Under the pieces are notes generated by a model. It was not told the origin of the DNA. It saw only the letters and a program-made list of their open reading frames with translations, and did not search any database. From NCBI RefSeq assembly GCF_000716545.1, contig NZ_JNWZ01000011.1:1-64000 (forward strand): a DNA stretch of 64,000 nt, written 5' to 3'. Both the position numbers and the translations under genes were made by a program. Shown here one piece after another: positions 1 through 64,000 of this stretch. The DNA comes from Kitasatospora phosalacinea. GTDB taxonomy: Bacteria > Actinomycetota > Actinomycetes > Streptomycetales > Streptomycetaceae. The stretch's first letter is position 1; each line of letters opens with the position of its first letter.

Positions 1-78
1 GCCCTGACCACCGCGATCTGGCACAACGACCACACCGGCCAACCCGTCATGCGCTCGCTGACCGCCTACGACCACTAA
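1..78 (+). CDS. C-terminal end of a probable transposase (partial at window edge)
   Basis: The first 26 codons are open and end with TAA. The peptide contains AIWHN, then RSLTAYDH immediately before the stop. From memory, this ending is typical of short DDE-type transposases that are common in Streptomyces. The catalytic part lies outside the window, so neither the family nor intactness can be judged. It is transcribed towards the 3' end of the encapsulin cargo gene, whose stop is only 17 bp away, so an insertion element probably borders the encapsulin operon. It could also be an unrelated protein with a similar tail. Confidence 0.45.
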   Translation, partial: ALTTAIWHNDHTGQPVMRSLTAYDH

Positions 79-95
79 CCCTTCGCATCAATCAT

Positions 96-1184
96 CTAGT
101 AGGTGCGGCGGGTGACCAGTTCGGCGAGGGCCAGGAGGTCGTCGGCGCGGGAGGGCTCGGGGACGGCGGCGGCGAGGTGGGCGATGGCGGCGGCCATCCG
201 GTCGCAGCTCTCGGTCTGGGCCCAACCGCGGCCGCCGGCCCGGTCGACCGCGTCGGCGGCGGCGGCGAGTTCGGCCGGGCTGAGCGGGCGGCCGTTGGCG
301 TAGAGGGCGGCGAGCTCCGCGCCGGCCGGGGTGCCGGAGGAGAGGGCGTGGACCACCGGGAGGGACTTCTTGCGGGCGGCGAGGTCGGCGCCCACCGGCT
401 TGCCGGTGACCGCGGGGTCGCCCCAGATGCCGATCAGGTCGTCGATCAGCTGGAAGGCGAGGCCGATCTCGCGGCCGAAGGCGTCCATCGCGTCGGCGGT
501 CTCCGCGTCGGCCCCCGCGTACAGCGCGCCGAGCGCGCACGCGCAGCCGAGCAGGGCGCCGGTCTTGCCCTCGGCCATGGTGAGGCACTCGGCGAGCGTG
601 ACGTCGGTGCGCTGCTCGAAGGAGCAGTCGGCCTGCTGACCGGCGCAGAGCTCGACCACGCAGTCGGCGAGGCGGCGGACGGACGCCGCGGCCGCCGGGT
701 GCGGGTCCTCGGCGAGGACCCGCAGGGCGAGGGAGTGCAGGGCGTCGCCGGCCAGGATCGCGCCGGTGGTGCCGAACACCCGCCAGGCGGTGGGGCGGTG
801 GCGGCGGGTGTGGTCGCGGTCGAGGACGTCGTCGTGCAGCAGGGTGAAGTTGTGCACCAGTTCGACGGCGGCCGCGGCGCGGACCGCGTCCTGCGGGCGG
901 CCGCCGACCGCGGTGGTGGCGGCGAGCACCAGCGCCGGGCGGATCGCCTTGCCGGCGCCGACCGCGCTGGGGGCGCCGTCGGCCTCCAGCCAGCCCAGGT
1001 GGTAGCCGGAGACCAGCCGCATCGAGTCGGGGAGGGTGTCGACGGCGGCGCGCAGCGCGGGGTCGACGACCGTGCGGGCCCGGGCGAGCAGGGCCATCGC
1101 CTCGGCGGTGTCGCGCCCCCCGTCGGCGGCCGGGACGGCCGACCGCTCGCCGTGCTGGTCGCGTTCGGGCACGGTGATGGCCAT
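96..1184 (-). CDS. Polyprenyl diphosphate synthase, probable Family 2 encapsulin cargo
   Basis: This 362-residue isoprenoid chain-elongation enzyme is predicted to condense allylic diphosphates with isopentenyl diphosphate. The first Asp-rich motif DDVLD is at about residues 118-122. The second Asp-rich region, DDLIGIWGD, starts at about residue 248. A Gly-Lys-x-x-Arg-Pro motif near residue 79 fits diphosphate binding. The first 25 or so residues are polar and probably disordered, which is where Family 2 cargo proteins carry their loading sequence. The ATG at 1184 follows a GGGGAGGA ribosome site. The gene lies 111 bp downstream of the encapsulin shell gene on the same strand, the known shell/polyprenyl-transferase pairing. 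Chain length and product cannot be read from sequence. Confidence 0.9.
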   Translation of the reverse strand: MAITVPERDQHGERSAVPAADGGRDTAEAMALLARARTVVDPALRAAVDTLPDSMRLVSGYHLGWLEADGAPSAVGAGKAIRPALVLAATTAVGGRPQDAVRAAAAVELVHNFTLLHDDVLDRDHTRRHRPTAWRVFGTTGAILAGDALHSLALRVLAEDPHPAAAASVRRLADCVVELCAGQQADCSFEQRTDVTLAECLTMAEGKTGALLGCACALGALYAGADAETADAMDAFGREIGLAFQLIDDLIGIWGDPAVTGKPVGADLAARKKSLPVVHALSSGTPAGAELAALYANGRPLSPAELAAAADAVDRAGGRGWAQTESCDRMAAAIAHLAAAVPEPSRADDLLALAELVTRRTY

Positions 1185-1262
1185 GGTGAAGGTCCTCCCC
1201 CTCGGCCGGCCCGGCTGCGGGGCGGCGGGAATGCGCGCTGACGGTCCGCCAGGCGGTGGAAC

Positions 1263-1290
1263 GGGCGGGCCCAGGACGGTGGGCCCGCCC
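1263..1290 (-). terminator. Hairpin between encapsulin shell and cargo genes
   Basis: Arms at 1263-1273 and 1280-1290 form an 11-bp perfect stem with a 6-nt loop. The hairpin begins 5 bp after the shell stop codon and has no T-tract. In the direction of transcription it could be a partial terminator or mRNA stabiliser that sets the shell-to-cargo ratio. Confidence 0.6.
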
Positions 1291-1295
1291 GGTGG

Positions 1296-2702
1296 TCAGT
1301 GCTGCCAGTGGGAGACGTTCACGTTCTCCAGGACGCCGATGGCGTCGGGGACGAGGATCGCCGCCGAGTAGTAGGCGCTGACCAGGTAGGAGATGACCGC
1401 CTTCTCGTCGATGCCCATGAAGCGGACGTTCAGGCCGGGCTCGACCTCGTCCGGCAGCGCGCCGGGGCGCAGGCCGATCACGCCCTGGTTGTCCTCGCCG
1501 ACGCGCATCGCCAGGATCGAGGTGGTGCCGTCGACCACCGGGATCTTGTTGCAGGTGAGGATCGGGACGCCGCGCCAGCTGGGCACCGTCCTGCCCTCGA
1601 ACCGGATGGCCTCGGGGTACAGGCCGCGGCTGTTGCACTCCCGGCCGAAGGCGGCGACCGCCTTCGGGTGGGCCAGGTAGAACTTGGTGCTGCGGCGGCG
1701 GCAGAGCAGCTCGTCCATGTCGTCCGGGGTGGGCGGGCCGGAGTGGGTCTGGATCCGCTGGCCGTACTCGGCGTTGGCCAGCAGGCCGAACTCCGGGTTG
1801 TTGACCAGCTCGTGCTCCTGGCGCTCGCGCAGCGCCTCGACGGTCAGCCTGAGCTGGTGCTCGGTCTGGTCCATCGGCTTGTTGTAGAGGTCGGCGACCC
1901 GGCTGTGCACCCGCAGCACCGTCTGGGCGACGCTCAACTCGTACTCGCGGGGCTTGAGTTCGTAGTCGACGAAGGCGGTGGGCAGCTCGTGCTCGCCCTC
2001 GTGGCCGGCCGACATGCCGATCGCGGCCTCGCCCTTGTGGGTCTGCGGGAGCCGGGAGTCCGCGATGAAGGCGAGGATCTGGTCGCGCAGCGCCTCGGAG
2101 CGGTCGGCGATCTCCTGGAAGGCGGGCCAGGCGAGCACCATCACGGTGCCGGCGGTGGCGGCCTTGACGCTGTAGGGCCAGCGGCGGTCGGCGACGGTCA
2201 GCGCCTCGTCGCCGATGTGGTCGCCGTCGGCGAAGGTGCCCAGGACCGCCGGGTCGCCGTACTTGCCGGTGCCGATCTTGTCGACCTTGCCGTGCGCGAT
2301 CAGGTAGACCTCGTCGATCTCGCGGCCCTGCTCGATCAGCACCTCGCCGGCCGCGAAGTCCCGCTGGACGAAGCGGCCGGCCAGCTCGGCCAGCAGCGCG
2401 TCGTCCTCGAAGCCGCGCAGCACCGGGACCTCGCGCAGCGTCGGCGGGACGACCGCGACCTCGCGGCCGGTCTGGGTGAAGCTCACCCGGCCGCGGCCGA
2501 CCGCGTACGACAGCCGTCGGTTGACGCGGTAGGTGCCGCCGGAGACCTCGACCCAGGGCAGGACGCGGAGCAGCCAGCGGTTGCTGATCTCCTGCATCTG
2601 CGGGGCCGACTTGGTGGTCGACGCGAGGTTCTTGGCGGCCGCCACCGAGAGGCTGCTGCGCGGCCTCGACTGGGGAATTCCGGCGGTGGTTTCGGTCGTC
2701 AT
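1296..2702 (-). CDS. Family 2B encapsulin nanocompartment shell protein
   Basis: This 468-residue protein is predicted to self-assemble into a protein shell around the polyprenyl synthase encoded next. The N-terminal arm (about 1-90) and the C-terminal part (about 225-468, with [15 protein letters not shown] and [20 protein letters not shown]) match the HK97-type Family 2 shell pattern. An inserted domain at about 92-215 resembles a cyclic-nucleotide-binding domain, which defines subtype 2B. Its phosphate-binding cassette (about 162-182) keeps the Gly/Glu part but lacks the usual Arg-Ala-Thr, so classical cAMP binding is doubtful. The ATG at 2702 was chosen over an upstream ATG at 2975, because that extension is low-complexity and unlike the family. 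Such proteins have been misannotated as Crp-type regulators. Confidence 0.92.
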
Positions 2703-3148
2703 TTCCGAGGGGCCCCTGATCGCGTCGACGGCACGTTGCGGCAACCATGCTGACGGCCGTTCAGGTGAGGCGGCAATCACTCGTGGGGGTGATTCAGGCG
2801 CATGGCCGCAATAGTGCGACCAGCGCACTGGGCCGATCATCGTTCGATCCGCGGGCCCCTCCGGAAGGCTCGGCGGGGGCTTGTCGAGGGCTTGCCGGGG
2901 ACTCGGTGCGGGCTTGCCGGGGACTCGGTGCAGGCTCGGCGGGGGCTCGGCGGAGGCTTGTCGGGGGCTGCTCAAAACCCCCTTTTCCGACCCCGGTTCC
3001 GGGCGCCCGCGCTGCTCACCGGCCCGCTGTTCGAATCGTCACGGAACAGCGCTAAGGTGGCCCCCTCACCGCGTGGTGACCGCCGCCACAGCGCAGGCGA
3101 ACCGGTCGGTGACCTCCCATCGGCACGCCCTTCTCCAGGGAGACCCTC
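2703..3148. other. 446-bp intergenic region between divergent encapsulin and ATP-grasp genes
   Basis: This stretch must hold the promoters of both divergent genes. No convincing coding region is seen. The central part (about 2865-2965) is a G-rich array of related 20-22 bp units. The stretch before the ATP-grasp gene ends with CTCCAGGGAGACC just before its GTG. Confidence 0.6.
2888..2931. repeat. 22-bp tandem direct repeat, two exact copies
   Basis: Two identical 22-bp units occupy 2888-2909 and 2910-2931. Imperfect related units (GGCTCGGCGGGGGCT, GGCTTGTCGGGGGCT) extend the array to about 2865-2965. It lies 185-230 bp upstream of the encapsulin shell start. Confidence 0.85.
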
Positions 3149-4246
3149 GTGACCGCGCCCGTCCGCGTCTGGTTGAACCGCACCTACGCCGAGAACGTCT
3201 TCTTCATCGACCTGCTGCGGGCCGCGCCGCGCCCGGTGCACGTCCTGGCCACCCACGTCGACCCCGACTCCCCCGTCATCGCCGCCGCCGACCTGGGCGC
3301 CCTCGAACCGGACGGGCTGACCGCCGAGGCGTACGTGGAATTCGCGCTGGAATTCTGTGCCCGCCACGACGTGGACGTGTTCCTGCCCCGCCTGCACCAG
3401 TTGGCGATATCGCTGCGCCGCCGCGACTTCGAGGCGCTGGGCACCGTACTGGTCTGCCCGCCCGCCCCCGCGATATCGCTGTTCGCCAGCAAGGTCGACG
3501 GCTACCGGGCGCTGGACTCGGTCGGGCTGCCCACCCCGCTGTGGCGGCAGGCCGGCACCGCGTCCGAACTGCTCGCCGCCGTCGAGGAGATCGAGGCGAC
3601 CGGCGCGGCCGCCTGCCTCAAGCCGGCCTCCGGCGCGGGCGGCGAGGGCTTCCGCGTCCTCACCCGCGAGCCGTTCAGCCTCCGCCGGCTCGCCGGGTAC
3701 GTCGACGCCCGGGTCCAACTCGACCAGGTGCTGGGCGCGTTGGAGCAGTCCGCCGAACCCGCCGAACTGCTGGTGATGCCCTACCTGGACGGCCCCGAGG
3801 TCTCGGTGGACTGCCTGGCCGAGCAGGACGGCCGGGTGCTGGCCGCGGTCGGCCGCACCAAGCAGGGCCGCCGCCGCGGCTTCACCGTCGACCCGGCCTA
3901 CCTGGAGCCGGCCCGCCGCCTGGTCGAGGAGTTCGGCGTCGGCCACCTGTCCAACGTGCAGTTCCGGCACGAGCGGGGCACCGGGCGCCCGGTCGTCCTC
4001 GACATCAACACCCGCCCCTCCGGCGGGCTGCACCAGCTGCGGATGTGCGGGCTCAACCTGCCCGCCGCGGCCGTCGAACTCGCCCTGGGCGCCCGGCCCT
4101 CGCTGCTCGCCGCCGACGAGCTCACGCTCGGCGACTACACCCTCGTCCCCACCATCCAGGCGGTGCTGCCCCGGCAGCCCGCGGCGCCCGCGCTGGAACG
4201 CCTCGACGGGGCGGAGCGGCGGTCCGCCGCGACCGTCCCGGTGTAG
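3149..4246 (+). CDS. ATP-grasp domain protein
   Basis: This 365-residue enzyme should use ATP to ligate a carboxylate to an amine or thiol through an acyl-phosphate. The N-terminal RVWLNRTYAENVFFIDLLR resembles ATP-grasp proteins of the biosynthetic arm of actinobacterial tellurium-resistance (Ter) loci. The ATP-grasp core includes LKPASGAGGEGF at about residue 153 and the metal-binding DINTRPSGG at about 285. No ter genes or amino-group acceptor are nearby, so it stands alone here. The start is GTG at 3149, after CAGGGAGA. Its substrate is unknown and the Ter connection is a resemblance only. Confidence 0.75.
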   Translation: MTAPVRVWLNRTYAENVFFIDLLRAAPRPVHVLATHVDPDSPVIAAADLGALEPDGLTAEAYVEFALEFCARHDVDVFLPRLHQLAISLRRRDFEALGTVLVCPPAPAISLFASKVDGYRALDSVGLPTPLWRQAGTASELLAAVEEIEATGAAACLKPASGAGGEGFRVLTREPFSLRRLAGYVDARVQLDQVLGALEQSAEPAELLVMPYLDGPEVSVDCLAEQDGRVLAAVGRTKQGRRRGFTVDPAYLEPARRLVEEFGVGHLSNVQFRHERGTGRPVVLDINTRPSGGLHQLRMCGLNLPAAAVELALGARPSLLAADELTLGDYTLVPTIQAVLPRQPAAPALERLDGAERRSAATVPV

Positions 4247-4256
4247 CCGGACGCGC

Positions 4257-4790
4257 TCAGGCCGCCGGCCCGGACCAGTCCAGGGTCGGCGGCAGCACGC
4301 CCTCCAGGGTGAGCAGCCAGCGCTTCGTCTCCACCCCGTGCCACGCCCCGCCGAAGCCGCCCAGCCCGTCCGCGGCCACCACCCGGTGGCAGGGCACCAG
4401 CAGCGGCAGCGGGTTCGCGCCCATCATCTGCCCCACCGTCCTGGCCGGCACCCCCGGCTCGGACGGCCCGGTGAACACCCCGCTGCGGGCGGCGAGTTCG
4501 CCGTAGGTGATGGTCCGGCCCCAGCCGACGGTCGCCGTCAGGCAGCGCAGCACCGCCAGGTGGGGCCCAGCGGCCAGGCTCCAGTCGATCGGCAGTTCCA
4601 ACTCCCGCCGCGAACCGGCGAAGTACTCACCGACCCGGGCCCGCACCGCGTCGGCCCGGCGCTCGTCGACGCACTCCGGGACGGGGGTGTCGCAGAGGTA
4701 GCTCGCCGCGGCCACCCCCCGGCCCGTCACCCCGAACCGCATCGGCCCGCTCGGCAACGGGGTCGGGACGGTCACCCAGGAGAGCTGCAT
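4257..4790 (-). CDS. ogt: Methylated-DNA--protein-cysteine S-methyltransferase (Ogt type)
   Basis: This 177-residue suicide DNA-repair protein moves alkyl groups from O6-alkylguanine to its own cysteine. The active-site PCHRV is at about residues 133-137, with Cys134 as acceptor. It is followed by GLGGFGGAWHGVETKRWLL, the usual post-PCHR segment. GRTITYGELAARSG at about 91-104 matches the helix-turn-helix part. Length is normal for a stand-alone Ogt without an Ada domain. The gene faces the ATP-grasp gene tail to tail, with 10 bp between them, and lies downstream of a strong hairpin that isolates it from the next minus-strand gene. A GGAGG lies very close to the ATG, so translation may be weak or the transcript leaderless. 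Confidence 0.9.
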   Translation of the reverse strand: MQLSWVTVPTPLPSGPMRFGVTGRGVAAASYLCDTPVPECVDERRADAVRARVGEYFAGSRRELELPIDWSLAAGPHLAVLRCLTATVGWGRTITYGELAARSGVFTGPSEPGVPARTVGQMMGANPLPLLVPCHRVVAADGLGGFGGAWHGVETKRWLLTLEGVLPPTLDWSGPAA

Positions 4791-4816
4791 GCCTCCAACT
4801 GTAGGAGGGCCGGAGC

Positions 4817-4854
4817 GCGCCGTCAGGGGCTCGGGGGCGAGCCCCTGACGGCGC
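4817..4854 (-). terminator. Perfect 17-bp stem terminator
   Basis: Arms at 4817-4833 and 4838-4854 are fully complementary around a GGGG loop. The hairpin sits just after the stop of the 74-residue minus-strand gene and before ogt. There is no T-tract, as is usual in streptomycetes. Confidence 0.8.
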
Positions 4855-4859
4855 TGCTC

Positions 4860-5084
4860 TCAGAGGTGGTCGCGGAGGTAGGTCGCGAGGGTGCGGGACC
4901 AGGTGGCCAGTCCGGCGCGGTCGGGGGGCTCGCCGGTGCCGAGGGCGGCGAGCTGTTCGGTGGAGAGGCGTCCGCTCGCGGCCATCGCGGAGAGGCCGGC
5001 GAGCAGGGCGGAGAGGCGTTCGGCGTCGTCGTGGCTGAGCATCACCAGGGTGTCGATGTGGCCGAGGGTCATGGAACCGGGCAT
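4860..5084 (-). CDS. Small conserved-type hypothetical protein (74 aa)
   Basis: This short protein starts with ATG at 5084 after a GAGGAGG-like site. It has no signal peptide or membrane segment. The sequence is helix-prone, with HDDAERLSALLAGLSAMAA then ATWSRTLATYLRDHL at the C-terminus, and looks like a small soluble helical protein. I do not recognise a family. It is divergent from the ClC channel gene (142 bp apart) and ends in a perfect terminator hairpin. Codon use is like that of its neighbours, which supports a real gene. Confidence 0.65.
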   Translation of the reverse strand: MPGSMTLGHIDTLVMLSHDDAERLSALLAGLSAMAASGRLSTEQLAALGTGEPPDRAGLATWSRTLATYLRDHL

Positions 5085-5225
5085 CGCGTCCTCCTCGATC
5101 GGTCCTCCGTCCACCGTACGACCGCCGGGGCGCGGCTCGCCCGTTCGGCCCACCCCGCTGGCCCGGGCGCGGATCGGCGACGGACGGTCGGGGCAGGTGT
5201 GTCCGCCGGGTGACAGGGAGCGCAG

Positions 5226-6572
5226 ATGCCAGCAGAGGCCGCCGGTGCGTCCCAGCCGCCCGGCCTGCGCGAGCTGCTCCGCAGCCCCGGGTACGGACGG
5301 TTGCTGCTGGTGTCGGCGCTGATCGGGGTGCCGGTCTCGCTGGCGGCGTTCGGGTTCGTCAGCCTGGAGCACGAACTGCAGCACTGGGTGTGGGAGTCGC
5401 TGCCGAAGGAGTGGGGCTACTCGCGCGCGCCGTGGTGGTGGCCGCTGCCCGCGCTGGCGCTGGCCGGTCTGCTGCTGGCGCCGATCGTGACCCGGATGCC
5501 GGGGCGGGGCGGGCACATTCCGGTGCACGGGCTGGGCGGGCCGCCGACGCTGCCGGTGGAGGTGCCGTCGGTGGTGCTGGCGGCGCTGGCGGGGCTGCCG
5601 CTGGGTGCGGTGCTCGGCCCGGAGGCGCCGCTGATGGCGCTGGGCAGCGGGCTGGCGCTGCTGACGGTGAGCGCGGCGAAGCGGGCGTCCAGCCCGAGGC
5701 TCGCGCCGCTGCTGGGGACGGCCGGGTCGACGGCGGCGATCGCCACGATCTTCGGGAGTCCGCTGGTGGCGGCGGTGCTGGTGATCGAGGCGGCGGGCCT
5801 GGGCGGGGCGCAGCTGACCGTGCTGCTGCTGCCGTGCCTGCTGTCCTCGGGGGTCGGGGCACTGGTGTTCACCGGCTTCGGGCACTGGACGGGGCTGTCG
5901 ATCGGCGCGCTGAGCCTGCCGTCGGTGCCCCGGGCGCACCTGCCGGACGCCGGGGACTTCCTGTGGGGGATCCCGCTCGCGGTGGTGGTCGCGGTGGTGA
6001 TGGTGGCCGGGCAGACGCTGGGCCACCGCTTCGCCGCGTTCACGGCGCACCGGACGGCCGTCCGCACGGTGCTGTGCGCGGTGCTGGTGGGCGCGTGCGT
6101 CGCCGGGTACGCGCTGGCGACCGGGCGCTCGCCGGAGGAGGCGGCGCTGTCCGGGCAGGCCACGCTGGGGCAGTTGGCGGCGGACCCGTCCGATTGGCCG
6201 GTGGCGGCGCTGCTGGCGCTGGTGCTGTTCAAGGGGCTGGGCTGGGGGGTGGCGCTGGGGTCGCTGCGCGGTGGTCCGATCTTCCCGGCGGTGCTGCTGG
6301 GCGCGGCGCTCGGGGTGGCGGCGGGCGGCCTGCCCGGGCTGGGCGTGGAGGCGGGGCTGGCGGCCGGGATCTCGGCGGCGGGTGCGGCGGTCACCCGGCT
6401 GCCGGTGACCAGTACGGTGCTGACGACGGTGCTGCTGGGCAGCCAGGCGGCGGACTCGATGCCGCTGCTGATCGTCGCGTCGGTGGTGGCGTCCGTGACC
6501 GCGGCGCTCGTGCACCGGGTGGCCGGGCCGGACCGACCGGCGGTGGCCGGGCCGGACCGACCGGCGCGGTAG
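5226..6572 (+). CDS. ClC-family chloride channel/transporter
   Basis: This 448-residue polytopic membrane protein has about ten or more hydrophobic segments in the ClC arrangement. ClC signature regions are visible: GRGGHIPVHG near residue 95, GPEAPLMALGSG near 134 (a variant of the family GREGP motif), and GGPIFPAVLLGAALG near 352. The family moves Cl- or exchanges Cl-/H+, but I did not confirm the glutamates that separate channels from exchangers. The C-terminus ends in two copies of VAGPDRPA from a 24-bp DNA repeat. The start is ATG at 5226 after AGGGAGCGC. It appears to be a single-gene unit. Confidence 0.88.
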   Translation: MPAEAAGASQPPGLRELLRSPGYGRLLLVSALIGVPVSLAAFGFVSLEHELQHWVWESLPKEWGYSRAPWWWPLPALALAGLLLAPIVTRMPGRGGHIPVHGLGGPPTLPVEVPSVVLAALAGLPLGAVLGPEAPLMALGSGLALLTVSAAKRASSPRLAPLLGTAGSTAAIATIFGSPLVAAVLVIEAAGLGGAQLTVLLLPCLLSSGVGALVFTGFGHWTGLSIGALSLPSVPRAHLPDAGDFLWGIPLAVVVAVVMVAGQTLGHRFAAFTAHRTAVRTVLCAVLVGACVAGYALATGRSPEEAALSGQATLGQLAADPSDWPVAALLALVLFKGLGWGVALGSLRGGPIFPAVLLGAALGVAAGGLPGLGVEAGLAAGISAAGAAVTRLPVTSTVLTTVLLGSQAADSMPLLIVASVVASVTAALVHRVAGPDRPAVAGPDRPAR

Positions 6573-6646
6573 GCGGGCGGCGGGCGCAGGCGCGGCAGGG
6601 CGGCGGGCGCAGGCGCGGCAGCCGGGCTCGGCGGCCGGGGCTCGGC

Positions 6647-6702
6647 GGCGGCGGTTCAGCGGCGGCGGTTCAGCGGCAGCGGTTCAGCGGCAGCGGTTCA
6701 GC
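6647..6702. repeat. Four 14-bp tandem repeats
   Basis: Four units of GGCRGCGGTTCAGC occupy 6647-6660, 6661-6674, 6675-6688 and 6689-6702. The first two are identical to each other, as are the last two. The stop codon of the minus-strand membrane protein gene lies inside the last unit. A separate 22-bp word is also repeated just upstream (about 6577-6621). Confidence 0.9.
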
Positions 6703-7654
6703 GGCCGCAGGCGCGGCAGGGCGGTCGGGTGGCGCGGGCGTACCCGAGGGCGGCGGCGCCGAGGCCCAGGCCCCACAGCCAGTAGGCGGGCATCGCGATC
6801 CACAGGAAGGACAGCGGCAGGGTGCCGTCGCGGTCGGCCGGGTGGAGCGTCTCGCCGACGAGCTGGCCGATGCCGACGCCGAAGTACACCAGCAGTCCGG
6901 TGGAGATCGCGGCGGCCGGAACGAGCAGCAGTCGGCGGGGCACCCGGCGCCCGCCCAGCAGCGGGACCCGGCGCGGGACGTCCCGTCCCCAGCGGTGGAC
7001 CAGGGACAGCGGCAGCGCGGTGCCGGCCAGCACGAAACCGGTCTCGAACAGGGCGAGCGAGAGCGTCCCGGCCGCTCCCGTCGTCCCCGGGCTCCCGGAT
7101 CCGGACTCGAGCCCGTACTGGGCGAGGATCCGCAGCCAGCAGGCGGCGACCGCCCCGTAGCCGGCCAGGCGGGCCCAGCGCGGGGTGCGGGTGCGGGCGC
7201 CGGGGTCGTGCGGACCGCCGGTGCGGCCGCAGCGGGGGCAGTCGCCGCGCAGCCGCCGTCGGTGGCCGAGGGCGGCGGCGGCCAGCAGGGCGGCGGTCGC
7301 GGCGCAGCCGACCCGGCTGAGGAAGCCGGCGAGCGAGAGCGGGATGCGCAGTCCGGACAGCAGGCCGCCGACCACGTCCAGCAGCAGGAAGGGGCAGCTC
7401 AGCAGCAGGGTGGCGGCGACCGCGACGGCGGCCGCGAACCGGGTGGGGGCGTACCGGCGGGCGCGGTGCAGGCCGTGCCCGAGGACGGCGGCCACCGCGC
7501 ACAGGGCCACGGTCCCCCAGCGGGGGACGACCAGCAGGTCGGTGCCGAGGCGGCCGAAGGACGGGGCGTGGCCGAGCGCCCACCAGGTCTGCAGCGCGCC
7601 GTAGCCGAGGGCGGCGGCGAGGGCGGCGAGGGCCGCGCGGGGTGGGGGTGGCAT
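6698..7654 (-). CDS. Multi-pass membrane protein with two CxxC motifs, unknown function
   Basis: This 318-residue protein has seven to eight hydrophobic segments and resembles the uncharacterised integral membrane proteins common in streptomycetes. A cytoplasmic-looking loop in the middle carries CPRCGRTGG, and the last residues contain CRACGR. The two CxxC pairs could together bind zinc or form disulfides, which is inference. The ATG at 7654 is used; a GTG three codons upstream is the alternative. The stop lies within a 14-bp tandem repeat, so repeat changes could alter the C-terminus. I recognise no function. Confidence 0.7.
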   Translation of the reverse strand: MPPPPRAALAALAAALGYGALQTWWALGHAPSFGRLGTDLLVVPRWGTVALCAVAAVLGHGLHRARRYAPTRFAAAVAVAATLLLSCPFLLLDVVGGLLSGLRIPLSLAGFLSRVGCAATAALLAAAALGHRRRLRGDCPRCGRTGGPHDPGARTRTPRWARLAGYGAVAACWLRILAQYGLESGSGSPGTTGAAGTLSLALFETGFVLAGTALPLSLVHRWGRDVPRRVPLLGGRRVPRRLLLVPAAAISTGLLVYFGVGIGQLVGETLHPADRDGTLPLSFLWIAMPAYWLWGLGLGAAALGYARATRPPCRACGR

Positions 7655-8061
7655 GGCGACCACGCTAGGCGGGGGCGGACGGGCGGGCGTCGGCCGCGGG
7701 GAGGGGTCGGGCCGGGCCTCGGGGAGGAGGAACGGCTCCGCTGCACGGATGTTGACGTCCCGTCAGGTCGTCCGCCGGGAGGAGCCTCCGGAGGCGGACG
7801 GGGTGTCGGGCGAGGGCGCTACGGGCCGGCGGCAGCGCCCACGGCGGCACCCGCGTCCGGCGGGCCCGGTCGGCCCAACTGCCTGCCCCCGCCGCCCGCT
7901 TCGTCGGCCGCGAGGAACAGCTGGACGCCCTGCGGTGCTCCCCGCTCGACGGCACGGGGCGGCCCGCGGTCGCGGTGGTCAGTCAGCGGCATGGCGGGCG
8001 TCGGCAAGCCCGCGCTGGCACCTGCTCACGAATGGCTTGATGGTCGGACGCCTCCCGCGAT
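7655..8061. other. Non-coding stretch with a regulator remnant
   Basis: About 400 bp lack an intact gene. The left part (7655-7860) should contain the promoter of the membrane-protein gene, and I see nothing else in it. The right part carries a broken NB-ARC/AfsR-type fragment, described separately, that stops shortly before the methyltransferase gene. Confidence 0.6.
7876..8020 (+). pseudogene. Remnant of an AfsR/SARP-type NB-ARC (STAND) regulator
   Basis: One frame reads QLPAPAARFVGREEQLDALR then GTGRPAVAVV, the linker that precedes the P-loop in AfsR-like STAND ATPases. The P-loop GMAGVGKPALA follows in another frame. The frames are joined by a GTCA duplication at about 7978-7985: removing 4 bp restores VVSGMAGVGK. 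The usual Thr after the P-loop Lys is Pro here, and homology ends at about 8020. No DNA-binding or TPR part remains, so it is a dead fragment marking the left side of the accessory region. Confidence 0.7.
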
Positions 8062-8877
8062 CTATACCCGACACGCCAGGAATCCGCCGAGGCATGTGAT
8101 CTTGAAAGACCCCTCGATGGCGATCGTGGCGGCAGCGAACTCGGCTGCTCGGCTGACGGTGTCGTGGAATGGGACACCGCATTGGTCGGCCCACGCCTCG
8201 TAGGAGGCAAGGTGGGCGACGATCGGCGCGGGATCGGTGAGCTCGATGGTGCCGGGCAGTTTCCGGATCCGGATGTCCTTGAACGCCGTTGCGAGGTAGC
8301 CGGGAGCCTTCTCCAGGGAGAAGCGGGAGCTTAGGGAGACGCGGGCCGGCCCCTCGGGAATCCCGAGGACGTCGCCTGCGGCCCGGGCCCAGAGCTGGTC
8401 CAACTCTTGCTTGTCGGTGTCGCTGTTGGTTGACGCGATGAGGACGCCACCGGGCCGGAGGATTCGGGCCAGTTCCTTGATCGTGGCCGCGATGTCGCCG
8501 ACGTGGTACAGCATGTGCAGGGCCAGCACGGCGTCGACGCTATTGTCGGCGAAGGGCAGGGCCTGGGCGTCGGCCACCAGGACCGGCTTTTCGATGTCGG
8601 CGAGGATGCCGGCTGAGAGGTCCATCCCGACGACCTGAAGGTCCGGACGGTCCTTGCGCAGGCGGCTGACGAACTTGCCGTTGCCGCAGCCGACGTCGAG
8701 GACGGTCCCGCTGGTGTCGGCCAGCTCTTCGACGACAATCCCGGGCAGGTCGTACTGCGGCTGCTGCCACCGATAGATGGACTGGCGGGCGGCCAGGTGG
8801 CGCCCGTCGGCGTAGGCGCTGTTCGCGAGGATCGCCTTGTCGGCGACTGCGGCGTCCTGCTGTGCGGTGTTGCTCAT
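8062..8877 (-). CDS. Class I SAM-dependent methyltransferase
   Basis: This 271-residue soluble protein has a UbiE/Methyltransf_11-type fold. The SAM-binding motif VLDVGCGNGKF is at about residues 59-69, followed by an acidic VVGMDLS strand and ALPFADNSVDAVLALHMLYH. The RILRPGGVL motif comes after. The acceptor is unknown. The ATG at 8877 shares one base with the stop of the upstream XRE/TPR regulator (TGATG), so the two are translationally coupled and probably act together. A longer reading to 9267 only overlaps the regulator and is rejected. G+C looks lower than in the flanking core genes. Confidence 0.85.
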   Translation of the reverse strand: MSNTAQQDAAVADKAILANSAYADGRHLAARQSIYRWQQPQYDLPGIVVEELADTSGTVLDVGCGNGKFVSRLRKDRPDLQVVGMDLSAGILADIEKPVLVADAQALPFADNSVDAVLALHMLYHVGDIAATIKELARILRPGGVLIASTNSDTDKQELDQLWARAAGDVLGIPEGPARVSLSSRFSLEKAPGYLATAFKDIRIRKLPGTIELTDPAPIVAHLASYEAWADQCGVPFHDTVSRAAEFAAATIAIEGSFKITCLGGFLACRV

Positions 8878-10190
8878 CACTGGGGCAGCTCCGGAGGGTT
8901 CGTGAGTGCGGGTCGAGAGCAGGCTTCTCTGAGATTCTCGCGGAGGCTCAGGACGATCGGGGAGCCTGCGTAGGCGGGCTCGGCGAGACGAATACTCAGC
9001 GCCCGAAGGCGGGTGCAGATGCTCGCTGTTCGCCGGTCCGGTGCGGCGTCCAGCACCACCGAGAGCTTCTCCTGCGCGCCGTCGAGGTCGCCGTGGGCGA
9101 GGTGGGCGTTGGCGAGGTCGAGGCGGGCGGCCAGCAGGTCGCCGGAGGACTGTTCCTGCTGCGGTGCGGACTCGTACAGGGCGATGGCCCTGGAGGACGC
9201 CTCGATAGCACGGTTCACGTGACGCTGGCTGCCCAGGGCAAGGAGGGCAGTGCCGGCGTAGGTCCACTGCTTGGCCTCAGGAAACGTGAATACGCCGGGA
9301 AGATCCACGGCGGCTACGGCGCTCCGCGCCGCCTCGGCCGCCTCCACGGCCCGTAGCGCGCTCGCGCTGTCGCCGAGCGCGGCAGTGGCCCGCGCTTCGA
9401 GACTGAGCAGGCGGGCTGCGATCGTCCCGCTGCCCGCGTACGGCAGTCCAGCTCTGGCCAACTCGGCGGCCTGGCGGTGGTCCTGCTGCCAGTAGGCGAT
9501 CAGGGACTGGACGGATCGGGTCCAGGCCCGGAGACCGTTGTGGCCGGCTGACTCCGCGCAGCGCCAGGCCGTTCGCGAATGCGTAGCCGCAGCTGTGTAC
9601 TGGCCGAGGTCGAGAGCGACGTGGGTGGCCAGGCCGCAGAGGCGCCCGGCCTGCAGGTATAGATGGCCTGTCTGGTAAGGATGTTGGCGGCCACGGAGTA
9701 AGTCGAACACTCCTCGCCGGAGGGTTCCGATGTCGTGGAAGAGCTCGGACACCGGCTTGCTCACGTAGTCCGCTGCCAGCCTCGCGATGTCCGCGTCGAT
9801 CTGTTCCAGCAGCGTGTCGTCCACGTTGGACGCGCTCGCGAAGCGAAGGAAGAGCGCGGACTCTGCCGAGTCGGTCGCCACGGCTACTACGAGATCGTTG
9901 CCGTGGTCCGTACGCCGGGCAGGCACAGGAGGCGAGGCGTCGCCGACGCTGCTGGGCGGTGGGACTGCTTCGGCGGCTGCAGAGGGCACTGCCAGCAGGT
10001 CGGCCAACTGGTCGACCGAGAGTTCCAGGGCGCGGGCGAGCTTCGGCCGCATCCACGGCTGCGGGGCTCCCCTGCCGCTCTCCCACCGCCCCACGGTCGT
10101 GCGGTCCACGTCGAGGACTTCAGCCAGGGATTCCTGGGTGTGGCCAACCGCCTCCCTGCGCTGGATCAGCCGGGACCTCCTGGATGCCAT
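8877..10190 (-). CDS. XRE-family regulator with C-terminal TPR-like region
   Basis: The 437-residue protein has an N-terminal helix-turn-helix (about residues 8-62, with HTQESLAEVLDVDRTTVGRWE), a Pro-rich linker, and a long helical part (about 95-430) with TPR-like repeats (AGLPYAGSGTIAARLLSLEARATAALGD; LARAGL; LANAHLAHGDLDGAQEKL). This layout is common in actinobacterial regulators whose TPR part senses a peptide or partner. The ATG at 10190 is used. It is the first gene of a two-gene operon with the methyltransferase. It is divergent from the broken ATPase gene, 203 bp away, so it may control both. Confidence 0.85.
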   Translation of the reverse strand: MASRRSRLIQRREAVGHTQESLAEVLDVDRTTVGRWESGRGAPQPWMRPKLARALELSVDQLADLLAVPSAAAEAVPPPSSVGDASPPVPARRTDHGNDLVVAVATDSAESALFLRFASASNVDDTLLEQIDADIARLAADYVSKPVSELFHDIGTLRRGVFDLLRGRQHPYQTGHLYLQAGRLCGLATHVALDLGQYTAAATHSRTAWRCAESAGHNGLRAWTRSVQSLIAYWQQDHRQAAELARAGLPYAGSGTIAARLLSLEARATAALGDSASALRAVEAAEAARSAVAAVDLPGVFTFPEAKQWTYAGTALLALGSQRHVNRAIEASSRAIALYESAPQQEQSSGDLLAARLDLANAHLAHGDLDGAQEKLSVVLDAAPDRRTASICTRLRALSIRLAEPAYAGSPIVLSLRENLREACSRPALTNPPELPQ

Positions 10191-10393
10191 TCCGCGTCCT
10201 CCAGAGGTACGTCAGTTCGTCTGCAGTCGTAACAGGCCAGGTCATGCCCGGGTTTGCAGCACGGATGCCTCGTTGCCGCCTCAATTCTGCTCTGGTTCAC
10301 CCGCGTTGGAGGCGGTTCTGTAGATACCTGCCGGGTGAATCCCGGCGCGAATCGGCCCGCTGCCGACCTCGTCCCGGTGAAAGGTCCGCGCTC

Positions 10394-10895
10394 ATGTCCG
10401 TCGCCACTCGCCAAGCCATCACCCCCGCCCCGTTCGGATTTCGCGTGCTGCCCAGTGCCGAGGCCGTGCCGGATGCCCGGCGGCGGGTGATACAGGTCGT
10501 GCGCGGTTGGGGCCTGCCGCTCGCGGAGGACGCTCTCCGCGATGTCGAGTTGCTGTCCAGCGAGCTGATCACCAACGCCGTGTCCCACACCGACGCCCCG
10601 TGCGTCGTCTGCGTGTCCTGGGACGGTGACCGGCTGCGCGTCGAGGTGACGGACGTCGGCCACGAACTGCCGGCTGCCGGCTGCCGGCGGGATCGATCTC
10701 TACGCCACTGACGGGCGAGGGTTGTTCCTGGTGGCAGCGCTCGCGACGAACTGGGGCGCCGAGCCGGACCCCGCCGGCAAGCGGATCTGGTTCGAGGTCG
10801 GCACCACCTCTGCCGTCTCGGGCGACGAGCGACTCACCGCTCTGGTGAGGGCCGCGGCCCCGAAGGCACGGGATGCCGTGCCGACCAGTGCCTGA
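10394..10895 (+). pseudogene. Histidine-kinase-like ATPase (anti-sigma type), frameshifted
   Basis: The first frame gives an RsbW/SpoIIAB-like HATPase start with ELITNAVSHT (N box) at about residues 57-66, then VEVTDVG. After ELPAAG the frame is lost. The next frame reads GIDLYATDGRGLFLVAALATNWG and a normal C-terminus ending at 10895. The break coincides with three tandem copies of CTGCCGG at 10667-10687; two copies would restore a 164-residue protein. As it stands, translation ends at 10711, before the G2 box. Slippage, a recent mutation or a sequencing error are all possible. ATPases of this kind often accompany XRE regulators in streptomycetes. Confidence 0.75.
10667..10687. repeat. Heptanucleotide CTGCCGG, three tandem copies
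   Basis: Exact copies lie at 10667-10673, 10674-10680 and 10681-10687 inside the ATPase reading frame. Because seven is not a multiple of three, gain or loss of one unit switches the frame. Confidence 0.95.
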
Positions 10896-11073
10896 CAAGA
10901 CTTCCTCCCGCCCGACGCGGGCTCGGGGGATACAGGTGGCCGCGCTGGCCAACAGCCGCGCGGCGTAAGCACCTGACGTTCCTTGCCGGCGACTTGCCGT
11001 GGCAACGGATCCACCGCTGTACCCACGACGGGGTCGGGCGGTCGGCCCACCCCATGAAACCGAAGGAGTGCTT

Positions 11074-11214
11074 CATGCCCGAGAACCTGACGACCGGCAC
11101 CGAGTTGGAGGGCGACGGCCTGTTGGTCGCCCGCGCGAAGGTCGCCGCGGCCCGCTCGCGCGGCGAGGTGCCGTCCGACGGCGGCTCCACCGGCCGCTCC
11201 GACGGCAACGACTG
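11074..11214 (+). CDS. 46-residue peptide, candidate modified-peptide precursor
   Basis: The ATG at 11074 follows a strong AAGGAG site at ideal spacing. The peptide has a hydrophilic N-terminal half (MPENLTTGTELEGDGLLVAR), a short Ala/Arg segment, and a Ser/Gly/Asp-rich end (SDGGSTGRSDGND). It has no cysteine, signal sequence or membrane segment. It is followed after 14 bp by a JmjC-type oxygenase, then an aldo/keto reductase and a kinase-like gene. A leader-plus-core peptide made for modification is a reasonable inference but is unproven. It does not match lanthipeptide, lasso or thiopeptide precursors that I know. Confidence 0.6.
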
Positions 11215-11228
11215 ACGGCTGCATCACG

Positions 11229-12416
11229 ATGACCGCCGAGCAGTTCTCGGTGGTTGAGCGTCTGGGCGGGGATGGTTTCCTTGCCCGGACGCTCGGCCGC
11301 AGCTTCAAGGTCGTACGCGGTGAGGCCGCGACACTCGCAGGCATCCTGGGCTGGGACGACCTCAACGCCATCCTGGCCCGCCACCGGCTCGAACCTCCGC
11401 GCTTGCGCCTCGCCGTCAACGGGGAGCAGGTGCCCGCGCACCTCTACTCCCACCCGGTCACCACCAGGCGGAGCACCGTCTGGCAGCAGCTCCAGCCCTC
11501 CGAGCTGCACAAGCAGCTCTCCGAGGGGGCCACGCTCGTCCTGGATGCCGTGGACGATCTCCATCCTGGAGTCGGAGCGCTGGCCGCCCAGTTGGAGCGG
11601 TGGCTGCGAACGGGAGTGCAGGTGAACCTGTACGCCTCGTGGACCAGCACCGAGGGCTTCGGCGTCCACTGGGACGATCACGACGTGGTGGTCGTCCAGC
11701 TCGACGGCGCGAAGCGCTGGCGGATCTACGGACCGACCCGCGTGCTCCCCATGCACCGCGACGTAGAGAGGCCCGAGCCGCCGCCGGACGAACCCGTCGC
11801 CGACCTGGTGCTCAACGCTGGTGACGTGCTCTACCTGCCCCGGGGCTGGTGGCACGCCGTCGCCGCGTCCGAAGGCCGGCACTCGTTGCACGTCACGTGC
11901 GGGCTGCAGAGCACAACGGGTGCTGACCTGTTCACCTGGCTGTCGGAGGTTCTGCGCGTCCATGAGAGCGTCCGGGCGGACGTTCCGCGCTTCGGGACGG
12001 CCGAGGAGCAGCGCGTCTTCCTCGACACGATCGGCAAGCTCATCGCGGCCGAGTTGGAGAGCGCCGACCTGATCGATCGCTTCTCCGCCGCCCGCGACGC
12101 CACCGAGCGTGCCAGGCTGGTCCCGTCATTGCCGTACGTCACGGCGGTGCCGCCGGACCCGGAGTTGCGGGTGCGTCTCGTCACCACACGGGCCGCACTC
12201 ACGGCTGACCGGGAGAAAACCGTGCGGCTGACCACGGGCGGCGAGGAGTGGACATTCGCGGTCAAGGCTCGGCCGATGCTCACCCTCCTCGCCGACGGGG
12301 AACGTCACCGGCTGGCCGAGCTCGCGCAGGCCGCCGGCATCACGCTCGCACAGGCGGCCCGCGTCGTGACGGAACTGGTCGACGGCCAAGTCGCCGCGGT
12401 CGGGGGAGAACGATGA
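11229..12416 (+). CDS. JmjC/cupin-type 2-oxoglutarate oxygenase, ribosomal-oxygenase-like
   Basis: The 395-residue protein carries a JmjC-like cupin core. GVHWDDHDVVVVQLDGAKRW at about residues 146-165 supplies the HxD iron ligands (H147, D149). AGDVLYLPRGWWHA at about 197-210 gives the distal histidine (H209). The arrangement matches the YcfD/NO66 ribosomal oxygenases, which hydroxylate Arg or His side chains. A C-terminal winged-helix-like part (about 330-395, LAELAQAAGITLAQAARVV) also fits that family. Here the likely substrate is the 46-residue peptide encoded 14 bp upstream, by context only. The start is ATG at 11229, and the stop overlaps the reductase start in ATGA. Confidence 0.8.
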   Translation: MTAEQFSVVERLGGDGFLARTLGRSFKVVRGEAATLAGILGWDDLNAILARHRLEPPRLRLAVNGEQVPAHLYSHPVTTRRSTVWQQLQPSELHKQLSEGATLVLDAVDDLHPGVGALAAQLERWLRTGVQVNLYASWTSTEGFGVHWDDHDVVVVQLDGAKRWRIYGPTRVLPMHRDVERPEPPPDEPVADLVLNAGDVLYLPRGWWHAVAASEGRHSLHVTCGLQSTTGADLFTWLSEVLRVHESVRADVPRFGTAEEQRVFLDTIGKLIAAELESADLIDRFSAARDATERARLVPSLPYVTAVPPDPELRVRLVTTRAALTADREKTVRLTTGGEEWTFAVKARPMLTLLADGERHRLAELAQAAGITLAQAARVVTELVDGQVAAVGGER

Positions 12417-13308
12417 GCGCGCAGCTGGGTTTGGGCACCTACCGCTGCCTCGATGTGGGCGAGGCCGCCCTAATGACCGCCTCGCGTGGTGCCGACTGGG
12501 TGGACACCGCGCCCAACTACGGGAACGGCCGGGCGGAGGCGTTGCTGGCACCGGTCCTTGCCGCCTACCCCGGCCTGCGGGTTTCCACGAAGGTGGGCTT
12601 CCTCTCGGCGAGTGCCAAGCGGATCGGCGTGCGCGCGGGTGTGCTATCCGCCGAGGATGCCGAGCACGAGCACTGCCTCGCACCCGCCTACGTGGTTTGG
12701 CAGGTGGCCCGCAGCCGGCGCACGCTCGGCAGAGTCCCGGACCTGGTGTTCCTGCACAACCCCGAACACGGCTGCCGGGAAGGCGAGATCGCCGACCGGC
12801 TGTACGCGGCGTTCCTCGCCCTGGAGGAGGCGTGCAGCCGACAAGCGATCGGCGCCTACGGGGTGGCGACCTGGTCCGGCTTCAGCAGCGGACTCTTCGA
12901 CGTCTCCAGCCTCCTCGAACTCGCGGCCATGGCCGGTGGTCCGAACCACCGCCTCCGGGCCATCCAGCTCCCCGTCTCCCTCGTCCAGCTCGTGCCCGTC
13001 GCCCAAGCCCTCGACGGAGAGGGCCCGTTGGTCGATGCCCGGAGGGCGGGACTGGACGTGTTCGCCTCCGCGCCGCTCCACGGCGGAGGGGTCCCCGGTC
13101 TGATGACGCACGAGTTGACCGAGCTGATCAGCCCCGGCAGCACACGGCGGAGGCCGCCCTCTCCGTCGTCGCCTCAGCCGTGGGGGTGAAGCGCGTACTC
13201 CTGTCGACCGGGAACCCGGAACACTGGAGGAAGGCCACTGCCGTGGTCGGCCGGCCGCCGTTGTCTCCGGACCTGCTGCGAAGGGTCGTTGATGTACTCG
13301 GAACCTGA
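12413..13308 (+). pseudogene. Aldo/keto reductase, frameshifted near the C-terminus
   Basis: The protein starts at ATG 12413 in a 4-bp overlap with the oxygenase gene. Elements of the aldo/keto reductase tetrad are present early: VDTAPNYG (Asp, Tyr), STKVG (Lys) and VFLHNPE (His). The original frame continues to ELISPGS at about 13140, then diverges and would stop at 13189. The +2 frame reads TAEAALSVVASAVGVKRVLLSTGNPEHW and ends at 13308, as expected for the family. A doubled AC in GCACACGG at 13141-13147 explains the shift; removing 2 bp gives an intact 297-residue protein. The affected part includes the NADPH-binding end, so activity is doubtful. Confidence 0.8.
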
Positions 13309-14149
13309 GCCGGACGTCGCCGAGCGGATGCGCGCGATGCACGCCGTGGCAGCAGGAACGCTCCACGCGCAGCCGGCCGGTTCACGCGAGGTCTGGGGCT
13401 GGCGCGGGCGTACGCTCAGCCGCCCGGTCGTGACAGCGGACGGAGAGGGCTGGCTCCGCCTGGTGTCCGCTCCGGCCGGTAAAGCCGGCGGCAAGCTCTG
13501 GGAGGGACCGCAGGAGGCGGAGCGCCTCATGCCGCCTGCGGTTCCTCGGCCTCGACTACGTGCACGACGCACCTGGACCGGGGCCGCACACGGCTACCTG
13601 GCAGAGCTGTACGACAGAGTCACGTCCTCCACCATCACCACCCACGGGCCGGTGCTACGGACAGCACCGGACCTGGACGAAACCTGGTGGGAGAGGCTCA
13701 GTGTCGCGCTCGATGCCATGGCCACCGTACCGAGTGACCGGGTGGCCGTCCGCCAGGAGTATCTGGACCGGGCCATGCCGGAGTTCCTGGGCATCCCTGT
13801 CGACACCACCGTTCCCGCCTGGGCCACGGCCCACGGCGACCTGCACTGGGCCAACCTCACCAGCCCGACGCTCACCGTGCTCGACTGGGAGGGCTGGGGC
13901 ATCGCACCCGCGGGCTACGACGCAGCGCTCCTGCACACGTACAGCCTCCTCGTCCCCGAAACAGCCGCCCAGGTGCGCCGACGGCTGGACCATCTCCTCG
14001 ACACTCCGGCCGGACGATTCGCCGAACTCGTCGTCATCACCGAACTGCTGCAGACCACCGCACGGGGCGACAACCTCGACCTGGAAGACGCTCTACGGGA
14101 TCGCCTCTCAAAGATCGCCGGGGCACGCCCGGCACCCGAACCACGTTGA
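13292..14149 (+). CDS. Phosphotransferase of the aminoglycoside-phosphotransferase (APH) fold
   Basis: The 285-residue protein has the kinase catalytic motif HGDLHWANL at about residues 181-189 and the metal-binding LDWEGWG at about 197-203, both typical of the APH/choline-kinase superfamily. The N-terminal lobe is short, with WLRLVSAPAGKAGGKLW around residue 53. It starts at ATG 13292, inside the end of the reductase gene, so it is probably co-translated as the last gene of the peptide/oxygenase/reductase operon. It could phosphorylate the modified product or give self-protection, but the substrate is unknown. The gene stops where an integrase remnant begins. Confidence 0.75.
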   Translation: MYSEPEPDVAERMRAMHAVAAGTLHAQPAGSREVWGWRGRTLSRPVVTADGEGWLRLVSAPAGKAGGKLWEGPQEAERLMPPAVPRPRLRARRTWTGAAHGYLAELYDRVTSSTITTHGPVLRTAPDLDETWWERLSVALDAMATVPSDRVAVRQEYLDRAMPEFLGIPVDTTVPAWATAHGDLHWANLTSPTLTVLDWEGWGIAPAGYDAALLHTYSLLVPETAAQVRRRLDHLLDTPAGRFAELVVITELLQTTARGDNLDLEDALRDRLSKIAGARPAPEPR

Positions 14150-14277
14150 TCTACCAGCACATGAACAGTGACCGCGACCGGGAGGTCATCGGCCGCATGG
14201 GCGAGGCGGTGCGCCGGGAACTCGGCGAGGGAGGTCCTCCGGAGGCATCTGGCACGCCGGTGGCACGGCCGGACTGA
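14143..14277 (+). pseudogene. C-terminal remnant of a tyrosine-type integrase
   Basis: The frame reads TLIYQHMNSDRDREVIGRMG and continues to a stop at 14277. TLIYQH followed by a charged RDRE helix is the ending of many actinobacterial tyrosine recombinases, and the Tyr at 14152-14154 would be the nucleophile. Nothing upstream keeps the frame, because the APH gene occupies it. The remnant ends 94 bp from the 3' end of tRNA-Thr, the usual position of an integrase beside its tRNA attachment site. It indicates an integrated element that has lost most of its integrase gene. Confidence 0.75.
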
Positions 14278-14305
14278 CCGCCCGAGCCTCTCGAACAACG
14301 GCCAA

Positions 14306-14340
14306 GGGCCGGGCCCCGGGGTTTCCTCGGGGCCCGGCCC
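14306..14340. terminator. G+C-rich hairpin downstream of tRNA-Thr
   Basis: Arms at 14306-14321 and 14325-14340 pair with one mismatch. The hairpin lies between the integrase remnant and the 3' end of the minus-strand tRNA gene, and could terminate transcription from either side. Confidence 0.7.
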
Positions 14341-14370
14341 CTGTCGCACGTTTTGCGGCCCTGCTCGTTG

Positions 14371-14444
14371 AGCCCCCTGTCGGGTTCGAACCGACGACCC
14401 CCGCTTTACAAGAGCGGTGCTCTGGCCAACTGAGCTAAGGAGGC
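14371..14444 (-). tRNA. tRNA-Thr (anticodon UGU)
   Basis: The reverse complement is a 74-nt cloverleaf. The acceptor stem pairs GCCTCCT with AGGGGGC (one G-U). The D-loop contains AGCTCAGTTGG, the anticodon loop is CTTGTAA (TGT anticodon, reading ACA), and the T-loop is GGTTCGAACCC. CCA is not encoded. An integrase fragment beside its 3' end suggests it served as an attachment site. No second copy of its 3' end was seen in the window. Confidence 0.95.
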
Positions 14445-14734
14445 GCGGTGGCCGTCCGCGGGATCCACGGCGGCACCAGTGGGCAGTGTACCGGGCAGGG
14501 GCGCGGGGATGCGGGTGGTTGTGGGGGTGCGGGAGGGGGTCGGGGGAGGAGGAGTGTGACCGGATCGATGCGAACTCGGGGGCGGCGGAGGGCTGACAAA
14601 ACGATGAACTGCCAGGTAGCGTCACGGGGAACCGCGTTCGGCTGCTGTGGTCAAGACCAGTCGGGGGCGGTGGAAAACATCCACCTTTACTCGGATCGTC
14701 CGGCACGTTCCTGCCGGTGAAGGAGCGAAGCACC
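14445..14734. other. 290-bp intergenic region before msiK
   Basis: No gene is seen. The left part (14445-14460) adjoins the tRNA 5' end and should hold its promoter. The right part is less G+C-rich and probably holds the msiK promoter. A GAAGGAG ribosome site lies before the msiK ATG. Confidence 0.55.
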
Positions 14735-15832
<1,098 letters not shown>

Positions 15833-15893
15833 CGACGGCACCGGAGGGGCGCCGCACCTGACGGCGGCGCCCGTCCTCCCACCGCTCTTCCAC

Positions 15894-15929
15894 GGAACCC
15901 CCTGCCCACGGCGGTCGGCAGGGGGTTCC
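15894..15929. terminator. Hairpin after msiK
   Basis: Arms at 15894-15906 and 15917-15929 form a perfect 13-bp stem with a 10-nt loop, 61 bp after the msiK stop. Confidence 0.75.
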
Positions 15930-16042
15930 GGCGTTCTCCGGGGACGCCGCGTCAACCCGATGGCGGCACAAAACGGGACACCCGTCACTCGATGGGGTAA
16001 CGCGGCGCTCCCGCGCCGCCACGCAGCGCTACTCTCCTGTGC

Positions 16043-16480
16043 GTGAAACAGCTCGTGCGCCGCATCGCCCAGACCGTTGCCCTCACCCTGCCGGTGATCC
16101 TGGTGACCACCGGCACGCTCGCCGTCACCCGCGTCCCGTGGGCCCCGCCGACGGGGCTGGACCAGCAGGTGGTCGCGGCCTCCAGCGGCGACGGCACCAT
16201 CGGCCGCAGCTCCGCCGTCCCCGACACCCAGGGCATGGCCCCGCAGGACGCCCTCCGGGTGGACCTGCTGGAGGAGTTGAAGAACCACAACCCGGGCACG
16301 GCGCTCGACCTGCTGGAGCGCACCATGCGCGAGAAGCCCTCGCTGACCCCGTACTGCACCCAGCTGGCCGGCGACCTCGGCCGCGCCGCGGTGAAGAAGT
16401 ACCAGGGCGACGTGCAGCGCGCCCGCTCCTTCGCCCGCCCGGTCTGCGACGGCTCGTTCGCCGCCGGCGTGGTCAACTGA
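16043..16480 (+). CDS. Exported or membrane-anchored hypothetical protein (145 aa)
   Basis: The N-terminus has two basic residues followed by a hydrophobic segment (about residues 8-28, TVALTLPVILVTTGTLAV), a signal sequence or single anchor. The remaining soluble part contains DLLEELKNHNPGTALDLLERTMRE and two cysteines (about residues 107 and 135) that could form a disulfide outside the cell. I recognise no domain. The ATG at 16043 has little obvious ribosome site (TACTCTCCTGTGCG), so it may be translated from a leaderless transcript. It lies 115 bp before the nucleotidyltransferase gene on the same strand. Confidence 0.7.
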   Translation: MKQLVRRIAQTVALTLPVILVTTGTLAVTRVPWAPPTGLDQQVVAASSGDGTIGRSSAVPDTQGMAPQDALRVDLLEELKNHNPGTALDLLERTMREKPSLTPYCTQLAGDLGRAAVKKYQGDVQRARSFARPVCDGSFAAGVVN

Positions 16481-16595
16481 CGCACCCGGCGGGGCCGGTG
16501 GCCGACCCCGCCGACCCGCCGGGTCTCCGCGCCGCCCCGCCGACACGCCGTGCGGGCCCGTTCCCGTCCGGGGCGGGCCCGTTATCGTGGCGCGC

Positions 16596-17354
16596 ATGAC
16601 AGCAGACACCGGCACCGCCCCGGGCGCCGCCCCCGCCGCCGCCCCCGCCGTCACCCAGGCGGTGATCCTGGCGGGCGGGCAGGGCTCCCGGCTGCGCCCC
16701 TACACCGACGACCGGCCCAAGCCGCTGGTGGAGATCCCCGGCACCGGAAAACCGATCATCGGGCACCAGTTGGAGTGGCTGGCCGCCGAGGGCGTCACCG
16801 ACGTGGTGGTCTCCTGCGGCCACCTGGCCGAGGTGCTGCGGGAGTGGCTGGAGCGGGCCGAGCTGCCGCTCCGGACCAGCACCGTGGTGGAGGCCGAACC
16901 GCTGGGCCGCGGCGGCGGGTTGAGGTACGCGGCGGCGGCCCTGCCGCGCCCCGCCGAACCCTGGTACGCCACCAACGGCGACATCTGGACCAGGTTCAGC
17001 CTGCGCGAGATGGCCGCCTTCCACCACGAGCGGGCCGCCGTGGCCACCCTGGCGCTGGCCCGGCCGCGGATCCCGTGGGGCGCGGTGGAGACCGACCGCT
17101 TCGGCAACGTGCTGGACTTCATCGAGGCCCCGCCGTCCCCGTTCCTGATCAACGCGGGCCTGTACGTCTTCGGGCCCGGCTTCCGCGAGCTGCTGCCCGA
17201 GGTCGGCGACCACGAGCGCACCACCTTCCCGCAGCTCGCCCGCGACCGCCGCCTGGCCGGGTACCAGCTGCCGCAGGGCTGCTACTGGCGGGCCATCGAC
17301 ACCGCCAAGGACCTCACCGAGGCCGCCAAGGAGCTCGCCGCGCACCGGGGCTAG
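16596..17354 (+). CDS. Sugar-1-phosphate nucleotidyltransferase family protein
   Basis: The 252-residue protein is a single NTP_transferase domain. The nucleotide-binding ILAGGQGSRLRPYTDDRPKP is at about residues 25-44, and the metal-binding Asp lies in TNGDIW at about 125. It is likely to join NTP and a hexose-1-phosphate (RmlA/GlmU/ManC-like). It lacks a left-handed beta-helix extension, so it is not GlmU. The exact sugar is unknown. ATG 16596 is preferred over GTG 16587 because the reading frame starts normally there. The first 20 residues are Ala/Pro-rich. A 16-bp hairpin follows the gene. Confidence 0.85.
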   Translation: MTADTGTAPGAAPAAAPAVTQAVILAGGQGSRLRPYTDDRPKPLVEIPGTGKPIIGHQLEWLAAEGVTDVVVSCGHLAEVLREWLERAELPLRTSTVVEAEPLGRGGGLRYAAAALPRPAEPWYATNGDIWTRFSLREMAAFHHERAAVATLALARPRIPWGAVETDRFGNVLDFIEAPPSPFLINAGLYVFGPGFRELLPEVGDHERTTFPQLARDRRLAGYQLPQGCYWRAIDTAKDLTEAAKELAAHRG

Positions 17355-17419
17355 CCGGACGGGCCGGGCCCCGCCCGGGGCGCAGACACGGGCGCAGCGC
17401 AGGCACGGGCCGGGAACGC

Positions 17420-17466
17420 CGCGAGGGCCCCGCCCGGGACGTGGAGTCCGGGGCGGGGCCCTCGCG
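17420..17466. terminator. Bidirectional hairpin between convergent genes
   Basis: Arms at 17420-17435 and 17451-17466 form a 16-bp perfect stem, extended by a short inner stem. It separates the nucleotidyltransferase (plus strand) and DoxX (minus strand) gene ends. Confidence 0.8.
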
Positions 17467-17492
17467 CGGCCTCGCGGTCGGCGTCGCGGCTG

Positions 17493-19148
17493 TCAGGCGG
17501 TGCCGGCCGCCCGCTGCGGGCTCATGCCGAGCTCCAGCAGCGGCGGGCCGCTGCCCAGCAGGCCGCCGATCACGCCGTGCGTGGGCTGCGTGGTGCGCGG
17601 GGTGCCCGCGGGGGCGCCGCCGCTGCCGGTGCCGCCCGCCGAGCCGCCGTTGCCGCTGCCGGAGCCGCTGCTCGAACCGGAGGTGCCGGAGCCGGCACCG
17701 GAGCCGCCGCCGGAACGCGGGGTCGACGCGGGGCCGCTGGTCGAAGCCCCGCCGGACTGCTTGGCCTTGGAGCCGCTGCGGCTGGGCGAGGGGGAGGGCG
17801 AGGCCGGGGCCTTGCTCGGGGTGGGGCTCGGCGAGTGCGAGGGGGTGGGGGTCGGCGACGGCGAGGGGCTGTTGCTCGGCCAGACCGGGGAGCCGTAGTC
17901 GGTGGGCGGCTTGGCCGGCGCCCTGGTGTCGCCGGTGCGGACCGCCGCACCGAGCAGCGAGCCGGACAGCATGGTCAGGCCGATCACGACCGCGGTGACC
18001 ACGCCGCGCCGGCGCAGCATCCGCCGCCGGACGGCGCCGGGCTCGGTGGGCCCGTACCGGCGGAACGCCTCCAGGGCGATCCGGCCGTCCAGCGAGGCGA
18101 ACGGGGCGCCGGCGATCAGCAGCGGGCTCCAGGCCGCGAGGAAGATCAGGTCGGGGGTGTCGTAGACCGGCACCGCCTTCCAGCTCACGGTGAACAGCAG
18201 CGCGGCGGACAGCGCCATCGCAGTGGCGGCCGCCAGCCGCTGCCACAGGCCCAGGACGGACAGCACGCCCACCACGATCTCCAGGAAGGAGACCGCGAGC
18301 CCGGCGCCCACCGGGTGGGCCATCGCGAGGTCCAGCAGCGGCTGGGCGACCTTCCACGGGTGCAGCGAGGACAGCCAGCGCATCATCGAGCCGCGCTCGC
18401 CGCCGTCGAAGTACACCGGGTCGCACAGCTTGCTGAACCCGGCGTACACCGACAGCGAGCCGAGCAGGACGCGCAGCGGCAGCAGCACCAGGCCGAGGTC
18501 GACCCGGCGGCCGGGGTACCAGGCGTGCTTGGAGCCCTCGCTGAGCGACGGCACCTCGGGCAGTTCACCCTCCGGCCGCCAGTCGCGGCCGGCCCCGATC
18601 CGGACGGTGTCGTCCAGCAGCCCGGGGACGCCGGCGTGCGGGACCTCCCCGGAGCCGGTCGAGCCGCCGGCGGGCCCGTACTGCCGCGGGACGCCCTGCA
18701 GCTGCTGGGTGTCGTCGCCCGCGAAGCCCTTGGCGGGTGCGGGCACGGTGGTCAGCCGGACGGCTTCCAGCAGCTGGGTCGCGGCGGTGTCGCCGGGCCC
18801 GGCCTGGCCGCTCCAGGCGGTGACCACCCGGGCCTTGCGGCGGGGCGCCGCGCCGGTGACCGAGGCGGCGGTGATCCCGGCCAGCGCGGGCACCGACGAC
18901 GCGGGCACCACGACCTGCGGGGTGACGGTGGGGCGGACGCCGCTGCGCAGGCCGTACGGGTCACCGAAGGCGGCACCGCCCGGGGCGTCGATCATCGGGG
19001 CCACCGGGGCGGAGAGCCTGACCCGGAAACTGGCCTGGGTGCTGCTGAGCCTCGACGGGTCGGACGGCACCCGGACCGTGTTGAGGACCGGTCCGTCGTC
19101 TATCCCCGCGGGGCGCTGCCCGAGGCGCAGAGGTGTTCTGGTGTCCAC
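17493..19148 (-). CDS. DoxX-family membrane protein with long disordered C-terminus
   Basis: The 551-residue protein has a hydrophilic N-terminal part (about 1-215), a DoxX-like membrane domain (about 217-360 with LGLVLLPLRVLLGSLSVYAGFSKL and FLEIVVGVLSVLGLWQRLAAATA), another hydrophobic helix at about 384-402, then a Ser/Pro/Thr and Gly-rich tail (about 410-551). The tail could span the cell wall if it faces outside. DoxX proteins are linked to redox and thiol balance, but the role here is unknown. The start is GTG at 19148. The low-complexity tail explains the long spurious readings in other frames. Confidence 0.75.
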   Translation of the reverse strand: MDTRTPLRLGQRPAGIDDGPVLNTVRVPSDPSRLSSTQASFRVRLSAPVAPMIDAPGGAAFGDPYGLRSGVRPTVTPQVVVPASSVPALAGITAASVTGAAPRRKARVVTAWSGQAGPGDTAATQLLEAVRLTTVPAPAKGFAGDDTQQLQGVPRQYGPAGGSTGSGEVPHAGVPGLLDDTVRIGAGRDWRPEGELPEVPSLSEGSKHAWYPGRRVDLGLVLLPLRVLLGSLSVYAGFSKLCDPVYFDGGERGSMMRWLSSLHPWKVAQPLLDLAMAHPVGAGLAVSFLEIVVGVLSVLGLWQRLAAATAMALSAALLFTVSWKAVPVYDTPDLIFLAAWSPLLIAGAPFASLDGRIALEAFRRYGPTEPGAVRRRMLRRRGVVTAVVIGLTMLSGSLLGAAVRTGDTRAPAKPPTDYGSPVWPSNSPSPSPTPTPSHSPSPTPSKAPASPSPSPSRSGSKAKQSGGASTSGPASTPRSGGGSGAGSGTSGSSSGSGSGNGGSAGGTGSGGAPAGTPRTTQPTHGVIGGLLGSGPPLLELGMSPQRAAGTA

Positions 19149-19289
19149 ACCCCTCTAACCGGGTGACGGGCCCCGAGGACACTCTCCCGGGTGGATTCCG
19201 GGAGAGGATTTGAAGTGATCATGGGAAAACCGACCGGGCCCGACCGGACCCGACCGGTTCCCCCACGAAAACGACGCGGTGGCTCGCGG

Positions 19290-20282
19290 TCAGCGCTTGG
19301 CGCGCAGCCGGGCGGCCTCGTACAGCACGACGCCGGCGGCCACGCCGGCGTTCAGCGACTCGGTCTGTCCGGGCATCGGGATCCGCACCAGCAGGTCGCA
19401 GGTCTCCGACACCAGCCGGGACAGGCCCTTGCCCTCGGAGCCGGCCACGATCACCACGGGGCCGGTCAGCGCGTCCAGGTCGCCGATCTCGGCCTCGCCG
19501 TCGGCGGCCAGGCCGACCACCATCAGGCCGGCCTTCTGGTACGCCTCCAGCGCGCGGGTCAGGTTGGTGGCGCGCGCCACGGGCAGGCGCGCCGCCGCGC
19601 CGGAGGAGGTCTTCCAGGCGCCCGCGGTCATGCCGGCCGCCCGGCGCTCCGGGATCACCACGCCGTGCGCGCCGAACGCGGCGGCCGAGCGGACCACGGC
19701 GCCGAGGTTGCGGGAGTCGGTGACGCCGTCCAGCGCGACGATCAGCGCGTCCTGCCCGGAGTCTGCGGCGCCCTCCAGCAGGTCCTCGGGGTGCGCGTAC
19801 TCGTACGGCGGGACCTGCAGCACCAGGCCCTGGTGGTTGAGGCCGCCGGTCATCTGGTCCAGCTGCGGGCGCGGGGCCTCCATCAGCGGGATGCCGCGCT
19901 CGTTGGCGGCCTGGAAGGCGTCCCGGACGCGGTCGTCGGTGTCGATGAACTGCTGCACGTACAGCGCGGTCGCCGGGACGCCGCCCTGCAGCGCCTCGAC
20001 CACCGAGTTGCGGCCCACCACCAGCTCGGCCGCGCCCGCGCCGCCGCGGCCGCTGCGGTTGGCCGCGCCGGAGCGGCGCATGCCCGCGCGGGACTTCGCG
20101 TCGCGCTCGCGCTTGAGCGCGGCGTTGGCGGCGCGCTGCTTGGGGTGCCCCTTGCGGGCCTCGCCGGGCGGGGTCGGGCCCTTGCCCTGGAGCGCCTTCC
20201 GGCTGTGGCCGCCGGTACCGACACTCGCGCCCTTCTTCGATCCGGCGTTGCGTCGGTTCCTGCGCTGGCTGTTGCCGGCCAT
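19290..20282 (-). CDS. rlmB: 23S rRNA (guanosine-2'-O)-methyltransferase RlmB-like (TrmH/SpoU family)
   Basis: The 330-residue protein has a basic disordered start (about 1-75), then a substrate-binding domain starting [12 protein letters not shown], and a C-terminal SpoU domain. Motifs include [12 protein letters not shown] at about 190 (motif 1 with conserved Asn/Arg), [12 protein letters not shown] at about 274 (motif 2) and [22 protein letters not shown] at about 300 (motif 3). The family 2'-O-methylates a guanosine in 23S rRNA, or a related site. The ATG at 20282 was chosen over 20333 because the longer start is unlike the family. It lies downstream of cysS on the same strand. Confidence 0.9.
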
Positions 20283-20375
20283 GGCTGTACTTCCTGTCTC
20301 TGCGTCTGCTTCGTGCGTCGGGGCCGCACCCATACAAAGGTACGGCCCCTGCGCGCCCCGGAGGGCTACTGGCTG

Positions 20376-21770
<1,395 letters not shown>

Positions 21771-21860
21771 AGCGTCCAGGGTAGTGGGCGGCGGGGGGTG
21801 CCCCGCCACCTTCCGGCGCTTTGGCGTGCCCTCGTCCGAACCCTTTTCCGGGGCCCGCGC

Positions 21861-22256
21861 TCAGAGGTTGTTGCCGACCACCTTGCGCGGGCTCAGCCGG
21901 ACCACCACCCGGACGTCGTCCGGGCCGTCGAAGCCGTAGTCCTCGCCCCGGTACTTGTGCGACAGCTCGTCGATCAGCTCCCGGCCGCCCTCGGTGGTCA
22001 TGGCGACCTCGCCGCGGGCCTCGAAGTAGGTGTAGGGGTTGTCCGCCGGGTTGACCAGCAGGCTGATCCGCGGGTCGCGCACCAGGTTGAGGTGCTTGCG
22101 GCGGCCCTGCACGGTGGAGAACAGGATGTCCTCCCCGTCCCGCTTCACCCAGACCACGGACGACTGCGGGCTGCCGTCGGGCTGCACCGTGGACACCACG
22201 GCGTAGCTCTTCGCGTCCAGCAGTTCCTTGACCTTGTCGCTGAGCTCGACGCCCAT
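21861..22256 (-). CDS. PPOX-class flavin/F420-dependent oxidoreductase-like protein
   Basis: The 131-residue protein has the split beta-barrel of the pyridoxamine-phosphate-oxidase superfamily. Visible features are YAVVSTVQPDGSPQSSVVWV at about residues 18-37, LFSTVQGRRKHLNLVRDPRISLLV at about 45-68, and DNPYTYFEARGEV. The Lys/Arg cluster in the middle often contacts the F420 or FMN phosphate. In actinobacteria such small proteins usually use F420, but the cofactor cannot be fixed here. ATG 22256 is used. It lies 44 bp from the ispF stop on the same strand. Confidence 0.85.
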   Translation of the reverse strand: MGVELSDKVKELLDAKSYAVVSTVQPDGSPQSSVVWVKRDGEDILFSTVQGRRKHLNLVRDPRISLLVNPADNPYTYFEARGEVAMTTEGGRELIDELSHKYRGEDYGFDGPDDVRVVVRLSPRKVVGNNL

Positions 22257-22300
22257 CTCTCCTCCTGTGACCGGTTCTTGACGTTTTGTCAGAACTCAGG

Positions 22301-22798
22301 CTAGGCGGTGGGCCGTTCGTAGACCAGCGCCGTGGCGATCGCGGCGAGTCCCTCCGCCCGGCCGGTCAGGCCGAGGCCGTCGGTGGTGGTGCCGGAGACC
22401 GAGACCGGGGCGCCGACCGCTTCCGACAGCGCGGCCTGGGCCTCGGCCCGGCGCTTGCCGACCTTCGGGCGGACGCCGATCACCTGGACGGAGACGTTGC
22501 CGATCTCGAACCCGGCCGCGCGCACCAGCCGGGCGGCCTCGGCGAGCAGCGCCACCCCGGCCGCGGCCGCCCACTCGGGGCGGGAGGTGCCGAAGTGCGC
22601 GCCCAGGTCGCCGATGCCGGCCGCGGAGAACAGCGCGTCGCAGGCGGCGTGCGCGGCCACGTCGGCGTCCGAGTGGCCGGCCAGGCCGGTCTCGCCGGGC
22701 CAGTCCAGGCCGGCCACCCGCAGCGGGCGGCCCTCCTCGAAGGCGTGCACGTCGGTGCCGATGCCGACGCGGGGGACGATCGGGCGGTCAGTAGCCAT
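22301..22798 (-). CDS. ispF: 2-C-methyl-D-erythritol 2,4-cyclodiphosphate synthase
   Basis: The 165-residue enzyme performs the cyclisation step of the MEP isoprenoid pathway. The metal site [12 protein letters not shown] is at about residues 12-23, and [27 protein letters not shown] follows at about 43. The C-terminal [14 protein letters not shown] matches the family. ATG 22798 overlaps the end of ispD by 11 bp, so the two are co-translated. It supplies precursors that the encapsulin-associated polyprenyl synthase would eventually use. Confidence 0.95.
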
Positions 22799-23522
22799 CG
22801 GTGGCCCTCCGGCGGGCGAGCACGGCCTCGGCGAGCACGAGGTCCAGCGGGCGGGTGACCTTGAACGCCTCCTCGTGGCCGGGCACCACGACCACCCGGC
22901 CGCCGAAGCGCTCGATCAGCCCGGCGTCGTCGGTCACCTCGGCGCCCTCGGCGAGCGCCCGCTCGTGCGCGGCGGCCAGCACGGGCAGGTCGAAGCCCTG
23001 CGGGGTCTGCACCGCGCGCAGGGTGGAGCGGTCGGGCGTGTCCAGCACCGGCTCCGGGCCGGACGGCTGCGGCTCGACGCGCTTGACGGTGTCGGCCAGC
23101 GGCACCGCGGGCACCACCGCCTCCGCTCCGGCGCGGACGGCGGCGGCCACCGCGTCCACCACCTCGACCGGCACCAGCGGGCGGGCCGCGTCGTGCACCA
23201 GCACCACCCGGGTGCCGTCGGGGACGGCGGCCAGGCCGAGGCGCACCGACTCCTGCCGGCTCGCGCCGCCCGGCACCACCCGGACGTCCTTGCCGTCCAG
23301 GCCGTGGCTGTCCAGCAGCGAGACCACCTCGGCCACGCCGTCCGGCGGGGCGCACACCACCACCAGGCCGACCGCCCGGCTGCGGGCCAGCGCCCGCACG
23401 GCGTGCACCAGCAGCGGCACGCCGCCGAGTTCGCGCAGCGCCTTGGGGGCGCCGGGGCCGAGTCGCTCGCCGCGCCCGGCGGCCGGGACGACCGCTGCCG
23501 CGAGCTGTGCTGAGGCGTTCAG
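22788..23522 (-). CDS. ispD: 2-C-methyl-D-erythritol 4-phosphate cytidylyltransferase
   Basis: The roughly 244-residue enzyme makes CDP-methylerythritol in the MEP pathway. [19 protein letters not shown] near the N-terminus is the CTP-binding loop, and [11 protein letters not shown] follows at about residue 110. TVQTPQ-like AVQTPQGF and VTDDAGLIE are also present. The family-length start falls on a CTG at 23522, with GAGGAG placed 6 nt upstream. No ATG, GTG or TTG is at the expected place. The nearest in-frame alternatives are a GTG and an ATG about 27-39 codons further upstream. A non-standard CTG start is therefore suggested but unproven. Confidence 0.9.
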
Positions 23523-23661
23523 GTTTGGCTCCTCGGTAGTGATGGGTATGGCCCGTGCCGAGCGCGGATGACGCGAGCGGGCAGGCCCCCTTCCTGACTG
23601 CACGTTAGTGGAACCGCGCCCGCCGCTGCGCCATGCCACCGACCCCTTCCGGGCATGGCGA

Positions 23662-23696
23662 AGCGCCCGAGGTGCCGTTGGGCACCACCGGGCGCT
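23662..23696 (-). terminator. Hairpin after carD
   Basis: Arms at about 23662-23676 and 23681-23696 pair with one bulge around GTTG. It lies 74 bp downstream of the carD stop. Confidence 0.7.
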
Positions 23697-23769
23697 GCGT
23701 CAAACCTGACTCGGCGTCAGACCCGACTCGGCCCGCTGCGGGGCCGGGAGATCGGGGGGCGCCGGGAGA

Positions 23770-24252
23770 TCAGGAGGCGAGGACCTCGTCGAGCAGCGTC
23801 TCGGCCTTGTCCTCGTTGGTGTTCTCGGCGAGCGCCAGCTCGCTCACCAGGATCTGCCGGGCCTTCGCCAGCATCCGCTTCTCGCCGGCGGACAGGCCGC
23901 GCTCGCGCTCGCGGCGCCACAGGTCGCGGACGACCTCCGCGACCTTGATCACGTCACCGGATGCGAGCTTCTCGAGGTTCGCCTTGTAGCGGCGAGACCA
24001 GTTGGTGGGCTCTTCGGTGTACGGCGCCCGCAGCACCTCGAAGACGCGGTCCAGACCTTCCTGGCCCACCACGTCGCGGACGCCGACGAACTCGGCGTTC
24101 TCCGCGGGAACGCGAAGCGTCAGATCTCCCTGCTGCACCTTCAGCACCAGGTAGGTCTTGTCCACACCTTTGATCTGGCGAGTTTCGATGGCCTCGATCA
24201 GCGCAGCCCCGTGATGGGGGTAGACCACCGTGTCGCCAACCTTGAACGTCAT
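23770..24252 (-). CDS. carD: CarD-family RNA polymerase-binding regulator
   Basis: The 160-residue protein matches actinobacterial CarD/CdnL at full length. The N-terminal RNA-polymerase-interacting domain begins [20 protein letters not shown], and the helical C-terminal DNA-binding part includes [17 protein letters not shown] and [21 protein letters not shown] (about residues 80-125). It stabilises open complexes at rRNA and other promoters and is usually essential. ATG 24252 has GAAGGGGTCCT upstream. A TATTCT box (24280-24285, minus strand) could be its -10. It is upstream of ispD/ispF on the same strand but separated by a hairpin. Confidence 0.95.
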
Positions 24253-24627
24253 GTGACAGGACCCCTTCCGTGGCTTTCCAGAATAACACGCTTTTCGGCT
24301 GACTCGAAGGGCGTTTTCGCAGGTCAGGGCGGGTTCCAGGGCTTGACAACCACCCCCGTCGCATGCTGCGACCGGTGTTCGAAGCGGGCTTCCCGCAGGT
24401 CGGAGGCGGTCTGACCGCGCGACGAAACCTCTGGTCACCGCTCGGAAACCATGATTGGATCTTGAGTTTTTGCCCCCGGCGCGCCGCGCGCCCCGGATCG
24501 TGATCCGACCGCGACACGGGGCCACCCCGTGAGAGCCGGATATGTGTGGTCGGTAGTCTGACCCTCGACCACCGACCCTGATCCGTTTTCCGCTGGATCA
24601 TCCCCCCATCAAGGAGAAGTCGCCGCC
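24253..24627. other. 375-bp divergent promoter region (carD / lipoprotein)
   Basis: No gene is seen. A TTGACA lies at 24344-24349 reading rightwards. A TATTCT on the minus strand at 24280-24285 could serve carD. TAGTCT near 24552 could serve the lipoprotein gene. These are visual matches only. Confidence 0.45.
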
Positions 24628-25329
24628 GTGAGCCGGAGCCTTCGACGCGGCGCTGTCGCCGCCATCGTCCTCGCCGCGATCGTCCCGCTGGCCGCCTGCG
24701 CCGCGGGCAACGACGCGAGCACGCTGCAGATCAAGCCGGACAACGCGGCGACGGCGATCGGTACCGACGTCAAGCTCAACAACATCGTCGTGGTCACCCC
24801 GAAGGGCACCGCCGGCTCGTACTCGGGGGCGGCGAACCTCACGGTCAACGTCGCCAACACCGGCACCGAGGACGAGGTCCTGACCTCGGTGAAGATCGGC
24901 GACGCCGCCGCGAAGCTGACCGACGAGAGCGGCGCCACCGTCCCGGGCATCACGCTCGAGCCCGGCCAGTCCGTGCTGCTCGGCGCCGAGGGCGGCCCGA
25001 CCGCCTCGATCGCGACCTCGACCCTGTCGGTCGGCGGCTACGCCAAGACCACCTTCACCTTCAAGAACGCCGGCGAGGTCTCCGCCCAGGCCAACGTGCA
25101 GCCCGCCGACGGCCTGTACGAGGGCTTCGGCCCGCAGAAGGCCTCCCCGTCCGCCGCGGCCTCGCCGAGCGCCGGCGCCTCCGGCTCGGCCTCCCCCGGC
25201 GCGAGCGGCTCGCCGTCGGCCGGCGCCACCGCCAGCGGTTCGGCCTCCTCCTCGGCCTCGGCCGGCGCCACCGCCAGCGGCTCGGCCGGCGGATCGGCCA
25301 GCCCGTCCGGCTCCGCCTCCGCCCAGTAG
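24628..25329 (+). CDS. Secreted lipoprotein, DUF461-like
   Basis: The 233-residue protein has an N-terminal signal (RRGAVAAIVLAAIVPLAACA) with the lipobox LAAC; the Cys at about residue 24 would be lipid-modified. The central part (about 30-165) is a beta-rich domain with NLTVNVANTGTEDEVLTSVKIGDAAA, resembling the PCu(A)C copper-chaperone/DUF461 proteins of streptomycetes. The tail (about 170-233) is a Ser/Ala/Gly/Pro-rich linker of repeated SGSAS/GATASGSA units. Such linkers are often glycosylated. The GTG at 24628 follows AAGGAGAAG. It lies tail-to-tail with phoP across a 23-bp hairpin. Confidence 0.8.
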   Translation: MSRSLRRGAVAAIVLAAIVPLAACAAGNDASTLQIKPDNAATAIGTDVKLNNIVVVTPKGTAGSYSGAANLTVNVANTGTEDEVLTSVKIGDAAAKLTDESGATVPGITLEPGQSVLLGAEGGPTASIATSTLSVGGYAKTTFTFKNAGEVSAQANVQPADGLYEGFGPQKASPSAAASPSAGASGSASPGASGSPSAGATASGSASSSASAGATASGSAGGSASPSGSASAQ

Positions 25330-25347
25330 GCGGCGGACGGCACCAGC

Positions 25348-25395
25348 GGCACCAAGGGAAGGGCCCCGCCGAGGCGGGGCCCTTCCCTTGGTGCC
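25348..25395. terminator. 23-bp perfect bidirectional terminator
   Basis: Arms at 25348-25370 and 25373-25395 are fully complementary around a 2-nt turn. It separates the convergent lipoprotein and phoP genes. Confidence 0.9.
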
Positions 25396-25431
25396 GCGGT
25401 CCGGAGCGCCGAGGCGCTCCGGCGGGTCGGC

Positions 25432-26124
25432 CTACGGCTCGAACTTGTAGCCCAGGCCGCGGACGGTGACCAGGTAGCGCGGGGCGCCCGGGTCCGGCTC
25501 GATCTTCGCCCGCAGGCGCTTGACGTGGACGTCCAGGGTCTTGGTGTCGCCGACGTAGTCCGCGCCCCAGACCCGGTCGATCAGCTGCATCCGGGTCAGC
25601 ACCCGGCCCGCGTTGCGCAGCAGCATCTCCAGCAGGTCGAACTCCTTGAGCGGCAGGTCGACCTTGGCGCCGTCCACCGTCACCACGTGCCGGTCGACGT
25701 CCATCCGGACCGGTCCGGCCTCCAGCGCGCCCGGGGTGGTCGCGCCGTCGCCGCCGCCGTCCTCGCCGCGGCGGCGGAGCACCGCGCGGATCCGGGCGAC
25801 CAGCTCGCGGGTGGAGTACGGCTTGGTGACGTAGTCGTCGGCTCCTATCTCCAGGCCGACCACCTTGTCGATCTCGCTGTCCTTGGCGGTGACCATGATC
25901 ACCGGGACGTTGGAGCGGACCCGCAGCTGGCGGCAGACCTCGGTGCCGGGCAGGCCGGGCAGCATCAGGTCGAGCAGGACGAGGTCGGCTCCGTTGCGCT
26001 CGAACTGCTCCAGCGCGTCGGGCCCGGTGGCGGCGACCGCCACCTCGAAGCCCTCCTTGCGGAGCATGTACGACAGGGCGTCGCTGAACGACTCCTCGTC
26101 CTCGACCACCAGTACTCGGGTCAC
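25432..26124 (-). CDS. phoP: Phosphate-responsive response regulator PhoP
   Basis: The 230-residue OmpR-type regulator has a receiver with the acidic pair in VVEDEE, phospho-acceptor D52 (LLDLMLPG) and K101 (VTKPYS). The C-terminal winged helix (about 135-228) includes LPLKEFDLLEMLLRNAGRVLT and GDTKTLDVHVKRLRAKI. In streptomycetes PhoP controls phosphate-starvation genes and represses antibiotic synthesis. GTG 26124 overlaps the end of phoR by 4 bp. The gene order with phoR and divergent phoU, plus the PHO box, makes the assignment firm. Confidence 0.95.
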   Translation of the reverse strand: MTRVLVVEDEESFSDALSYMLRKEGFEVAVAATGPDALEQFERNGADLVLLDLMLPGLPGTEVCRQLRVRSNVPVIMVTAKDSEIDKVVGLEIGADDYVTKPYSTRELVARIRAVLRRRGEDGGGDGATTPGALEAGPVRMDVDRHVVTVDGAKVDLPLKEFDLLEMLLRNAGRVLTRMQLIDRVWGADYVGDTKTLDVHVKRLRAKIEPDPGAPRYLVTVRGLGYKFEP

Positions 26125-27395
26125 GATCGGGCCTCCGGGGCAGGAAGTGTGGTTGCTGCGTGGTTTTCGCGGTCCTCGGCCGGGGCCTGCCCGGCGGGGA
26201 GCCGCAGAGTGAAGGTGGAGCCCTGGCCCTCGACGCTCCACACCGACACGGTGCCGCGGTGCGAGGCGGCGACGTGCTTGACGATGGACAGGCCGAGGCC
26301 GGTGCCACCGGTGAGGCGGGAGCGGGCGGGGTCCACCCGGTAGAAGCGTTCGAAGATCCGCTCGCGGTCCTTCTCCGAGATGCCGATGCCCTGGTCGGTC
26401 ACCGAGATCTCGATCAGCTCGCCGTCCGCCTCGCCCAGCGCCGCGGCGCTGGAGATCCGGCGGGTGGCGATGGCGACCCTGGTGCGCGGCGGGCTGTAGT
26501 TGACCGCGTTCTCCACCAGGTTGCCGAGTGCGGCGGCCAGCTGGCCGCGGTTGCCGACCAGGTACAGGCCGGTGGTGCCGCCCGCCGCGATGACGATCTG
26601 CTTGGCCGCGGCGGTCTGCCGGCAGCGGTCGACCGCCTCGGCGATCAGCTCGTCCACCGAGACCGGCTCCGGGTCGACCTTGAGCTGGTCGTCCTGGACC
26701 CGGGACAGGTCGATGATCTCCTGCACCAGGCTGGCCAGCCGGGTGGCCTCCACCTGCATCCGGCCGGCGAAGCGCTGCACCGCCTCCGGGTCGTCGGAGG
26801 CGTCCGCGACGGCCTCGGACAGCAGCGAGAGCGCGCCGACCGGGGTCTTCAGCTCGTGCGAGACGTTCGCCACGAAGTCGCGGCGGATCGCCTCGATCCG
26901 GCGGCGCTCGGTGCGGTCCTCGACCAGCACCAGCACCAGCCGGGAGCCCAGCGGGGCGACCCGGACCGAGACCGCCAGCGGCTCGGCGGTGCGGGCCGAG
27001 GCGCCGGGGCGGGTCAGCTCCAGCTCGATCTGCCGGATCTCGCCGTCCCTCCGGGTGGAGCGGGCCAGCGACAGCATCGGGTCCACGGCCACCTTGCCGC
27101 CGCGGACCAGGCCCATCGCGTAGGCGGCGGAGGAGGCCTTGACCACCTCGTCGCCCTCGTCGAGCACGATCGCGCAGGAGCGGAGCACCGAGAGCACGGT
27201 GTCCACGCCCGGGGGCAGGGCCGGCTCCTGCTCCGGCTCCGTCGTTGCGCCGTTCCTGCCGGTCCTGCCGGTCCTGCCGCCGTTCCGGTCCCGCGCCTGC
27301 TCGCGTTCGCTCCAGCGGAAGGCGATGGAGGCGGTGAGGCCGACACCGAGCCCGGCTATGGCGCAGGCAGCGGCGGCGGCCACGTTCACGTCCAT
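26121..27395 (-). CDS. phoR: Sensor histidine kinase PhoR
   Basis: The 424-residue kinase starts with one transmembrane segment (about residues 5-27), then a polar linker and a PAS-like part (about 64-160). The HisKA box is DFVANVSHELKTPVGAL with H180. The HATPase part has LGNLVENAVNYSP, VTDQGIGI and GTGLGLSIVKHV. ATG 27395 is used. It phosphorylates PhoP under phosphate limitation. The 4-bp overlap with phoP means coupled translation. The start is 285 bp from the divergent phoU gene, with a PHO box between them. Confidence 0.95.
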   Translation of the reverse strand: MDVNVAAAAACAIAGLGVGLTASIAFRWSEREQARDRNGGRTGRTGRNGATTEPEQEPALPPGVDTVLSVLRSCAIVLDEGDEVVKASSAAYAMGLVRGGKVAVDPMLSLARSTRRDGEIRQIELELTRPGASARTAEPLAVSVRVAPLGSRLVLVLVEDRTERRRIEAIRRDFVANVSHELKTPVGALSLLSEAVADASDDPEAVQRFAGRMQVEATRLASLVQEIIDLSRVQDDQLKVDPEPVSVDELIAEAVDRCRQTAAAKQIVIAAGGTTGLYLVGNRGQLAAALGNLVENAVNYSPPRTRVAIATRRISSAAALGEADGELIEISVTDQGIGISEKDRERIFERFYRVDPARSRLTGGTGLGLSIVKHVAASHRGTVSVWSVEGQGSTFTLRLPAGQAPAEDRENHAATTLPAPEARS

Positions 27396-27469
27396 GCCAG
27401 TCAGCGTAAATGGTGCCCGGGCGCACTCCGTAAGGGTGCGATCAAGGCATCGGCCTGGCGTTGCCGAGA

Positions 27470-27502
27470 ATTCACCTTCAGGCTCCCGCCGGTTCACCGC
27501 AG
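27470..27502. promoter_or_regulatory. PHO box: three 11-bp PhoP-binding repeat units
   Basis: Three adjacent 11-bp units start at 27470, 27481 and 27492. The first and third contain TTCACC and fit the streptomycete consensus GTTCACC at exact 22-bp spacing; the middle unit is degenerate. The site lies between phoR and phoU, so PhoP can autoregulate both directions. Confidence 0.8.
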
Positions 27503-27679
27503 CGGCCGTGGGAGGTCGCCCGAACGGATCAGTCTGGGCCGGGCAAGCCCGTGCGGGCGGTGACGCGGCTACCATTCGCGCCACCAGCAGCGGCCGCCCG
27601 TGCCTCCCGCCCTCCGGCGGGCCGGTCGGGGCGTCCGGTCGGCACCGCCACCGACACCGGTACTGGAGGAGAAGAGCGC

Positions 27680-28354
27680 ATGCGCGACGCGTACCACGAG
27701 GAACTCGACTCGATCAGCGACAGCCTGGTCGAGATGGCCCGCCTGGTCGGCTCGGCCGTGGGTCGGGCCACCACCGCCCTGCTGGACGCGGACCTCGAAC
27801 TGGCGGAGAGCGTGATCGCCGCCGACGAGAAGATCAACGGCCTGCACCACGCCCTGGAGAACCGGGCCATCGACCTGCTGGCCCGCCAGCAGCCGGTCGC
27901 CACCGACCTGCGGATCGTGGTCACCTCGCTGCGGATGAGCGCCGACCTGGAGCGCTGCGGCGACCTGGCCCGGCACGTCGCCAAGGTGGCGCGGCTGCGC
28001 TACCCCGAGACCGCCGTCCCGAACGACCTGCACCCGATCCTGCTGGAGATGGGGCAGCTCGCCCAGCGGCTGGTCGCCAAGGCCGGCCTGGTGATCGCCA
28101 CCAAGGACGTCGACAAGGCGCTGGAGCTGGAGGCCGACGACGACGCCATCGACGCCCTGCACCGCGAGCTGTTCTCGCACCTGCTGGACGACCGCTGGCA
28201 CCACGGCATCGAGACCGCGGTGGACGTCACCCTGGTCGGCCGCTACTACGAGCGCTTCGCCGACCACGCGGTCTCGGTCGCCAAGCGCGTGGTGTACCTG
28301 GTCACCGGCGAGCACGTGGACGACTTCGTGGCCACCGCGGAGCCGGCCCAGTAG
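27680..28354 (+). CDS. phoU: Phosphate signalling accessory protein PhoU
   Basis: The 224-residue all-helical protein has two PhoU repeats. The repeat signature RADL...VVTSLRMSADLERCGDLARHVAK is at about residues 73-105, and its second copy VGRYYERFADHAVSVAKRVVY is near the C-terminus. PhoU damps PhoR signalling when phosphate is plentiful. ATG 27680 follows GGAGGAGAAG; longer readings to 27461 run through the PHO box and are rejected. It is divergent from phoR-phoP. Confidence 0.95.
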   Translation: MRDAYHEELDSISDSLVEMARLVGSAVGRATTALLDADLELAESVIAADEKINGLHHALENRAIDLLARQQPVATDLRIVVTSLRMSADLERCGDLARHVAKVARLRYPETAVPNDLHPILLEMGQLAQRLVAKAGLVIATKDVDKALELEADDDAIDALHRELFSHLLDDRWHHGIETAVDVTLVGRYYERFADHAVSVAKRVVYLVTGEHVDDFVATAEPAQ

Positions 28355-28506
28355 CCGTTCCCGCGCGGCCCGGCGAGGGGGCGCACGGGGGCCGGTCCGC
28401 CAGCCCCCGCGCGCCCGTTGACGCGTCGTCGACCGACGGGTTTCACTCGAAGGGACGGGCGTTCCCCCCGGGCCGCCCGGCTCCGCCCGGACGAGGAGGC
28501 AGCGCC

Positions 28507-28686
28507 ATGAAGACGACCGGCACCCCGAACACTCCCCCGCCCGCCCCGACCGCCCCGGTCGCGGCCCGGCTCCTGCCGGTCCTCGCCGCGGGCTGCGGCT
28601 GCGGCCCGGGCTGCGGCTGCGGCTGCCAGTCCGGCTCGCCCTGCCAGTGCGGCGGTGCGAGCGGCGGCTGCTGCGGCGGCCACTGA
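28507..28686 (+). CDS. 59-residue Cys-rich metallothionein-like peptide
   Basis: The ATG at 28507 follows GACGAGGAGG. The first 30 residues are Pro/Ala/Thr-rich and uncharged. The last 30 hold about nine cysteines in closely spaced CGCG, CGCGCQ, PCQC and GGCCGGH arrangements, ending in Gly-His. Such spacing resembles metallothionein-type metal binding. It lies 152 bp after phoU and before a strong bidirectional hairpin. Similar Gly/Cys-rich small proteins occur in streptomycetes, but I know of no characterised one. Metal specificity is unknown. Confidence 0.7.
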   Translation: MKTTGTPNTPPPAPTAPVAARLLPVLAAGCGCGPGCGCGCQSGSPCQCGGASGGCCGGH

Positions 28687-28705
28687 ACCCCGCGCGCGTA
28701 CGGCA

Positions 28706-28746
28706 GGACGGCCGGGCGCCCCCTCTGGAAGGGTGCCTGGCCGTCC
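28706..28746. terminator. Bidirectional hairpin between Cys-rich peptide and LPMO genes
   Basis: Arms at 28706-28724 and 28730-28746 form a long stem with a small interior imperfection. It terminates two convergent genes. Confidence 0.75.
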
Positions 28747-28762
28747 GCCTGCTCCGGGGGCG

Positions 28763-29353
28763 TCAGGAGAAGTTGACGTCCATGCACTGGTAGAACGCGT
28801 TGCCGGTGTCCGCGATGTCCCAGACCGCCAGGATCACCTGGTGGCCGGTCAGCCCGGAGGGCAGCGTCCCGGTGTGGCTGAGCGTGGCCGGGGGCTGCTT
28901 GCCGCCCATCGGCACGGTCAGGAACGGGGTCAGGTTCAGGTTCGACCTGGTGATCTTGGTGGTGGCGTCGTAGCCCGGCTTGGTGAGGAAGTACCGGAAC
29001 GACGTGGTGGCGTGCCGCGCCTCGATGCTCCAGGTCAGCGTCAGCTGCTGCCCGGCGGTCACCTTGGTGGTCGGCCACGCCCCGCTGCGCGGGTTGTCCA
29101 GCGGCGCCCAGCGCGAGTCGCCGCCCGCGCACAGCGTGCCGTCGGCCGGGCCCGAGTTCGGGAAGCCCTTGGGGCCCTCGACGCTCTGCGGCTCCCACTG
29201 GATCTGCCCGCAGTTCTTGACCACGCCCGCCCCGCACAGTCCGGCGCGGCTGGGCGGCGTGGTGATGTAGCCGTGCGAACTGGCCGGGACGGCGGTGGCC
29301 AGGACCGCCGCGGCGGCGGCGACGCCGACCGCCAGGATGTTGCGCTTGCGCAT
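28763..29353 (-). CDS. Secreted lytic polysaccharide monooxygenase (AA10, chitin-binding type)
   Basis: The 196-residue protein has a signal peptide ending ASS, which leaves His27 (HGYITTPPSRAGLC) as the mature N-terminus. With His114 (EARHATTSFRY) it forms the copper histidine brace. This single-domain enzyme oxidatively cleaves chitin or cellulose outside the cell. Several cysteines are spaced for disulfides. The NAFYQCMDVNFS ending is typical of AA10 proteins. ATG 29353 has GGAGGAGCACC upstream. The low-G+C stretch upstream (29440-29520) is the likely promoter. Confidence 0.93.
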   Translation of the reverse strand: MRKRNILAVGVAAAAAVLATAVPASSHGYITTPPSRAGLCGAGVVKNCGQIQWEPQSVEGPKGFPNSGPADGTLCAGGDSRWAPLDNPRSGAWPTTKVTAGQQLTLTWSIEARHATTSFRYFLTKPGYDATTKITRSNLNLTPFLTVPMGGKQPPATLSHTGTLPSGLTGHQVILAVWDIADTGNAFYQCMDVNFS

Positions 29354-29557
29354 GGTGCTCCTCCGTGGGGGTGGATGGAGTACACGACCGCGGGCACGCG
29401 GAAGGGGCCGCGTGGGGGGCGACCAAGATTGTCATGCCCGCGCCGACAGTGCTCCCACGCTAGGAGAACCCGCCGCGCCCCGTCAATGGTCTGAACCATT
29501 CTCACCCGTGAACCACTCTTCGCCACCCGCGGGTTGGCACCGCGTCGGAACACGGAA

Positions 29558-29600
29558 CAGCCCCCTGGGCCGGGGCGTCGTTGCGCCGGGCAGGGGGCTG
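29558..29600 (-). terminator. Hairpin after gpmA
   Basis: Arms at 29558-29567 and 29591-29600 pair perfectly, with a further inner G+C stem, 28 bp past the gpmA stop. Confidence 0.65.
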
Positions 29601-29627
29601 AGAGGTGTGGGCGAGGGCGAGTGGGTG

Positions 29628-30386
29628 TTACTTCTTGCCCTGGTTCTTCACGGCCTCGATGGCGGCCGCGGCGGCCTCCGGGTCGAGGTAGCGGCCACCG
29701 GGGGTGACCGGCTTGAAGTCGGCGTCGAGCTCGTAGACGAGCGGGATGCCGGTGGGGATGTTGAGGCCGGCGATGGCCTCGTCGGAGATGCCGTCGAGGT
29801 GCTTGACCAGGGCGCGCAGGCTGTTGCCGTGGGCGGTGACCAGGACGGTGCTGCCCGCCGCGAGGTCCGGCACGATGGCGTCGTACCAGTAGGGGAGCAT
29901 CCGCTCGACGACGTCCTTGAGGCACTCGGTGTTCGGGCGCAGCTCGGACGGGATCTCGGCGTAGCGGGCGTCGCCGGCCTGGGAGTACTCGGCGTCGTCG
30001 GCGAGGGCCGGCGGCGGGGTGTCGTAGGAGCGGCGCCAGAGCTGGAACTGCTCCTCGCCGAACTCGGCGAGGGTCTGGGCCTTGTCCTTGCCCTGGAGGG
30101 CGCCGTAGTGGCGCTCGTTCAGGCGCCAGCTGCGGCGGACCGGGATCCAGTGGCGGTCGGCCTTGTCGAGGGCGATCTGCGAGGTGCGGATGGCGCGGCG
30201 CAGCAGCGAGGTGTGCAGCACGTCCGGCAGCAGGCCCTCGGCGAGCAGGAGCTCGCCGCCGCGGGCGGCCTCCTTCTCGCCCTTCTCGTTGAGGTCGACG
30301 TCGACCCAACCGGTGAACAGGTTCTTCTGGTTCCACTGGCTCTCGCCGTGGCGGAGCAGGATCAAGCGATAGGTCGTGTCAGCCAT
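29628..30386 (-). CDS. gpmA: 2,3-bisphosphoglycerate-dependent phosphoglycerate mutase
   Basis: The 252-residue glycolytic enzyme interconverts 3- and 2-phosphoglycerate. The active-site [20 protein letters not shown] includes phosphohistidine His13. [19 protein letters not shown] at about 90-110 and [17 protein letters not shown] at about 181 complete the catalytic set. ATG 30386 is used; the extension to 30455 is rejected. It is monocistronic and followed by a hairpin. Confidence 0.96.
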
Positions 30387-30545
30387 GGGGCCAAGCCTAG
30401 TGGAGGGGCAAATCCGGTCGCTCGGGTGTCCATGCGAGTTGTAACGTTCGCTCATCGGTTTCGACTCTTACCGTTCCACCCGTCCGCGGGCGGCCGCCCC
30501 ACCCTGCCCGCGGCCGCTCCGGGCCGTACCGCCCGGGAGCCACCC

Positions 30546-31802
30546 ATGCCCCTCCTCCCCCGCCTGGCCGCCGAAGCACGCAGAGCGGGCGGCGGGCTCC
30601 CGCGCCGGTTCTGGTGGCTGTGGACGTCCACCCTGGTGAACCGCCTCGGCGGCTTCGTGGTGACCTTCCTGTCCATGTACCTCACCCACGAGCGCGGCTA
30701 CTCGGCGTCGTACGCGGGCCTGGTGGCCTCGCTGTTCGGACTCGGCTCGGCGGTGGCCGCGATCGGCGCCGGGGTGCTCACCGACCGGCTGGGGCGGCGG
30801 CCGACCCTGCTGGCGGCGCAGCTGGCCACGGCGCTGTCCACGGCGGTCCTCGGGTTCACCGACGGGCCGGTGGCGATCGCCGCGGTGGCCTTCCTGGTGG
30901 GCCTGGCGAGCAACGCGTCCCGTCCGGCGGTGAGTGCGATGATCGCCGACCTGGTGCCCGCCGCCGACCGGGTCCGGGCGTACGCGCTGAACTACTGGGC
31001 GATCAACATCGGCTTCGGCGCGTCCGCCGCGGTGGCCGGACTGATCGCCGTGCACGGCTACCTGACGCTGTTCCTGCTGGACGCGCTGACCACGCTGCTG
31101 TGCGCGGTGGTGGTGTTCGTGAAGGTCCCCGAGACGCGGCCGGAGGCCGCTCCGGTCGCCGCGGAGGAACCGGGGGTCGGGCTGGGCGCGGTCTTCCGGG
31201 ACGGCCCGTTCATGGCCGTGGTCGGGGTGAACCTGCTGCTGGCGCTGGTCGTCCAGCAGGGCTCCACCACCCTGCCGGTGGACATGGGGCAGCACGGCCT
31301 CTCGGCCGCCGGGTTCGGCCTGGTGATCAGCCTGAACGGGGCGCTGATCGTGCTCCTCCAGCTGCCGCTGACCCGGCTGATGGAGAACCGCGACCGCACC
31401 GCCCTGCTGGTGGCCGGCGCGCTGCTCACCGGCTGGGGCTTCGGCCTCACCGCGCCGGCCGGCTCCTCCGCCGCCCTGTACGCGCTGGCGGTGGCGGTCT
31501 GGACGGTCGGCGAGATCGTCACCTCCCCGACCATGATGGCCCTGGTCGCCGAACACTCCCCGGCCCGGGCCCGCGGCCGCTACCAGGGCGTCTACTCGCT
31601 CTCCTGGTCGCTGGCCTCGTTCATCGGCCCGCTCGGCGGCGGCCTGCTCCTGCAGTACGCGGGCGGTTGGGCGCTGTGGGGCGGCTGCGCGGCGGCGGGC
31701 ACCCTGGCCGCGGTCGCCTTCGTCGCGATCGGCCGCCGCCGGCCCCGCCCGCCGGTGGTCGGCGGGACGGCCGTCGCGGCGCCGGTCGAGGCGGCGGCCT
31801 GA
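30546..31802 (+). CDS. Major facilitator superfamily transporter
   Basis: The 418-residue membrane protein has about 12 hydrophobic helices, the loop motif GVLTDRLGRRPTLL at about residue 77 and the second-half counterpart LTRLMENRDRTALL. The pattern resembles multidrug-type exporters (MdtG/SMVT-like); the substrate cannot be deduced. ATG 30546 follows GGGAGCCACCC. It is divergent from gpmA by 159 bp. The gene has no partner regulator nearby. An overlapping reading from 29295 adds unrelated residues and is not used. Confidence 0.85.
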   Translation: MPLLPRLAAEARRAGGGLPRRFWWLWTSTLVNRLGGFVVTFLSMYLTHERGYSASYAGLVASLFGLGSAVAAIGAGVLTDRLGRRPTLLAAQLATALSTAVLGFTDGPVAIAAVAFLVGLASNASRPAVSAMIADLVPAADRVRAYALNYWAINIGFGASAAVAGLIAVHGYLTLFLLDALTTLLCAVVVFVKVPETRPEAAPVAAEEPGVGLGAVFRDGPFMAVVGVNLLLALVVQQGSTTLPVDMGQHGLSAAGFGLVISLNGALIVLLQLPLTRLMENRDRTALLVAGALLTGWGFGLTAPAGSSAALYALAVAVWTVGEIVTSPTMMALVAEHSPARARGRYQGVYSLSWSLASFIGPLGGGLLLQYAGGWALWGGCAAAGTLAAVAFVAIGRRRPRPPVVGGTAVAAPVEAAA

Positions 31803-31832
31803 GCTCCGCGCCCGGTCGGCCCGGTCGGCCGG

Positions 31833-32330
31833 TCAGGAGGTCGCGCCGCCGACCTCGCTCTGCCGCAGCCGGACCCAGGAGTCGTGGTCGTCCTCCAGGA
31901 CCGCCTGGTACTCGTCGATCAGCGGCGCCAGCCGGGACGGCTCCGGCACCGCCCCGCCGTGCTCGGCCTTCAGCAGGCCGAGGCGGCGGCGCAGCGAGTT
32001 GAGCCGGTGCACGGTGTCGGAGCGCTGGATCCACAGCGTGCGGTAGCCGAAGAACGCCGCCCACGCGGCCAGTACGGTGACCAGCGCGCCGGAGACCAGC
32101 GCCACGTCCGCCAGCCGGTCGGCCAGCGGCTCGCCGACCTTCAGGCCCAGCAGCACGGTGACCAGCGCGGACAGGCTGACGGTGGCCAGCTGGAGGGTCA
32201 GCGCCCGGCGCCGGTCCCAGTCGCGGCGGCGCCGGCGCTCCTTCAGCTCGGCCTCGAGCTCGGCCTCCAGCCAGGCCAACTTCCTCTGGGCGGCGGCGGA
32301 TTCGGCGGATCCGGCGTGTTCGGTGTCCAT
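31833..32330 (-). CDS. DUF4231-type (SLATT-like) two-helix membrane protein
   Basis: The 165-residue protein has a coiled-coil N-terminus (AQRKLAWLEAELEAELKERRRR), two hydrophobic segments at about residues 44-66 and 76-97, and a helical C-terminus (SDTVHRLNSLRRRLGLL). This layout fits the DUF4231/SLATT group. Some SLATT proteins act as pore-forming effectors with nucleotide-sensing partners, but no such partner is nearby, so an immune role is not supported. ATG 32330 is used. The YbjN-like gene upstream is on the same strand 31 bp away. Confidence 0.75.
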   Translation of the reverse strand: MDTEHAGSAESAAAQRKLAWLEAELEAELKERRRRRDWDRRRALTLQLATVSLSALVTVLLGLKVGEPLADRLADVALVSGALVTVLAAWAAFFGYRTLWIQRSDTVHRLNSLRRRLGLLKAEHGGAVPEPSRLAPLIDEYQAVLEDDHDSWVRLRQSEVGGATS

Positions 32331-32361
32331 GGTTCCCTCCCCGGCGGGGAGGATACCGGGC

Positions 32362-32880
32362 TCAGGCCCCGGCGGGAGGGGTCTTGTCGTTCGCCAGGTG
32401 CGCGAAGGCCGCCAGGTTGCGGGTGGACTCGCCGCGCTTGGTGCGCCACTCCCACTCGCGGCGGATCGCGGTGGCGAACCCCAGCTCCAGCAGGGTGTCG
32501 AACGGCTCGTCGGCGTTCTCCAGCACGCTGCCCAGCAGCCGGTCCACCGCGTCGGGCGTCAGCGCCTCCAGCGGCAGCCGGCCCACCAGGTAGACGTCGC
32601 CGAGCCGGTCGACCGCGTACGCCACCCCGAACATCCGGGTGTTGCGCTCCAGCAGCCAGCGGTGGAACGCCTCGTGGTTCTCGTCCGGCCGCCGGATCAC
32701 GAACGCGTTCACCGAGAGCGTGTGGTCGCCGACCCGCAGCGCGCAGGCGGTGGAGAGCTTGCGCGTCCCGGGGAGCGCGGCGACCACCGTGTACGGGTCG
32801 GCGGCGGCCGGCTCCCAGGCGACACCCGCCTGGTCGAGCGCGGCGCGCAGGAGGGTCAGTGCGTCGTCCTTGGCAGCCAT
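32362..32880 (-). CDS. YbjN-domain protein
   Basis: The 172-residue soluble protein has the YbjN/type III chaperone-like fold. Visible parts are YTVVAALPGTRKLSTACALRV, HTLSVNAFVIRRPDENHEAFHRWLLERN and GDVYLVGRLPLEALTPDAVDRLLG. In actinobacteria this gene sits next to mshA, as here, but its role is not established. ATG 32880 was chosen over an upstream ATG at 32889 because of family length. It is 31 bp upstream of the DUF4231 gene and probably co-transcribed with mshA. Confidence 0.85.
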   Translation of the reverse strand: MAAKDDALTLLRAALDQAGVAWEPAAADPYTVVAALPGTRKLSTACALRVGDHTLSVNAFVIRRPDENHEAFHRWLLERNTRMFGVAYAVDRLGDVYLVGRLPLEALTPDAVDRLLGSVLENADEPFDTLLELGFATAIRREWEWRTKRGESTRNLAAFAHLANDKTPPAGA

Positions 32881-33003
32881 GGACCCCACGCTAGCCTCCC
32901 GGTCGGCGGGCCCGCGTGCCCAGGGCCCGGGAGAGCGGTGCGCGCCCGTCCGCCGACGGCCCCCCGCGCTCCCGGCGCGCTCCCCTTCGCGGGCCGGAGG
33001 GTT

Positions 33004-34344
33004 TCAGGCCCGGGCGGTGGACATCGCCCCCGTGTAGACCTCGGCGGTGGCTCCGGCGGCGGTGAGCCAGCCGAAGGCGGCGGCGTGGCGGGCGGCGGCG
33101 GCGCCGCGGACGGGGGTGAGGGAGGGGTCGGTGACGTAGGGGTGGAGGGCGCGGGCCCAGGCGTCGGGGTCGTGGCCGGGGACGAGGGTGCCGGTGCGGC
33201 CGTCCTGGACGGCGACCGGGAGGCCGCCGACGGCGGCGGCGACCACCGGGGTGCCGCAGGCCTGGGCCTCCAGGGCGACCAGGCCGAAGGACTCGCTGTG
33301 GGAGGGCATCACCAGGGCGGTGGCGGCCCGGTACCAGTCCGCGAGGCTGCGCTGGTCGACCGGGGGGTGGAAGCGGACCACGTCGCCGATGCCGAGCTGG
33401 GCGGCGAGCTTGTGCAGGCTCTCGGGGCGGGCCAGGCCGGTGCCGGAGGGGCCGCCGACGACCGGGACCACCAGGCGTTCGCGCAGGCCGGGGTGCCGGT
33501 CGAGCAGCCGGGCGACCGCCTTGAGCAGCACGTCCGGCGCCTTGAGCGGCTGTATTCGGCCGGCGAACAGCAGCACCGCGGCGCCCTGCGGGAGGCCGAG
33601 CCGGGCGCGGGCGGCGGCGCGGTCGCCGGGGCGGAACACGTCCAGGTTGACGCCGGGGTGGACGACGGCGAGCTGGTCGGGGCGGGCGGCGTAGTGGTGG
33701 GCCAGCTCGGCGGCCTCTTCCGCGGTGTTGGCGATCAGCCGGTCGGCCGCGCCGACCACCTGGGTCTCGCCGATCACCCGGGCGGCGGGCTCGGGGGTAT
33801 CGCCCTCGGCGAGGGCGGCGTTCTTGACCTTGGCCATGGTGTGCATGGTGTGCACCAGCGGGACGCCCCAGCGCTCGGCGGCCAGCCAGCCGACCTGGCC
33901 GGACAGCCAGTAGTGCGAGTGCACCAGGTCGTAGTAGCCGGGGCGGTGGCCGGCCTCGGTGCGCAGCACGCCGTGCGTGAAGGCGCACAGCTGGGCCGGC
34001 AGGTCCTCCTTGAAGAGGCCCTCGTACGGGCCGGCGGTGACGTGCCGGACGAGGACGCCGGGGGCGAGCTCGACGGCGGGGGCGTCGTCCGAGCTGACCG
34101 CGCGGGTGAAGACCTCGACCTCGATGTCCAGCTCGGCGAGGCGCTTGGCCAGCTCCACGATGTACACGTTCATGCCGCCGGCGTCTCCCGTGCCGGGCTG
34201 GTGCAGCGGCGAGGTGTGGACGCTCAGCATCGCGATCCGGCGCGGACGGCGGGCGGGCCCGGCGAACGCGGCGGGGGCCACGGGGGCGGCGGGGGCGGCC
34301 CGCCGCGGCTCCCGGCGGGGCGTGCGGACGAGGTGCTGGGTCAC
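33004..34344 (-). CDS. mshA: D-inositol-3-phosphate glycosyltransferase (mycothiol synthesis)
   Basis: The 446-residue GT4-type enzyme transfers GlcNAc from UDP-GlcNAc to inositol-1-phosphate, the first mycothiol step. After a basic 35-residue extension, [27 protein letters not shown] matches Msh[17 protein letters not shown] at about 258 and [21 protein letters not shown] at about 345 contain the nucleotide-sugar motif. GTG 34344 is used. It is divergent from the SAM-methyltransferase gene by 175 bp. Confidence 0.95.
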
Positions 34345-34519
34345 CTGCGGAGCCTCCCTGTGCGCCGGCCGTCTGGACTGCTGTTCTCGTGCCGCCGCCC
34401 GCGGCCGGCGGCAGCGGGCGGACGGACTTCAGCCAGGGCAACGGGGCGGCGCGTCGGCGTATTCCCGCCGGCGGACGCGGTGCCGGTGCGGGGGGAACCG
34501 CTGCGTACGCTTGGTGACC

Positions 34520-35344
34520 ATGGCAGCGAGCGACACCCCGTCGTCCCGGGGCCGGTCGGGCCGGCCGGTGGGGACGATCACCCGGGGCACCACCAACACC
34601 AACCGGCTGCGGCGGATGGACCGGTGGATCGCGCACGCCGCGGGCCGGGCGCTGCGGGCCCCGGCGGCCCCGCCGGTCGCGGTGGACCTGGGCTACGGGG
34701 CGGCGCCGTGGACGGCGGTGGAGCTGTCGGCGCGGCTGCGGGCGGTGCGGGCGGACGTCCGGGTGGTCGGGATCGAGATCGACCCGGCCCGGGTGGCGGC
34801 GGCGCTGCCGATGGCCGAGCCGCCGCTGCTGGAGTTCCGCCGGGGCGGGTTCGAGGTGCCGCTGGACGGCGGGGCGCGGGCCCAGCTGATCCGGGCGGCG
34901 AACGTGCTGCGGCAGTACGACGAGGACCAGGTGGCCGAGGTGTGGGCCCGGCTGTGCGGGCGGCTGGCGCCGGACGGCCTGCTGGTGGAGGGCACCTGCG
35001 ACGAGGTGGGCCGGCGGCACGTCTGGGTGGCGCTCGGCCCGGAGGGGCCGCGGACGGTGACCTTCGCGGCCCGGCTGGCGGGGCTGGAGCGGCCGTCCGA
35101 CCTGGCGGAGCGGCTGCCGAAGGCGCTGATCCACCACAACGTGCCGGGGCGGCCGGTGCACTCCTTCCTGCGCGACTTCGACCGGGCCTGGGCGGCGGCC
35201 GCGCCGCTGGGGGCGTTCGGGGCGCGGCAGCGCTGGGCGGCGGCCTGCGCGTCGCTGGCGGCGGACTGGCCGCTGCGGGACGGGCCGAACCGGCGGCGGC
35301 AGGGCGAACTGACGGTGGACTGGGCCGCGCTGGCGCCGCGCTGA
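34520..35344 (+). CDS. SAM-dependent methyltransferase-like protein
   Basis: The 274-residue protein has a class I methyltransferase pattern: VDLGYGAAPWTAVELSARL at about residue 55, VVGIEIDPARV at about 82, and NVLRQYDEDQVAEVWARL at about 130. The first motif is DLGYG rather than DxGxG with GC, a variant also seen in the actinobacterial proteins beside mshA. ATG 34520 is used. The substrate is unknown. The extension upstream, to 33959, overlaps mshA and is rejected. Confidence 0.8.
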   Translation: MAASDTPSSRGRSGRPVGTITRGTTNTNRLRRMDRWIAHAAGRALRAPAAPPVAVDLGYGAAPWTAVELSARLRAVRADVRVVGIEIDPARVAAALPMAEPPLLEFRRGGFEVPLDGGARAQLIRAANVLRQYDEDQVAEVWARLCGRLAPDGLLVEGTCDEVGRRHVWVALGPEGPRTVTFAARLAGLERPSDLAERLPKALIHHNVPGRPVHSFLRDFDRAWAAAAPLGAFGARQRWAAACASLAADWPLRDGPNRRRQGELTVDWAALAPR

Positions 35345-35513
35345 GGCCCGGGGACCCGCCGCTCGACCGCCCCCTCGGCCGCCCCCCGACCACCCGTTCG
35401 ACAGTTCACTCGAACGAGTTATCGATTTCCTCTGGCGTGTTGACGCCCCGTCACGCCACCATGGAGCCGTTCGGGTGGTTGCCGGCGCGGCCTCCTGAGC
35501 ACCCGTCAGCCCG

Positions 35514-36050
35514 CTAGCCCGTCAGCCCCTCGATCTCGCTCCGCACCCGTTCGAACGCCGCGTACGCGTCGGCGCCGAACAGCACGAACCGCACCTCGTC
35601 CAGGTCCGGGGCCTCCGCGGCCACGGCCTCCAGGGCGATCCGGGCCGCGTCCTCCAGCGGCCAACCGAAGATCCCGGCCGAGATCGCCGGGAAGGCCACC
35701 GTCCGCGCCCCCAGCCCGGCCGCGACCCGAAGGGACTCCCGATAACAGGAAGCCAGTAGCTCCGCGCGCTCCCGGTGATCCTCCGCCCGGTACACCGGGC
35801 CGACGGTGTGGACCACCCAGCGGGCCGGCAGCCGCCCCGCCGTGGTCGCCACGGCCCGGCCGGTCGGCAGGCCCTCGCCGTAGTGCGAGGCGCGCAGTTC
35901 GCGGCACTCGGCCAGGATCTCCGGTCCGCCCCCGCGGTGGATCGCCCCGTCCACCCCGCCGCCGCCCAGCAGGGAACTGTTGGCGGCGTTCACCACCACG
36001 TCCACCCGCTGTTCCGTGATGTCACCCTGCACCAGCGTGATCTGCGTCAC
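35514..36050 (-). CDS. Macrodomain ADP-ribose hydrolase (O-acetyl-ADP-ribose deacetylase type)
   Basis: The 178-residue protein is a single macrodomain. QGDITEQRVDVVVNAANSSLLGGGGVDGAIH at about 8-38 is the ADP-ribose pocket with the catalytic Asn/Asp, and GIFGWPLEDAARIAL at about 125-139 is the second signature. It removes ADP-ribose or acetyl-ADP-ribose adducts. GTG 36050 follows a GGTGAGCAG-like site. It is divergent from the PP2C phosphatase gene by 227 bp. No ADP-ribosyl transferase lies nearby. Confidence 0.93.
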   Translation of the reverse strand: MTQITLVQGDITEQRVDVVVNAANSSLLGGGGVDGAIHRGGGPEILAECRELRASHYGEGLPTGRAVATTAGRLPARWVVHTVGPVYRAEDHRERAELLASCYRESLRVAAGLGARTVAFPAISAGIFGWPLEDAARIALEAVAAEAPDLDEVRFVLFGADAYAAFERVRSEIEGLTG

Positions 36051-36277
36051 CGCTGCTCACCTCCGGTCGATTCCGGTCCACCAGTGGCGGGAACCTGCGC
36101 AAACCCTAGGCAAAGCCGCCACCAGGCGCGTGGCAATAACCACATCGGCGCCGCCCAGTCGAAGAAATCCTCGGAGATCACGTTATGGTCGCGGGAAGCC
36201 CCCCGATGCCCGGTGCCACCCGGGCACTGCGGACGGAAACCAGCCGTTGGTCCGTCGGGGAAAGGAAGGACCGACCG

Positions 36278-37735
36278 ATGCCCGCTACGGGAGACGGGCG
36301 GGCACCCGACGCGACCATGAGCGCCGGTACCGCCGAACGCAGCCGCGGCCGCCATGCCCACGCCGCTCAGCGCCCCGGCCAGAGCGCCGGCCCGGCGCCG
36401 ATACCGCATCCCCGCAGCACCCCCGGCGGCACCGAGCCCACCCGCCCCGCCGCGGGCTTCCGGGTGCTGGTGGTCGAGGCCGACGGCCCCGGGCACGCCC
36501 TGTTCGACTCGCTGGCCGCCGAATTGGGGCAGGACGTCGAACTGCACCGGGTGGACGGCATCCCGGAGGCCCTCGCCGCACTGCCGCCGACGCCCGGCAG
36601 CGGCCGCCGCGGGCAGCGCGCCCCCGACTTCCAGTGCGTCCTGCTCGACCTCGGCACGCCCGGCGAGCCCGGCGGTCCGTCCGGCGGCCTGTCCGACGAC
36701 CCGTCCGGTGACCCGTCCGACGGGCTGGACGGGCTGCGCGAGCTGCTGCTGCGCGCCCCGCACACCGCCGTGGTGGTGCTCACCGACGCCGCCGGGGCCG
36801 AGCTCGGCGCCGCCGCGGTCGCCGCCGGCGCCCAGGACTTCCTGCTCCGGCAGGACACCGGCGGCCCGCTGCTGGCCCGCGCCCTGCGCTACGCGGTGGA
36901 GCGCAAGCGCGCCGACGAGTCGCAGCGCCGCCTGGTCGAGGCCGAGATCCGCGGCCAGGAGAACGCCCGGCTCCAGCGCCACCTGCTGCCCACCCCGCTG
37001 CTGGACGGCGCCGGCCTGTCCTTCACCCGCCGCTACCGCCCCGGCCGCCGCCGCGCCCTGCTCGGCGGCGACTTCTACGACGCCGTCCGCACCAAGGACG
37101 GCCGGGTGCACGTGGTGATCGGCGACGTCTGCGGCCACGGCCCGGACGAGGCCGCGCTCGGCGTCGCGCTGCGGATAGCGTGGCGGACGCTGGTGTTCGC
37201 CGGGCTGACCGGCCAGCACCTGCTCACCACCCTGCAGCACGTGCTGGAGCACGAGCGCCGCAGCGACGAGATCTTCGCGACCCTGTGCATGGTCGTGCTG
37301 GACGCCCCGGCCGAGGGCGGCGGCCCCGAGTCCGCCGAGCTGTACCTGGCCGGGCACCCCGCACCGCTGCTGCTCGGCCCCGAGGGCCCGCCCGTCCTGC
37401 TCCCGCTCGACCAGGCCGGCCCGGCCCTCGGCCTGCTCCCCTGCGACGCGACGCACTCGGTCTGGCCCGCCCTGCGGGTCGAACTCTCCCCCGGCTGGCG
37501 GCTGCTGATGTACACCGACGGCCTGGTCGAGGGCAAGGTCGGGGCGGGCTCGCCCCGGCTGGGCCAGGAGGGCCTGATCGAGCTGATCGCCGACCACCAG
37601 GCCGCCGGGCTGACGCGCGGGCGGCTGGTCGACTCCGCGATCGCCGAGGTCGAGGAGCTGAACGGCGGCGCGCTCACCGACGACGTCGCGGTGCTGCTGC
37701 TGGAGCGCAACCCGTCCCCGGTGATCATGGGCTGA
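36278..37735 (+). CDS. PP2C/SpoIIE-type phosphatase with N-terminal receiver-like domain
   Basis: The 485-residue protein has a receiver-like domain (about 65-205) followed by a SpoIIE/PP2C phosphatase (about 250-480). The phospho-acceptor Asp is in LLDLG, but the usual Lys is Arg (DFLLRQD), and a Gly/Asp/Pro/Ser-rich insert (GLSDDPSGDPSDGLDG) interrupts the fold. Phosphatase metal motifs are LGGDFYDAV, GDVCGHG and MYTDGLVE. It probably controls an anti-sigma/anti-anti-sigma cascade. ATG 36278 follows AAAGGAAGGA; an upstream reading to 36185 lacks a ribosome site. Confidence 0.85.
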   Translation: MPATGDGRAPDATMSAGTAERSRGRHAHAAQRPGQSAGPAPIPHPRSTPGGTEPTRPAAGFRVLVVEADGPGHALFDSLAAELGQDVELHRVDGIPEALAALPPTPGSGRRGQRAPDFQCVLLDLGTPGEPGGPSGGLSDDPSGDPSDGLDGLRELLLRAPHTAVVVLTDAAGAELGAAAVAAGAQDFLLRQDTGGPLLARALRYAVERKRADESQRRLVEAEIRGQENARLQRHLLPTPLLDGAGLSFTRRYRPGRRRALLGGDFYDAVRTKDGRVHVVIGDVCGHGPDEAALGVALRIAWRTLVFAGLTGQHLLTTLQHVLEHERRSDEIFATLCMVVLDAPAEGGGPESAELYLAGHPAPLLLGPEGPPVLLPLDQAGPALGLLPCDATHSVWPALRVELSPGWRLLMYTDGLVEGKVGAGSPRLGQEGLIELIADHQAAGLTRGRLVDSAIAEVEELNGGALTDDVAVLLLERNPSPVIMG

Positions 37736-37763
37736 GCGGCCCCGGCCCGCTGCCGCGAACGCC

Positions 37764-37798
37764 GGAAGGGCGGCCCCCCGCGCGGGGGCCGCCCTTCC
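37764..37798. terminator. Bidirectional 15-bp hairpin
   Basis: Arms at 37764-37778 and 37784-37798 are perfectly complementary. It lies between the convergent phosphatase and DUF2516 genes. Confidence 0.85.
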
Positions 37799-37808
37799 TG
37801 TCGTCACG

Positions 37809-38138
37809 TCACCAGGGACCGTACGGGCCCTGGTTGCTGCGCCCGCCGCGGCCGTCGGTGAGCAGCTTGATCGCGGGGCGGACGTCCACCACGTAGACGA
37901 TCGAGGCGACCAGGCCGACCAGCGTCATCAGGCCGGTGATCGGGTTGGCGCCGAACAGCAGGTCCCAGAGCAGCGAGAGGCTCAGGACGATCACCCAGAA
38001 GCCCTTGGTCTTCTTGTCGGCCGCCCGGTACGCGTCCTCCCGGCGGAACAGGGCGTCGCCCAGCGCGAACACCTTGAAGCAGATGATCGCGGTGGCGATC
38101 CACCAGAACGGGTTCAAGAGGGCGACGTTCAGGATCAC
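37809..38138 (-). CDS. DUF2516-family membrane protein
   Basis: The 109-residue protein has two to three hydrophobic segments (about residues 4-24, 47-65, 66-86) and a Gly/Asn-rich tail. FWWIATAIICFKVFALGDALFRREDAY and TGLMTLVGLVASIVYVVDVRPAI match DUF2516, the Rv0476-type protein. GTG 38138 is used. It is the last gene of the HTH, HbhA-like, DUF2516 series, all on the minus strand. Confidence 0.85.
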   Translation of the reverse strand: MILNVALLNPFWWIATAIICFKVFALGDALFRREDAYRAADKKTKGFWVIVLSLSLLWDLLFGANPITGLMTLVGLVASIVYVVDVRPAIKLLTDGRGGRSNQGPYGPW

Positions 38139-38232
38139 CTTGAGCTCCTCACTCTTTCCTCCATCCTGGCACGGCCGTCGCCCCAGTCAACGGCCGACGG
38201 CGGCGCGGCGTTCCGGCCGGTCCCCGCGCCGC

Positions 38233-38787
38233 TCACTCCGCCTTCGGCGCGCTGCTCTTCCGGGCCCGGGGGGCCTTCTTGGCGGCCGGCTTCGACGCGG
38301 CGGGCTCCTCGTCCACCACGACCTCTTCCAGCACGACCTCTTCGACCACCGCTTCGGCCCCGGTCTCGTCCCCGGCGGCCGGCTCGGCGTCCTTCGAGGC
38401 CGCGGCCTCGGCGTTGGCGGCGTCGACCACGGTGCGGCCGCGGACGGCCAGCTCGTCGTAGACCTCCTTGGCCTTCACCGCGAACTCCAGCGCCCGGCCG
38501 ACCTGCTGCATCGCGAACTCCTGCGCCTTGGCCTGGAGTTCCTTCACGTCGGTGGGCAGCGCGGCGACCGCCTCGGTGACCTTGGCCTGCGCGTCGGCCA
38601 GCGCGGCGCCCGCGTCCTGCAGGGCGGCGGCGGCCTTCTCCTGGGTGCCCTTGCGGTCGGCGGCCAGCGCCTCCAGCTGGGCGGGCACCTCGCGGAGCTT
38701 CTCGTACGCGAGGTCGCCGGCGCCGGCCAGGGCGTACAGCGGGGTCGGGTCGGTGAGCGTCTTCTTGAACTCGTCGCTGATCGGCAT
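38233..38787 (-). CDS. HbhA-like helical protein with Lys/Ala-rich tail
   Basis: The 184-residue protein begins PISDEFKKTLTDPTPLYALAGAGDLAYEKLREVPAQL, as in mycobacterial HbhA-like proteins, then a long coiled coil (about residues 40-130). An acidic stretch (EEVVLEEVVVDEE) and a Lys/Ala/Pro end (KPAAKKAPRARKSSAPKAE) close it. In mycobacteria the basic tail binds heparin and host cells; in a soil actinomycete a cell-surface or polar scaffold role is more likely. ATG 38787 follows GGAGGACCC. The neighbouring HTH gene keeps the Rv0474-Rv0475 synteny. Confidence 0.85.
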   Translation of the reverse strand: MPISDEFKKTLTDPTPLYALAGAGDLAYEKLREVPAQLEALAADRKGTQEKAAAALQDAGAALADAQAKVTEAVAALPTDVKELQAKAQEFAMQQVGRALEFAVKAKEVYDELAVRGRTVVDAANAEAAASKDAEPAAGDETGAEAVVEEVVLEEVVVDEEPAASKPAAKKAPRARKSSAPKAE

Positions 38788-38890
38788 GTCGGGTCCTCCC
38801 GGTCGGGAGCCGCCGCGCGGTCGGGTCGCGCGGGGCTCGGTCACGCTGCTCTGGTCGTTTCGGGTCTGGTTCGTTCTTCGCGCCGGCGGG

Positions 38891-39259
38891 TCACGCGGGC
38901 CCGGCCGGGCGGGCCGCCTGGTTCTCCTTCAGGAAAGCCTCGTACACCGACAGCAGGGCCTGCTTCTGCCGCTCGTTGATCAGCGGATCGGCCAGGATCG
39001 CGGCCCGCAGCCCCGGCCCCTCCCCGTCCCGCTCCTCCAGGATCCCGGCCTGCACGTAGAGCGTCTCCGCCGAGATCCGCAGCGCCTTGGCGATCTGCTG
39101 GAGGATCTCCGCGCTGGGCTTGCGCAGCCCGCGCTCGATCTGGCTCAGGTACGGATTGGACACCCCGGCGACCTCGGCCAGCTGCCGCAGCGAGTACTGC
39201 GCGCTCCGCCGCTGCTCCCGGATGTACTCGCCGAGCGAGCCCACGTTCAGTGACGCCAT
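38891..39259 (-). CDS. XRE-family DNA-binding regulator (Rv0474-like)
   Basis: The 122-residue protein is one helix-turn-helix domain (about residues 8-65, EYIREQRRSAQYSLRQLAEVAGVSNPYLSQIERG), followed by a helical dimerisation tail. ATG 39259 lies 22 bp from a perfect 16-bp palindrome that is well placed as its own operator. It is 103 bp upstream of the HbhA-like gene on the same strand and probably controls it and the DUF2516 gene. Confidence 0.9.
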   Translation of the reverse strand: MASLNVGSLGEYIREQRRSAQYSLRQLAEVAGVSNPYLSQIERGLRKPSAEILQQIAKALRISAETLYVQAGILEERDGEGPGLRAAILADPLINERQKQALLSVYEAFLKENQAARPAGPA

Positions 39260-39618
39260 ACGGGCAGTCTGCCCCGCCGTGCTTGCAATTGCAAGCAGCC
39301 TGCTAGCGCCCGCGAGCCACCCGCCCCCGGACGCGCGCCGGGCCCCTGGGGTTCGTCCGGGGCGCCGGTGGCGGTGAGGTGGGGGCCGAGGGCGAGGCGG
39401 CCGGGGGCGGGGTCGGGGGTGTCGGGGGTGGCGGTGGCGGCGGTGGCGGCGCCGAACAGGGCGAGGGTGTTGTCGTCCCACACGTCCGCCGGCCGGTGGA
39501 TCTCGGCGCGGTCGAACTCCCGCGCTTCGGCGGCCAGTTCGGCGATCCGACCGATCGAGGCGTCGAGCAGGGCCGCGAACGCGAGCAGCGTGCGCGGGTG
39601 CCGGGGGCGGAAGGGCAC
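39247..39618 (-). CDS. Possible small hypothetical protein overlapping the regulator promoter
   Basis: The frame gives about 123 residues from a GTG at 39618, with a soluble helical N-terminal half (LAFAALLDASIGRIAELAAEAREFDRAEIHRPADVWDD) that looks protein-like. The C-terminal third is low-complexity, and it runs over the 16-bp palindrome and into the regulator's start codon, which is unlikely to be coding. The true end could be a frameshift or the gene may be an artefact. I recognise no family. Confidence 0.3.
   Translation of the reverse strand: MPFRPRHPRTLLAFAALLDASIGRIAELAAEAREFDRAEIHRPADVWDDNTLALFGAATAATATPDTPDPAPGRLALGPHLTATGAPDEPQGPGARPGAGGSRALAGCLQLQARRGRLPVWRH
39281..39296. promoter_or_regulatory. 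16-bp perfect palindrome, probable XRE operator
   Basis: GCTTGCAATTGCAAGC is a perfect inverted repeat 22 bp upstream of the XRE regulator's start codon, in DNA otherwise very G+C-rich. It is a natural autoregulatory operator. Confidence 0.7.
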
Positions 39619-39741
39619 GGGGGTGATCGTGCCCGGCCGGTCGGGCGGTCGCCATCCGGAGAAGTACGGTGGGGACGGCGAACTGCCGCCGCCGGGGCGG
39701 GACTTCACCGGCGGGACGGACGGGCCGGGAGGGCTGGCGGG

Positions 39742-40356
39742 ATGGCGGAGCGGCGGGTCGGGGCGGTGCTGTGCGACCTGGACGGGGTGCTGCGGATCTG
39801 GGCGGACCTGGCGGACGTCGACCTGGCGCACGGGTTCGCGCCCGGCACGGTCGCCGGGGCGGCGTTCCGGCCGGAGCGGCTGCTGCCCGTGGTGACCGGG
39901 CTGGTCGGGGACGGGGAGTGGCGGGCCCTGGTGGCCGGGGACCTGGCGGCGGGGTGCGGGTCGGTGGAGCGGGCGCGGGCGGCGGTGGCGGCCTGGGGGC
40001 GGCAGCCGTCCCGGGTGGACCGGGAGGTGCTGGCGCTGCTCGCGGAGGCCCGCCGGAGCGTGCCGGTGGTGCTGGTCTCCAACGGGACCGACCGGCTGGA
40101 GTCCGACCTGGCGGCGCTCGGACTGGACGCCGCGGTCGACGCGGTGGTCAACTCCGCCCGGGTCGGGGCGGCCAAGCCGGACCCCCGGATCTACCTCGCC
40201 GCCGCCGAACGGGCCGGGACGCCGGTGGAACGCTGCCTGTTCGTCGACGACACCGCCGGGCACGTCGCGGCCGCGGCGGCGCTCGGCATGCACGGCCACC
40301 ACCACCGCGGGGCGGACGGGCTGCGCGCGGCGCTCGACGGCCACGGCCTGCTCTGA
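39742..40356 (+). CDS. HAD-like hydrolase (phosphatase)
   Basis: The 204-residue protein shows the HAD motifs: LCDLDGVLR at about residues 10-18 with nucleophile Asp12 and second Asp14, VLVSNGT at about 112, AAKPDPRIY at about 142, and LFVDDTAGHVAAA at about 165. It has a cap domain of the HAD-IA type. Substrates are small phosphates; none can be named. ATG 39742 has GGAGGGCTGGCGG upstream. The alpha/beta hydrolase follows 55 bp downstream. Confidence 0.88.
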   Translation: MAERRVGAVLCDLDGVLRIWADLADVDLAHGFAPGTVAGAAFRPERLLPVVTGLVGDGEWRALVAGDLAAGCGSVERARAAVAAWGRQPSRVDREVLALLAEARRSVPVVLVSNGTDRLESDLAALGLDAAVDAVVNSARVGAAKPDPRIYLAAAERAGTPVERCLFVDDTAGHVAAAAALGMHGHHHRGADGLRAALDGHGLL

Positions 40357-40411
40357 CCGCCCCGTGGAATCACCTGCCGCACCGGGCCGGGGCGTGCCAC
40401 CATCCGGGGCC

Positions 40412-41236
40412 ATGACGATCTTCCACGGGTACGACGGAACCGCCCTCCACTACGAGCGACTCGGCGACGGCGCACCCCTGGTGGCGATCCCCGGCGGCCC
40501 GGGCATGGACGCCCGCTACCTCGGCACCCTCGGCGGGCTGGACGCCCGCCGGGGGCTGGTCCGGTTCGACCCGCGGGGCTGCGGCCGCTCGGCGGCGCCC
40601 GCCGACAGGTCGAGCTGCGCGTTCTCCGCCCAGGCCGCGGACGTGGAGGCCCTGCGGGAGCACCTCGGGGCGGAGCGCGTCGACCTGCTCGGCCACTCGG
40701 CGGGGGCGCTCACCGCGCAACGCTACGCCGCTCGGTTCCCGCACCGGGTGCGGTCGCTGGTGCTGGTCACCCCGGTCGGACGGGCGGCCAGGGAGCCCGA
40801 CCCGGCGGAGCTCGCCGCCGTCCGGGCCGCGCGCGCGGCGGAGCCCTGGTACCCGGACGCGGCCGAGGCCGACGCCCTGCTGGCCGCCGGTGCGGGCGAC
40901 CCGGCGGAGCTGGTCCGGCGGATCACGCCGTTCTTCTGGGGCAGTTGGGACGAGCGGGCCCGCGCGGCGGCGTTCGCCCCGGGGTCGGCGCCGGTCGCGC
41001 CCTGGATGCGGGAGGCGTTCTACGCGGGCTCCGGCGAGGGGCGGCCGGTGGCGGCGCCGGTGCTGGTGGTCGCCGGTGAGCGGGACGGGATGATCGGCAC
41101 CGCCCCCGCGCGGCTGGTCGCGGCCCTCCACCCGGACTCCCGCCTCGCCGTGCTGCCGGGAGTGGGCCACCGGCCGTGGGTGGAGGACCCGGACGGGTTC
41201 GCCGCGCTGGTGGGGGAATTCCTCGACCGCGCGTGA
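40412..41236 (+). CDS. Alpha/beta-hydrolase, proline-iminopeptidase-like
   Basis: The 274-residue protein has an HGxP-like oxyanion region (IPGGPGMDARYL at about residues 30-41), DPRGCGRSA at about 52-60, the nucleophile elbow GHSAGAL at about 94-100 (Ser96), a late Asp in GERDG and the catalytic His in GVGHRPWVEDP. The pattern fits proline iminopeptidases and related esterases. ATG 40412 is preceded by CCGGGGCC. It follows the HAD gene and may be co-transcribed. Confidence 0.87.
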   Translation: MTIFHGYDGTALHYERLGDGAPLVAIPGGPGMDARYLGTLGGLDARRGLVRFDPRGCGRSAAPADRSSCAFSAQAADVEALREHLGAERVDLLGHSAGALTAQRYAARFPHRVRSLVLVTPVGRAAREPDPAELAAVRAARAAEPWYPDAAEADALLAAGAGDPAELVRRITPFFWGSWDERARAAAFAPGSAPVAPWMREAFYAGSGEGRPVAAPVLVVAGERDGMIGTAPARLVAALHPDSRLAVLPGVGHRPWVEDPDGFAALVGEFLDRA

Positions 41237-41259
41237 GAGCGGGGCCCTCCGCGGGAGCC

Positions 41260-41415
41260 CTATTCGGTCAGGTGCCGGTAGAGCGGGGCGAGGAGGGCCG
41301 CCAGGTCGGGAGCGAGTTCGGGGAGGGCGGGGGCGGGCGGGTCGGGGGGTGCGGGGCGGAGGGTGAACTCGCCCTGCCAGAAGGTGTCGAGGCACTGGTC
41401 GATCGGCTGGTCCAC
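41260..41415 (-). pseudogene. 51-residue possible tail remnant of a SWIM-type zinc-finger protein
   Basis: A GTG at 41415 lies 4 bp after the SNF2 helicase stop, and an open frame continues to 41260 with LDTFWQGEF near the start and DLAALLAPLYRHLTE at the end. In streptomycetes this helicase is usually followed by a SWIM zinc-finger gene of 400 or more residues; this piece resembles only its end. No Cys/His zinc motif remains. It could be a functionless remnant or a chance short reading. Confidence 0.4.
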
Positions 41416-41419
41416 GGTG

Positions 41420-44400
41420 TCAGATCCCGGTCGCGTCGGCGGAGAGGGTGAGCAGTTCGCGGAGCTGTTCGGTGGGGAGCCCGGTCAGCCAGCTCTCGCC
41501 GGCGCCGACCACCGAATCGGCCAACTCCCGTTTGCTGTCTATGAGTTCGGCGATGCGTTCCTCGATGGTGCCGGTGCACACCAGCTTGCGGACCTGGACG
41601 TCGCGGTGCTGGCCGATGCGGTGGGCGCGGTCGGTGGCCTGGTCCTCGGCGGCGGGGTTCCACCAGCGGTCGAGGTGGACGACCTGGTTGGCGGCGGTGA
41701 GGTTGAGCCCGGTACCGCCGGCCTTCAGCGAGAGCAGGAACACCCCCGGCCCGTCCGGGGACTGGAAGCGGTCGACGAGCCCCTGGCGGCGCGCCGCGCC
41801 GAGGCCGCCGTGCAGGAAGAGGACGGGGGTGCCGAGGCGGCGGCGCAGGTGGGGCTGGAGCATCGCGCCGAACTCCGCGTACTGGGTGAAGACGAGGGCC
41901 CGGTCGCCCTCCGCCAGGGCCTCCCGGAGCAGGGCGACCAGGCGTTCGACCTTGCCCGATCGGCCGCCCAACGGGCTTCTGTCGCGCAGGAGTTGGGCGG
42001 GGTGGTTGCAGACCTGCTTGAGCCGGCCGAGGGCGGCCAGCACGGCGCCCTTGCGTTCGACGCCGCGGATGCCGCCGAGGCGACCGAGCAGGTCGGCGAC
42101 CACGGCCTGGTAGAGGCCGGCCTGCTCGGGGGTGAGGTTGCAGCGGACGGTGAACTCCTGCTTGGCGGGGAGCTGCCGGCCGATCTCCGGGTCGCTCTTG
42201 AGGCGGCGCAGCAGGAACGGCGCGGTGAGCCGCTGGAGCGCGGCGGCGACGTCCCGGTTGCCGGACTGCTCGATCGGGACGGCGTAGTGCTCGCGGAAGG
42301 ACTCGGGGGTGCCGAACAGGCCGGGGTTGGCGAAGTCGAGGACGGTGTGCAGCTCGGCGAGCCGGTTCTCGACGGGGGTGCCGGTGAGGGCGATCCGGGG
42401 GCCGGAGCGCAGTGAGCGCAGGGCGCGGGACTGGCGGGCGGCGCGGTTCTTGGCGTGCTGGGCCTCGTCGGCGACGACGCGCCGCCAGTGCACGGCGCGC
42501 AGTCGGTCGGCGTCGCGCTGGAGGATGCCGTAGGTGGTGATCACCAGGTCGGCGGTGGGGTCGGGGGCGGTGCGGTCGGGGCCGTGGTGGAGCTGGACGC
42601 GCAGCCGGGGGGTGAAACGGGCGGCTTCGCGGCGCCAGTTGCCGACGAGCGAGGTGGGGCAGACCAGCAGGACGGGGCCGCGGGCGCCGCGGGCGTGTTC
42701 GAGGGCGAGCAGGGCGAGGGTCTGGACGGTCTTGCCGAGGCCCATGTCGTCGGCGAGGACGGCGCCGAGGCCGAGCCGTCCGAGGGCGTCCAGCCAGGCC
42801 AGGCCGCGTTCCTGGTAGGGGCGCAGGGCGCCGGTGAAGCCGGGCGGGGGCGCGGCGCGGCGGGCGCCGGGGAGACGGCCGAGGCGGCCGGCCAGCAGGT
42901 CGCCGAGCGGGCCTTCGGCGTGCACGGCGGTGACCGGGAGGCCGTCGACGACGGTGCCGTCGGTGGCGGCGAGGCGGAGCAGGGCGGCGGCGTCCAGTCG
43001 CGGGTCGTCGCGGCGGGCGGCGAGGAAGCGCAGGGCGGCGGCGAGCTGTCCGGCGTCCACCTCGATCCACCGGCCGCGGAACCGGACCAGGCCCGCCTGG
43101 GCGTCCGCGAGTTCGTCCAACTCCTGCTGGGTGAGCGGGTGTTCGCCGACGGCGAGTTGCCAGCGGAAGTCCAGTGCGGCGTCCCGGTCGGCCTGGGCGG
43201 CGCGCCGGACGGAGCCGGGGGCGGTGGTGTGCGCGGTGGCGGCGAGGCCGAGCCGGGGGCGGCGCTGCCACCAGGCGGGCAGCAGGACGCGGTGCCCGGC
43301 GGCGGCGAGCGCGGGGGCGTCGTCGCGCAGGAAGGCGAGCGCGCCGGCCCGGTCGAGGTCGAGCCCGGTGGGGCGGGTGCGGTGCAGGGCGGTCCGCAGG
43401 TCGGGCAGCAGGCGGGCGGCGCGGTCGAGTTCGGCGAGGTACGCCTCGACCGGGTCGTCGACCGCCCGGGCGAGGGCGGCGAACCCCGGCCCGCCGGACC
43501 AGAGTTCGGCGGCGGGCAGCAGCAGCGAGGGCCGGTCGGCCGGGCCGAGCAGCACGTCCAGGCGCCAGTTCTCGTCCACGACGGTGGCGTCCGGGTCGTC
43601 GGCGGCGGTGCCGAGCGGTTCGGCGAGGCGGAAGGCGAGCCGGACCAGGCCGAGCGGCGCGGTGCCGGCCGAGTCGGCGGCGAGCCGGGCGGCCTGCGCG
43701 GGGTCGGGCGGGGCGGGCAGCCGGCCGTCGGGGCCGCGCAGGGCGGCGAGCCAGGCCGGCGCGCCGGGAGCGGGCGGGGGGGCGTCGGCCAGCGCGACGC
43801 GGGTCTCGTGGTCGGTGAGCGCGTCCAGCACGGTGTCGAGCAGGACGCTGCCGGCGGGTTCGTGGCCGTCCTCGGCGCGGGCGACCGGCGGGCAGCCGGC
43901 CGCCAGTGCGAGGGCCTCCCGGCGGGTGTCCGGTTCGTGCGCGGGCCGCCAGCGGGCCGCCCACCCGCCGGGCTCCGCCACCAGCGCGGGCAGCACCCGG
44001 CCGCGCCCGGCCAGCCGCCAGGCCAGGTCGTGCACACCGGTCAGCCAGCGCAGCGACGCCCCGTACGCGAGTTCCGCCGTCCGGCCGCCGGGCAGTTCGA
44101 CGGTGGTGCCCGGCCAGTACGGGTCGAACAGCTCGCCGAGCAGCTGCGCGGCCTCCGGCAGGTCGAACAGCAGCGCGGGCACCCGCCACGGGCGCAGTTC
44201 CAGGCCCCTGGCGGTGGAGCCCACCGGGAGGTCCGGCGAGGGCGTAGGCCGCGCGCCGAGCGTCGGCAGCCGCAGCGTCAGCCAGCGCTCGTCCCCGCGC
44301 TCCGCCAGCCAGGCCGGCCCCGGTCCGACCGCCGCGAGCAGACCCGCGACCTCGCCCGCCGGGCAGGCGTACGGGTGCCGCGCACCCTCTCGCGCCCGCC

Positions 44401-44476
44401 CGGTGAACGCCCCGGCGTCCTCCGCCCACACCCCGAGCCGCGCGTCGGCCCGCCACTGGGCGTGCAGGACGTACAT
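41420..44476 (-). CDS. SNF2-family DEAD/DEAH-box helicase
   Basis: The 1018-residue protein has an N-terminal SNF2-associated region (about 1-560) and a two-lobe ATPase motor (about 565-1015). Motifs include LADDMGLGKTVQTLALLALE (Walker A), VADEAQHAKN (Walker B), ALTGTPVENRLAELH, LFLHGGLGAARRQGLVDRFQ, LLSLKAGGTGLNLTAANQV and DRAHRIGQHRDVQVRKL. It remodels nucleoprotein or translocates on DNA; its usual partner is a SWIM-domain protein, here apparently reduced to a fragment. ATG 44476 is used. Confidence 0.93.
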   Translation of the reverse strand: MYVLHAQWRADARLGVWAEDAGAFTGRAREGARHPYACPAGEVAGLLAAVGPGPAWLAERGDERWLTLRLPTLGARPTPSPDLPVGSTARGLELRPWRVPALLFDLPEAAQLLGELFDPYWPGTTVELPGGRTAELAYGASLRWLTGVHDLAWRLAGRGRVLPALVAEPGGWAARWRPAHEPDTRREALALAAGCPPVARAEDGHEPAGSVLLDTVLDALTDHETRVALADAPPPAPGAPAWLAALRGPDGRLPAPPDPAQAARLAADSAGTAPLGLVRLAFRLAEPLGTAADDPDATVVDENWRLDVLLGPADRPSLLLPAAELWSGGPGFAALARAVDDPVEAYLAELDRAARLLPDLRTALHRTRPTGLDLDRAGALAFLRDDAPALAAAGHRVLLPAWWQRRPRLGLAATAHTTAPGSVRRAAQADRDAALDFRWQLAVGEHPLTQQELDELADAQAGLVRFRGRWIEVDAGQLAAALRFLAARRDDPRLDAAALLRLAATDGTVVDGLPVTAVHAEGPLGDLLAGRLGRLPGARRAAPPPGFTGALRPYQERGLAWLDALGRLGLGAVLADDMGLGKTVQTLALLALEHARGARGPVLLVCPTSLVGNWRREAARFTPRLRVQLHHGPDRTAPDPTADLVITTYGILQRDADRLRAVHWRRVVADEAQHAKNRAARQSRALRSLRSGPRIALTGTPVENRLAELHTVLDFANPGLFGTPESFREHYAVPIEQSGNRDVAAALQRLTAPFLLRRLKSDPEIGRQLPAKQEFTVRCNLTPEQAGLYQAVVADLLGRLGGIRGVERKGAVLAALGRLKQVCNHPAQLLRDRSPLGGRSGKVERLVALLREALAEGDRALVFTQYAEFGAMLQPHLRRRLGTPVLFLHGGLGAARRQGLVDRFQSPDGPGVFLLSLKAGGTGLNLTAANQVVHLDRWWNPAAEDQATDRAHRIGQHRDVQVRKLVCTGTIEERIAELIDSKRELADSVVGAGESWLTGLPTEQLRELLTLSADATGI

Positions 44477-44620
44477 CGGACCTCCGGAGGGACGGGCGCG
44501 GGACCTTCCAGCCTAGATCGGCCCGCCGACACGTCCGCAGGACGCGACATCAGGGCCCGGGGAACGGCGGGGCCGTGCTGCCGGCGGTCGGAGCCCCTGG
44601 TTCGTCCCCCTTCGCCCTTC

Positions 44621-46432
44621 TCAGCTGAGGTGGAACACCGGCCCGCGCGGGGTGAACGGCAGCGTGGCGCCGCGCGGGACGAGGTAGGCGTGTTCGCGGC
44701 GCGGGACGCGCAGGGCGTCGCAGTCGGTGTCGGTGATGATCAGCAGGGGCGCGTCGGCGGGGAAGTCGGGGGCGCGGGCGAGCAGGTCGACGCCGGGTTG
44801 CAGGACGGTGCCGCCGCGGCCGCGGACGCGGACCCGGCCGGCGAGTTCGGCGACCGGCAGGTAGCCCGCGTCGTGGGGTGCGGCGTCGCAGTGGACGACC
44901 CGGACGGCGGGGACGTCGCGGGCGGCGGCGTAGGAGGCGATCGCGCCGAGGGCCTTGCCGAGCAGGGTGCGGTCCATCGAGCCGGAGGTGTCGAGCAGCA
45001 CGCCGAAGGTGCGGCGCGGCGTCTCCTCGTACGGGTGGTGGCGTCCGGCGCGCGGGATGTCGGGGCTGGCGGACTGGCGGCGGGAGGGGCGGGCGTAGGA
45101 GCGCAGCGGTTCGGGGCGGGGGACGTACTCGTCGAACCAGCGGGCGAGCCGGGCGTCCCAGGGCAGCGGCGGCTGGGCGAGGGCGCGGATCTCCTCGACC
45201 AGTCCGGCGGGCAGCAGGCCGCGGTCGCGGACGTGCAGGTCGAAGCCCTGTTGCAGGCCCCGCCGGTAGAAGTCGTCGAGGTCGACGTGGCCGCGTCCGC
45301 CCGCGCGGGGCAGCGGTTCGCCGAGGACGTCGCCGAGGCCCTTGCCGCGCAGGGTGGCGAGGCGGCGCAGGCGGCGCTGGTCGCGGGCGATCCGGTCGTA
45401 GACCTCCTCGGCGGACAGGCCCTTGAGCCCGGGGTCGTGGAGCAGCCCTTCGGGCATCTCGCCGACGCCCATCTCCAGCAGCCAGCCGTTGACGACGTAG
45501 TCGGCGGCGACGTTGAACAGGTACGGGTCGCGGCCGCCGGCCCGGTCGCCGTGGCGGAGGGCGGCGTGCAGCATCTCGTGGGCGAGGACGAAGCGCCACT
45601 CCTCGTCGGTGTGGTGGCGCAGCGGGTTGAGGTAGATCTCGCCCGCCTCGGCGTTGACGGCGGCGATCGTGATGCCGTGGGCGCGGGCGAGTTCGGCGTC
45701 GGCGACGAGGGTGAGTCCGGCGGCGAGGCCGCCGAGCAGCGGGTAGTGGGCGACGAACCAGCCGAGGGCGCGTTCCCAGGGGCGCTGCGGGAGGCGGGGG
45801 CCGTCGTGGGTCTCGCGGCGGCCGCCGGCGACGTCCATGGCGGCGGAGACGGTGCGGGTGAGGGCGTGGGCGAAGGCGAGCGTCCAGTCCTCCGGGTCCT
45901 CGTGGGCGGTCCAGGGCGTGAGGTGCTGGTCGGGCCGGTCGCCGCCGGTGCCGCAGGCCCGGTACGCGGCGGGGACGCCGTCGCGGCGCCAGCGGGCGGC
46001 GAGTTCCTCCTCGTCGCCGCCGGGCCAGGTGCCGGGCAGGTCGTCGGGGGCACGGCCGATCGGGAAGGTGGCGAGGAAGCGGTTGACGACGGCGCAGCGG
46101 GCGGCCAGGTCGGCCGCGTCGGGTTGGGCGCGGGGGCCGCGGGCGGCGGGGAGGTGGCCGAAGCCGAGGTGGAGCAGGGCGTGGGCGAGGGCCCAGGCCC
46201 ACTCCTCGGGTTCGGCGCGGCGGCGCCGGTTGTGGTGCAGGGTGCCGCACGAGTCGGCGGTCACCCAGCCGGTGGCGGGGTGCAGCGGGCAGCGTTCCTC
46301 GTCCAGCCGGCACAGCCCGGCGGGGACGGCGTCGAGCGCGGGGTTGCCGTGGATCCTGGCCAGTCCGGCGGTGAAGGCGGCCTTGACCGGGTCGGTCTTC
46401 TCCGGCCCGGCGGCGGCTCGGCGGCCGCTCAC
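44621..46432 (-). CDS. VWA domain protein with HExxH site (DUF2201-type)
   Basis: The 603-residue protein has a first part (about 1-140, with ALAHALLHLGFGHL), a zinc-like site FVLAHEMLHAALRHGDR at about 305-321, and a C-terminal VWA fold (about 465-603, GVLLDTSGSMDRTLLGKAL with the metal-ion-dependent adhesion DxSxS). It pairs with the MoxR ATPase encoded just upstream (GTG 46432 overlaps its stop by 4 bp). MoxR/VWA pairs act as metal-insertion or chaperone complexes. The HExxH suggests a possible protease activity, unproven. Confidence 0.85.
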   Translation of the reverse strand: MSGRRAAAGPEKTDPVKAAFTAGLARIHGNPALDAVPAGLCRLDEERCPLHPATGWVTADSCGTLHHNRRRRAEPEEWAWALAHALLHLGFGHLPAARGPRAQPDAADLAARCAVVNRFLATFPIGRAPDDLPGTWPGGDEEELAARWRRDGVPAAYRACGTGGDRPDQHLTPWTAHEDPEDWTLAFAHALTRTVSAAMDVAGGRRETHDGPRLPQRPWERALGWFVAHYPLLGGLAAGLTLVADAELARAHGITIAAVNAEAGEIYLNPLRHHTDEEWRFVLAHEMLHAALRHGDRAGGRDPYLFNVAADYVVNGWLLEMGVGEMPEGLLHDPGLKGLSAEEVYDRIARDQRRLRRLATLRGKGLGDVLGEPLPRAGGRGHVDLDDFYRRGLQQGFDLHVRDRGLLPAGLVEEIRALAQPPLPWDARLARWFDEYVPRPEPLRSYARPSRRQSASPDIPRAGRHHPYEETPRRTFGVLLDTSGSMDRTLLGKALGAIASYAAARDVPAVRVVHCDAAPHDAGYLPVAELAGRVRVRGRGGTVLQPGVDLLARAPDFPADAPLLIITDTDCDALRVPRREHAYLVPRGATLPFTPRGPVFHLS

Positions 46433-47493
46433 CGGCGGGCCTCGACCAGGCGGGGCAGGTCGCGGGCGGCCTCGATCAGGAACCAGGACGGCAGCACGGG
46501 GTTGCCGTCGGGCCCGTCGGCGATCACGGTCTGGGCGACCTCGACGGAGATCTCGGCGAGCTGCACCAGCAGCGACTTGGAGCGGTACGCGTGCTGGCGG
46601 ACGGCCAGCGAGGCGTGCTCCTTGCGGGCGGGCAGTTCCTTGACCAGGCGGCCGCGGAAGGAGTCGGCGAGGTAGTAGAGCAGGTCGCGGTCCTCGATCC
46701 GGTGCGGCCAGGAGGCGTCGCCCTTCAGGATCGCGTCCAGCCCGTAGGCGTTGCGGACGATCTTGACGTAGCCGCAGAAGGCGACGGCGTGGGCGGGGGT
46801 GAGCAGGCCGTGGGCGAGCACCTTGAGGGTGTTCTCGTCGAGGCCGGGGCCGAAGGAGTGCAGCGCGTCGGAGAGCATGTGCCAGGCGCGCGGGGTGGAG
46901 AAGGGCTCCTCGGTCTTCGGCGGGGCGGACCACAGGTGGTCGGGCCGGTCGGTGAGGTGGTCGGTGATCCACGGGTGGATGCCGTGCCCGGCGGCCCAGC
47001 CGAGCCAGTCGTCGGAGCTGGCCCGCAGGTGGACGTGGACCAGGCGGTTGAGCAGCGCGGACGGCATCGGGCGGGCCAGCGCGCCGTCGGTGGCGCGGTT
47101 TCCGGCGCCGATCACGATCGAGCCGGGCGGCAGTTCGTAGCTGCCGATCCGGCGGTCCAGGATCAGCGAGTAGAAGGCCTTCTGGACGTCGGGGGTGGCG
47201 GCGTTCAGCTCGTCCAGGAACAGGCAGTACGGCTGGTCGCGGGCGATGGTCTCGGGCGGGCAGAACCGGGAGCGGCCCTCGGGGGTGAGCTGCGGGACGC
47301 CGATCAGGTCCTCGGGGGCGAGCTGGGTGCCGAGCAGCGAGACGCACTCCAGGCCGATCGACTCGGCGAACCGGTTGACCAGCGAGGACTTGCCGATGCC
47401 GGGTGCGCCCCAGAGGAACACCGGCCGCACGGTGGCGAGGCCGAGCAGCAGCTCGGGGACCTGGGACGGTGACACGGTGACGGCGGACTGCAC
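46429..47493 (-). CDS. MoxR-type AAA ATPase
   Basis: The 354-residue protein begins at GTG 47493, preceded by CAGGGAGAG. The Walker A motif GAPGIGKSSLVNRF is at about 31-44, the Walker B YCLFLDELNAA at about 99-109, and the sensor region GAGNRATDGALARPM at about 131. The C-terminus is helical. It is coupled by a GTGA overlap to the VWA/HExxH gene, forming a two-gene system. A longer reading to 47661 would run into the YceI promoter region and is not used. Confidence 0.9.
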   Translation of the reverse strand: MQSAVTVSPSQVPELLLGLATVRPVFLWGAPGIGKSSLVNRFAESIGLECVSLLGTQLAPEDLIGVPQLTPEGRSRFCPPETIARDQPYCLFLDELNAATPDVQKAFYSLILDRRIGSYELPPGSIVIGAGNRATDGALARPMPSALLNRLVHVHLRASSDDWLGWAAGHGIHPWITDHLTDRPDHLWSAPPKTEEPFSTPRAWHMLSDALHSFGPGLDENTLKVLAHGLLTPAHAVAFCGYVKIVRNAYGLDAILKGDASWPHRIEDRDLLYYLADSFRGRLVKELPARKEHASLAVRQHAYRSKSLLVQLAEISVEVAQTVIADGPDGNPVLPSWFLIEAARDLPRLVEARR

Positions 47494-47645
47494 AACTCTC
47501 CCTGGGCGGGGTGGGGTTCGGGGGTTCCGGCGGTCAGTGTGAACCGTCCCGGGGGCGGGCGCACCAGGTTTTCGGGGCGGTGGCGGCGCTGTCCACAGGC
47601 TGGGGACGGCGCTGTGCGGGAGCGGCCTCCCGGAGGAACTTCGGA

Positions 47646-47673
47646 CAACTTTCAACTTCATGGTTGAAAGTTG
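47646..47673. promoter_or_regulatory. Inverted repeat operator upstream of the YceI gene
   Basis: Arms CAACTTTCAA (47646-47655) and TTGAAAGTTG (47664-47673) are perfect inverted repeats around an 8-bp spacer. A related AAGTTGAAG follows. The A+T-rich site stands out in its G+C-rich surroundings and fits a MarR-type operator. Confidence 0.7.
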
Positions 47674-47756
47674 AACCAGATCGGCGTACGGTGAACCGCG
47701 TGAACAAGTTGAAGCCTCAACAAACGGCTTCGACCCCCGTACCGAGGAGAGAAGCC

Positions 47757-48356
47757 ATGGGCATCTTCAACCGCAGCAAGAACACCGCCGCCACCACCGC
47801 CGTCCAGGGCCCGGACCTGGCCCACCTGACCGGCGACTACACCATCGACGCCGCCCACTCCAAGATCGGTTTCGCGGTCCGGCACGCGATGGTCACCAAC
47901 GTCCGCGGCGAGTTCGCCGAGTACGAGGGCAAGCTGCACCTGGACGGCAGCGACCCCGCCGCCTCCACCGCCGAACTGGTGATCAAGGTCGCCTCGATCA
48001 GCACCGGCCAGGCCCAGCGCGACGAGCACCTGCGCACCGGCGACTTCTTCGACGCCGCCGCGCACCCGGAGATCACCTTCAAGTCGACCTCCGCCGAGCG
48101 GGTCGACGGCGACACCTACCGCCTGCACGGCGACCTCACCATCAAGGGCACCACCCGCCCGGTCGTCCTCGACCTGGAGTTCACCGGCGCGGCCACCGAC
48201 GTGTACGGCGCCAACCGGGTCGGCTTCGAGGGCGGCACCAGCGTCGACCGCACCGCCTGGGGCCTGACCTACAACGCCGCGCTGGAGACCGGTGGCGTGC
48301 TGATCGGCGAGAAGGTCAAGCTGGCGCTGGACGTCTCCGCCGTGCGAGCCTCCTGA
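47757..48356 (+). CDS. YceI-family lipid-binding protein
   Basis: The 199-residue protein has the YceI lipocalin-like beta-barrel (about residues 24-199). YTIDAAHSKIGFAVRHAMVTNVRGEF is the family start, DEHLRTGDFFDAAAHPEITFKST follows at about 88, and the end is KVKLALDVSAV. YceI proteins bind isoprenoid or fatty ligands. There is no signal peptide, so this copy is cytoplasmic. ATG 47757 follows GAGGAGAGAAG. A MarR-like inverted repeat lies 84-111 bp upstream, but no MarR gene is adjacent. Confidence 0.9.
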   Translation: MGIFNRSKNTAATTAVQGPDLAHLTGDYTIDAAHSKIGFAVRHAMVTNVRGEFAEYEGKLHLDGSDPAASTAELVIKVASISTGQAQRDEHLRTGDFFDAAAHPEITFKSTSAERVDGDTYRLHGDLTIKGTTRPVVLDLEFTGAATDVYGANRVGFEGGTSVDRTAWGLTYNAALETGGVLIGEKVKLALDVSAVRAS

Positions 48357-48396
48357 ACCCGCCTGCCAGGGCCGCGAGTCCGGCCTCCCCGGTACC

Positions 48397-48423
48397 GCCC
48401 CCGCCGTCCCCCTCGGCGGGGGC
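48397..48423. terminator. Bidirectional hairpin
   Basis: Arms at 48397-48406 and 48414-48423 form a 10-bp stem between the convergent YceI and LysR genes. Confidence 0.65.
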
Positions 48424-48443
48424 GCCGCCGTCCGCGCGCGCGG

Positions 48444-49403
48444 TCAGAGCAGCGCCGCGTCCTCGGCCGGCAGCCAACTGTCCGGCGGGCGGCGCAACCA
48501 GCCCTCGGCGGCGGCCAGTTCGGACGCGCAGGCGCGCAGCGCGGCCAGCCCCGGGTGGCGCACCCCCGGCCGGTGCACCAGGCCGACCAGGCTGAGCGGC
48601 ACCGGATCGACCAGCGGCCGGACCACCGCGCCCGGGTGGTCGTGCGCCCCGGCGGCGGTCAGCACCGGATCGCCGTGCCGGGCCAGGTAGCGGGCGAACT
48701 CGGCGGCCCCGACCGGCGGGGTGCGCCCGGGCGCGGCCTCCAGCCCGTGCGCGGCCAGCAGCCGCAGCCCGAGGTCGGTCCACTCGGCGGTGGCGGGCTG
48801 CCCCGCGAACACGTCCACCCGGTACCCGACGAGCGCCCCCAGCGGGACGGCGGGCCGGTCGGCCAGCGGGTGCCCCAGCGGCAGGAAGACCCCCATCGGC
48901 TCCAACCGGACGGGCAGGTGCACCAGCCGGCCCCGGTCGGCGGCCGGCAGCCCGGCGTACCGGCCGAACGAGGCGTCCAGCCGGTGCGCGGCCAACTCCC
49001 CCGCCGCACCGGCCAGTCCACCCAGGTAGCGGGCCAGCAGTTCGACCTCCGGACACCGCCGACGGGCCTCGGCGAGCACCCGCTCGGCAGCGTGGTCCGG
49101 CCCCCAGTCCTGCCCGTTGAGATCGACCAGCAGCGCCCGGGTCCCACCCAGCGCGGCGATCTCCGCCTGTAGCTCCAGCAGTTGGCGCGCCATCGGGAGC
49201 AGCGCCGCACCCGCCTCGGTCAACCCCACGCTGCGGGTCGACCGGTTCAGCAGCACGCAGCCCAACTCCCGTTCCAGCGCCTGGACGTCCCGGCTGACGG
49301 CCTGCTGCGCCAGGTGCAGCCGCTCGGCGGCGCGGCCGAAGTGCAGCGTCTCGGCGACGGCGGCGAAGCTGCGCAGCAGCCGGGGGTGGAGGTCTCGGGG
49401 CAC
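48444..49403 (-). CDS. LysR-family transcriptional regulator
   Basis: The 319-residue protein has the LysR helix-turn-helix (about residues 6-65, LRSFAAVAETLHFGRAAERLHLAQQAVSRDVQALE) and a substrate-binding-type effector domain (about 90-300). GTG 49403 is used. It is divergent from an MFS transporter gene about 110 bp away and probably controls it. The effector is unknown. Confidence 0.92.
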   Translation of the reverse strand: MPRDLHPRLLRSFAAVAETLHFGRAAERLHLAQQAVSRDVQALERELGCVLLNRSTRSVGLTEAGAALLPMARQLLELQAEIAALGGTRALLVDLNGQDWGPDHAAERVLAEARRRCPEVELLARYLGGLAGAAGELAAHRLDASFGRYAGLPAADRGRLVHLPVRLEPMGVFLPLGHPLADRPAVPLGALVGYRVDVFAGQPATAEWTDLGLRLLAAHGLEAAPGRTPPVGAAEFARYLARHGDPVLTAAGAHDHPGAVVRPLVDPVPLSLVGLVHRPGVRHPGLAALRACASELAAAEGWLRRPPDSWLPAEDAALL

Positions 49404-49513
49404 GCCCGGAAGATTAACAACGGAATGCGGTGAATGCGGCGGAGCAGGTGTTGGACGCCCCCGCTCCCCCGCCGCGAGGCTGGAGGCATCCCCCGATCCC
49501 CTGGAGCCCTCCC

Positions 49514-50710
49514 TTGTCGCTGCCGCTCGCCCGCTACCGCCCGGTGTTCGCCGCGCCCGGCACTCTGGCGTTCACGCTCTCCGGGCTGCTCGGCCGGCTC
49601 GCGCTGGCGATGAACGGCGTGTCGGTCGTGGTGCTGATCGCCGACCGGCGCGGCTCGTACGCGCTGGCCGGGGCGGTCTCCGCGGTGGGGGTGCTGGCGG
49701 GTGCGGCGCTGCTGCCGGTGCTGGGGCGGCTGGTCGACCGGCTGGGGCAGGCGCGGGTCGCGGTGCCCGCGGTGCTGGCCGGTGCGCTGCCGACGGTGGG
49801 GCTGCTGCTGTGCGTGCGCTCGGGCGCGCCGGCCTGGGCGCTCTTCCTGTGCTGGGCGCTGTCCGGCAGCAGCCCCGACCTGGGCGGGATGGCCCGGGCC
49901 CGCTGGGCGCACCTGCACCGGACGGACCCGGCCGTGCTGCACCGGGCCAACGCGCTGGAGCAGTCGCTGGACGAGCTGTGCTTCATGGCCGGACCGGTGC
50001 TCGGCATGGCCCTGTGCACCGCCGTCGCCCCCGAGGCCGGGCTGCTCGCCGCCCGGCTGCTGGGCACCGCCGGCACCCTGCTGTTCGCCGCCCAGCGCGC
50101 CACCGAGCCGCCCCCGGCCCACCCGGGCCACTCCCGCGCGAGGGGGCTGCTCCGGACACCGGGCCTGCCGCCGCTGCTCGCGGTGTTCCTGGCCGCCGGG
50201 GTGCTGTTCGGCTCGCTGGAGGTGACCACGCTCGCGTACACCGACGCGCTGGGCCGGCAGTCGGCCGGCGGCGGGCTGCTGGCCCTGGTCGCGGCCGGGT
50301 CCTGCGTCTCGGGGCTGGTGTTCGGCGCGGTCCGGCCGCGCCGCCCGGCGGCGGTGCGGCTGGCGCTGGGCACCGGCGCGATGGCCGCCCTGATGCTGCT
50401 GCCGCTGGCGGCGGGCCTGTCCGGGGCGGGGGTGCCGCTGCTGGGCGCGGCCCTGCTGGCGGCCGGGTCGGGCACCGCGCCGACCATGGTGAGCGGCATG
50501 ACACTGGCCCAACGCCTGCTGCCCGCCCACCGGTTGACCGAGGGGATGGCGCTGGCGGTCGCGGCGATCCTGGTCGGCGTCTCCACGGGAGCGACGTTCG
50601 GCGGCGCGCTCGCCCAGCACGCCGCGCCGGGCACCGGCTACCTGCTGCCGTGCTGCGCCGCCGCGCTGGCCCTGTCCGCCGCCCTGTTCCTCGCCCGGAA
50701 GCCGGGTTGA
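49514..50710 (+). CDS. MFS transporter
   Basis: The roughly 398-residue protein has about 12 hydrophobic helices and the loop LGRLVDRLGQARVAV between helices 2 and 3. The start is uncertain: TTG 49514 (LSLPLARYRPVFAAPG) matches related transporters and leaves room for a divergent promoter. GTG 49430 would add 28 residues and overlap regulatory DNA. Its LysR neighbour suggests inducible export of a small molecule. Confidence 0.83.
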   Translation: MSLPLARYRPVFAAPGTLAFTLSGLLGRLALAMNGVSVVVLIADRRGSYALAGAVSAVGVLAGAALLPVLGRLVDRLGQARVAVPAVLAGALPTVGLLLCVRSGAPAWALFLCWALSGSSPDLGGMARARWAHLHRTDPAVLHRANALEQSLDELCFMAGPVLGMALCTAVAPEAGLLAARLLGTAGTLLFAAQRATEPPPAHPGHSRARGLLRTPGLPPLLAVFLAAGVLFGSLEVTTLAYTDALGRQSAGGGLLALVAAGSCVSGLVFGAVRPRRPAAVRLALGTGAMAALMLLPLAAGLSGAGVPLLGAALLAAGSGTAPTMVSGMTLAQRLLPAHRLTEGMALAVAAILVGVSTGATFGGALAQHAAPGTGYLLPCCAAALALSAALFLARKPG

Positions 50711-50717
50711 CGGTCCG

Positions 50718-51239
50718 TCAGCGCCAGCCGTAGACGTACTCGGGCAGCCGCGTCCCGTCCGGGAAGTGCGCGGTGCCGCGGCCGAGCCGGCGGGCGCCGT
50801 GCCGTTCGTAGAAGGCGATCGCGCGCCGGTTGGCGGCCAGCACGTCCAGCCGGACGGGCACGTCGGGGAAGCGGTCCAGGGCGGCGCGCAGCAGCCGGGC
50901 GCCGATGCCGCCGCCGGTGCGGTCGGGGCGGACGTGCAGTTGCTCCAGCCGGACCTCGCCGCCGTCCGGCACCAGGTAGGCGAAGCCGACGACGCCCTCC
51001 CCGGCCTGCTCGGCGAGCAGCAGGACGGGGGTGTCGGCGGGCGTCCCGTAGTCGGCGTCCAGCCGCAGCGCCCAGAGCGGCTCCTGCTCGGCGCCCTCCG
51101 CGTCCAGCACCCGGGCCGGCACCAGTCCGGCGTACGCGGCGCGGCGGCTGGCGGCGTGCAGCCGGGCGACGGCGGCGGCGTCCGCGGCGGTGCCCTCGCG
51201 CAGGACGGGCGGGGGCGGGGTGCGGTCGGAGTCGGGCAT
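50718..51239 (-). CDS. GNAT-family N-acetyltransferase
   Basis: The 173-residue protein shows the acetyl-CoA-binding loop VRPDRTGGGIGARLLRAALD at about residues 105-124 and the beta-bulge strand LEQLHV. The C-terminus ends with ANRRAIAFYERHGARRLGRGT. Substrate is unknown. ATG 51239 is used. It is divergent from the TetR gene by 175 bp. Confidence 0.88.
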   Translation of the reverse strand: MPDSDRTPPPPVLREGTAADAAAVARLHAASRRAAYAGLVPARVLDAEGAEQEPLWALRLDADYGTPADTPVLLLAEQAGEGVVGFAYLVPDGGEVRLEQLHVRPDRTGGGIGARLLRAALDRFPDVPVRLDVLAANRRAIAFYERHGARRLGRGTAHFPDGTRLPEYVYGWR

Positions 51240-51414
51240 CCGGCCAGCCTTCCACACCTGCCGCGTCCGCCGGATCCCCGCCGGGTCCCCGCCGCCGGGG
51301 GCACCGGGCGCGCCGCCCGGATTCCGATTCGCCCTCCCGGTCCGGGGTCGTCCCGGTCCGGGCTAGGCTCGGACGGGTAGACGACCGCGACGGAAGCGAA
51401 TCAGGCGGGGCGAG

Positions 51415-52239
51415 GTGTCAGGTAACGGCCAGGAGCGGACTCATCGGCGCCCCGTGGGGTCGGGCGGCGCGGCGAAGGCGGGCGACGGCGCGGAGCAGGC
51501 GGCCGGCCCGCCCGTGTCCGGCGAGCTGGCGGGCGGTCGGGCCCGGCCGAAGACCGACAAGAGCGAGGCCACCCGCGCGCTGATCCTGGAGACCGCGATG
51601 CGGATGTTCCAGGAGCGCGGCTACGAGAAGACCACCATGCGGGCGATCGCCGCCGAGGCGGGCGTCTCGGTCGGCAGCGCCTACTACTACTTCTCGGCCA
51701 AGGAGTTCCTGATCCAGGGCTTCTACGACCGGATGACCCACGACCACGCCGCCGACGCCAGGGCCCGGATGGCGCACACCCGCGACTTCGCCGAGCGCCT
51801 CCGGATCGCGATCGACTCCTGGATCGACACCGCCGCCCCGTACCACGGGTTCTCCGCCCAGTTCTTCCGCACCGCCGCCGACCCGACCAGCTCGCTCAGC
51901 CCCTTCTCCAACGAGTCCCACCCGGCCCGGGCCACCGCCGTCGAACTCTTCCGGGACGTGCTCCAGGGCTCCGAGCTCGCCCCCAAGCTGGACGCCGAAC
52001 TGGTCGACCTGCTGCCCGACGTGCTCTGGCTGCACCTGATGGTCGTCGTCCTCTACTGGGTCTTCGACCGCACCCCCGACACCGAGCGCACCCGCGAGTT
52101 CGTCCGCCGCTCCACCCCCCTGGTGGCCCGCCTGATCAACCTCTCCCGCTACCGGGTCTTCCGCCCCCTGGTCCGCGACGCCAAGGGCCTGATCCAGGAC
52201 TTCGTGCTGCCCGGCATCGGCAAGACCATCGTCAAGTAA
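51415..52239 (+). CDS. TetR-family transcriptional regulator
   Basis: The 274-residue protein has a 45-residue basic/Gly-rich extension, then the TetR helix-turn-helix (about 50-98, ATRALILETAMRMFQERGYEKTTMRAIAAEAGVSVGSAYYYF), and a long ligand-binding part. GTG 51415 follows GGGGCGAGG. An ECF-type sigma gene follows. The ligand is unknown. Confidence 0.9.
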   Translation: MSGNGQERTHRRPVGSGGAAKAGDGAEQAAGPPVSGELAGGRARPKTDKSEATRALILETAMRMFQERGYEKTTMRAIAAEAGVSVGSAYYYFSAKEFLIQGFYDRMTHDHAADARARMAHTRDFAERLRIAIDSWIDTAAPYHGFSAQFFRTAADPTSSLSPFSNESHPARATAVELFRDVLQGSELAPKLDAELVDLLPDVLWLHLMVVVLYWVFDRTPDTERTREFVRRSTPLVARLINLSRYRVFRPLVRDAKGLIQDFVLPGIGKTIVK

Positions 52240-52259
52240 GGTCCCCGGCAGGGGAACCG

Positions 52260-52778
52260 GTGCGGGCGGGGGCGCGGATGGGGGACGAGGAGACGTCCCG
52301 GCTGGTGGCGGCGGCCCAGCAGGGCGATGTGTTCGCCATGGACGCGCTGATCACCGAACTGACCCCGTACGTCGGGCGGATCTGCGCCTCGGTGGCGCTG
52401 GAGCACGCCGCGGACGCGATGCAGGAGGTCTTCATCGCGGTCTTCCGCGGCCTGCGGGGGCTGCGGACGCCGGAGGCGCTGTACGGGTGGGTGCGGGTCA
52501 TCGCGGTGCGCGAGTCGCTGCGGGTCGCCCGGCGGCACCGGCGGGAGGTCGCCGTCCCCGACCTGGCGGACCTGCCCGCGGACGGGGACGCGGCGCTCGC
52601 CCGCGACGTGGCGGACGTGCTGCGGCGGCTCGGGCCGGAGCAGCGCGCGGTGCTGGTGCTGCGGCACGTGGAGGGGCTGGACGAGCAGGAGGTGGCCCGG
52701 CTGCTCCGGGTGCCGGTGGGGACGGTCAGGTCCAGGCTCTTCCGGGCCAGGCAGTCCTTCCGGCGCGCCTGGGGGTGA
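52260..52778 (+). CDS. ECF-type RNA polymerase sigma factor
   Basis: The 172-residue protein has sigma region 2 (about residues 12-80, DALITELTPYVGRICASVALEHAADAMQEVFIAVFRGLRG) and region 4 (about 115-168, RLGPEQRAVLVLRHVEGLDEQEVARLLRVPVGTVRSRLFRAR). GTG 52260 follows AGGGGAACC; ATG 52278 is the alternative start. No anti-sigma gene is seen next to it. It lies 20 bp after the TetR gene. Confidence 0.87.
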   Translation: MRAGARMGDEETSRLVAAAQQGDVFAMDALITELTPYVGRICASVALEHAADAMQEVFIAVFRGLRGLRTPEALYGWVRVIAVRESLRVARRHRREVAVPDLADLPADGDAALARDVADVLRRLGPEQRAVLVLRHVEGLDEQEVARLLRVPVGTVRSRLFRARQSFRRAWG

Positions 52779-52824
52779 ACCGGCCTCCGCCGGGCGCGGC
52801 GGGCCCGGGGCGGGCGCGCCTCCC

Positions 52825-53319
52825 TCAGGCCCGGCGGGCCTCGATCCGCGCGCCGAGCCGGTCCAGCAGCGCCTCGCCGCGCGCGTCCGCGCCCGGTCGG
52901 CGCAGGGCCCGGAGGGCGCCGCCGCCGGGGAGGCGGAAGCTGCTCAGGTAGCCGAACCTGGTCCCCGCGCCCTCGGGTTCGGCGGCCATCGCGCCCAGCA
53001 CCACCCGGCTCCGCATCAGGCACCAGCCCGGGGCGAGCAGCACCTCGAAGACCTCCCGGTGACCGAGCCGGCCGACCGCGACGGCCCGGAACCGGCCGCC
53101 CGGCCCCGGCGCCGACTCGGGGGTGAACGACCGTACGCCGGGCAGCAGTCGCGGGAGTTCGTGCTCCAGGTCGGAGACCACCTCCCACAGCAGCTCCGGG
53201 GGGACGTCGAACAGGCGGGTGGCGCAGTGCGGGTTCTTCGCGGTGGCGGCGACGACCCGCAGCCGGCGCAGCGGCCCGAGCTCGGCCGTCGGCCAGGTGG
53301 TACCGCTCGGCTCGGGCAT
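52825..53319 (-). CDS. SRPBCC-fold protein
   Basis: The 164-residue protein has the START/SRPBCC pattern: PPELLWEVVSDLEHELPRLLPGVRSFTPE, then HREVFEVLLAPGWCLMRSRVVLGAMAAEPEGAGTRFGYLSSFRLPG and a C-terminal helix. Such proteins bind hydrophobic small molecules or act in polyketide cyclisation. ATG 53319 is used. The sigma gene faces it tail to tail. Confidence 0.75.
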   Translation of the reverse strand: MPEPSGTTWPTAELGPLRRLRVVAATAKNPHCATRLFDVPPELLWEVVSDLEHELPRLLPGVRSFTPESAPGPGGRFRAVAVGRLGHREVFEVLLAPGWCLMRSRVVLGAMAAEPEGAGTRFGYLSSFRLPGGGALRALRRPGADARGEALLDRLGARIEARRA

Positions 53320-53423
53320 GGCCGCGACTCCTCACTGGTCGGCGCCGGAACGCCTCCCAGGCTATCCGCTGCACCACCGACGGGCCCGCCCCGCGCCCGC
53401 CCGCCCGTCCAGCCGCCCGTCCG

Positions 53424-54323
53424 TCAGCGCAGGAACAGCCGCCTGGCCCGGTCGGCGACCAGTTCGGGGCGCTCCTCGGGCAGTTGGTGCCCGGCGCCCG
53501 GGACGATCTCGACCCGCAGCCCGTCGCGGGACTCGGCGCCGCTGAGGAGGAGTCGCGGCGGGATCACCGGGTCGTGCTCGCCGGTGAGGGCCAGCGTGGG
53601 CGTCAGCGGCCGCAGCGCGCGGAACTCCCCGCGCCGCAGGGCGGCGATGTCCCGGACGACGAAGGCCCGGTGGACGGACTCGCCCGCCAGGGCCGCCAGC
53701 GGCACCCGCGCGGCCTCCGCGAACTCGGCGACCTCCGCCGCGCCGAGCGCCGAGCGGTCGGCCGGGCCGCGGCGCAGCAGGTAGCGGGTGAAGGCCGGCC
53801 AGTGCCGCAGCACGGCGCGCCCGAGCGGCGGCCACTCCAGGGCGAGCGTGTACCAGAACCGCCAGGCGCTGCCGAGCGTCCCGCGACGCTCCGGCCAGAG
53901 GTGCACCATGTTCAACGCCAGGTACCCGTCGAACCGTTCGGGTCGGCGGGCGCAGGCCAGGTACCCGGCCCAGGCCCCCCAGTCGTGGGCGATCAGGAAC
54001 GCCGAGTCCAGCCCCAGCGCGTCCAGGAAGCCCACCAGGTCGGCCGCCCGGGCCTCGGTCGACCAGCGCCCGGGCGCGCCCTCCGACCAGCCGAAGCCGG
54101 GCATGTCCAGGCAGAGCAGCCGGAAGTCCCCGGCCAGCAGCGGCACCACCCGCCGCCACGCGAACCAGTGCTGCGGGAAGCCGTGCACCAGGACGACCGG
54201 CGGCGCCCCGGCGGGCCCCGCCTCGGCGTAGTGCAGGCGTAGGCCGCCCACCTCGGCCGTGCCGTGCCGCACTCCCGCCAGCTCGGGCAACGGCCTTCGT
54301 GAAGACATCGGTTGACGTGGCAT
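53424..54323 (-). CDS. Alpha/beta-hydrolase, epoxide-hydrolase/dehalogenase-like
   Basis: The 299-residue protein has the oxyanion motif VVLVHGFPQHWFAWRRVV at about 38-55, DMPGFGWSEG at about 66-75, the nucleophile elbow AHDWGAW at about 109-115 (Asp110 in the Ser position), and the catalytic His in VPGAGHQLPEERPE. An aspartate nucleophile points to epoxide hydrolase or haloalkane dehalogenase rather than an esterase. ATG 54323 follows GGGGAGAG; a shorter start at 54308 is possible. Confidence 0.88.
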   Translation of the reverse strand: MPRQPMSSRRPLPELAGVRHGTAEVGGLRLHYAEAGPAGAPPVVLVHGFPQHWFAWRRVVPLLAGDFRLLCLDMPGFGWSEGAPGRWSTEARAADLVGFLDALGLDSAFLIAHDWGAWAGYLACARRPERFDGYLALNMVHLWPERRGTLGSAWRFWYTLALEWPPLGRAVLRHWPAFTRYLLRRGPADRSALGAAEVAEFAEAARVPLAALAGESVHRAFVVRDIAALRRGEFRALRPLTPTLALTGEHDPVIPPRLLLSGAESRDGLRVEIVPGAGHQLPEERPELVADRARRLFLR

Positions 54324-54435
54324 CGGTTCTCTCCCCAGTCGGTTCCGGCGAACGCCTCGCCCTTGCAGAGGAGCGGAACGGGCACCGCACTCCACCCGGG
54401 CCCGCGTGACGTGCGTCACCACCTCCGGGCGGCGG

Positions 54436-54855
54436 TCAGGCCGCGCTGTCGGCCCGGCCCGGCGGGGTGTCGGCGCCGGGGACGCCGTAGGCGGTCCAGA
54501 GCGGCATGACGCGCGGGGTGACGGCCGGACCGGGGGCCCGGTGGACGGCGATCCGGGTGGCGGGGCCGTGGACGAGCGGGAGCCTGGGCATGATCGTGCG
54601 GCGCAGCGAGTGCGGGGACAGCGGGTGCCGGAACCGGGAGCAGACCGGGAGCGTGTTCGGCGGCCGGACGGGCGCCGGCGGCGGGACGACCGGGGCGGCG
54701 CCCGCCCGGTGGCGGCCCTTGCGGGCGTCGGCTCCCGTGCGGTGGCGTCCGGTCGGGGTGTCGTGGGCGCCGGAGAGGTACCAGGCGAGGGTGAAAACGA
54801 GGAAGAGTGCGGCGATGGCGATGCAGGGGGCTGCCCAGGCGCTAAGGTGGAACAC
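54436..54855 (-). CDS. Single-span membrane protein, hypothetical
   Basis: The 139-residue protein has one N-terminal hydrophobic segment (about residues 7-27, WAAPCIAIAALFLVFTLAWYL) and a basic, Pro-rich remainder. GTG 54855 is used. It has no recognisable domain. Codon use and a plausible anchor support a real gene, but a chance reading is possible. Confidence 0.5.
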   Translation of the reverse strand: MFHLSAWAAPCIAIAALFLVFTLAWYLSGAHDTPTGRHRTGADARKGRHRAGAAPVVPPPAPVRPPNTLPVCSRFRHPLSPHSLRRTIMPRLPLVHGPATRIAVHRAPGPAVTPRVMPLWTAYGVPGADTPPGRADSAA

Positions 54856-55205
54856 GTCGAAGTCCCTTGAATTTGCGATGTTCGGGAGGATCGCTTCGAC
54901 TCCGCCCCGGGGGTGTTCGCAGCACCCGCCGGGGCACTTCTCTGTCGAGCGACCCGATTTCCCCGAACGCTAGGCAGCGGTGAGGGAACTGTCGAACCGT
55001 CAGGTTCGAACAGCGACACCCGGACCGGACCTGCGTTCACCCCTCCGGGCGGTCGAGCTCCCCGGCGTTCCCCCAGCTCGCGGCCGGTACGCCACAGTTG
55101 CGCCCGGGGATCGCCAATTCCACGCCACGGCAAGAGTGTTCGGCACGCCTGGGAGTGAATTCCGCGATCCGCCGGTTGACGCCCGGCAGCCCGCCGAACG
55201 CCCGC
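54856..55205. other. 350-bp intergenic region
   Basis: No gene is seen. It is less G+C-rich than its neighbours and contains CGAACC-GTCA-GGTTCG, a 6-bp inverted repeat at about 54990-55005 that could be an operator or hairpin. Confidence 0.4.
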
Positions 55206-56039
55206 TCAACTCCGCCCGTGCCACCGCCCGTTGTAGTCCTCGGCGGCCCTCAGTACGGCGGCCCGGGCCTCGGCCGGGTCGATCTCCGGCAGGGCGAACA
55301 GGCCCGGCGCGGCGGCCAGGTGACGGTCGTGGTCGTCGTCCCAGCGCCGCACCGTCCAGCCCGGCCAGCGCGCCGGGACGGCCTCCGGCTCGGGGAGGTT
55401 GGTGAGCGTCCACCAGCCGAGCGTGCGGCGCTCCGGGTCGAGGTGCAGGCCCGCGTCGGCGGCCACCTCGCAGTAGCCGAAGTCGGCCGCCCCGTCCAGG
55501 CGTTGCAGCAGTCCGGGGCCCTCCGTGACGGGGTGGCCGCCGATGTCGGCGAGCAGGTGGCAGCGGTCCTGCCCGACCGTCACCACGACGAGCGCCGGCT
55601 CCTCGGCCCCGGTCTCCCACTCCTCGGTGACCAGCGGCGCGGGCACCGGTCGGACGTCCCGGTCGCGGACGGCCTCCGGGTCGAGGCCGAGGTGCCGCAG
55701 CAGGTCGGCGTTGCCGTCGTGGCACCAGCGCAACTCCCAGCCGGGCCAAGCCTCCTGGAGCAGCTCGAAGGTGGCCGCACGCAGCCGGGGGTCGGTGCTC
55801 GGGCCCTCCCAGGCGAAGAACAGCAGCACCCGGCGCGGCAGGTCGACCAGCACCGAGCCCTGGCAGAACACGTCGTCCAGCCAGTACCCGCCGGGTCCGA
55901 GCGCCCGCATCCGTTCGACGGTGCGCGCCGGCCCGGACAGCAGCGCGAGGTCGAGCCCGACGGCTCCGTACCTGTCCACGTACGGCCCGTGCACGGCCCG
56001 GTTCCCGTCCAGCAGTACGTAGTTCGCGCGGTCTCCCAT
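55206..56039 (-). CDS. Hypothetical protein, unknown family (277 aa)
   Basis: The protein begins GDRANYVLLDGNRAVHGPYVDRYGAVGLDLALL and has many Trp and Asp residues. It lacks a signal or membrane segment. Similar proteins in streptomycetes are annotated as hypothetical; I recognise no fold. ATG 56039 is used. It lies upstream-adjacent to nothing on the same strand except the Eis-like gene, 68 bp away. Confidence 0.65.
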   Translation of the reverse strand: MGDRANYVLLDGNRAVHGPYVDRYGAVGLDLALLSGPARTVERMRALGPGGYWLDDVFCQGSVLVDLPRRVLLFFAWEGPSTDPRLRAATFELLQEAWPGWELRWCHDGNADLLRHLGLDPEAVRDRDVRPVPAPLVTEEWETGAEEPALVVVTVGQDRCHLLADIGGHPVTEGPGLLQRLDGAADFGYCEVAADAGLHLDPERRTLGWWTLTNLPEPEAVPARWPGWTVRRWDDDHDRHLAAAPGLFALPEIDPAEARAAVLRAAEDYNGRWHGRS

Positions 56040-56107
56040 GCCCGCCAGCCTGCCCCGGAGACCGCCCCGGCCGCCAGCGCCGTACCGGCGGCCGGGGCGG
56101 AGGCGGG

Positions 56108-57403
56108 TCAGAAACTGTCCGGGTTCCAGGGGGCGCGGGCGGTGCGCAGCAGGGTGTCCGCCCGGGCGGCCGCGTCCGGGGTCAGCTCGGTGAGCAGGGC
56201 GGCGTCGGCGAGGGCCGCCGCGCTGCCGCCGCCTAGGTAGAGGGCGCCGAGCCGGGAGACGTCGAGCGCGAGGTCGGCCCGGTCGTAGGTGGGGGTGACC
56301 CGGCCGGTGCCGTCGGCGGCGCTCTCCAGGGCCCAGCGCCCGGCCGTCCAACCGGCGCGGTCGGTGACGTCCAGCACCAGGCGACCGGGGGCCTCGTAGC
56401 GGCGGGCGGCGAACGCGGCGGGCAGGTCGAGCAGCCGCAGCCAGGTGAAGTCGGCGGCCTCCTCGTGCGGCTTGGCGCCGCGCGGGTCGTTGAGCAGCAG
56501 CGGCAGCACGTCACCGGGGCCGAGGTGCGGGGCGACCACGTGGCGCACCCAGTCGACGGAGAAGGCGAACGTCCAGAGCGCGTTGGCGGTCTTCCGGTCG
56601 AGCGCGATGAAGTCCCGGACGGTCAGCGGGCAGTCCGGGTAGGAGCCGTCCCACTTGTCGTCGACGGTGTAGTTGACCATGCCGGTGAGGGTGCCGTCGG
56701 CGGTGCGGTGGAAGGCGGTGAAGCCCTGCTTCCAGTCGAAGCCGGGCAGGTCGATCTCGCCCGCCCGCAGCCGCCACCAGGCTTCGGGGCGGCCGATCGC
56801 ACCGGGCTGGGTGGGCTGCCAGCGCTCGTGCAGTTCGGGGCCGTGCTTGCGGAACTCCTCCAGGGTCGCGAAGTCGATCCGGTGGCCCTCGTGCACGGGC
56901 AGCCCGGCCCGGACGCCGCCGGAGCGCAGCACGTCGACCCGCCAGCCGGCCAGCGGGGCGGCCGAGCCGAAGCCGAAGCGGCCGTAGATGTTGTGCTCGG
57001 CGGCGATCAGGATCGCGGCGGCCGCACCGCGCTCGCGGGCGGCGGTCAGGTCGTGCCGCATCATGCCGCTGAGCAGGCCGCGCCGGCGGTGGGTGGCGTT
57101 GACCGTGACGCCGGTGATCGCGTCGACCGGCAGCAGCGCCCCGCCGGGCACCGTCAGCCCGGTGTCGAAGCTGCGGAAGGTCGCCACGCAGCGCGGCCGG
57201 CCGCCCGCCGCCGGGCCGTCGTGGTCGAACGCCCCCAGCATCCGCCCCGGCTCGAACAGCAGCTCCCGCCACTCCGTCGCCGGGGCGACGTGCGGACGCA
57301 TGAACCCGAGCGCGACCGCCCGGTCCCAGTCGGCCAGTTCCTCGTGGGTGATCGGCCGGATCTCGATGCCCCGGTCGGGGCCCTGCTGCGCGTCGTTGCC
57401 CAT
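56108..57403 (-). CDS. Eis-like GNAT acetyltransferase
   Basis: The 431-residue protein follows the Eis layout: an N-terminal GNAT domain with GVTVNATHRRRGLLSGMMRHDL at about residues 99-120 (acetyl-CoA loop), a second GNAT-like domain, and a C-terminal sterol-carrier-type domain with PGRLVLDVTDRAGWTAGRWALES. Eis proteins acetylate aminoglycosides and lysines, forming hexamers. ATG 57403 is used; an upstream extension joins the lectin gene and is rejected. Confidence 0.88.
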   Translation of the reverse strand: MGNDAQQGPDRGIEIRPITHEELADWDRAVALGFMRPHVAPATEWRELLFEPGRMLGAFDHDGPAAGGRPRCVATFRSFDTGLTVPGGALLPVDAITGVTVNATHRRRGLLSGMMRHDLTAARERGAAAAILIAAEHNIYGRFGFGSAAPLAGWRVDVLRSGGVRAGLPVHEGHRIDFATLEEFRKHGPELHERWQPTQPGAIGRPEAWWRLRAGEIDLPGFDWKQGFTAFHRTADGTLTGMVNYTVDDKWDGSYPDCPLTVRDFIALDRKTANALWTFAFSVDWVRHVVAPHLGPGDVLPLLLNDPRGAKPHEEAADFTWLRLLDLPAAFAARRYEAPGRLVLDVTDRAGWTAGRWALESAADGTGRVTPTYDRADLALDVSRLGALYLGGGSAAALADAALLTELTPDAAARADTLLRTARAPWNPDSF

Positions 57404-57519
57404 CGAGCCACCGTACGACGGCTTCCCGCCCCCGGGCATCCGGTTTTCCGGCCGGTCGGAGCCGGTGCGGCCCGCGCCCGCACGAACGCGAGCACGGGCG
57501 CGGGCACCGGCCACGGGGC

Positions 57520-58392
57520 CTAGAGGCCCCAGGTACCGCTGGCCCAGAGCACCCGGCCGTCGCGCTGGTAGACCACGAAGTTGCCGTCGTCCTGGAGGAT
57601 GGCGTACGCGCCGGGGTGCCCGCCGGTGTTGGTGGACCAGATCGCGTTCGTCCAGCTGCCGAAGCTCTCCAGCGGGTAGAGCACCAGGTTGCCGTCGTCC
57701 TGCATCCGCAGCGTGGAGCGCTCGTGGCCCCAGGTGTTGGTGGACCAGATCGCCTTGTCGTCGCGCTTGCGGTACATCACGAGGTTCCCGTCCCGCTGGA
57801 GGATCAGCCAGGCCGAGGCCGACTCCGTCCAGGAGCCCGAGAGGATCACGCCCGGCGAGTCCGCCACCCCGGGGCAGAAGGCGGACGGCTCGTCGAAGGT
57901 GCTGGTGCTCCACAGCTTGCCGGGCGTGCCGACGATCAGGAGGGCGCCCGGCAGGATGGACAGGGTGGCGCCCGGCTGCCCCCAGGTGCCGCTGGACCAG
58001 AGCGCACCGCCGGTCTCGGGGCCGCCTCCGGCCTGGTACACCACGAAGTTGCCGTCGTCCTGGAGGAGGCCGTACGCGCCGGGGTGGCCCCAGGTGCCGG
58101 TGCTCCAGATCGGGTGGTTCGGGCCGCCGGTGGAGTTGACCAGGTAGAGCACCAGGTTGCCGTCGGGCTCCATGGTCAGGACGGCCTTCCCGTCCTTCGC
58201 CGCCAGGCTCTGTCCGCCGGTCAGCTTCCAGCCGGCCGTCTGCCGGTCCGCCACCGTGGTCGGCGCGGGCAGCTGGCACTTGGGCGACGGCGCCGCCGGG
58301 TCCGTCGCCGCCTGTGCGGCCGGCACCGTGCCGGCCATCGCCGCGGCGGCCAGCAGACCGGCCGCCGCCGCACGCATCACGCGTCGCCGCAT
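57520..58392 (-). CDS. Secreted B-type (monocot mannose-binding-like) lectin
   Basis: The 290-residue protein has a signal peptide (residues 1-28, RRRVMRAAAAGLLAAAAMAGTVPAAQA). The mature part is two blocks of bulb-lectin repeats with QxDxNxVxY-type sites: EPDGNLVLY at about 76, QDDGNFVVY at about 112, QRDGNLVMY at about 206, QDDGNLVLY at about 236, and a last QDDGNFVVY. WSTGTWGHPG-type turns recur between them. It is divergent from a paralogue 231 bp away. ATG 58392 is used. Confidence 0.9.
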   Translation of the reverse strand: MRRRVMRAAAAGLLAAAAMAGTVPAAQAATDPAAPSPKCQLPAPTTVADRQTAGWKLTGGQSLAAKDGKAVLTMEPDGNLVLYLVNSTGGPNHPIWSTGTWGHPGAYGLLQDDGNFVVYQAGGGPETGGALWSSGTWGQPGATLSILPGALLIVGTPGKLWSTSTFDEPSAFCPGVADSPGVILSGSWTESASAWLILQRDGNLVMYRKRDDKAIWSTNTWGHERSTLRMQDDGNLVLYPLESFGSWTNAIWSTNTGGHPGAYAILQDDGNFVVYQRDGRVLWASGTWGL

Positions 58393-58455
58393 GAGGTTCC
58401 CCCCTCGTGTCACTGCGAATTTTCGTGGGCGAACCTAGCCCGCGCCGGAGACAGC

Positions 58456-58472
58456 GGGAAAAACGTTTCCCC
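58456..58472. promoter_or_regulatory. Palindromic site in the lectin intergenic region
   Basis: GGGAAAAACGTTTCCCC is a near-perfect inverted repeat resembling LacI/GalR-type operators (AAACGTTT core). It is 64-80 bp upstream of the minus-strand lectin start. Confidence 0.55.
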
Positions 58473-58545
58473 GCAGCCCTCTTGGCATCCTCGGCCACGA
58501 TGTCTCCCGGTGCCTCCCGGTGCCCGGCCGCACCGCGCACCGCAG

Positions 58546-58556
58546 AAAACGCTTTT
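58546..58556. promoter_or_regulatory. Second operator-like site upstream of the plus-strand lectin
   Basis: AAAACGCTTTT is an inverted repeat around CGC, similar to the first site and 68-78 bp before the plus-strand lectin start. Confidence 0.45.
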
Positions 58557-58623
58557 GAGCCAAAGTGGCTGACGCATGCTACGTTCACCCGCGAAATTCA
58601 GCGGACGACACCGAGGAGACTCC

Positions 58624-59493
58624 ATGCGACGGCGGGCGATACGTGCAGCGGCGGCCGGTCTGCTGGCCGCGGCGGCGGTGGCCGGCACCGTGCCGGCCGC
58701 ACAGGCGGAGCCGGTGATGCCGACCAGGAAGTGCCAACTGCCCTTCTACCCGTGGGCGGGCCTGGCCGAGCAGACGGCCGGGTGGCGGCTGACCGCCGGC
58801 CAGAGCCTGGTGGCCAAGGACAACGAGTCCATCCTGGTCATGCAGGCCGACGGCAACCTGGTGCTCTCCCTGGTGAACTCCACCGGCGGCCCGAACCACG
58901 AGATCTGGAGCAGCGGTACCTGGGGCCATCCGGGCGCGTACGCCGTCCTCCAGGACGACGGCAACTTCGTGGTGTACCGGGCCGGAGGCGGCCCGGAGAC
59001 CGGTGGTGCGCTCTGGTCCACCGGCACCTGGGGCCTGCCGGGCGCCACCGTGGCCCTCTGGCCCGGCGGCAACCTGATGGTCGGCACCCCCGACCGGACG
59101 TGGCGCACCTACACCGCCGAAGAACCGTCCGCCCTCTGCCCGGGAGTGGACGGCGCGACGGACGAGCTCCGCCAGGGCTCCTGGGCGCAGTCGGCCTCGG
59201 TCTGGCTGGTCGTCCAGCCGGACGGGAACGTCGTGCTGTACCGCAAGCGCGACGACAAGGCGATCTGGTCCACCGGCACCTGGGGTCACAGCAACTCCGT
59301 GCTGCGGATGCAGGCCGATGGGAACCTGGCCGTCTACCCGGTGGAGAGCTACGGCAGGTGGGACAGGTCCCTCTGGGCCAGCGGTACTTGGGGCCACCCG
59401 GGCGCGTATGCCGTCCTCCAGGACGACGGCAACCTCGTCATCTACCAGCGCGACGGCCAGGCGATCTGGGCCACCGGCACCTGGGGACAGTGA
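58624..59493 (+). CDS. Secreted B-type lectin, paralogue of the divergent gene
   Basis: The 289-residue protein has a near-identical signal peptide (RRRAIRAAAAGLLAAAAVAGTVPAAQA) and the same repeat layout: QADGNLVLS, QDDGNFVVY, QPDGNVVLY, QADGNLAVY and QDDGNLVIY. Long stretches match its neighbour, such as NSTGGPNH and YRKRDDKAIWST, so it arose by inverted duplication. The first site ends in Ser instead of Tyr, which may affect sugar binding there. ATG 58624 follows GAGGAGACTCC. Confidence 0.9.
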   Translation: MRRRAIRAAAAGLLAAAAVAGTVPAAQAEPVMPTRKCQLPFYPWAGLAEQTAGWRLTAGQSLVAKDNESILVMQADGNLVLSLVNSTGGPNHEIWSSGTWGHPGAYAVLQDDGNFVVYRAGGGPETGGALWSTGTWGLPGATVALWPGGNLMVGTPDRTWRTYTAEEPSALCPGVDGATDELRQGSWAQSASVWLVVQPDGNVVLYRKRDDKAIWSTGTWGHSNSVLRMQADGNLAVYPVESYGRWDRSLWASGTWGHPGAYAVLQDDGNLVIYQRDGQAIWATGTWGQ

Positions 59494-59578
59494 CCGCCGC
59501 GGACCTGGGCCGACGCCCCCGCCCGCCCGAGCGGGCGGGCGTTCAAGCGCGGGCGGGCGCTCAGGGGCGGGCGGGCGT

Positions 59579-60865
59579 TCAGGGCCGGGCGTAGAAGTCC
59601 GGGCGGCCCATGATCCACAGGCTGGCCTGCTTGATGGCCGCACCGGGGCGGGGGGCCTCGATCATCTGGTCGTCGCCGAGGTAGATGGCGACGTGGTAGA
59701 TGTCCGCCGCGCGGCCGGTCTTGGTCCAGAACACCAAGTCCCCGGGCCGGAGTTGGGCGTAGCTGACCGGGGTGGACTCGGCGTACTGGTCGGCGGCGAA
59801 GTGGGTCAGGCTCTTGCCGCCGCGGCGCCAGGCCATCATGGTCAGGCCGGAGCAGTCGTAGCCCTGCGGGCCCTCGCCGCCCCAGATGTAGGGCAGTCCG
59901 ACGACGGAGCGGGCGAAGGCCAGGGCGGCCGCGGAGCCGCCCGCCGACCAGGCGCTCTCGCGCTGCTGCGGGGCGGCGTGGTGCCGGGCGGCCTCCTCGG
60001 CGGCGGCCCGCTGCTCCGCCTCGGCCTGGGCGCGGCGGGCGGCCTCCTCGGCCTCGCGGGCGGCGATCGCGGCCAGCGCCTCCTGCCGCTGCCGTTCGAG
60101 TTCGACGGTGGTGTCGCGGGCGGCGGCGAGTTCGGCGAGCAGGGTCTCCCGGCGGGCGGCGGTCTCGGCGACCTTGGCCTGCTGCTCGGTGACGCGCCGC
60201 TGGGCCTGCTCCTTGGCGGTGCGGACCGCCCCGGCGGCCGCTCGGGCGGCGGACTCGGCGGCGCGGGCCTCGTCGGCGGCGCGGGCGGCGGCCTTCGCGG
60301 TGGAGGTGGCGTCGTCGAGGATCTGCCTGGTCCGGGCGCCGGCGGTGCCGATGGCGGCGGCCCGGCCGGACAGCGGGGCGGTGCCGCGCGAGTCCAGCAG
60401 GGCGTCGACGGCCGAGAGTTGGGGGGTGGCGCCCTGCCGGTAGATCTCGGCGAGCAGTTCGGCGGCCCGGTCGGCGGCTTCGGTCCGGTCCGCTTCGGCG
60501 GCGGTCGAGCGCGCGGCGGCGGCCCGGGACGCCTGCTCGGCCCGGCCGAGCCGGACGAGCGCGCCGTTGTACGCCTCCACCGCCTGTTCGGCGGCCTGCC
60601 CGGCCTGCTCCGCCTCCCGCCGGGCGGCGGCGAGTCCCGCTTCGACGGCGGCGGCGTCGGCGGCCTTGGCGTCCGCGTCGGCCCGGGCCCGGCCGACGTC
60701 CTCCGCGGAGGGGAAGCCGGGCTGCGGGTCGTCGGCGGGCCGGTCGGCTCCGGGTGCGGCGGCGGGCGCCGCGGGGGCGTTCGCGGCAGGGGCGTTCGCG
60801 GCGGGGAGCAGGGCGAGCAGGGCGGCGGTGGCGAGGAGGAGGGTGGGCAGGAGCCTGCGCGGCAT
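59579..60865 (-). CDS. NlpC/P60 peptidoglycan endopeptidase (C40)
   Basis: The 428-residue exported enzyme has a signal peptide (about 1-26), a long coiled-coil region (about 50-300, RAEQASRAAAARSTAAEADRTEAADR), and a C-terminal NlpC/P60 domain (about 315-428) with the catalytic Cys in GYDCSGL (about residue 338) and the His in YHVAIYLGDDQM. It cuts stem peptides of peptidoglycan, like streptomycete Rpf/RipA-type hydrolases. ATG 60865 is used. Confidence 0.92.
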   Translation of the reverse strand: MPRRLLPTLLLATAALLALLPAANAPAANAPAAPAAAPGADRPADDPQPGFPSAEDVGRARADADAKAADAAAVEAGLAAARREAEQAGQAAEQAVEAYNGALVRLGRAEQASRAAAARSTAAEADRTEAADRAAELLAEIYRQGATPQLSAVDALLDSRGTAPLSGRAAAIGTAGARTRQILDDATSTAKAAARAADEARAAESAARAAAGAVRTAKEQAQRRVTEQQAKVAETAARRETLLAELAAARDTTVELERQRQEALAAIAAREAEEAARRAQAEAEQRAAAEEAARHHAAPQQRESAWSAGGSAAALAFARSVVGLPYIWGGEGPQGYDCSGLTMMAWRRGGKSLTHFAADQYAESTPVSYAQLRPGDLVFWTKTGRAADIYHVAIYLGDDQMIEAPRPGAAIKQASLWIMGRPDFYARP

Positions 60866-61125
60866 GACGGTCCCCTCTCGGCGGGCGGCGAGCGACGGCG
60901 GGTGCCGGTGACGGTCTCTGACGACCAGCCGGACATCCCATGAGGTGATCATTCGGTCACGCACCGCAAGATTCTCAGACCCGGCGGTGGCTCAGTGCCA
61001 TCGCCATGCGGCCGCGCGGGTGAGATGTCGGATTGTCCGAACGGGCCTGTGCGCCGAGCGGCCGGGGCGTCCGAGGACCTCGCGGACCGCCGCGCCCGGC
61101 CCTGCCGCCCTCGTCGGCCCCCGGG

Positions 61126-62127
61126 TCAGCGCACCCGCCCCGAGGGCCGCCCCGGCCCGGTCGCGGTGGTCCGCGGCCGCCCGGCCCGGACGGTGCGCCG
61201 CCGCCGCTGGGCCCGGGCCCGCCGCGCCGGGTCGCCGTGCGCGGCACCGGCCCCGGCCGCCCCGCCCGCACCCCCGTACCCGCCGCTCCCCGCGCCGACC
61301 GCGCCCCGCCCGGGGCGGCGCCGGTGGGCCAGCGCCCGGGCGGCCATCCGCTCGGCCACCGCCTGCGCCTTCGGGTGCCCGGCCGGAACCTTGTCGGGCG
61401 CCCCGGCGATCAGGTCGAACAGCCAGGTGCGGGCCCGGTCCGTCCGCGCGTGCAGCCGCCGCTCGCGCCGGGTCGCGCGCGCCATCCGCCGGGGGCGTCC
61501 GGTGTAGCGCCAGCGCGCCCACGGGCTGCCGGGGCGGGCCAGCCGGATCGCGCCGATCCAGGACAGGCCGGGCACCATGATGCCGAGCAGTCCCGTCCAG
61601 ACCTTGCCCTTGAGCAGCGCGACCAGGCAGACCAGCGCGTTGATCCCGATCACCGCGACCAGCCCCCAGCGGGTGTCCTGCCCGGGCACGACGCCGAGCG
61701 GCACGTAGCCGGTGAGCAGCAGTGCGGTGAGCAGGATGCCGAGGATCACCGCGTCCACCGACTTGCGGCCCTGTTCGCTCCAGTACACGTCGTCCAGGTG
61801 CAGGATCAGCGCGAACTCGTCCAGCACCAGCCCGCAGCCGATGCCGAAGGAGAGGCCGAACCAGTCGGTCCAGGGGTGCCCGCCGTCGGTGGCGAAGGTG
61901 CCGATGCCGCCGAGCAGCAGGAAGCCCAGGCCGAACACCATGTGGTGGATGTGCAGGCCGCCGGGGGTGATGTTGCCGGGCCACCAGCGCACCTGGGCGC
62001 GGATCATCCGGGTGCTGAACCGGATGAACGCGAAGGAGGCGATGAACCCGACCAGCAGCAGGAACAGCGGCTGCTTGTGGGCGTCCACGATGTGGTGGCG
62101 GTAGCCGTCCAGCAGTGCACTGATCAT
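61126..62127 (-). CDS. Conserved actinobacterial integral membrane protein
   Basis: The 333-residue protein has about five hydrophobic segments in its first 215 residues. His-rich motifs HKQPLF, GGLHIHHMVFGLG and GLVLDEFALILHLDDVYW could bind a metal or act catalytically. The basic, Arg/Gly-rich C-terminus is probably cytoplasmic. It begins 37 bp downstream of the ThrE-type gene stop on the same strand. ATG 62127 is used. Confidence 0.75.
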   Translation of the reverse strand: MISALLDGYRHHIVDAHKQPLFLLLVGFIASFAFIRFSTRMIRAQVRWWPGNITPGGLHIHHMVFGLGFLLLGGIGTFATDGGHPWTDWFGLSFGIGCGLVLDEFALILHLDDVYWSEQGRKSVDAVILGILLTALLLTGYVPLGVVPGQDTRWGLVAVIGINALVCLVALLKGKVWTGLLGIMVPGLSWIGAIRLARPGSPWARWRYTGRPRRMARATRRERRLHARTDRARTWLFDLIAGAPDKVPAGHPKAQAVAERMAARALAHRRRPGRGAVGAGSGGYGGAGGAAGAGAAHGDPARRARAQRRRRTVRAGRPRTTATGPGRPSGRVR

Positions 62128-62163
62128 CGGGCGGTGCCTCTTCTTGCAGGGGGTGGCGCGGGG

Positions 62164-63885
62164 TCAGAAGCCGCGGGTGCGTTTCGCCGCCCGGCGCGGG
62201 ATCAGCGCGTGCGGGGTGTCCCGGTCGCTCGCGCCGGGGTTCTTCAGGAACAGCCGGGCCACCTCGCCGCCGAGGTTGACGCCGATCGCCAGCGCCAGTG
62301 CCAGCGCGACCGCCCGGGAGGCGGAGACCAGCCCGGACGCGGGGTGGCCCTGGGCGAAGGCCAGCATGCCGAGGTACAGCGCCGAACCGGGCATCAGCGG
62401 ACCGATCGCGGCGGTGACGTACGGCAGCGCGGAGGCCGCCCGGTAGCGGGCCAGCAGCTGTCCGAACAGGCCGACCAGACCGGCCGCGAGGCCGGTGGCG
62501 ACGATCGGCGAGACGTCCGCGTTGTTGGTCAGCACGCCGAACACGGACCAGCCGACGGCCGCGTTTATCACCACCATCGGCAGCGAGTGCCGCTCGGTCT
62601 GCAGCAGCATCGCGAAGGCCAGCGCCAGCACCATCGCGGCGACCAGCTGGACGGGCGGGTTGGTGCTGCCGCCCAGGCTCTCGTCCGGCCGCAGCCTGGC
62701 GTTGTAGTTGACGCCGACGTACAGCACCAGCATCACGCCGATGACGATGCCCGCGATCAGGTACACCACCTCCAGCAGCCGGGCCGCGGCGGTGATGTAG
62801 AAGCCGGTCAGGCCGTCCTGGACGGCGGCGACCATGGCCCGGCCGGGCAGCAGCGCGAACAGCCCACCGGTGATCACCACCGAGCCGCGCAGGTGCAGTT
62901 CGTTGAAGGACAGCAGGATGCCGCAGAGCGCGGCGGGCATCGCGGCGACCACGAACTGGTAGAACTCGGGCAGCCCGCGGCGGGCGATCGCCGAGGCCAG
63001 CCGGTCGCCGACCACGGCGGTGGTGAACGCGGAGACGAACACCAGCCAGGCCGTGGAGTCGATCCGCCCGCCGACCAGGAAGGACGCCGCCCCGGCCAGC
63101 AGCCCGGTGGCCAGCGCCATCAGCCACGCCGGGTAGGGGTGCCGGTTGCGGCGGATCCCGGCCAGCCGCCGGTACGCGTCGTTGACGCTGACCCGCTCGG
63201 CGGTGATGTCGGCGACCAGCTCGTACACGGCGGCCAGCCGGGTGTAGTCGGAGGTGCGGCGGCGCACCACCCGGTCCGCGGTGACCGGCGGGTCGATCAG
63301 CGAGGGCTGGTGCGAGATCGAGATCAGCGTGAAGGTGACCTGCGGTTCGCAGTGGTCGAGCCGGTACGCGTGGGCGATGCCGAGCATCGCGGCCTCCACG
63401 TCCTCGGCGGCCTCGCCGCTGGCCAGCAGCAGTTCGCCGATCCGCAGCGAGAGGTCGAGGACGCGCGGCACGTTGCGCTGGGCCTGCGCGCCGGCCGAGG
63501 GGTGCAGTTCGCGCGGGGTGCGCTCGAACGCCGGGCGCTCGGCCATCGGCGTCCGCAGCAGGGTGCGCATCCGGTCCGGCCAGGGGGCGTCGCCGGGGGC
63601 GCCCTTGTGCAGCTCGGCCAGGTCGATGCCGTGGGACGGGGTGTAGCCGGCCGCGTTCCACTCCTCGGGCGTCAGGGTGTCCTGGGCCAGCGGGCCGCGG
63701 CGGGGCCGGACGGCCTCGGTGGCCTCGGGCCCCGGTTGGCGGCCGAGCAGCCCCTCGGTCTGCACCGGCTCCGGCGCGTGCGGCACGCTGACGGCCCGTC
63801 CGATCGGCGGCGCGTCCGGTCCGAGCAGACCCTCGGTGGGCGGCGCTTCCTGCGCCGGCGCGCCCTCCGGCTCGCGATCGGACAC
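62164..63885 (-). CDS. ThrE-type threonine/serine exporter
   Basis: The 573-residue protein has a long soluble start (about 1-260) with LLLASGEAAEDVEAAMLGIAHAYRL, the ThrE_1 cytoplasmic pattern, and about ten hydrophobic helices from about 270. Both halves (DUF1212 and ThrE-2) are present, as in single-chain ThrE of Corynebacterium. GTG 63885 follows GGAGGAAG; an upstream reading to 63996 lacks a ribosome site. It probably exports threonine/serine. Confidence 0.9.
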   Translation of the reverse strand: MSDREPEGAPAQEAPPTEGLLGPDAPPIGRAVSVPHAPEPVQTEGLLGRQPGPEATEAVRPRRGPLAQDTLTPEEWNAAGYTPSHGIDLAELHKGAPGDAPWPDRMRTLLRTPMAERPAFERTPRELHPSAGAQAQRNVPRVLDLSLRIGELLLASGEAAEDVEAAMLGIAHAYRLDHCEPQVTFTLISISHQPSLIDPPVTADRVVRRRTSDYTRLAAVYELVADITAERVSVNDAYRRLAGIRRNRHPYPAWLMALATGLLAGAASFLVGGRIDSTAWLVFVSAFTTAVVGDRLASAIARRGLPEFYQFVVAAMPAALCGILLSFNELHLRGSVVITGGLFALLPGRAMVAAVQDGLTGFYITAAARLLEVVYLIAGIVIGVMLVLYVGVNYNARLRPDESLGGSTNPPVQLVAAMVLALAFAMLLQTERHSLPMVVINAAVGWSVFGVLTNNADVSPIVATGLAAGLVGLFGQLLARYRAASALPYVTAAIGPLMPGSALYLGMLAFAQGHPASGLVSASRAVALALALAIGVNLGGEVARLFLKNPGASDRDTPHALIPRRAAKRTRGF

Positions 63886-64000
63886 GGTACTTCCTCCACC
63901 ACCCCGGCCGCCCGCCCGGTCGGGGCCGCCTCCTGGCCTCCACCTTGCCCGATCGGCGGCGCGGGTGCGAACAGCGTCTGACGTGGGCCGCGCCACCCGG
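63886..64000. other. Window end, upstream region of the exporter gene
   Basis: This 115-bp stretch should hold the promoter of the exporter. I see no other feature in it. Confidence 0.4.

Follow-up and report, generated by a model that had tools for sequence, protein, structure and literature searches.

JmjC enzymes have already been described in RiPP biosynthesis. BipG is the gamma-ornithine hydroxylase of the biphenomycin pathway, as given in the available part of PMC12707348. Like the locus reported here, BipG and PbsQ are JmjC 2OG enzymes encoded beside a short precursor (available parts of PMC12707348 and PMC12257519). Compared by description in those parts, however, their clusters carry MNIO, B12-rSAM, arginase and protease genes, whereas our locus carries an aldo-keto reductase (AKR), an APH-fold kinase and a Ser/Asp/Gly core. 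RRE-like folds fused to JmjC PF08007 have been reported in fish and algae, with the closest bacterial homologues (~30% identity) in RiPP-like contexts; for these homologues, the available part of that account specifies neither a precursor nor a set of enzymes nor a class (PMC12710340). As for the kinase, the PF01636 gene sprPT adjoins the gene of the HopA1-domain protein sprH3 in a RiPP cluster (PMC7794033, available part). Class V lanthipeptide and thioviridamide-like clusters, as far as their available descriptions go, have an APH-type PF01636 kinase in common with our locus, but the core Cys of class V lanthipeptides and thioamitides is absent from all 30 type I precursors (those of the kind found here).

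The ROX members NO66, MINA53 and YcfD act on ribosomal proteins, whereas the JmjC gene of our locus is locked to a peptide gene. JmjC RiPP hydroxylases and RRE-JmjC fusions are already in print. Neither the combination of JmjC, AKR, APH and peptide genes nor these peptides were found in searches of the open-licence PMC literature (supplements aside).

Organization of the locus

The window is a stretch of 64,000 nucleotides of the soil bacterium Kitasatospora phosalacinea (contig NZ_JNWZ01000011.1). The features of the locus are as follows.

8062..8877, minus strand: SAM-dependent methyltransferase, 271 aa (Pfam Methyltransf_11, 2.4e-22)
8877..10190, minus strand: NsdA-family XRE/TPR regulator, 437 aa, divergent from the operon (NCBIfam NF053720, 1.8e-38)
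10394..10896, plus strand: HATPase_c_2 (RsbW-like) gene, frame-disrupted (Pfam HATPase_c_2, 5.9e-7; frame comparison with relatives)
11063..11068, plus strand: AAGGAG ribosome-binding sequence of the peptide gene (sequence)
11075..11215, plus strand: candidate precursor peptide, 46 aa (44 clusters including the window's own; linkage; selection)
11117..11164, plus strand: predicted leader recognition segment, residues 15-30, GLLVARAKVAAARSRG, with a beta strand modelled at its start in two relatives (conservation; AlphaFold models of relatives L031 and L053)
11174..11212, plus strand: candidate core SDGGSTGRSDGND, residues 34-46 (30-row type I alignment)
11229..12416, plus strand: JmjC (ROX-type) 2OG/Fe(II) oxygenase, 395 aa (Pfam JmjC_2, 3.8e-30; motifs; fold of relative L031)
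12120..12389, plus strand: C-terminal winged-helix domain of the JmjC protein, candidate leader-binding domain (weak ROXA-like_wH and HTH_15 matches; secondary structure modelled in L031 and L053)
12413..13308, plus strand: AKR, disrupted, with an ORF at 12413-13189 (Pfam Aldo_ket_red, 2.1e-9; frames; tetrad)
13292..14149, plus strand: APH-fold kinase, single frame, with HGDLHWAN and DWE motifs (motifs; Pfam APH match at 0.0044, short of the gathering score)

The initial annotation had described a 46-residue peptide with a strong ribosome site, a JmjC gene within 14 bp of it, an ATGA overlap between the JmjC and reductase genes, and a regulator/methyltransferase pair upstream. All of these were found: AAGGAG precedes the 46-codon ORF (11075-11215), the gap to the JmjC ORF (11229-12416) measures 13 bp, the JmjC and AKR genes overlap by 4 bp, and the NsdA-family regulator and the SAM methyltransferase both lie on the minus strand. 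Two further points of that annotation stood only in part. An ATPase gene of the HATPase_c_2 type does start at 10394, but it runs out of frame after about residue 96, giving 105 aa versus 164 in L032 and other relatives. The kinase start had been said to overlap the reductase gene; the window AKR and APH ORFs do not overlap because the AKR ORF stops at 13189, but a 17-bp overlap of the two genes is present in 28 of 38 loci (a set that includes two repeats of others). The 4-bp JmjC-AKR overlap recurs in 33 of the same 38. The frame disruptions of the ATPase and reductase genes had escaped the initial annotation. The methyltransferase is a variable accessory that adjoins the regulator in Kitasatospora-type loci, its position being taken in other loci by a gene of the 5-FTHF cyclo-ligase or RibD_C family.

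In the window, the final ~50 residues of the AKR are encoded in another frame, up to 13308, and the equivalents of its catalytic tetrad (D31, Y36, K60 and H115) all precede the break. The match to the APH gene stays in a single frame, and its start codon is the ATG at 13292, not the TTG at 13289. Given that both the AKR and the ATPase are frame-disrupted, the pathway of this strain may be damaged, or the draft sequence may contain errors. The AKR is frame-broken also in two of the 30 named loci (L031 and L033), so that the reductase may be dispensable in these three cases, or the drafts may be faulty. Many named Kitasatospora and Streptomyces operons keep all genes in one frame.

Conservation of the peptide and its linkage to the JmjC gene

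The 46-aa peptide is a member of a conserved family whose 44 clusters include that of the window. A JmjC match followed 84 of the 86 peptide matches in Streptomycetaceae, on the same strand and 12-51 bp downstream, and on this evidence a chance neighbour was rejected. The initial annotation had named conservation of the peptide beside the oxygenase in other strains, and of its C-terminal SDGGSTGRSDGND part, as a check, and the outcome was strongly positive. Of the 32 named loci, 30 carried all four genes (peptide, JmjC, AKR and APH); L045 and L056 break off after the JmjC start, which was read by eye. With a short gene-encoded candidate precursor beside putative modifying enzymes, the arrangement has the form of a RiPP locus. 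The peptide was present in 74 of 394 Streptomycetaceae genomes, an accessory and patchy distribution, and ten genomes had two or three copies, each with its own peptide. Neither the window peptide nor seven peptides from the three types described below matched a Pfam or NCBIfam model, and a known peptide family was ruled out for the window peptide on this ground.

The C-terminus is the most conserved part of the peptide, and S34, D35, G40, D43, N45 and D46 were invariant in 30 diverse type I members. Across 39 loci, codons 14-46 were under purifying selection (dN 0.30 and dS 0.54 for residues 14-30; dN 0.15 and dS 0.39 for residues 31-46), whereas residues 1-13 were near neutral (dN 0.585, dS 0.553). 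Collectively, the locus observation largely holds, far beyond chance, and is partly confirmed.

Catalytic motifs of the three enzymes

In the JmjC protein, H147-x-D149, K162 and H209 were conserved in at least 97% of 40 aligned sequences, short ones excluded, giving the HxD...H triad and 2OG-binding residue of a JmjC 2OG/Fe(II) oxygenase; by analogy, K162 would be the 2OG-binding residue. The protein is nearest in fold and sequence to the NO66/MINA53/YcfD ribosomal-oxygenase superfamily, and sequence relatives were found in the PDB. Grouping with ribosomal oxygenases, combined with indifference to the peptide, had been named in the initial annotation as an outcome against its reading. Superfamily membership by fold and sequence does apply, but the gene is locked to the peptide. 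This linkage and the Asp-rich peptides of two divergent groups of the same JmjC family make a dedicated peptide more likely as the substrate than a ribosomal protein. Such JmjC proteins carry automatic names such as 'cupin' or 'ribosomal protein L16 Arg81 hydroxylase'. In four JmjC relatives of ~36-41% identity, closer than type II (L148, L149, L150 and L153), inspection of the stretch upstream revealed no peptide of this kind, and the JmjC protein G235:C174, 53% identical, had no peptide match.

The AKR residues D31, Y36, K60 and H115 were invariant in 32 relatives, and by their position we take them to be the catalytic Asp, Tyr, Lys and His tetrad of aldo-keto reductases. Of 38 aligned APH sequences, short ones excluded, at least 97% have H181, G182, D183, N188, D198 and E200, which make up the HGDxxxxN motif and the DxE-type metal motif of APH-type kinases. 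The kinase of relative L032 matched Pfam APH at 1.1e-4, just below the gathering score. A search for PDB sequence relatives came back empty for the reductase of L032 (E 0.01) and for the window APH (E 1). The conserved catalytic motifs of JmjC, AKR and APH are consistent with the hydroxylation, redox and phosphorylation steps suggested in the initial annotation, whose interpretation of the locus is supported overall.

Among the recurring gene clusters of the compared loci, no protease or exporter was noticed, so that the product may remain intracellular, or housekeeping enzymes may process it. A PADLOC scan of six proteins (regulator, ATPase, JmjC, AKR, APH and methyltransferase, the peptide being left out) gave just two matches, RmrA for the N-terminal ~60 residues of the regulator and mad2 for the methyltransferase, and anti-phage defence was rejected as an explanation.

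Structure models of the leader and the winged helix

AlphaFold models were made of natural peptide-JmjC read-throughs of the relatives L031 and L053, not of the window proteins. A leader beta strand was modelled at residues 17-22 in L031 (block pLDDT 68) and at residues 13-18 in L053 (block pLDDT 88), the 4-5 residue linker of the read-through chains favouring contact in such models. The core was disordered in both (pLDDT below 50). The distinct conservation blocks of the peptide and the strand modelled in these two divergent relatives suggest a division into core and leader, the latter possibly recognised by an enzyme. The winged helix of L031 consists of strands 365-368, 374-377, 383-387 and 390-394 followed by helices 396-405, 413-420 and 424-436, and L053 has the same order of strands and helices. 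The strict RRE fold order of three strands and then three helices (PMC12710340) is present with one strand extra, an order that ordinary ROX winged helices may match too. The window JmjC protein had seven Pfam families listed, none of them a PqqD/RRE model, and a PqqD-type model was absent from the 25 families listed, of 35 in total, for 68 relatives.

Divergent groups of JmjC-associated peptides

Type II loci, among them L143 and L146, have a JmjC protein ~29-35% identical, with their own related peptide, reductase and kinase. The type II peptide was found in 15 of 15 loci, with the reductase adjacent in 13 and the kinase in 14; AKR and APH were located by tblastn, as a simple gene caller gives wrong-strand calls there. 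When type II loci were collected by peptide search, a JmjC match lay downstream in all 30 kept loci (a partial match only in L234 and L242) and the reductase was present in 28.

In type III, a peptide of Asp-Gly repeats lies upstream of the JmjC gene in all 30 kept loci (26 identified by filter and 4 by eye), often with a Suc_Fer-like protein alongside; no reductase or kinase was detected in these loci. The tandem-repeat precursors have the form (EGPADGGSNPEGHDGGADGTA)n, and the L156 peptide contains 16 tandem DGG repeats. Asp is common to the peptides of types I, II and III, and the Ser preceding Asp is invariant only in the groups having a reductase and a kinase.

We tentatively propose, at a little under even odds, that the window is one branch of a large and largely undescribed actinobacterial superfamily of JmjC-modified Asp/Gly-rich peptides. 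JmjC, AKR and kinase would act on single-core Ser-Asp precursors in types I and II, and JmjC, often with a Suc_Fer-like protein, on tandem repeats in type III; the shared step would be oxidation of core Asp, with a reductase step and Ser phosphorylation as additions of the Ser-Asp branch. We know of no RiPP chemistry that combines these three steps.

A candidate RiPP pathway and its alternatives

The same gene arrangement in many relatives suggests that the enzymes modify the peptide into an undescribed kind of natural product. We consider the locus a candidate RiPP pathway, with a probability of roughly 0.74, in which leader-guided JmjC oxidation of core Asp/Asn would be followed by AKR and APH kinase steps. 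Conservation, linkage, tight gene overlaps, catalytic motifs and the leader strand modelled in two relatives are its computed basis, and from these we infer the peptide as substrate of all three enzymes, the modified residues, the order of the steps and the docking site. Counting against this reading are the JmjC relatives that have no such peptide, the lack of a PqqD/RRE model among the Pfam matches of the window protein, the broken reductase frames and the ribosomal-protein substrates of the nearest solved relatives. The 46-aa precursor would comprise a leader (residues ~14-30, LLVAR...AAARSR) and the Ser/Asp/Gly-rich C-terminal core SDGGSTGRSDGND. The leader would be recognised by the ROX-type JmjC oxygenase, probably by adding a beta strand to the winged-helix (RRE-like) domain of that enzyme, which would probably oxidise one or more core Asp/Asn residues. 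The AKR would act next on the oxidised intermediate, and the APH-fold kinase would phosphorylate a core hydroxyl, for which the invariant Ser before Asp is the simplest candidate.

It is unlikely, though the strongest of the alternatives, that the peptide stays unmodified and assists or regulates the JmjC protein as a small partner (a chaperone, inhibitor, degradation tag or translational coupler), the substrate of the enzymes being a small molecule. Proteins with kinase or reductase folds often have small-molecule substrates, and in many RiPPs the core is more variable than the leader, whereas here the C-terminus is the most conserved part; that an exporter or protease was not noticed among the recurring gene clusters also fits. 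However, each of the three divergent JmjC groups has an Asp-rich peptide, one of them with tandem DGG repeats typical of multi-core substrates, and the modelled order is confined to the N-terminal part, leaving the Asp-rich tail free.

The nearly invariant C-terminus, the redox enzyme within the operon and, again, the lack of a noticed recurring exporter could instead mean that the peptide gives rise to a cofactor or small signal of ribosomal origin that acts inside the cell, like PQQ or mycofactocin, rather than to a secreted product. We regard this as less probable still: PQQ and mycofactocin are made from a precursor Tyr, which the core lacks, the distribution is patchy, and the regulator is in the NsdA family, which is linked to antibiotic control. 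Very improbable is an ordinary ribosomal oxygenase (a uL16 Arg or ribosomal His hydroxylase) with a small gene beside it by chance. The nearest solved relatives of the JmjC protein by fold and sequence, NO66, MINA53 and YcfD, do act on ribosomal proteins, and the 'L16 Arg81 hydroxylase' type of automatic name agrees, but the accessory distribution, the multiple copies each with its own peptide and the 84/86 linkage would be unexpected for a chance neighbour.

If the candidate RiPP pathway is correct, it would represent a new ribosomal peptide class set by a ROX-type JmjC protein, an aldo-keto reductase and an APH kinase, and it would give a biological substrate to bacterial JmjC proteins that now receive 'cupin' or 'L16 Arg81 hydroxylase' as default names. 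It lends itself to direct testing, given the short precursors, the single-frame operons and a residue-level prediction (Asp for the JmjC protein, Ser for the kinase). Type III, the branch with repeat peptides, is widespread and may prove more important than the locus in the window.

Layout of the operon and its surroundings

Protein searches placed the closest relatives of the window in Kitasatospora; the assembly itself comprises 226 contigs. The genes of the locus lie within 8062-14149, in this order, and the frame changes are relative to relatives:

8062-10190, minus strand: SAM methyltransferase, then NsdA-family regulator
Up to 14149, plus strand: HATPase gene, 46-aa peptide, JmjC oxygenase, aldo-keto reductase (AKR), APH-fold kinase
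10600-10896: frame change in the ATPase
13100-13308: frame change in the reductase
14370-14444: tRNA-Thr gene, directly past the operon

The peptide, MPENLTTGTELEGDGLLVARAKVAAARSRGEVPSDGGSTGRSDGND, is preceded by AAGGAG; 13 bp separate it from the JmjC start, and an ATGA overlap joins the JmjC and reductase genes. The gene downstream of the operon belongs to the same family (cluster c11) in the window and in the related loci L032, L037, and L039, so this location may be a constant one in Kitasatospora. The partner of the NsdA-like regulator differs by lineage, being a methyltransferase, a 5-FTHF cyclo-ligase family protein or a RibD_C family protein. Such regulator-enzyme pairs were also found in L041, L042, L054, L058, and L068, and perhaps constitute a swappable cassette.

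The peptide is linked to the JmjC gene

Including that of the window, 44 peptide clusters were recovered by protein search. Scanning with the peptide alignment yielded 32 loci from named genomes of Kitasatospora, Streptomyces, Streptacidiphilus, Nocardiopsis, and relatives, and JmjC, reductase, and kinase were all matched in 30 of them. The JmjC start still directly follows the peptide in L045, where other DNA interrupts the JmjC gene soon after its start, and in L056, where the contig stops soon after it. By eye, the foreign DNA at L045:10151-17958 is transposase-like and the peptide gene is intact; the large downstream genes may form a defence cassette.

Among 394 Streptomycetaceae genomes, 74 carried the peptide. 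At 84 of the 86 peptide places the same strand carried a JmjC match downstream, with 12-51 bp from one match end to the other, and the two unlinked places were the two weakest matches (E 2e-4 and 4e-4). Ten genomes held two or three linked pairs each. In the reverse direction, all 39 JmjC genes in this family with at least 49% identity had a peptide match, a gene in two pieces in genome G054 being taken as one; no peptide match was found for a 53%-identical JmjC on contig 174 of genome G235, nor for a few JmjC fragments. Class-wide, the peptide was present in 14/394 genomes, including the window's genome and one weak match.

Frame breaks in the window and its relatives

When the proteins of L032 were aligned by tblastn, the ATPase and the reductase of the window each shifted frame, and the JmjC and kinase genes each matched in one frame; the peptide is likewise unaffected. 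The changes may reflect draft error or decay, and reductase function may have been lost in this strain. The initial annotation had given the kinase an overlapping start. This holds for the relatives (28 of the 38 loci show a 17-bp overlap between AKR and APH) but not for the window's own reductase ORF, because that reductase changes frame. Among the 30 loci with all enzymes, the reductase was broken in two (L031 and L033), the JmjC gene lay in more than one frame in L038 and L046 and was matched partially in L055, and the kinase lay in more than one frame in L038 and L041, the latter carrying two kinase copies. L038 has multiple frame breaks.

Selection on the peptide and models of leader recognition

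Constraint increased along the peptide (39 loci). Residues 1-13 were near neutral (dN 0.585, dS 0.553), residues 14-30 were constrained (dN 0.301, dS 0.542), and residues 31-46 were under the strongest constraint (dN 0.151, dS 0.389); the JmjC gene gave dN 0.347 and dS 0.822 (35 loci). In a 30-row alignment, L16, R27, R29, S34, D35, G40, D43, N45, and D46 were invariant. Since some relatives in this alignment extend 3-4 residues beyond the final ND, the reactive portion is not necessarily the C-terminus itself.

In several relatives the peptide and JmjC genes share one frame, and AlphaFold chains were built as fusions by reading through the natural stop between them. In the L031 chain, peptide residues 17-22 (LVARTK) were modelled as a beta strand (blocks 11-30, pLDDT 68) and residues 30-55 fell below pLDDT 50; in the divergent L053 chain, the strand was at residues 13-18 (VLAVED; block 11-20, pLDDT 88) and residues 23-49 fell below 50. 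The two strands occupy about the same alignment position; the L053 model is not independent of the L031 model, because their alignments have most rows in common. Both models show a JmjC C-terminal domain of strands followed by three helices, the order that defines an RRE in the available text of PMC12710340. The leader strand may pair with this domain, with the caveat that the short covalent linker by itself favours contact.

A divergent group has its own related peptide, with reductase and kinase in most loci

Twenty fetched loci of more distant JmjC relatives, together with L075, were examined. Fifteen of the 21 (L137-L147, L151, L152, L154, and L075; JmjC 29-35% identical) form type II, the window's own group being type I. 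In every one of the 15 there is a short ORF no more than about 300 bp before the JmjC match; a typical example ends in GLLVAVEELTAVHDRYDSLRSDNAGSSGDSPWPGGDGNLHDGE. Thirteen of the loci have a reductase relative adjoining the JmjC gene, 14 have a kinase relative downstream, on the opposite strand, and six have a HATPase gene at most about 2 kb upstream. The peptides share a leader pattern and an invariant Ser-Asp with the window's family: L16, R29, S34, D35, and D46 were invariant in 20/20 rows of a joint alignment, whose tail is uncertain. Of the remaining six loci, L155 and L156 belong to type III, and no type II-like peptide was found upstream of JmjC in L148, L149, L150, and L153. At L149:7263-9481, a JmjC relative of about 41% identity neighbors a gene that appears ThiF/E1-like by eye, another possible peptide-modification context.

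A search of 297 Streptomycetaceae genomes found type II peptides in 34; two of the matches were weak. In the 30 loci kept from this search, every peptide was followed by a type II JmjC gene (a partial match in L234 and L242); 28 of the loci also had the start of a reductase. The persistence of the enzymes beside a related peptide despite so much divergence provides the strongest evidence that JmjC, reductase, and kinase would all serve the peptide.

Asp-Gly repeat peptides accompany a third JmjC group

A search with the L171 JmjC matched 98 of the 296 genomes of the class, type I and II proteins included. A repeat peptide lay upstream of JmjC in all of the best 30 loci, 26 by an Asp-Gly filter and four by reading frames (L195, L200, L205, and L210). 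The distance from peptide to JmjC match was 29-137 bp in 24 of the 26, the other two being at contig ends. A typical peptide reads MALDDDDITTS, then EGPADGGSNPEGHDGGADGTA repeats. The type III stretches are L184-L213, L155, L156, L170, L171, L174, L177, and L178. The gene 3' of JmjC was Suc_Fer-like (PF06999) in 3/3 loci tested, and these three proteins had tblastn matches in 28/37 stretches (25/33 when four doubly fetched genes are counted singly). The type I reductase and kinase had no match in any of the 37 stretches, 30 of which extend at most 1.5 kb past the gene. The arrangement of an ADGG/EGPADGGSNPEGHDGGADGTA tandem-repeat peptide and a JmjC protein, often with a Suc_Fer-like protein, is widespread in actinobacteria. 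These peptides look like a separate multi-core precursor family.

Putative modification sites and relation to known pathways

A FastTree phylogeny built from 42 JmjC proteins recovered type II and type III as clades (support 1.0 and 0.99). Type I, except the long-branched L148b, formed one with low support (0.25); between the three groups fell relatives lacking such peptides. An Asp is common to all three types. Of 301 Asp cases in the 26 filtered type III peptides, 224 had Ala as the preceding residue, 41 His, and eight Ser; an invariant preceding Ser occurs only alongside the reductase and kinase. We therefore infer from these sequences that the Asp may be the JmjC target and the Ser the kinase target, the Ser correlation fitting kinase and reductase equally.

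JmjC involvement in RiPPs is not new per se. Biphenomycin pathways use JmjC hydroxylases, such as BipG acting on gamma-Orn (available text of PMC12707348 and PMC12257519), and the available text of PMC12710340 describes eukaryotic RRE-like folds fused to JmjC PF08007, with bacterial homologues of about 30% identity in 'RiPP-like' contexts. This peptide, the AKR/APH combination, and the ADGG repeats were not found in searches of open-licence PMC articles. Given these precedents and the lack of such a report, the locus probably represents an undescribed RiPP class.
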